Of a stretch of 24,518 nucleotides of DNA, positions 1 through 24,518 are shown one piece after another; within the stretch, counting starts at the first letter, position 1; each line of letters starts with the position of its first letter. The position numbers and the translations under genes are program-made. The notes beneath the pieces are model-generated. The model was given only the letters and a program-made list of their open reading frames with translations, was not told where the DNA came from and searched no databases. The stretch comes from Hysterium pulicare CBS 123377 (taxonomy: Eukaryota > Ascomycota > Dothideomycetes > Hysteriales > Hysteriaceae). The stretch covers positions 1-24,518 of the forward strand of contig AJFK01001052.1 of NCBI GenBank assembly GCA_000467715.1, written 5' to 3'.

Positions 1-285
1 TAGCCTTCTTCTTTATCTTTGTTCAGACTTCAGAGGTAGTAGATTGAATAGTATAGTAGACTAGAATAATAAGTTATTATAGCATTAAGACTTTTTATAA
101 ACCACTAAATATAAGATCCGACCAGGTCCCCTTATTTACAATAAAATATCATAGAATCTACATGAATCTTAGTGGTAAAACCAAAAGAATTAGTGTTAAT
201 TCATGTATATAAAGCACGATGATTGATCATATAGAAACCACCATGTTTCATCGTAGTGCGAAACCCGTAGGGCCCTCACCCCTTC
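1..285. other. AT-rich left flank, no gene seen
   Basis: This stretch is AT-rich and holds no convincing open frame on either strand. A TATATAAA string at 206-213 resembles the boxes of the array that follows. It has no ACGTAA-type element at the expected distance, so it is not called as a unit. Confidence 0.5.
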
Positions 286-330
286 TGCGTAACGTTCTTC
301 CAGCCTCCAATAGTGTCATCTATATAAACC
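286..330 (+). promoter_or_regulatory. Array promoter, unit 1
   Basis: TGCGTAACG at 286-294 is followed by CATCTATATAAACC at 317-330. The string CTATATAAACC is shared with units 3, 4 and 6. Confidence 0.55.
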
Positions 331-766
331 CCTAGATGCTTTGAGAATCTTACTCCAAACGCTCTCCAGCTCGAAATGCCGGCATCATAAACCGGACCAT
401 ACATCTAGTCATGAGTCTGGCAGCTTTTTGTAACCTACACAACCAAAATAGTGCTGCGATTTACTCCATGGAATGATGTTGGCTGCTCTACAAGAGTCAA
501 GCAGTGTAGAAACTCCCCATCTTGGAATATCAGCGCTCCAAAGCAAGACAAAGGCCGTGGCATAGTAAGTCTGGGGGCTAGCATATACATTAGTCCTTGA
601 TCGGTGTTCAGCTTCAACTTTTGAGCTAATGAAGATGCTCACCAAACGACAAGCGTCTCGTCATCGCTAGCACCTCGAGCCTTTGCCCAACTTCAGCTCT
701 TTCTTCTGGCCTGCTCCTCGGCTACTCCAATAAAATTCCCACCGCATATACATCAGGATGATGAGT
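286..766 (+). repeat. Array unit 1 (weakest body match)
   Basis: The promoter is clear, but the body aligns poorly with the other units. A GGATGATGAG string at 756-765 matches the end motif of other units. No convincing + strand open frame starts near the expected transcription start. The 78-codon open frame on the opposite strand at 409-645 has no supporting features. Confidence 0.4.
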
Positions 767-1036
767 ATATATCATCTTCAGCTATTAATATAACGCCCTC
801 ATACTTGCTTCTTTCATGGTAGTGAACAAGGATGTATCATAGTAACCAGGGCTTGACACCAACCCGCTCAGAACAGCAACTCTCTAGCTTCCAGGCTTTT
901 ATATTTGGGCTACTCAGTATGTGAGTAAAGTCAAGTAAAGGGATGTGGTGTAAGGGCCCATGGTATTATCTATACCTTGGAGAGCATGTCCATGGATGTA
1001 GGGCGTTAACATCACTCAATTACTTCTCCTCTTATG

Positions 1037-1079
1037 GCATAACTCATCTTGACTTTCCTCAAAATCGCCTATATAACAG
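1037..1079 (+). promoter_or_regulatory. Array promoter, unit 2 (degenerate)
   Basis: GCATAAC at 1037-1043 and CTATATAAC around 1069-1077 keep the array spacing of 33 bp, but both elements depart from the consensus. Confidence 0.35.
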
Positions 1080-1390
1080 CCAGTCTTGCGATCTCACTCC
1101 ACCTCAGCCACCTGCCACCCGACATCCAGAAAGTGTTAAAGCTATCCACTCCGGAAAACTCAAGCTTTGTGGAGTCATGTGGAACTCCCTGAGCTGGAGC
1201 GCCAAAACCTCGACCAAATGATCTGGCCATGGCGCGCGTGTCGGAACTGGACCTAATACTACATGTCGACAGGCCTCGGTAAGCATGCTGATGCTGAGGC
1301 TCTGGAACCCGAAAAGTATTGCGAAGGTCTTCGTTAGAACCATCGGAGGGCAATGACGACCATTATCATTCAAAATCATTGATCGTCTAC
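1037..1390 (+). repeat. Array unit 2 (degenerate)
   Basis: The body keeps a recognisable form of the shared block near 1178-1212, with ATGTGGAACTCC followed by GAGCTGGAGCGCCAAAACC. In the frame used by units 6 and 7 it begins V-E-L, then diverges. A region rich in ATTATCATTC near 1362-1372 is the complement of the usual end motif. No intact open frame from a plausible start was seen. Confidence 0.4.
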
Positions 1391-1491
1391 CCTGAGAGAG
1401 AGCTATCAGATCATCGATGTCTTCGTATTGCGTTTTCCGCCAGGAAGTAAAGTCAGTATGATCTCACTGATGCGCCTTATTCTCCCCTTCC

Positions 1492-1540
1492 TCACGTAAC
1501 ACTCCTAGCTTAGCCCCCTGCAGAATCACCTATATAAACC
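1492..1540 (+). promoter_or_regulatory. Array promoter, unit 3
   Basis: TCACGTAAC at 1492-1500 lies 39 bp before TATATAAACC at 1531-1540. ACGTAA and ACGTAAC sites are typical of fungal bZIP factor targets; the actual factor is not known. Confidence 0.6.
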
Positions 1541-1995
1541 TCCGAACCCTCTTGTCATCGTCTCTTTCACACCCACTGGATACAAATCAGTTAGTCTCAA
1601 TATCACCAACTAAGGGTGTAGACACACACTCGGGTGCCTGCGGCTTCCGTTCCTGGAAAATTGAAGCCAGACACCAACTACCACCGTATGAATGGTGTGA
1701 GTATCTGGACTTGTCAATCACCGCCACAACCAAGAGCAATGTTGTGGGACCCGGCTCGTTCGGGCTTCAGACGAGATGACTTCATTGGAACGGTGAAGTT
1801 TCGGAGTGTTGGGGGTAAAACTGCTTTGATCCAACAGCAACACATGAAACCGATCAATGGTGCGAGTATTGGAGTTGGACTCGTTTCCAAAATGTCAAAG
1901 GGCTTGAACCGTATGGTGGTACTAGGATGTTGCACTTGGAAATATGGGATTGGAACTGGGGAAATAATGATGATCAACAGCACTGCCATTACTAA
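1492..1995 (+). repeat. Array unit 3
   Basis: The shared block is at 1856-1894 and carries a TTGGA...TCCAA pairing. An earlier, weaker copy starts near 1690, where a T-GAATGGTGTGAGTAT string mirrors the later CAATGGTGCGAGTAT. The end motif AATAATGATGATC lies at about 1963-1975. A possible coding frame is listed separately. Confidence 0.5.
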
Positions 1996-2005
1996 AAGGC
2001 CATAA
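1688..2005 (+). CDS. Possible small orphan protein of array unit 3
   Basis: This 105-codon open frame starts at the first ATG of the frame, about 150 bp after the TATA box. I do not recognise the product. It contains two related segments, one opening N-G-V-S-I-W and one opening N-G-A-S-I-G-V-G-L-V-S-K. In the second, S-K is followed by eight residues and then V-V-L. The same S-K, eight residues, V-x-L arrangement is seen in the translations of units 6 and 7 with different leucine codons. It has no signal peptide or known domain. A short open frame by chance is quite possible, so this is tentative. Confidence 0.3.
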   Translation: MNGVSIWTCQSPPQPRAMLWDPARSGFRRDDFIGTVKFRSVGGKTALIQQQHMKPINGASIGVGLVSKMSKGLNRMVVLGCCTWKYGIGTGEIMMINSTAITKRP

Positions 2006-2208
2006 CCATCAATTATAGGAAACTCATAAAGCTGCTCCATCAATCCTCCCAGGAAGCATCTCACCACGGGCTCCAAAGCAACTTCAGCAAACCAAAGCGC
2101 CGAAGAGATGTAATAACTCTGGCCTTGTACTTAACCTCCCCAAAGAGCGCAGGAAAATGGCAGAAGAAAATATTCGTAGCTGCGAAATACTCGAGCTCAT
2201 CCTCTCTC

Positions 2209-2255
2209 TTACGTAATATAATTCTCACAGTCCCTCATACTCATCTATATAAACC
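2209..2255 (+). promoter_or_regulatory. Array promoter, unit 4
   Basis: TTACGTAAT at 2209-2217 is followed 37 bp later by TATATAAACC at 2246-2255. A long C/T-rich stretch at 2256-2296 would contain the transcription start. TTACGTAA is a full bZIP-type palindrome. Confidence 0.65.
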
Positions 2256-2605
2256 TCCATCCCCCTCCCTCAACCCCATCTCCACTTCCCCTCCTAGCTC
2301 GTAGACAGCGCTATGACCAAAAACACCAGCATTGCCGATGGTTTTTTGGCGCTCTCCATCGTCGAAGCCTCATTCTCCCAAATCTCATGTTTGCGTGCTG
2401 CCTCTTTCGAGAACGTACAGGACACAATCTGTGATATGGGAGTGCTAGAGTAGATCCGGCTCCAAACAGCGGCACAAGGAGGACATGGTGGTGTTGGGGA
2501 TGAGAGACCTTGCAATAGCGGATAATGAGGCTGGTATGTTATATGGAAGGGTGGAGATGAGCAACAATACTTATAATGATAAAGGTAATCATTACAAGAA
2601 GATTT
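2209..2605 (+). repeat. Array unit 4
   Basis: A GACCAAAAACA string near 2315 recurs in unit 8 near 4717. It is followed in both by ATGGT...TCTCC...CGAAGC, which is also seen in unit 7 near 4119. The shared block at 2432-2470 ends in GGCTCCAAACAGC. In one frame S-K, seven residues and M-V-V-L-G follow. The first ATG after the promoter (2313) opens only 46 codons, ending at TAG 2451-2453 inside the block, so the unit may be broken or non-coding. An ATAATGATAAAGG motif near 2573 marks the end. Confidence 0.5.
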
Positions 2606-2848
2606 AATTCCCAATAAAAGCACTCCTCTTACTCTCCTAAAGAACGTTCCACTGCAAACGTAATCTCAGAACGCAGAATAGAGAGCATCACAGATATTCA
2701 GACGCCTGGTCCTTCGACTTGATGGTCCCGAAGAGTGGAGCTAGATAGACGAAGAAATGTCCTTGAGCACGGAACATTGAATAGACCTCCTAGCTCGATC
2801 CTAATCTATAATTTTTACAAATAGTAGGTGACCAGCTCCGTCCCTTCT

Positions 2849-2895
2849 TTACGTAACATCTCTCTCACTCTACCTCTGAAGCATCTATATAAGCC
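2849..2895 (+). promoter_or_regulatory. Array promoter, unit 5
   Basis: TTACGTAAC at 2849-2857 lies 37 bp before TATATAAG at 2886-2893. The following C/T-rich stretch, ending CCACTTCTCCTCTACACC, is nearly repeated in units 6 and 8. Confidence 0.65.
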
Positions 2896-3265
2896 ACCTT
2901 TCCCCTCCCTCAATCTCATCCCCACTTCTCCTCTACACCATCATTTCAATGGTTCTGGAATCATAATACCAAAGCTTCTCACTTTCATGGTATCGGCAGT
3001 TCCCCGCCGTCTTTAAAGCACCAAACGCGCATGCTGCTACGCATGCGTGGCGCACCTGTTGGCTCGTGCCACAATAAAAAGCACTGGATTCACTCGAAAT
3101 GTGGGTTGTTTTAGAGCAGATCGGGCTCCAAAACCGTCCATGGTACTGTCAGCACATGGTGACTTTGTGGGTGCGGGACTCAGAAGTAGTGGATGTCCAG
3201 GCTCGATTGGAATACGAAAGGGCGATGGTGACCAGCATCCTTTCTCATGATAAAGATGATCTTGA
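2849..3265 (+). repeat. Array unit 5
   Basis: CATGGTATCGGCAGTTCCCC near 2987 and TTTAAAGCACCAAACGCG near 3012 match unit 7 (near 4118 and 4141). TTGGCTCGTGCCA at 3059-3071 matches TTGGCTCTTGCCAA of unit 7. The shared block is at 3098-3135 and has lost one base relative to unit 6. An open frame at 3099-3308 translates the block with M-V-T-L-W, then D-S-E-V, comparable to V-V-L-W, D-F-E-V in unit 8. Its start is far from the promoter, so it is not called as a gene. Confidence 0.5.
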
Positions 3266-3358
3266 CAAAAGCAATCCTTGTCGATATCAGAAGTACCCAT
3301 CTCCCTGACGATACCTTGCACGACTGCATGACATCGCCAGCTTTCTCCTTTCCCTCTC

Positions 3359-3406
3359 TTACATAATACCATCCCCTAATCTCCTCCAGACCCGTCTATA
3401 TAAACC
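3359..3406 (+). promoter_or_regulatory. Array promoter, unit 6
   Basis: TTACATAAT at 3359-3367 lies 38 bp before TATATAAACC at 3397-3406. The upstream element has one change from TTACGTAAT. Confidence 0.55.
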
Positions 3407-3444
3407 TGCTCCCCTCCTTCGATCTACCTTTCTTCTCCTCTACA

Positions 3445-3711
3445 ATGCTCCAGGGATGCGGCTGGGGCCAAAACCTTCCTGACTCCTTCTGTATGAGATT
3501 TGAGTCCCTCGTCAAATTCCAAATTCCGCTGCACAGTTCTCCGATAGTGTGGTCTTTGTCTCTCGCCAAGTTCTTGAAAATACAGCTTAATGTGGAGCTT
3601 GTTGGAGCTGGATTGACCTCCAAAATCCGTTTGGCTCCATGTTGTATGGTGGGACTTGGAATCCGGAGCTTCGCCTCATCCGTAGACTTGGCTGGGGATG
3701 AAGCAAGTTGA
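3445..3711 (+). CDS. Possible small orphan protein of array unit 6
   Basis: This is the best protein candidate of the array: 88 codons from an ATG about 48 bp after the TATA box, so the leader would be only some 15-20 nt. The start context is CTCTACAATGC. I do not recognise the protein. Residues near 51-60 read L-S-L-A-K-F-L-K. They are followed by N-V-E-L-V-G-A-G-L-T-S-K, eight residues, then V-G-L-G. The unit 7 translation aligns without gaps over this part (L-P-K, E-S-V-E-A-G-L-S-S-K, eight residues, V-V-L). There is no signal peptide or intron. Stops in other units and the absence of a shared start codon weigh against it. Confidence 0.35.
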   Translation: MLQGCGWGQNLPDSFCMRFESLVKFQIPLHSSPIVWSLSLAKFLKIQLNVELVGAGLTSKIRLAPCCMVGLGIRSFASSVDLAGDEAS

Positions 3712-3876
3712 CTTGATAATGATGAATACCTTCACTAACCAGGATCTAACTAAAGTCAAAACTGAGCTCCATTATCGCATCGGAAGTATTTCTACCCCAC
3801 CCCATCCCAAGTCCGGAAACCTCGAATCAGGCATAAACACATGACCTATAACCCTCCCCTTTCTTCATTCCCGTGA

Positions 3877-3925
3877 CTACGATAACATCTCCCCTCGGTC
3901 TCTTTCAAGACTGTCTATATAAAGC
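3877..3925 (+). promoter_or_regulatory. Array promoter, unit 7
   Basis: CTACGATAAC at 3877-3886 and TATATAAAGCC from 3916 keep the 39-bp spacing. The upstream element has an inserted or changed base relative to TACGTAAC. Confidence 0.5.
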
Positions 3926-4388
3926 CTCATCACCACCTCACCCTCTCTCACTTCTTCTCCTCCACACCCACTCGAGGATGTCAATGGATCAAACACTCAA
4001 CATATCACATCAAGAATGATGACTCTTCATGCAAAGCACCAAGACTATCCCTTAACTACAAATGCGCGGAAAACCCCTTGATGTGGAGAGTGTTCAACCC
4101 AGCAGCAAAGTACGTCATGGTTTTCGGGTTCTCTCTGCCTTGAAGCACCAAATTTTCCAGAGTCGTTTACCATGTCTGCGTCTTGGCTCTTGCCAAAATC
4201 TTTCAAAAGACTCCAAGATGCGGAGAGCGTGGAGGCTGGATTGAGTTCCAAAAACAGCCCAGTACAAGTAATATGGGTGGTGCTGGATTTCGAGACTTGG
4301 GAAGTGATTGGGAAGGCTGGGTTGGATGATGGAATAAGTAAGGAGAAAGGTGAAGTGCATGATTGAGAAGAAATGATGATCATGATAA
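3877..4388 (+). repeat. Array unit 7 (two body copies)
   Basis: The block occurs twice, at 4080-4115 and 4217-4259. The first reads D-V-E-S-V-Q-P-S-S-K and the second D-A-E-S-V-E-A-G-L-S-S-K; the indel between them is a multiple of three. An open frame from ATG 4172 to 4366 covers the second copy only. The DNA around 4169-4236 can fold into an imperfect hairpin: GCGTCTTGG pairs with CCAAGATGC, and inside it TTGGC pairs with GCCAA. The end motif ATGATGATCATGATAAG is at 4373-4389. Confidence 0.5.
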
Positions 4389-4607
4389 GCAAGGCCATTT
4401 TCATTTTTTAAAGACATCTTTCTTCCACATGCTAGGGAAGGAAGCAGCCGGAAAGACATGTGGTAGATATGCTCTTGTATTTGGTCTCGCCGGACCCCAA
4501 GAGTGGAGTCAGATCTCCTCGAAGAGATTCTCGCTCATGGAAGATAGACGACGTTTTATAGCTCCACAGTTACGCTCAAGCATGGGCATCTGATTCCTTT
4601 TCTCTTC

Positions 4608-4655
4608 TTACGTAACCACATCTCTCCCTCCTCACCCAGAAATCCTCTATAAACC
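4608..4655 (+). promoter_or_regulatory. Array promoter, unit 8
   Basis: TTACGTAAC at 4608-4616 is followed 38 bp later by TCTATAAACC at 4646-4655. The TATA box is shortened (CTATAAA), but the downstream C/T-rich leader is well kept. Confidence 0.6.
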
Positions 4656-5306
4656 TTCCTCCCCTCCATCAACTCCCGCCCACTTCTCCTCCACACCACC
4701 TCAAGGGAACCGAGAGACCAAAAACAACGACCAGGTTCTTTTTTCATGGTCCTGCGGGTCTCTCCACCTCGAAGCATCAGAAAGCGTAAGACCTCTCTAC
4801 CCATAGTGTGGCACTCCTCTTGCCAAAGGTTGATGTTAAAAAGGGTCATGTGGAGAGTCCGGGGCCGGGACCCAGCTTCGAAATCGATGGATCGCTTCAC
4901 CATTATGTGGTGCTGTGGACTTCGGACTTCGAAGTACCAAAACTCCGAACAAATGAAACCGATGGTGCGCGCGCTGGCTGTCGTCAAAGCAAGAACATCC
5001 TGAAAATGTGGAGATCTTTGGAGTAGAGTAAGCTCCTAAATGCTTGAAACGGAACGAATTAATGGGTGCGTTGTGGCTTTGGGACTTCGACGTACCAAAA
5101 CTACTTACTCTCGCGAATTTATGGGGCCTGCGTTGCCTTCTTTCAACGGCTCTAGGATTTACGTTTGATGTGGAGAGAGCTCTGGTTCGGATCGATCGAG
5201 CCAAAAGACCACAACGGGACTTCATGTGATGTTTTAGGGTTTTGGTGTTGGGGTTTGGAAGCATTAATAACGGAGTTGGAGCGGTGCTAGTGCTGGTGAT
5301 GATGAA
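4608..5306 (+). repeat. Array unit 8 (three body copies)
   Basis: This is the longest unit. The shared block is present three times, at 4847-4890, 5004-5040 and 5167-5209. A 21-bp segment at 4924-4944 recurs at 5082-5102 with one mismatch, 158 bp apart. Two open frames cover parts of it (4746-5003 from an ATG, and 5044-5229 from a non-ATG start), and neither covers all copies. Both frames over the 21-bp repeat read D-F-[E/D]-V-P-K-L. The unit ends with GGTGATGATGAAGATAG at 5295-5311. Confidence 0.5.
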
Positions 5307-5312
5307 GATAGA

Positions 5313-5650
5313 CATCATTATCACCCTCATCACCGCCTCTCCATAATGCTCTTCACTACTACTACCACCAATAGCGACTCACTACTCCTATAGCAACTCT
5401 TTTTTCACCATAACATAACCCCACTCCTCAGCCGCCGCCCCGACAGCACCAGATCCATAGAACGAAGTGGGATGACGTGGTTATGGATCTTATATCCAAA
5501 GCTCTCAGCAAAAGAGCACTTCGAGTGCTTACCTCTAAGCATATGGACAACGCCCATGGCCGATGCTGAAGGTGAAGAGAAAGAAAATTCCTCGGGGCAG
5601 AGCGAGATTTATATAGATGCTGGAGCGAGGCGGTCAAGACGTACACGTGA
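5313..5650 (-). repeat. Inverted array unit 9
   Basis: Read on the minus strand, this begins with the promoter at 5650-5608 and runs toward the rest of the array. The body holds ATGGATCTGGTGCTGTCGGG (complement of about 5437-5456), distantly like the ATG-G-x-x-CTG-GTG strings of other units. It ends in GGTGATGAGGGTGATAATG, complement of about 5316-5334. An open frame of 72 codons at 5428-5646 would start upstream of the TATA box and so is not a good gene candidate. Confidence 0.45.
5608..5650 (-). promoter_or_regulatory. Array promoter, unit 9 (minus strand)
   Basis: On the minus strand TCACGTGTAC (5650-5641) precedes CATCTATATAAATC (about 5620-5606) by 35 bp. The string CATCTATATAAA is identical to that of units 1 and 4. 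Confidence 0.5.
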
Positions 5651-5858
5651 TGTCCTATGATTCGTCCGTGGATCTCTCATTAGTAAGAATGTCACAAATT
5701 AGAAAAAATATGAAACATGAAGTTTGACAGAGGAAATCTGGCATTGAAGTAATATAAACGATGAAATACTCCTTTTTACATTCTACCATAGGTACCTACA
5801 ATATCTACCCTCACCCCTCACCCCTCACCCCATCCCCATCTACTCCCCTATCCCCCAT
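5651..5858. other. Spacer with short tandem CCCTCAC repeats
   Basis: This stretch lies between the inverted array unit and the stop codon of isocitrate lyase, and it should contain the 3' untranslated region and poly(A) site of that gene. It holds about three tandem copies of CCCTCAC at 5808-5831 and no gene. Confidence 0.6.
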
Positions 5859-7754
5859 CTACTTAAACTGATCCTCGGTAACCCCCTTCCCCATAGCCGC
5901 CGTCGAGCTCACCCCTCCACTAACCATCTTCAGCAACCCATCCACATAATTCGCCCCGCTCCACTTCTGATGCGTAAGCACATCGACCTTATTCTCGGCC
6001 TCCGGTTCCTGGATAATCTCCCCGTAGGCCCGCATCCCCTGTTTGGCGTACGCCTTGGAGAAGGTGTCGGCCATGAGCGCCGTTTGGTGCAGGCCGGCCA
6101 GCGTGATGAATTGCCAGCAGTAGCCGAGGGAGGCGAGCCGCTTGATGTAGGTTTCTTGCTCCGAGCGCGGCATCGCGGTTTTCCAGTTGAAGGAGGGGGA
6201 GAGGTTGTAGGAGAGTCTGGGGGGAATGTTAGTATACCCACTCTCTTTGAATATCGGATGATAGAGGGAGAAGGAAGTTTGGGATGGGTGGAAGACTCAC
6301 TTTTGCTCGGGCCAAACGGCATGTACTCCCTCAGCGAACTCCTTCGCCTGCGCATAATCTGGCAGTTTACTCTCCATCCAGATCATATCCGCGTAGGGTG
6401 CGTATGCGATCGCGCGGTTAACAGCACACTGGCATCCACCCTGGTATCTATAGTACCCCTCCCGCGTCCTCGCAGCGTCCCAGTTAAAATGTACATCGAC
6501 GCCTGTCAGACCTTTAGCAATTGCCCTAGCCTCCGCATTACTCTTTCCCTTGGATTGCGTCAAAAATTCGGAGATTAATGTCTCTTTGTTCACGTGCACA
6601 CCGGCGTTGATGGTGTCGATGACGGCTTCGTGGAAGAGTTTTAGACCGGCTTCGCGTGTCCAGGCGTCTTCGATGGCTTGGAGTTCGGGGCCGGATTTGC
6701 CGGCATTTTCGGCGGCTATCATGAGGTCGGCGAGGGGTTGGAGAGCTGGGTTTGTGGCGCCTAGTATGTAGTGATGGTCTCGGTGATCGATGGTAGAGGT
6801 GATGAGAGTGGCGGCTTCGGAGTCAGTGCGAGCAACAGCTAGGAGGTCGGTGCCTGTATATAACAGTCAGTAAACCGCTGTAGGGCATAGGGCTGTCAAC
6901 CGTCCACAGGCTGGTAGCTAACTCCTCACTTACCCATGATATCAGCTTGTGCCCTGATCGCCACCAATCGATTGATATGCTCGCTAATAGGCACGAGAAC
7001 TTTTCCAGCCATGTGTCCGCATTTCTTTGTACCAGGAGCCTGATCCTCGATATGAATTCCCGCAGCTCCCTTCTCAATGAACAATTTCGTGAGCTTCATA
7101 ATAGCGGTCAAACCACCATGTCCGGTATCCGCATCCGCAACAATGGGGCGAAGGAAGTCGGTATTGGCGACATTGGCTCGTTGGGCTTTTGGGGTAGAGA
7201 GGCGTTCTTCGCGTTGCTTTCGGTCGTGGAAGAGTTGTGCCATGAATAGATGTTGGACTTTGTTTGGTACGGTAGTCTATAATCATGAGCGTCAATGTTT
7301 GCAATCAAGGAGGTACAGAAGACATACCATAGGATAATCCGCGAGATCTGGTCCTGGCTCATCTGTAGATGAAGCTGTTGACGAGCATTGCCAGCCAGAA
7401 ACATATACAGTATCCAAGTATTTAGCCATCTGGGTGACCATGACAGGATCAAGACAGCCATAGGTAAAACTTGCTTCTCCATTCTATATTTTCCATCAGC
7501 AAAATTACCCCAAAACACTCAATACCGCTGAATAGACCTACCTTGAATCTCCCCTCGACGATATCCCAAAGTTTCTTCGACATTTCATTGCCAGGGTAGG
7601 TAATCTTCAAATTACCCCTCTTCGACACAATCTGCTCTGCCGTAAAGGGTCTTCGCGTATATCGCCATCTTGAGTCACTCCACCACTTCTTTACAGCTTC
7701 GACGTCTTCTTGGTATCTCTGCTCCTCGGCGTCAAGATATGCAGATGAAGCCAT
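5859..7754 (-). CDS. icl1: Isocitrate lyase
   Basis: Isocitrate lyase splits isocitrate into glyoxylate and succinate, the first step of the glyoxylate cycle used for growth on acetate and fatty acids. Five exons join in frame: 7754-7542, 7483-7328, 7276-6934, 6853-6301 and 6216-5859. They give 540 residues, the usual length for the fungal enzyme. The introns are 58, 51, 80 and 84 nt with GT-AG ends. The catalytic signature K-K-C-G-H is at about residues 207-211, with C209 as the active-site cysteine. D-A-D-T-G-H-G-G at about 171-178 is a substrate and metal region. The N-terminus ([11 protein letters not shown]) and the W-S-G-A-N-Y region near the end are typical of fungal sequences. The protein ends D-Q-F-K, which is not a canonical SKL-type peroxisomal signal. 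It is single and not linked to other glyoxylate genes here. Confidence 0.97.
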
Positions 7755-8732
7755 ATTGGTGCTAAAAAAAATTCTTCAAAGAATTTAAGGTATGTAAACA
7801 AGAATAAAGTATGTAAATAATATTCTAGTATGTGCACATATACAATATGTCAAAGAACCAAAAACAAGTCTCTGAAGAGTGGAGAGCAGAGGAGGGGGAA
7901 AGCAAAAAGCTTCTTTCAAACAATGGATGATGACACAAAATCTAGCCAACGTTCAACCTCGGAATCAAGGGCATCCAATGCATTATGTATAACTCTCACA
8001 TTCCTCACCAGTCAGTCATGGTCCGCACTCGGGAGAGGCCGGGCGGGCTCCAGCACCCTTAGACCGAGGGGCAAAGCAGGAAAGTTAGCAGCCATGGTCC
8101 GCGTGAGCAAAGAAAGCTCGTTCGCTGATGGTTGATGGGTTTCCCTCGGCCCAAGGGGAGACGGTTCGAAAGACGTGATCCGCGAATGGTCTGGGTTCAG
8201 GTGTGGAGAAAGGCTTGGGGGGAGAGCGGCTGTTCCTTCACGTGTGAGGCTAGCATGACGTCTGGCTGATTGGAGAGCTTGAAAGGTGGTAGTACAGAGG
8301 CTCTAAAATGGCTGGCCACCTGGTATACAGAGTTACTAAGAAGCAGTCAGTCGTCGCATGTGATAATGAAGTCGCGTGCCTTCACCCTTCATATGCAATT
8401 CTCTGCGTTGCTTCTGGTGTTGTTCTTCGCATGTGAAGATGGCAGTCGCGGAATGCGCGCCTTCCCTGATTCGGATTCCTTGTTCTAACCTCGGCTATCG
8501 TGGTACGGTGGACGGGAGGTCTGGAACACGGCTCATCATTATACATGCATCTTGCTGCTTCAGGCAAGCTTCAGTCAAGACCCGAGAAGAATAGAAAGTC
8601 AAGTCAGCTATCCCGCAAGACTGAAGTCTCCAGCGGGGAGAGACTTGGGTGTCACGTGCGAAGGCCTACTACCCAAGGTGAAATGAGTACTTACGAAAGC
8701 TAAAGGGCATCTATTTAGTCCAAGCTTCTATT
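7755..8732. promoter_or_regulatory. Spacer holding the isocitrate lyase promoter
   Basis: This 980-bp gap lies upstream of isocitrate lyase and downstream of the next minus-strand gene. Close to the start codon, GTATGTAAA occurs twice (about 7791-7799 and 7810-7818) and GTATGTGCA once (about 7829). CACGTG E-boxes are at about 8239-8244 and 8653-8658. Purine-rich tracts lie at 7886-7905 and 8201-8228. No experimentally known factor site was recognised with confidence, and no convincing gene was seen. Confidence 0.5.
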
Positions 8733-10964
8733 CTATCTAAATCCTTTCACGCATGCATACAAATGCACAGCAAGCATTCCTGAGCCAACATCCAAATATT
8801 CCGGCAACCTCTCAAGCAGCTGTCCCCAAGATACACCAGATTCGGAGATGAAATGCAAGAATGCTCGCTGGGATAAGAACGAAACCAGCACCCGAAAGAC
8901 CAGATCTGCAAATTCAACAACCTCCGTGAACCCAAGAGCAAGTCTCTGAGCTAAGAAGACTTTAACAACACTCCGACGATACATCCACGCGTCCTTGCAC
9001 TGCCCACGCGACTGAACGAAGCGATCGAGGTCCGAGAAAGGCATCGATCGGATATCTTCTGCTTGTAACATCTCTGCATTTATTGGATAGGTCGGAGAGG
9101 CGGGAGCACAGCGGAGTTTGCGCAAGACTGCCCATCGTAGACGGTCAAAGTAGGAGAGTTGAACTGGCGCCATAGCCGAAGCTTTCGGAAGTAACACTGA
9201 GAGGAGTTCTGGATGTGATATCCAAAGCGTGCGATTCCTCTCGTCGCTACAGAGGCATTCGCGATCGAAGGCTTCGGTCGTGTGGGAGTAGTGGATGAAG
9301 CGTGAGTAGAAGGCAGGTGTAAGGATTCGAACTTCGAGATTTTTGGTTGGAATATTTCGACCTGGGATAATTGAGGTCTTGAATTCTTTAGTTGATGCAG
9401 AGCTTATGGCAGGTCTGTAGGTCACGTGGAGTGGTGCTGAAGCATTCTCAACGAGCCACTGGACATATTGTTGGAAGAATCTTTCCAGAGTGCTGGAAGA
9501 ATGTCAGTATTCCCTAGCACCGACAGCTGGAGTACTTACATCTCAGTATAGGTGGGTGTACGGCTGATACCACTTAACATCACTTCTGGTCTAAACCAGA
9601 CGTGCAGTTTCCGTTGAAAGAATAACCTCGTGGCTTCCCTTACGATTCGAGGGAACGTTACGAGCCCTACCCACCACCAACCCGAGATGAATCTCATAGT
9701 GTCCCAGATAGACATTTCTTGGAGATCGATAGGCTGGCCGATTGAAAACACTCGCGCAACTAGCTTTGCATGATCTCTCGAGGACTTCAATGTGATGGTG
9801 TTGTCTATCTTCACCGTAGCATCGGAATCAAATGGATCAATCGCTTTCAGTGAGTACGATCCTTTTCGAGAATTGAATGGAGAGACATGAAAATCTTTCG
9901 TCCACACATTGGTAAATGTTTTGGGGTTTCGTTCGTTCGGTTCATTTCCTGCATCAGCAAGGCCCCGGGGTTCATCGTCTGGTAGAGCTCTCAGAAGATA
10001 TATCCGTCGTTCATCAAAGGTATTGTTGACTTCCAAAATCATCATAATCAGATTTCTATCTTGGTCATAGATGTACCAAAAGGAGACGGGGTTAAATGAG
10101 TATCCGAAGAATTTGGGCGCTGTAACCAGGTAAGCGTGATGCCACTCATTATCCTTTACTCCCTATAAAAGACATCAGTACGACGAACGTCTAAACATTT
10201 CAAGACATAGTCACCTGCGTTCTCAAAGTCTGCCGCAACTTGCCGTCGAGTCCCAGTTCGGCGAAACCTCGCTCCAGATAATCTTCGGCGCGAACTTGAA
10301 GCAACCCCGTTCCCCATTTGCTGCCTTTGGTCCCAAAGTTTGGCGAGGGAACTGGGTCGGGTTTGCTATTGCAATGTATCGGAATACCCACGAGTAAGTA
10401 AGAATAGTTGAATGCGTGTCGTTTAGGAAATATCCGAGCGTGCGTAGTCCGGCAAGGGAAAAGTAGTGGTTTTAACTGCGGAGCACCCACATCATCGTTT
10501 TCGCTATATGTAGGTGTGTAGATGGTTCCCTTGAGCTTCTGGTTGTCTTTCCGAACATATTTCAAAAATGTCGGTGCAACAAGTGATACGAGGACGCTGA
10601 ATGAAATAATGGACAATGAAGGTTGAGAAAGTAGTGGAGGGGTATCAAGATGCTCCCAAGTTAAGGCAATCCATGCGTAAACGATTTTTCTCTGCAAGAA
10701 AATGTGTGAAGAAGCAAATATCACTAAATCTTGCAGAGCGGTCGGATCATGGTAATACGTTCGAATAGTGCTAAGGATCGCCCATAGGCTGAAGATTGCG
10801 AACGAAAACGTGTTAAGGTGAATGAAGATGGGGATAATTAATAGTAAAGTGTTCGCTATGGAAAGAAAAGCGCTCTTCCTCTTAGAAGTGTCATTATTGC
10901 TCATGGCGAGAGCGAGGTGTTGTTGATTTGGGATGAAACCGAATGTCAAAGACTGATGATGCAC
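8733..10964 (-). CDS. DUF1365 family membrane protein
   Basis: Three exons (10964-10215, 10162-9540, 9492-8733) join in frame to 710 residues, with introns of 52 and 47 nt. The N-terminal third has hydrophobic segments at about residues 33-66, 76-100 and 113-135, so the protein is probably membrane-bound. The DUF1365 domain follows. T-H-A-R-I-F-P-K-R-H-A-F-N-Y lies at about 174-187, G-Y-S-F-N-P-V-S-F-W-Y at about 270-280 (joined across the first intron), E-V-N-N-T-F at about 294-299 and F-H-V-S-P-F at about 341-346. The last exon is less familiar. The biochemical role is unknown. In bacteria DUF1365 genes lie beside cyclopropane-fatty-acid synthase and an FAD oxidoreductase, which suggests a lipid role, but neither neighbour is present here. 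A second in-frame ATG at 10904 has a better start context (GCCATGA) and may be the true start, giving 690 residues. Confidence 0.88.
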
Positions 10965-12175
10965 ACATCTTCGTTCGGAGCTAAACCCGATTAGCTCAGT
11001 CGTTCATGCAGGAACGGTTTAGCGTATATAGTCTAAATAACCAGTGGGAGGAATCTTCTATCGAACTAACATATTAGGGATTCAAGGAAACTGCCGAAGT
11101 CTGAATAAACTTGGAGAACAAATCCATGAGTTGAGGAAACCTGTCCATCTGTTGATAGGTACTTGATCGGATTCATGGATTCCTTCCTCTTGTATTCCGC
11201 CGAACTACCGACCTTTGCCCAAGGAGCAAAGACTGTAGAGAGGCTAGTCGTAAGATCTAGAGCGAAGAGATATTGTGTGCGGATTGACATACGGTTCTTT
11301 GTATGCCGCACGGGACTCCTAAGCGCTAGAAAATGCCTGCAAAGAATATCCGTAAATCTCCCATTCTGCACTCATTGCAATCCCTCCTTATATATACCCT
11401 CTCATTCCACTCAGTCGCAATGAAACGATCACTCTTCAGCCTTCGACTAGCCATCAAGATACACACCCTAAACGCTGCATCACTGAAACCGAAACCATTG
11501 GGTAGCGGTTCACAAAGACATCCTACAAGGAGATCCACAGCTTACATGTCCGCCTCGAGGTGATGGCTTTTTGCTTCCTGTCAGGGATCATTTCGCTGAT
11601 GATTGGCTTGGCGTACTAAATCTTTGCTAATTGTGGTTCCAAACGGTTGGAACATATCACACCAAATGGACACTTTTCTGGTTGAAAAGATATCAGATAA
11701 GCAGGATCCATGACAGTGGGCCCAATACAAAGTTGGATTTGCGCCCGATTGCATCGTAAAGACCAGCGCTGAGGACCGCTTAATGCCGGTCATGTCCGCA
11801 TGGTTCGCAGAATTGTAACTCTATGGATTGGGGGCGGGCTGAGTTGCTGACAGGCTGAAAGTTCGGCGAATAGAGTTAGAGTTAGGAGCATGGGATGGAG
11901 GGTGGAGTTGCAGGTGGTATTGCACGAATTTGCCAAAGCCAGGTCCCAATTAGGAAGGCGGTTATCCGTATTGATACGAGACCATCAACTCTGGCTACTT
12001 GGAAATACACTTATTTGATTCATCATCCTATAGGAAATCTTGACTATCCGCTACACAGGGGTATTTTCACCATCGCCGACCGCCGGAATACCACAAAGGA
12101 ACTGAAAACCCTTTTCCCATCCATCAAACTCCGTACATGTACCAGCATGCTGAATGACCACAAAGAAGAAGTGTT
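10965..12175. other. Spacer, one weak small-ORF candidate
   Basis: This is the 5' flank of the DUF1365 gene and the 3' flank of the rhodopsin-domain gene. The longest open frames here (up to about 118 codons) have no recognisable motifs, and the one at 11895-12251 overlaps the neighbouring gene. A 47-codon frame with a TATA box is listed separately. A tRNA-like string near 10991 was checked and rejected. Confidence 0.5.
11420..11563 (+). CDS. Possible 47-residue basic peptide with TATA box
   Basis: TATATATA at 11389-11396 stands about 30 bp before this ATG, after a C/T-rich stretch. CCGTAAAT lies at 11350-11357, roughly 40 bp before the TATA box. This resembles the promoters of the array at 286-5650, though the match is looser. 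The product is rich in Arg, Lys and Ser, has no recognisable domain and may be a chance frame. Confidence 0.2.
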   Translation: MKRSLFSLRLAIKIHTLNAASLKPKPLGSGSQRHPTRRSTAYMSASR

Positions 12176-13791
12176 CTATACCGCAAATTTCGTTGAGAAG
12201 GTCGTTGGGGAGAGAAGTTTACGTTGGGTCTCTTCCGGCAAGTCATCGTAAGAAGAATGCGACGTCACTGTCACACTCTTCAAGATCTGATCATGTCGTT
12301 GCGGCCTTGGAGGTGCCACATTCGGCCGCGCAAATGTTATGCTGGGGCTCCACTCTCTCGCAGGGCCTTCGCTAGCCTCTATGACTGTATCAAGACCGTT
12401 GAATAGTCTCTCTTTGTCGCTAGAGTTGCTGAAACGCCGGCCTGATGTTGATACTTTGGCCGTTGTTGTTGAGGCGGGTAGGCTTTTGAGTGCGACGTTG
12501 ACGCCATCTTTGGGGCTAACGACGGTCTCAGTGATTCCACTTTGCCTTTTATAGCGTCCAGGTGTGCTTCGTATGCTACCGTCGAATGTTCGTTTAAATA
12601 AAGGCTTAAGAGATGGAATGGAGGCGGTGATTATGCCAGTGTTGATTTCGATTTGAGACCAAATCAAGATGTACGCGCCGCTATACGGGCGATCGTTTGT
12701 CCCGTCGGTCCAAAAGTGAAGTGCGTATGCACGAAAAACCGAGGCGACGATAGCTAAGAACCCCACAGAAAATATGCCTACGAGGGCAATTCGCTTATTC
12801 ATATGCATTTGAAGGGTCCACAGGGTTGGTATTGGAAGCATCAGGATGACGATGTCGGAGAAGATGTTGAACGCTGCCTGAGTGAAGTACAATGGGCGTA
12901 GATTGATACAAGTTCCAGATCCTTGGATGCTGAATATTATCTCAATCGACCAGGCATCAGATGGCTTCTGGCACTCGAAGGCATTCACAAGCACCATAGT
13001 GATCGTGAAAACAGCTAACAGACCGATGGTGATGTCGACTGCCAGGCGAAATGCCTTCTGCGTAGCGATGCTTCGGTAAAACATCAAAATGGAGAGTTTG
13101 ACCAAAGCTAGATCAACCAAATATGCTATCTGGTAGGTATACCATGATTTCAATGTGCCTACGAGTAGGGCTAGAGAGTCACCCTTGGGAAAGTCAGAAA
13201 GGCGACAGCCAACAAAATGTAACGACAGTTACGTACCTTCGGTGGGTCGTCTATATGCCTACCAGTGCCAAATTTTACTTGGTAAAAGTTGATAACGCAG
13301 ATAACCCAAGTGGAAAGCTGAGCGTGACCATTAGTTCATGATGAACATTTAAGAGAGGTGAACTATCAATCGATGCTAAGAAAGCATTCCAGAGAAACAT
13401 ACCAACGCTAAGATCATGATGAAGTCGTAGATTTTCGGTCTTCCAACTACCCATTGTCGGCAGACAACTCTGGAATATACAGTCAGCCTCATTCGATCAT
13501 CATCTTGAGTATGTATTTTGATCCGTAATAGAGACCAATCATACGCCATCGATGAACATGTAGGAGGCAAGGACTTCTTGGAAAACAAAGTTGTCAAAAA
13601 AATCTAACGGATTCGTCCAGAAGACCCCATAACAGAACCTCGACAGGGTGTAATTGTGGTCAAATGAAGTGCAATAGCTTCGGGAATACGAATATTCGGA
13701 CATACCTAATCGCAACGACGATAGTCGAGAGTGCAGTCAGCATGAAAGCTGTGATTAAAAGTGTAGGACCTAGTCGATGTGGGGCAAACAT
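12176..13791 (-). CDS. Pth11-like integral membrane protein, fungal rhodopsin domain
   Basis: Four exons (13791-13706, 13469-13403, 13317-13233, 13158-12176) join in frame to 406 residues. Introns are 236, 85 and 74 nt. The phase at every junction is satisfied, using donor GTAACT after 13233. Seven hydrophobic segments are visible. Among them are I-Y-D-F-I-M-I-L-A-L at the second, N-I-F-S-D-I-V-I-L-M-L-P-I-P at the fifth, and W-S-Q-I-E-I-N-T-G-I-I-T-A-S-I-P at the seventh. The last two are hallmarks of the fungal rhodopsin-domain family, which includes the Pth11 surface-sensing receptor of Magnaporthe. No CFEM cysteine domain precedes it. The cytoplasmic tail of about 150 residues is rich in Ser, Thr and Pro. 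The ligand and function are unknown. The first intron is long, so a missed small exon cannot be excluded. Confidence 0.85.
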
Positions 13792-15074
13792 GTTGGAAGT
13801 GTCCGCTGAGTATCCAAGCTGCCATAGTTATCTTTGACATGAACGTCCTAGGCGATGGCTGATGAGGAGGAGATGGCGTTGGGGTCCCGTAAATAAGATC
13901 GTAGACCGGCTTCTGTAACACTTCGACAAGGTTATACGATGCACGTCTATGGTACAGCGCAGTGTGCCTCGGAAGGCATAGTGTAATACTGGAAGCGGGA
14001 AGGAGGGCCACATGGCAAACAAATGACCAGGATACATCGCCGCGCAACGCCTTTTGGGGGGACACAGTCCTCTTCACTTGGCTAAATTGGTTGATTGGGT
14101 TAAGATGACTGGAAGTAGAGTGGCATTTCTGTATGATAACGTGTCGGTATCGCATGCTCCGAGGTTTTCTGAGGTACATGGACAGGGTGTAGGGTCAAAT
14201 GGGTGCTAGAAGCATTTTGGCTGAAACGTACAGAACGAACCTTGGAATAAAGCGATCCGGGCAGGGCTGGAATCTGCGCATCAGCAAAGTCCGGTTGGTG
14301 GGTTACGGGCTCATTTGGCGGCTCCTGCACTTGAGTTCGAGCTGAATTAGCAGTCCAAGTTCATCATTTTGGAAGGAGATCTTTAGGTGCTCGGATGAGG
14401 ATCAAATTCATGCCCTAACCATCTCCATGTCAAAGAGAGCTCGTGCTCATGTAACCGACGTTGTACAAGTTAATGGCCAGCCGATTAGATGTCTGCATGT
14501 TAGATTGAAGTTGAGCGAGTTGTCATATCGTCGGAGTCTGGGGCTGGGGATGCCTGCAATCGTGAAACAACCTAGAACCTCGTCGCCTTGGAATAAAGTC
14601 TCGTCTCTTCCCGTTAGCCCGCTCTGAAGGTTTTCTAGGCTCTTCGTTAGAGACTTCTTCATGCACCTGCACGTCTATTGGGCAATGTTGACGATATTGA
14701 AGTTTTTAATAGATGTTCGGTTTCGTCGCTCTTTTAAGATAGGGATCCATCAGTGTCTGGTATATATTTCTGCTTTTCTCGTTTGCATACGTACAAGTAA
14801 CCTGGAATCTCCGCACTGTGTATCAGAAATCCCGCGAGTTTCTTAAAAAAGATCTTCGGTAAAATTGAATATCGAAATCCATGCTATTAATAAGGATGGG
14901 AACCCGGAGCCCTGGTCCTAGCATATGGGGAAGTGATCCACCCCAATCCATTGTCCTGGCCAACGGAACGGAAGATGGCCCGAATGTTCAATCGCTGGAC
15001 GACAGGCGGCCGCCCTAGATGTAAATACTTACACTTCAGCCCACAAACGATGAGAAGGCATGCAGTCATTTTTC

Positions 15075-15116
15075 GAGAACTTGCGGTCAAATTCCCTTTC
15101 AAGATCCCGCAGGTAA
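15075..15116 (+). repeat. Diverged direct repeat, copy 1
   Basis: GAGAACTTGCGGTCAAATTC followed by CCTTTCAAGATCCCGCAGG matches 15355-15397 at roughly three bases in four. Both copies share the CCTTCAAG-type core and a C-C-[A/G]-C-A-G-G end. Confidence 0.4.
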
Positions 15117-15354
15117 GCACCGGCAAAATGCGACCTAACCAGGCCTGAAGAAGCGAACTGGGGGCCAGCGGCAGTTCATCTTTCTGCACATAAGGCGTAT
15201 GTCGTTGCGCCACACGTCAGCTAATACCAAAGCAGTGTATGAATGTCAAAGTTGATGGGAGCTTGAGAGAACGTGGAAAGTTAGACGAATAGTCGCTTGT
15301 GCTGGAAAGATTCGAATTAATTGAGATGCAGGGACACGGTGCGCACTTGAGTTT

Positions 15355-15397
15355 GAGAATTGGCAGACAAATAGTCCCTTCAAGCTCCCACAGGATA
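15355..15397 (+). repeat. Diverged direct repeat, copy 2
   Basis: GAGAATTGGCAGACAAATAG followed by TCCCTTCAAGCTCCCACAGG is the second copy, 280 bp downstream of the first. The identity of the element is unknown. Confidence 0.4.
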
Positions 15398-15852
15398 ACA
15401 AAGTTTCACGTTGAGCACCTATGAAGCTTGTACTTCATAAGGAGCACGCAACGAGGCAACTGAGGCTGCAGCAGGCGTGTGAAACGAAGGTTGGTATTCT
15501 TCCATTCTTGAGCACCATACGGGCGATCAGCTTATTGAGAAACATAGCAGTGCCTGCTCGTGCTCGCACTTCTCGTTTTTGCCCGCATCAGGTAATTTGG
15601 GACAGACGTGCGAAACGTTCGCACATTTCTCCAACTTCATGTAATCATAGAATGATGCCAACAGATCGCATATCTTGATTGTTCGATTAGGTCAGTCAGT
15701 CATGTTCAGTGCGTATAGTCCGTACAACAGAGACTCCAATATAGAAGGACTCCAGAGACTCCTGAAAGAGGAGTACGCCTGACAGCCGCTTGCAGAACTA
15801 TATTAGATCAATGTAAAATAATAGATCGCGTAATTACACGTACCGACATGAA

Positions 15853-16510
15853 CTGACGTGTTGTCGACGATGTATATGGTTTCGGGGGGAATAGACCTTT
15901 GATCCTGGTGAGTGCCTCCACTTCAGTCGAATTCCCTGGCCAAACTGGAGGAGGCTGCATTGTTGATGGGCTCTTACGGAACATGACCATACGTATGGGC
16001 CCTCAGGACCCAATGTTCGGGAATCCTCGTTGTCTCGATCGGGACCTGTCGCCATACTTTGCAGGCCGCTACCTTGGAAAGAATTAGACTGATTTGACCC
16101 TTTTGCAATCGAATTATCGATGAAGGTGACCCAAGCTGTGAGGCATTGGTCGTTCACGGAAGAGGACAATATGTCAATCTTCTCTCGAATCCTTTACATC
16201 AAATCAAAGATAAGAACTAACGATGAAACTAGTAGGTGGTTCCTATGGGCAGATGGGCGAGCTATACGTCTCCCCTTCTGGTCTGATTTCTCGGATACAC
16301 CTTGCACATTTGTGTGGGATGTATTGGTCCTGGCAATCTAGACAATTGTCGAAAGCGCCTCACGGATATCTTCGATCCAATGGTACTGAAGGACTACCAC
16401 AAGATAAAAGGCGGAAATGTCCAATTAGACTTTCCCGTGGCTGGAGGTGGAATGTTGAAAATGGACGGTCTAAGGTAGGATGGGGTGCTATGTTATGACC
16501 ATGATAAGTT
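15853..16510 (+). pseudogene. Tyrosinase (monophenol monooxygenase) pseudogene, 3' half
   Basis: Tyrosinases are copper enzymes that oxidise phenols to quinones for melanin and related pigments. Translation from about 15863 reads D-D-V-Y-G-F-G-G-N, then F-P-G-Q-T-G-G-G-C, N-M-T-I-R-M-G-P and N-P-R-C-L-D-R-D-L-S-P-Y-F-A (from 16022). This is the conserved stretch between the two copper sites of secreted fungal tyrosinases. A TAG at 16085 interrupts it, and similarity continues as T-D-L-T-L-L-Q-S-N-Y. The second copper site survives only as G-G-S-Y, M-G-E-L-Y-V-S-P and Y-W-S-W-Q-S, with expected histidines changed. A frame shift near 16350 leads to R-L-T-D-I-F-D-P and K-G-G-N-V-Q-L-D-F-P. A second TAG at 16476 precedes G-V-L-C-Y-D, the usual C-terminal end. 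The first copper site was not found. Several stops, a frameshift and lost ligands show it is dead. Confidence 0.85.
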
Positions 16511-17274
16511 GCTGATAGATAGTACGGGAAGAGAGGTGGTGGCGATCTGGATCAGAGGTAAAAAGTCGAACCGCCCTGGCATTTTGGTGAAGCATCCGTG
16601 ATAGTCCAATCACAGCTGCTCTTGTCCGTTGGTCACCATCACTTTGAGAGTGTCGCAGCATCGGAACGACGGGAAGATGACAGGAAATGTAAAGCAGCGT
16701 TCGAATAATGTAGAAGGATGCCTGGCAACTTCGGCTTATACGATACCTAGGTGCTATCTGGACAGGAGGGACACATGAGTGAAACAGCGTCAGCAGCCGC
16801 GCGTCGGAAACCGGATCCGGCGTTTCACTTGCGCGAGCGTTTGATACAAATCGAAAAGGGCGTGAAGCTGGAAAGATCATAGGATAACTGCGATGCAGTC
16901 GTTGGGGAGGCAAAGGAGGTGGCAGTGGAGGGTGAGGCACGGAAGGCTTTAGCACATGGAAAGCTATCTCAGGGTCTAAAGCAGGGATCATGCAACCACG
17001 TCGTCATGCCTCGTGACCCAGGAACCCAAACCAAGCCCGACGATTCCAAGGTCCTCACCTCCTCGCCCACAGTAACCTTGACTTGCACCTCTACCCCATT
17101 CGACCCAAGACTTCCTGTTGTTCCACTACTCAGTACACTCTCTTTGACCAGCACGCCCTCCCAAGTCCGTGCCTCTGCTCTTCAAAAAGCAGTCTCCAAA
17201 TACGCATAAAGACACGCATCACCCAGGACAACTCCTCGGACAACGACAATCGGCGCAATTGGTCAGGCGCTCCA
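16511..17274. other. Spacer with promoter and leader of the next gene
   Basis: No gene is supported. The C/T-rich stretch at about 17140-17210, followed by an A-rich segment, fits a fungal leader ending at the ATG at 17275. The open minus-strand frame at 16488-16991 (167 codons) has no recognisable motifs. Confidence 0.5.
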
Positions 17275-18444
17275 ATGAGTGCCACCGAGAATCCTCAATC
17301 CGCCCCTCATGACGCGCCCAGTCCTCGCAACTCCTCAGTACCCCTCCTGAGTGAGAGCAAGCCGGCAGACGACACAAGCGAGCATTCGGGGTTCCTTGCG
17401 AAAGGCAAGCGTAAACTCCTATCTTTAGGAAAGAAGAAAGAGGACGAGAAGGTGGGATCAGACGGCACATCAGAGAAGGGCACGGGAAAGTCAACGGACA
17501 TGCCCCCGCCTCCGGTTCCAAGTCTCTCTGCCGATAAGACGGCCACAGCCTCTAGCAACACGCTTCCTGTGTCCCCGTTGAACTCTCCTCCTCCAGACTA
17601 TAGACCATCTCCCCGTGGTAGCCCTCGAATTCTGCCGACTGTTGGGGCATCACCCAGCCGACGGTATCGGTCGTCTTCCCCTGGCCTTTCCTCCCCCGCT
17701 TCGTCACAAATATTCGAACGCAATGTGCAGGAGAACACTCTGGCCGGCGAGCTTTCACCAGCAATCCCAGCTCATATACAAACTGAGGACCACATCCCAC
17801 CAGTGTTGGAAGCATCGTCATTGGCAATCACTGATGACCATTTGAATCCCGATGAAGTCGAGATTGTTATGCACTCAGCTCATCAGCCAGCATCAGCTGC
17901 TGTAGCTGGGAGCATGAATGAGTCGCTATACTCACCGACGTTAGAAGAGTCTGTTACTTCTATAACTGGGCATCACGACGCAGATGAATCAGACTATAAC
18001 TATGGCACTTTGGATACAAATGATGTACGCCGGCTGAGTTTCATCTCTTTTGCAGACGTCGTCCAAGCGGAACATGTGGAAAGCAATCGCGACGCAAATG
18101 CACAATTCATCAGTCTCTCGAGTACAGCCAACCGTTCGCCCTCACCTGTTCGATCCCCTGCATCATCACACGGTTTCAGCGCCTCTCCGCCTACCAGTGG
18201 AGCCACATCGATGAAGGGAGCGGAGATGGTATCATCTAATAAAGGACTTCGTTCTCCCGGTAGCCCTACAGCCACTCACATCCACGGTGCGCACAGTCCT
18301 CCGTTGGGCGGTGAACTCCAAATCGAAACCATGCGCCAAGCCCTGAGAAAGACGGGCAGCGGTGATCTTAGCCATGCAAGAAGTGGGACATTGAGTGCCG
18401 TAAGCTTGGAAGACAGCACAGCGGACCTGCCTCCCTTTAAATAA
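17275..18444 (+). CDS. Ser/Pro-rich conserved fungal protein of unknown function
   Basis: The frame gives 389 residues with no intron. It stays open upstream to 17083, but ATG 17275 is preferred. The upstream part reads like a leader (C/T-rich DNA, odd composition), and the context TCCAATGAG is good. The protein is low in complexity, rich in Ser, Pro and Ala, and probably largely disordered. A Lys-rich patch at about 40-60 (K-G-K-R-K, then G-K-K-K-E-D-E-K) may bind acidic partners or lipids. Two segments look ordered: D-V-R-R-L-S-F-I-S-F-A-D-V-V at residues 250-263, and G-E-L-Q-I-E-T-M-R-Q-A-L-R-K-T-G-S-G-D-L at 346-365. R-R-L-S at 252-255 fits a PKA-type kinase site. Many S-P pairs suggest proline-directed phosphorylation. 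No enzyme domain or membrane segment was seen, and the function is unknown. Confidence 0.85.
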   Translation: MSATENPQSAPHDAPSPRNSSVPLLSESKPADDTSEHSGFLAKGKRKLLSLGKKKEDEKVGSDGTSEKGTGKSTDMPPPPVPSLSADKTATASSNTLPVSPLNSPPPDYRPSPRGSPRILPTVGASPSRRYRSSSPGLSSPASSQIFERNVQENTLAGELSPAIPAHIQTEDHIPPVLEASSLAITDDHLNPDEVEIVMHSAHQPASAAVAGSMNESLYSPTLEESVTSITGHHDADESDYNYGTLDTNDVRRLSFISFADVVQAEHVESNRDANAQFISLSSTANRSPSPVRSPASSHGFSASPPTSGATSMKGAEMVSSNKGLRSPGSPTATHIHGAHSPPLGGELQIETMRQALRKTGSGDLSHARSGTLSAVSLEDSTADLPPFK

Positions 18445-19676
18445 CGGTTGAGATTATTTGGGAGGAGGAAGTCGATTGTGGGTCTATATTTGCTGTAACT
18501 ATGACGAAGTTTCATTCTACATGGCTTTGGCTGGGTAATGATTTTTGTGATTACACTGTTGGCAACAGTAGGCACGGTATTGGGCGCGCTTTTGGAGCCC
18601 CTGGATAGCCAGTATTGTACTCGCGCGATATATGTGGTATTATCATTTGTTCTCAAATGCATGCTTTGTCCCGGTGTGATATGCCTGGCTTTGAGCAAGA
18701 GGCGACAGTGCAACATTGGAACAACCGGCTCTGGTTTGTCTATCGAGTACATGATTTCTTTTCTGGAATATGATTTACAGCAACGACTTTCACGGGACAA
18801 AGAAAACCACAAGTCGGATCGGCAATTCCTTGCATTCGTGGAGATAGTAAGCACCGTTGTTTTGTGCCTTACCGCCACAGGACCTATCGAAGCCCCTCGC
18901 ATGTGGCGACGGCAAGTGGTTGGTGGTTTGGACATGATAGCAGCCGACAGTGTGCATTTCTAGCAGCGGGTGTGTTAGCAATCAAGGGAAATGGCTCCGA
19001 GACGTTGAAACGCATGCTGCGATAAGCATTTTAATATAGGCCGTCTGGCAATATGACTGGCCATCCGCTTGCAGTCGTGTGGCTCGTCGTGCCTCTCTGC
19101 TCTCCCGCCAGGCCAGGCTAAGAGCCTTCGCTTCCTCCAGTAGTGCGAGCTTCGAGATTGCCTGAACACCTCCCAAAGACGCCTGAGGAATCCCCAGCGA
19201 AGTCGTCCCTCTTCAATCCGGGCATGACAGAGATCGACATACTTTCAGCTGCGGATCCGAAGGCGGCTTGACGCTCTGCTGCTCTGTGAGTGGTTTTGCG
19301 ACCCAGCTCCGCTCCGCAGAGACCATACGATGCGCCACCCGGTCTTGCATACCCTCGAAGTCAACGCTGCCATTCACACTCCAATTCGCCCATGACCGCA
19401 TCCCTGGGTATCCACTGGAACTCTTGAAACCTGTCAATGAACAGCACATACAATCGGGGAACTAGATCAGGTCAGGAAAGACGCTTCCTTCCGGTCGCTG
19501 CCCGCTTAAGTCTCCCTCCAGCTCCTACAGGTTGAATTCCTCCCAATCGTTGGCCCTCCGACGGCAGCGCCTTAATTTCATATCAGGCACCAGGCACGCC
19601 TTTCCGGGTCTTTACAGAGATTCGGACGATCGAACGGTCCGGGATAACCCATCTTACGGGTAGCCGAGCAACACCA
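18445..19676. other. Spacer: 3' flank and RasGAP promoter
   Basis: This region should contain the 3' untranslated region of the Ser/Pro-rich gene and the promoter and leader of the RasGAP gene. A 141-codon plus frame (18538-18963) and a longer overlapping minus frame (18276-18935) are both open, have no known motifs and cannot both be real. Neither is called. Confidence 0.5.
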
Positions 19677-22600
19677 ATGGATCAGTCCAGGCAGAGTAGA
19701 CGGCATAGGAAGGGCAACGGCCTGCCAGAGTCCACAGCTCTGCAAGAGAAGCCTCGTGCGGATTCAGATTCGACGATTCGTGGCACCTATGGCTCTTCAA
19801 CCATTCGTGCCGTTACTCCAGACTCAATTCCTGAATATGGTGTAGCGAGGCAGTCCTTCTCTAGAGAAGCGCGACTAGCATCGTCGCCGCCGGTGTCGCC
19901 GCGCGCTGGTGGTGTTCAGCGTGATAATCCGAGGAGTAATAACCCGCGTGCCTACGTGGCGCGGGCCAATTCCAACGAAGGAGAATATGCGCTCAGAAAT
20001 ACTAGAGAGTCACAAACAAGGCCCAGGACGAGGACAATGGAGGAGAGGACGTCGCGGGATAGATCTCCTCCAAATCTGTTTGTGACAAGTCGCCATCGCA
20101 TTGGCTCTGTCCATGCGACTGGCGGCTCTGCTAATTTTCAGGGTATAGAAGAAGCTGTTGTTACCTCAATAGGCCACCCGTCGACGATATCCGCACCGTC
20201 CCTCGCCTCGTCCCGAGCCTCTAATTCCAGCCGCACTCGACTTATTAAACAACCTCCTCGCACCGCGTCTCCCATACCGAATACTGTGACTTCTGGCGCC
20301 GCGCAACCCGATTCTTGGATATCCCCAGTTCCCGCGTCGGATGCTCGGAAAGTACTGAAGCTGATGAGGTCTACATGTGGGAAGATGCAAGGCATGCTTG
20401 CCTTCAGGAGAGGAGAGAATAACCCGTGGTCATTGTCTTACTGTTATATAAATGAGGAGTCAGGAAGCCTGGTGTACGAACCCAAGAGCGATAATTCGTA
20501 TCACCGGACACTGGTGCCCGATCTCAGAGGCTGTAGAGTCAAGAGCTCATACGATGCGGAGTCATACACGGCATACATTCATGTTGTCGCCAACAATTCG
20601 AAATTGGAAGTCTATCTGAGGCCTCCAACTCAGGAAGAATTTGATAGCTGGTTTGCTGCGCTTCTGTGTTGGCAGCCTATTCGACCTAAAGGTATACATA
20701 ACAAGATGGCAAAACCGCAGGCCGCAATCCTCCCTGAGAGACGGCTTATCGACAGCCGAAGACATTCTGAAGTGTCGCTTCTGAAAGAGGCTCCAATCAT
20801 CAAAGTCGGTAAGATGATCTACTGGGATACAAACGTCTCTTACAGCAACACGGGAACTCCAAAAGCAAGCAGCAGACCTCAGACCTACCGAATACAAAGC
20901 CATGGATCGCGCAGATGGAGAAGAGTATCATGTACGCTTCGTGAAAATGGAGAGCTTAAATTGTACTCCGACACAGACGTGACGTTGGTTTCGGTGGTAC
21001 AGCTTTCTCAACTATCGAGATGTGCTGTCCAGCGACTGGATCCCTCTGTACTCGACAACGAATTTTGCATCGCCATATATCCACAATATACCTCAACATC
21101 TACGTCACTATCATTATTGCGACCCATATTTTTATCTCTTGAATCACGAGTTTTATACGAAGTTTGGATAGTCTTGCTTCGAGCGTTTACGATACCACAG
21201 TTGTACGGGCCGAAACAGGTATCGCCACTCGATGATAGCGGGGTCTCGTCACCGTCATTTTCAACCACACAAGACATGTTCCGCATGGAACGTTCCCTCA
21301 TGATACGGGTTATAGAAGCGAAGTTGTTGCCACCTATCAGTCCAAAGATGCTCGAGCAAAATGTACCCCCACGGCCAACCTCTGGCGCAGTAAACACTCC
21401 AGGTGGTTATTACGTGGAGGTACTCCTCGATGGAGAGACCAGAGCACGGACAATTGTCAAGAACGAAGGACAAAACCCTTTCTGGAGGGAGGAGTTCGAG
21501 TTCCTTGATCTTCCGGACGTGCTTTCCACGGCGTCGCTGCTGCTCAAGAAACGGCCTCCGAGTCAGACTCGTAATGAACGGGGACCTCATCAGGATGGCC
21601 AATCCAGTTCGGATTTTTTCAATTCCTCAGAAGGAGCTGGTGGATATTCTGGCATCTCCTTTGACCAGACGGTTGGTAAGGTCGACATATACTTGGACGA
21701 TCTAGGTCCTACACAGGAGTTGGAGAAATGGTGGCCCCTTGTCAACATGTATGGGAATAGTGTAGGAGAAGTGTTGGTGAAAGTCAGCTCTGAGGAAGGT
21801 GTCATCCTGATGGCACGAGATTATCAACCAATGTCTGAGTTGCTGCATCGGTTCTCGAACGGCTTAACCCTGCAGTTGGCGCAGATGATTCCTAGTGAAT
21901 TGAAAAAGCTATCCGAGTACTTGTTGAATATCTTTCAGGTCTCTGGCCAGGCTGGAGAGTGGATCATGGCTCTGGTTGAGGAAGAAATCGATGGCACTCT
22001 GAAGGAAACACCAGCAAGCCGATTAAGATTCAGCAAACGGCTCGGCTCCAGCGACTCCAACGAATCATTTGGGTCAACAAGCGATCGAGAACTGTTTGTA
22101 AGAGATATGGGCAACTCCGCAAAACTCGAAGCCAATTTACTCTTCCGTGGCAACACGCTCTTGACCAAATCGCTCGACTTGCACATGAAACGACTGGGTA
22201 AGGAATACTTGGAGGAGACATTGAGTGAGAAGTTGAAAGAGATTAACGACAAAGATCCGGACTGTGAGGTTGATCCTAATCGAACGCACTCCCAACACGA
22301 GCTTGACCGGAATTGGAGAAGGTTGATCAATTTGACCGAAGATTTGTGGAGAGCTATTTACAATTCGATATCCCGATGTCCTCAAGAGCTGCGACTCATT
22401 TTCAGACACATCCGCGCCTGTGCTGAGGATCGCTATGGTGATTTCCTTAGGACTGTCAAGTATAGCAGTGTATCGGGATTCTTATTCTTGCGGTTCTTCT
22501 GCCCCGCGGTCTTGAATCCCAAGTTATTCGGACTGTTGAAAGGTATGTATCAGTTATACACGTTCGTTGAATAGGATCTGACAGTATCAAGATCACCCGA

Positions 22601-23856
22601 AGCCGAAAGCCCGGCGTACACTCACTTTGATTGCCAAATCTCTCCAAGGTCTCGCCAACATGTCAACATTTGGCGCCAAAGAGGAATGGATGGAGCCTAT
22701 GAACACCTTCCTCTCTTCACATCGTCAAGAATTCAAGACCTACATCGACAGTATCTGCGGCATTTCCTCCACAACGACGACTCTCTCCCCCATTCCGCCA
22801 TCCTATAGCACCCCTCTAGCTATCCTGCAACGCTTGCCTCCTACCTCCCGCGAAGGGTTCCCTTCACTCCCTTACCTGATTGACCATGCACGCAACTTCG
22901 CCGCCCTCGTAGATCTCTGGCTAGAAAATACTGCCAGCTCAGCCCCCAACATCCAAGCCTCCGACGGCGACCTTCTCAAATTCCACACCCTCTGCGTCTC
23001 TCTACACGAGCGCACAGCCGATTGTCTAGCCCGTGCAGAGCGCGCCGAACGACCCAACTCCAGCCTCAGCATAAAATGGGAAGAGCTCGTCGAGCAACTC
23101 GAAAGCTCCTCCAGCTTTGAACACACGCCAAGGGGACCGAGCCGCAATCCCAGCGCGTCACAATCTGTGCCGACGAGTCCGGGAGCTGATGAGCTGACGA
23201 GTTCTTCGAGTACCAGTACGCCGATAACTATGAAGCCTGTTCGATTGACGAAGAATAGACGACACCAGAATTCCTCCATATCGGCGCGTTCGACCTCCAT
23301 TGCTTCGGAGCGATCGACTACGCAGAACCCCTTCTCTACAACAGGAAGATATACGCCTAATCTACACGATACGGGCTCTGTTTCTGCGTCGGCGTCGGCA
23401 TCAGCTTCTGCCTCTGCGACTGAGGAAACCCCGCCCGGAAGTTCGGATGGGTTGCATATGGGATCGACTACCTCTTTCACAGCCAATCCAAATGTGCATA
23501 TCAATCTCTCAAATATCGCGACTACATCAGGACGTCCACCCCGCAGTGCAGGAGGGCAGAGTCTAGAAGGGAGCGAAGTAGGAAGCGATGGCGAGTACAC
23601 GACCGCATTACCTCGATTCGACAAAGAAAAAGAGAAAGAGAAAAAGGGGATCAGAGTCGTCTTACCCTTCGGAGGCGGGCGAAAGAAAGAGAAAGAAAAA
23701 GGCCACAAAGACCGCGACAAAGGCAAAGACCGAGAAAAAGACCGAGACAGAAACGGCGCTGGTAATAGTAATTCCGAATATGGACCGAGAACCAGGGAAG
23801 GGAGTAAGGAAAGAGGTGCAACGACGCCCGGAGAAGGGTCCGGAATGCCCTTCTGA
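19677..23856 (+). CDS. PH-C2-RasGAP GTPase-activating protein (BUD2/CLA2-like)
   Basis: RasGAPs speed GTP hydrolysis by Ras-family GTPases. Fungal PH-C2 members resemble yeast Bud2, which acts on Rsr1/Bud1 in polarity; the target here is inferred. Two exons, 19677-22542 and 22592-23856, with a 49-nt intron (GTATGT...CAAG), give 1376 residues. The first 220 are Ser/Arg-rich and probably disordered. A PH domain lies at about 224-335, a second PH-like segment at 411-511, a C2 domain at 539-708 and the RasGAP domain at about 800-1010. The arginine finger is R824 in L-L-F-R-G-N. The structural F-L-F-L-R-F-F-C-P-A motif includes R939. The tail has a run of alternating Ser-Ala near 1219-1233 and a Lys/Glu/Asp/Arg-rich segment near 1299-1346. 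The start context is ACACCAATGG. The same frame continues past the TGA, as described in the next entry, so the true C-terminus is uncertain. Confidence 0.93.
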
Positions 23857-24072
23857 CGGGGCGGGTGGTATACCGGGACGTGGGGTTCGGGGGAAAGTTC
23901 GCCTAGGGAGTGGGATGTGAAGAAAGAGTTGGATGGTGTTGTTGAGGGGGAGGCCCGGGATCAGGGTCTCCAACCACAGCAGCAGCAGCACCAACCGTTG
24001 CAGAGAGCCAAGTCTAAAAGAGAAGGAGTAGTCTTTCCACCTTCTTTGGATAACAACGGACTGCCGTTGTAG
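23857..24072 (+). other. In-frame 3' extension of the RasGAP frame
   Basis: After TGA 23854-23856 the same frame runs 71 sense codons to TAG 24070-24072. The peptide looks like real protein: an acidic stretch, a Gln run (Q-Q-Q-Q-H-Q), then Q-R-A-K-S-K-R-E-G-V-V-F-P-P. Two explanations fit. One is readthrough, since UGA followed by CGG is a known leaky context and a G-rich stretch follows. The other is a 69-nt intron, 23838-23906 (GTCCGG...CCTAG), which would remove the stop and keep the frame. Its donor is poor, but a CTGAC branch-like site and a TAG acceptor are present. Confidence 0.6.
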
Positions 24073-24518
24073 AAGGCGGGCTGAGGGAGTAGGCGGATTT
24101 TCTTTTTTGCGTTTGACGAACCTCGAGGAAATAGCTGGTATACCACGGGAGAGAGAAAAAAGAAGTTCTGGATCTATTGTTTCGACCTTGCGACATCCCT
24201 CCTCAGACCCATCGACCTCTTATCTACCGAATGACCTAGACGCTCTCCGCTCGCCTCGTTATAGACACTCTTAGACACTTCCTAGACAAGCGTCTCCAAA
24301 AGCAGCTCCCTTGGCACCTTTTGTAGTCTCCCTTTCTACTTCCCACTCGCTTGTATCCTTAAAATTTCTCCAGGGGGCAGCTAGGTTAGGTTCGGTTTTG
24401 TTACGATTGGATTGTAGCGTTCAGCGTTTTCCTTTTCTCTACTTCGAGTCTGTCTTTTGCGTGTCTTGGGATTTTGGGGGGAGGGGGAGGGGGGGGATAT
24501 AGAAAGGGGTAGTGGAGG
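24073..24518. other. RasGAP 3' flank with terminal G-rich run
   Basis: No gene is supported. The stretch is C/T-rich with a guanine-rich tract at 24475-24498 close to the window edge. It probably contains the RasGAP 3' untranslated region. Confidence 0.5.

Follow-up and report, generated by a model that had tools for sequence, protein, structure and literature searches.

Tandem arrays in which the promoters appear better preserved than the sequences they precede raise the question of what, if anything, such units produce. An array of this kind lies in a 24,518-nucleotide contig of Hysterium pulicare, which was analyzed over its full length and is referred to here as the window. The window comprises all of contig C574, and the left end of the array may therefore be cut off. 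The best explanation, to which we assign a probability of about 0.58, is that the window carries one of many tandem arrays of individually promoted, likely noncoding transcription units, which would together form an undescribed dispersed family.

A tandem array of similarly promoted units

The array consists of eight direct units on the plus strand (TATA boxes from 321 to 4646) and one inverted TATA box on the minus strand (5608-5615). The units are arranged head-to-tail with a length of ~535 bp, or roughly half a kilobase (Table 1). The first-pass annotation had described nine units with one shared core promoter. The array is real, but eight units are direct and the ninth is inverted and carries CACGTG instead of ACGTAA. 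The TATA box TATATAAA is exact in five of the eight direct units and has one mismatch in the remaining three (U2, U5 and U8). ACGTAA is exact in four direct units and has one mismatch in U1 and U6, with no match at up to one mismatch in U2 and U7. The start-to-start distance from the ACGTAA-like element to the TATA box is 34-37 bp in six of the eight direct units. The first-pass annotation had given a range of 33-39 bp.

Six ACGTAA-TATA pairs are found on the plus strand of the array and none on the minus strand. Shuffled sequences fail to reproduce these pairs (mean 0.056, maximum 2 in 500 runs), and the remaining 18.8 kb of the contig contains two at the loosest setting and none at two stricter settings. 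The models R1 and R2 were built from window units, so that their scores within the window are by construction, except at U9. There, a promoter model not trained on U9 detects the promoter with 16 bits (E 2e-4), and a body-model search of the minus strand finds no body match. The conservation of the TATA core exceeds simulated drift, as none of the 60 runs at any of six settings matched it, which supports the earlier proposal that the promoter is better preserved than the body.

Table 1. Features of the array and their positions in the window.
Feature	Position	Strand	Remarks
U1 promoter and leader	273-380	+	GCGTAA 34 bp upstream of TATATAAA at 321
Inverted repeat within downstream part of U1	755-778	+	AGGATGATG...TATCATCTT; strength reached by about one shuffle in six
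U2 promoter and leader	1021-1134	+	GCATAAC, the weakest upstream match; TATATAAC at 1070
U2 body block	1161-1392	+	In R2 training set; pairwise support doubtful
U3 promoter and leader	1481-1595	+	ACGTAA; TATATAAA at 1531
U3 body block	1832-2005	+	In R2 training set; pairwise support doubtful
U4 promoter and leader	2197-2307	+	ACGTAA; TATATAAA at 2246
U4 body block	2370-2594	+	Includes inverted repeat TAATGAT...ATCATTA at 2574-2594
U5 promoter and leader	2837-2950	+	ACGTAA; TATATAAG at 2886
U5 body block	3022-3284	+	Pairwise scores, body model
U6 promoter and leader	3347-3444	+	ACATAA; TATATAAA at 3397
U6 body block	3519-3764	+	ATGTGGAGC box near 3590
U7 promoter and leader	3865-3979	+	ACGATAAC as upstream element; TATATAAA at 3916
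U7 extra ATGTGGAGAG box	4081-4090	+	Weak partial R2 match at 4067-4096 (E 0.094)
U7 body block	4149-4406	+	Pairwise scores, body model
U8 promoter and leader	4596-4706	+	ACGTAA; TCTATAAA at 4646
U8 body, three body blocks	4782-4946, 4959-5107, 5121-5323	+	ATGTGGAGAG at 4848 and 5168
Inverted repeat at end of U8	5295-5325	+	GGTGATGATGA...TCATTATCACC; inverted-repeat search
U9 inverted unit start	5568-5649	-	CACGTG, TATATAAA at 5608-5615, leader; points into U8

Recurrence of the promoter design in the genome

The promoter design recurs across many arrays in the genome, with an upstream element that is mostly CACGTG or CACATG. The combination CACGTG-N22-50-TATAWAAR occurs 117 times compared to 14 times in the reversed control, and CACGTG-N25-45-TCTATATAAA occurs 20 times (two sharing one TATA box) compared to none in the control. 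The 12-mer TCTATATAAACC is found at 37 sites against six in the reversed control. As a diagnostic on its own it was discarded, given that one site overlaps an 810-codon oxidase frame of an ordinary gene (L028). ACGTAA with a TATA box is not enriched genome-wide (8 versus 9 in the control, and 8 versus 6 in a second count) and was rejected as a genome-wide rule. The TTACGTAAC of the window looks like a local variant of the CACGTG/CACATG upstream element. Clustering was assessed at 97 listed places, which represent the listed part of the 117 counted after merging three overlapping duplicates by hand. A same-strand neighbor within 3 kb is present at 45 of these, whereas random placement, ignoring contig ends, gave a mean of 0.76 and a maximum of 6 in 1000 runs. 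Many E-box/TATA places stand single.

Eight further arrays were read. Five (L053-L057) were chosen by clustered TATA or promoter-model matches after E-boxes had already been seen near some sites, L068 was reached via a TGATGA...ATCATCA palindrome, and L069 and L070 were fetched for carrying CACGTG. In nearly every array the TATA boxes and leaders share one orientation, with counts for the two strands of 9 to 0 in L054, 6 to 0 in L055, 4 to 0 in L056 and 0 to 6 in L069. In the six arrays picked without reference to the E-box, which include L068 and exclude L069 and L070, mechanical detection gave 28 TATA sites, 18 of which have an E-box at -60 to -20. E-boxes occur 19 times in this interval versus twice in the 140 bp from -200 to -60. 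Several comparisons between arrays rely on units selected manually, using TATA-like sites, model matches, repeats and reading; this list includes L068:1193, which has no clear TATA box, as well as L054:2873 and L069:1691, which are ~10 nt off. Among such hand-picked units, and likewise at the mechanically detected sites, the E-box holds a fixed position across arrays with unalignable bodies.

Coding potential

Bodies in the window and in the other arrays show no coding signal in unspliced frames. The orphan effector proteins suggested by the first-pass annotation are hence not supported. Alternatively, each array might be a cluster of small protein genes, such as genes for secreted peptides, perhaps spliced, that evolve very fast and keep their promoters while the products diverge beyond tracing. 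We consider this unlikely, even though the promoter and leader match the design of ordinary fungal mRNA genes and several window units hold open frames of 85-105 codons. The frame starting at the first ATG is longer in hand-picked units than in shuffled downstream sequence (mean 35.4 versus 20.8 codons). However, the three frames following the first ATG in these units have means of 34.4, 33.4 and 27.3 codons, with no length advantage for frame 0 (p 0.17), and purines are not preferred at -3 (21 of 54). Body mismatches are spread evenly across codon phases and just 62 of 398 gaps have a length divisible by three, although the lag test within this coding analysis has little power. The array frames tested also yield no Pfam match above curated cut-offs, and no protein homolog was found for the U6 frame. 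Secreted proteins on the minus strand, with hydrophobic starts in U3, U7 and U8, were rejected as candidates; the starts are taken as an effect of ATCAT repeats, and no Pfam match exceeds the cut-off.

Body divergence and a recurrent box

The bodies of U4-U8 are related, with same-strand pairwise scores far above shuffles. Relatedness is doubtful for U2 and U3, where the best z values of 5.9 and 4.0 compare to up to 4.9 in opposite-strand control pairs, and pairwise scores against shuffles revealed no homology of the U1 body to other units. In simulations, the bodies of U4-U8 diverge close to the neutral expectation. Ordered blocks do survive, as had been noted earlier, but neutral simulation at matched divergence leaves blocks nearly as good. 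Between arrays, the bodies of hand-picked units are almost unalignable, and among the arrays first fetched the window body model has a single match (L054, 15.8 bits). A short ATGTGGAG box recurs in fresh arrays. ATGTGGA or TGTGGAG is present on the sense strand in 7 of 11 later-fetched units (singly in 4 and 5, respectively) and on the antisense strand in one, with 0 of 500 shuffles reaching this. The choice of these words preceded the retrieval of L069 and L070, the sequences had already been read before counting, and the position of L069:1691 was corrected for this count.

Decayed tandem duplicates, either pseudogenes or mobile-element remains with promoters alike by descent and low complexity, would account for the near-neutral bodies. 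Repeated local duplication would fit the same-strand tandem order, and body substitutions show no transition excess (405 transitions versus 654 transversions), as in old saturated copies. Such an origin is about as improbable as the small protein genes. Decay leaves unexplained why the TATA core is better conserved than drift simulations predict, why the E-box is fixed in position across unalignable arrays and why the ATGTGGAG box recurs. The RIP signature of high TA/AT and low (CA+TG)/(AC+GT) was not found, with a composite index of -0.62 for 286-5600 resembling the rest of the contig. A blastn-like search, which detects close copies only, retrieved no near-identical second array copy in the genome. 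A RIP-mutated repeat and, as far as close copies go, a mobile element were accordingly rejected, and both results also count against decay.

RNA structure and inverted repeats

An array of structured RNA genes with a conserved fold was also rejected. Rfam 15 gives no match above the gathering cut-off in the window, only three sub-threshold matches in the array at E up to 5, and only a tRNA outside the units (L055, 2283-2354) in the eight other array loci. RNAalifold recovers 0 consensus pairs, and TTGGAG/CTCCAA arms show no pairing preference for their own partners (2809 of 5000 permutations give a value as low). Sense-strand folding energies are unremarkable (MFE z between -0.88 and 1.25), and hairpins are not generally stronger than in shuffles (p <= 0.1 in 5 of 40 units).

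GATGA-N1-12-TCATC is found in 9 of 48 hand-picked units, compared to a shuffle maximum of 3. Of the eight new loci with the exact TGATGA...ATCATCA palindrome, the seven other than L068 lack such units, save for a weak promoter-model match in L059. In 11 fresh units the TGATGA element is not enriched (140 of 500 shuffles reach the same count). The inverted repeat was rejected as a family hallmark on this basis, and there is a weak indication that it is an element of the units. A role at the DNA level, in which clusters of factor sites (E-box, TATA box, inverted repeats) act as enhancers, insulators or origins and transcription is incidental, would suit the ACGT-core element and TATA box being the best-kept parts and some downstream elements being inverted repeats, but is the least likely explanation, as the TATA/leader orientation is uniform in nearly every array, which a plain site cluster does not need, and the body box is strand-biased.

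Discussion

We favor tandem arrays of individually promoted, likely noncoding units. Each unit would have a full promoter of the RNA polymerase II type, in which an ACGT-core element is followed after some 30-45 bp by a TATATAAACC-like box and then by a C/T-rich leader. The units are probably transcribed, and the most likely product of each would be a noncoding RNA a few hundred bases long, predicted to contain the ATGTGGAG box in sense orientation and, in many cases, a TGATGA element toward the end. The promoter and short boxes would be kept as the remaining body drifts. A bHLH-type factor might act on the E-boxes. Selection may operate on transcription. The role of the units may lie in being transcribed at all, in their total transcriptional output or in a short RNA module, and not in the full sequence. 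Somewhat more tentatively, at slightly less than even odds, the arrays could represent a class of fungal noncoding RNA loci not described before, with dozens of dispersed arrays and probably more than 100 E-box/TATA minigenes, in which the promoter and ATGTGGAG module are selected and the rest is free to change.

Tandem snRNA, spliced-leader and snoRNA arrays are organized head-to-tail with an upstream element and start region for each unit, and their transcribed part is conserved and structured. The fungal arrays share this organization, but their bodies drift, the units have no Rfam match and there is no consensus structure. Tandem fungal genes for effectors or small secreted proteins arise by local duplication, have fast-changing bodies and use ordinary mRNA-type promoters. 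All three features are likenesses, yet the units described here lack a coding signal, start-codon context and protein relatives.

Judged by their sequence, the arrays would belong among clusters of individually promoted RNA polymerase II units, having their own core promoters, repeated on the same strand. The Ruby-motif piRNA clusters of C. elegans are reported to consist of RNA polymerase II units that act autonomously, each pairing a conserved upstream motif with a product that varies (PMC6436959, PMC4015492, PMC7917550). The fungal arrays resemble these in their individually promoted units, shared upstream motif and variable product. The C. elegans clusters differ in being from an animal, in the Piwi pathway, in products of 21-28 nt and in using another motif, whereas the fungal units are ~535 bp long with an E-box, a TATA box and a C/T-rich leader. 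Nothing in the analysis supports membership among Piwi-type small RNA clusters. The first-pass annotation knew of no described family with this layout, and this agrees with the lack of a matching family in Rfam, Pfam or the literature, within a limited coverage of subscription journals.

If the units are transcribed, the fungus would maintain many noncoding transcripts that change quickly and are driven by similar promoters. Similarity-based annotation would miss such transcripts because the promoter grammar alone reveals them. A search rule for other fungal genomes, among which Lepidopterella, Glonium and Lophium gave the nearest named protein hits, is an E-box, 22-50 bp, a TATA box and a C/T-rich leader, in tandem on one strand. 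Transcription of the units would also allow a direct test of whether selection can act on transcription while leaving most of the product unselected.

Promoter elements of the window array

Nine repeated pairs of an ACGTAA-type element and a TATA box had been described in the first-pass annotation. The repetition is confirmed, with eight direct units and an inverted ninth. The eight direct units (U1-U8) all contain TATATAAA, exactly or with one mismatch, and ACGTAA, with the same tolerance, lies 34-37 bp upstream of the TATA box in six of them. Shuffling the array 500 times produced such pairs at a mean of 0.056 and a maximum of two, compared to six in the array. The remaining 18.8 kb of the window held two pairs at the loosest setting. 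In the minus-strand U9, CACGTG replaces the ACGTAA-type element. A promoter model trained without U9 recovers this unit (16 bits, E 2e-4). The upstream elements TTACGTAAC, TCACGTAAC and TTACATAAT mostly retain a core resembling ACGT and are seemingly a local variant of the E-box form (CACGTG, CACATG or CATGTG), with U9 showing the common form.

The window is an entire contig (C574, 24,518 bp) of the searched genome, which comprises 37.2 Mb in 596 contigs. The array is located between the contig end and the 3' side of the isocitrate lyase gene and may be truncated at the contig end. The best named relatives of the fungal rhodopsin in the window are from Lepidopterella palustris, Glonium stellatum and Lophium mytilinum (56-61% identity), indicating a dothideomycete as the probable source.

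Features of the window and of array loci in the same genome
Sequence	Feature	Position	Strand	TATA-like sites, plus:minus
Window	AT-rich contig end ahead of array (GC 0.33)	1-285
Window	TATATAAA without upstream element or C/T-rich leader	206
Window	Isocitrate lyase, Pfam matches	5859-6173, 6297-6722	minus
Window	Other genes: DUF1365 matches, rhodopsin, RasGAP
L053	Array locus			2:0
L054	Array locus			9:0
L055	Array locus			6:0
L055	Short tandem TGCGTC-type repeats (~17 bp) upstream of the array on contig C497	1441-1658
L056	Array locus			4:0
L057	Array locus			4:1
L068	Array locus			2:1
L069	Array locus			0:6
L069	Run of ~26 C terminating contig C459, adjoining array unit; possibly an assembly artefact	3705-3730
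L070	Array locus			3:0
L023	CACGTG then TATAAATACC, facing plus-strand unit at 1503; possible minus-strand unit	~2385	minus

Recurrence of the arrangement across the genome

A blastn-like search found no second copy of the array in the genome, nor is the element pair of the window enriched genome-wide (8 versus 9, and 8 versus 6, in the reversed control). The 12-mer TCTATATAAACC occurs 37 times versus 6 in the reversed control, with sites clustered on one strand. The five places inspected are further tandem arrays, where the usual upstream element is CACGTG or CACATG. CACGTG-N25-45-TCTATATAAA is found 20 times, one TATA box being common to two of these, versus 0 in the reversed control, and CACGTG-N22-50-TATAWAAR, with a looser TATA form, 117 times versus 14. 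Among 97 listed CACGTG-TATA places, 45 lie within 3 kb of another on the same strand, and 1000 random placements gave a mean of 0.76 and a maximum of 6. The array first noticed in the window is thus borne out and belongs to a pattern found throughout the genome. In the fetched arrays, the TATA-like sites followed by C/T-rich leaders fall almost exclusively on one strand. From one TATA to the next, the median spacing is 535 bp (419-980, n = 39; 48 hand-listed units, nine arrays).

E-boxes were counted in six arrays selected via the TATA 12-mer or a palindrome rather than via the E-box. Among 28 TATA sites with C/T-rich leaders called mechanically on both strands, 18 carry an E-box at -60 to -20 (19 occurrences), with 2 occurrences at -200 to -60. 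The hand-picked list for the same arrays yields an E-box in 20 of 29 units (22 occurrences versus 1). Judged from sequence, no other single observation speaks as strongly for a common promoter grammar.

Divergent CACGTG-TATA pairs surround one common CACGTG at C300:123021-123117 and C402:151673-151760, so that both units of a divergent pair may use a single E-box. The single sites C180:53286, C180:70040 and C208:40964 have E-box-to-TATA stretches similar over ~40 bp (CACGTGAT.....TTATGTCA.CAGTCC), which suggests a second common element between E-box and TATA. The words TTAGTCA/TGACTAA, which we take to be possible bZIP-type sites, recur between CACGTG and TATA at C112:85890, C454:107444 and elsewhere.

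Relatedness and drift of unit bodies

The bodies, located behind promoter and leader, had been described as diverged with surviving blocks. This applies clearly to U4-U8, where same-strand local alignments against shuffles reach z 25.6 (U4-U5), 18.7 (U4-U7), 14.6 (U6-U7) and 11.0 (U7-U8), with U4-U6 and U5-U6 weak (both 2.7). The relation of U2 and U3 (best z 5.9 and 4.0) is doubtful because opposite-strand control pairs reach 4.9, and the U1 body showed no relation to other units in the same alignments. U8 contains a body block in three copies.

A neutral simulation with indels, aligned likewise, kept blocks at or above the observed level in 23/60 and 7/60 runs, with settings on either side of the observed identity (0.448 and 0.439 versus 0.443). 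An earlier, coarser simulation did so in 14/25 and 2/25 runs. The surviving blocks alone thus say little or nothing in favour of selection. Decayed duplicates would leave such near-neutral blocks. However, the TATA core (best nine columns 0.963 in six units, 0.958 in eight) exceeds simulated drift, with 0/60 runs reaching its conservation at each of six settings, and simple decay appears unlikely. The proposal that promoters are kept better than bodies holds accordingly.

Body elements shared among arrays

In the 48 hand-listed units, TGTGGAG is present in 15 in sense (2 in antisense, at most 5 in shuffles) and ATGTGGA in 12 (1 in antisense, at most 7 in shuffles). The arrays L069 and L070 were fetched once these words had been noticed; there, one or the other occurs in sense in 7 of 11 units and in antisense in 1, with 0/500 shuffles reaching 7. 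Four of six L069 units have one of the words starting between +93 and +98 relative to TATA. TGATGA is enriched overall (26/48 units, shuffle maximum 20), often inside an inverted repeat ~300-400 bp downstream of TATA, and not enriched in the fresh L069/L070 units (4/11; reached in 140/500 shuffles). Hairpin strength does not generally exceed that of shuffles (p <= 0.1 in 5/40 units, p <= 0.2 in 15/40). Bodies are otherwise almost unalignable between arrays (mean scores 11.88 sense versus 11.49 antisense), and the window body model found one weak match in five arrays searched (L054 4277-4406, 15.8 bits).

Coding potential

Translation was first favoured by a long first-ATG frame (mean 35.4 codons versus 20.8 in shuffled downstream sequence, 54 units). 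Against it, the three frames after the first ATG are nearly equal (means 34.4, 33.4 and 27.3; p 0.17) and purines are not preferred at -3 (21/54 units). Mismatches in the window bodies spread evenly across codon phases, and of 398 gaps 62 have a length divisible by three, hence the bodies are not evolving as codons; a mismatch autocorrelation test on the same question had little power. Seven unspliced array frames outside the window had no Pfam match at E 0.01, and three further frames gave a TFIIIC zinc finger far outside the units, one sub-threshold match and none. Seven unspliced window frames had sub-threshold Pfam matches or none, and a word-based protein search found no homolog of the U6 frame. 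Fast-evolving small proteins, which would be expected to keep a preferred ATG frame and in-frame gaps, are thus an improbable product.

Possible transcription of the units

At the sequence level, every unit has a core promoter and leader to itself, the units are repeated on one strand, and the same grammar recurs at many places. E-boxes are binding sites of bHLH-type factors. Such a factor would bind upstream, polymerase II would start downstream of TATA, and the product would be a noncoding RNA, a few hundred bases long, that carries the ATGTGGAG box. We assign a probability of about 0.58 to units individually promoted and transcribed in this way. A role at the DNA level is judged slightly less likely still than decay or small proteins. 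As the body drifts, individually promoted noncoding units would owe their usefulness to the act of transcription, to what many units produce in sum, or to a short module.

Among known layouts, that of individually promoted piRNA loci in nematodes comes closest to our knowledge. In the part of the literature consulted, these loci resemble the fungal arrays in having clustered units with a conserved motif upstream and products that vary, but their motif and size are different and they belong to another kingdom. Rfam and Pfam contained no matching family for the array units, and no described equivalent was found in the open-licence papers searched. The arrays would be categorically new if transcription is confirmed. 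Their genome-wide recurrence makes the array more interesting than could be seen from the window alone.
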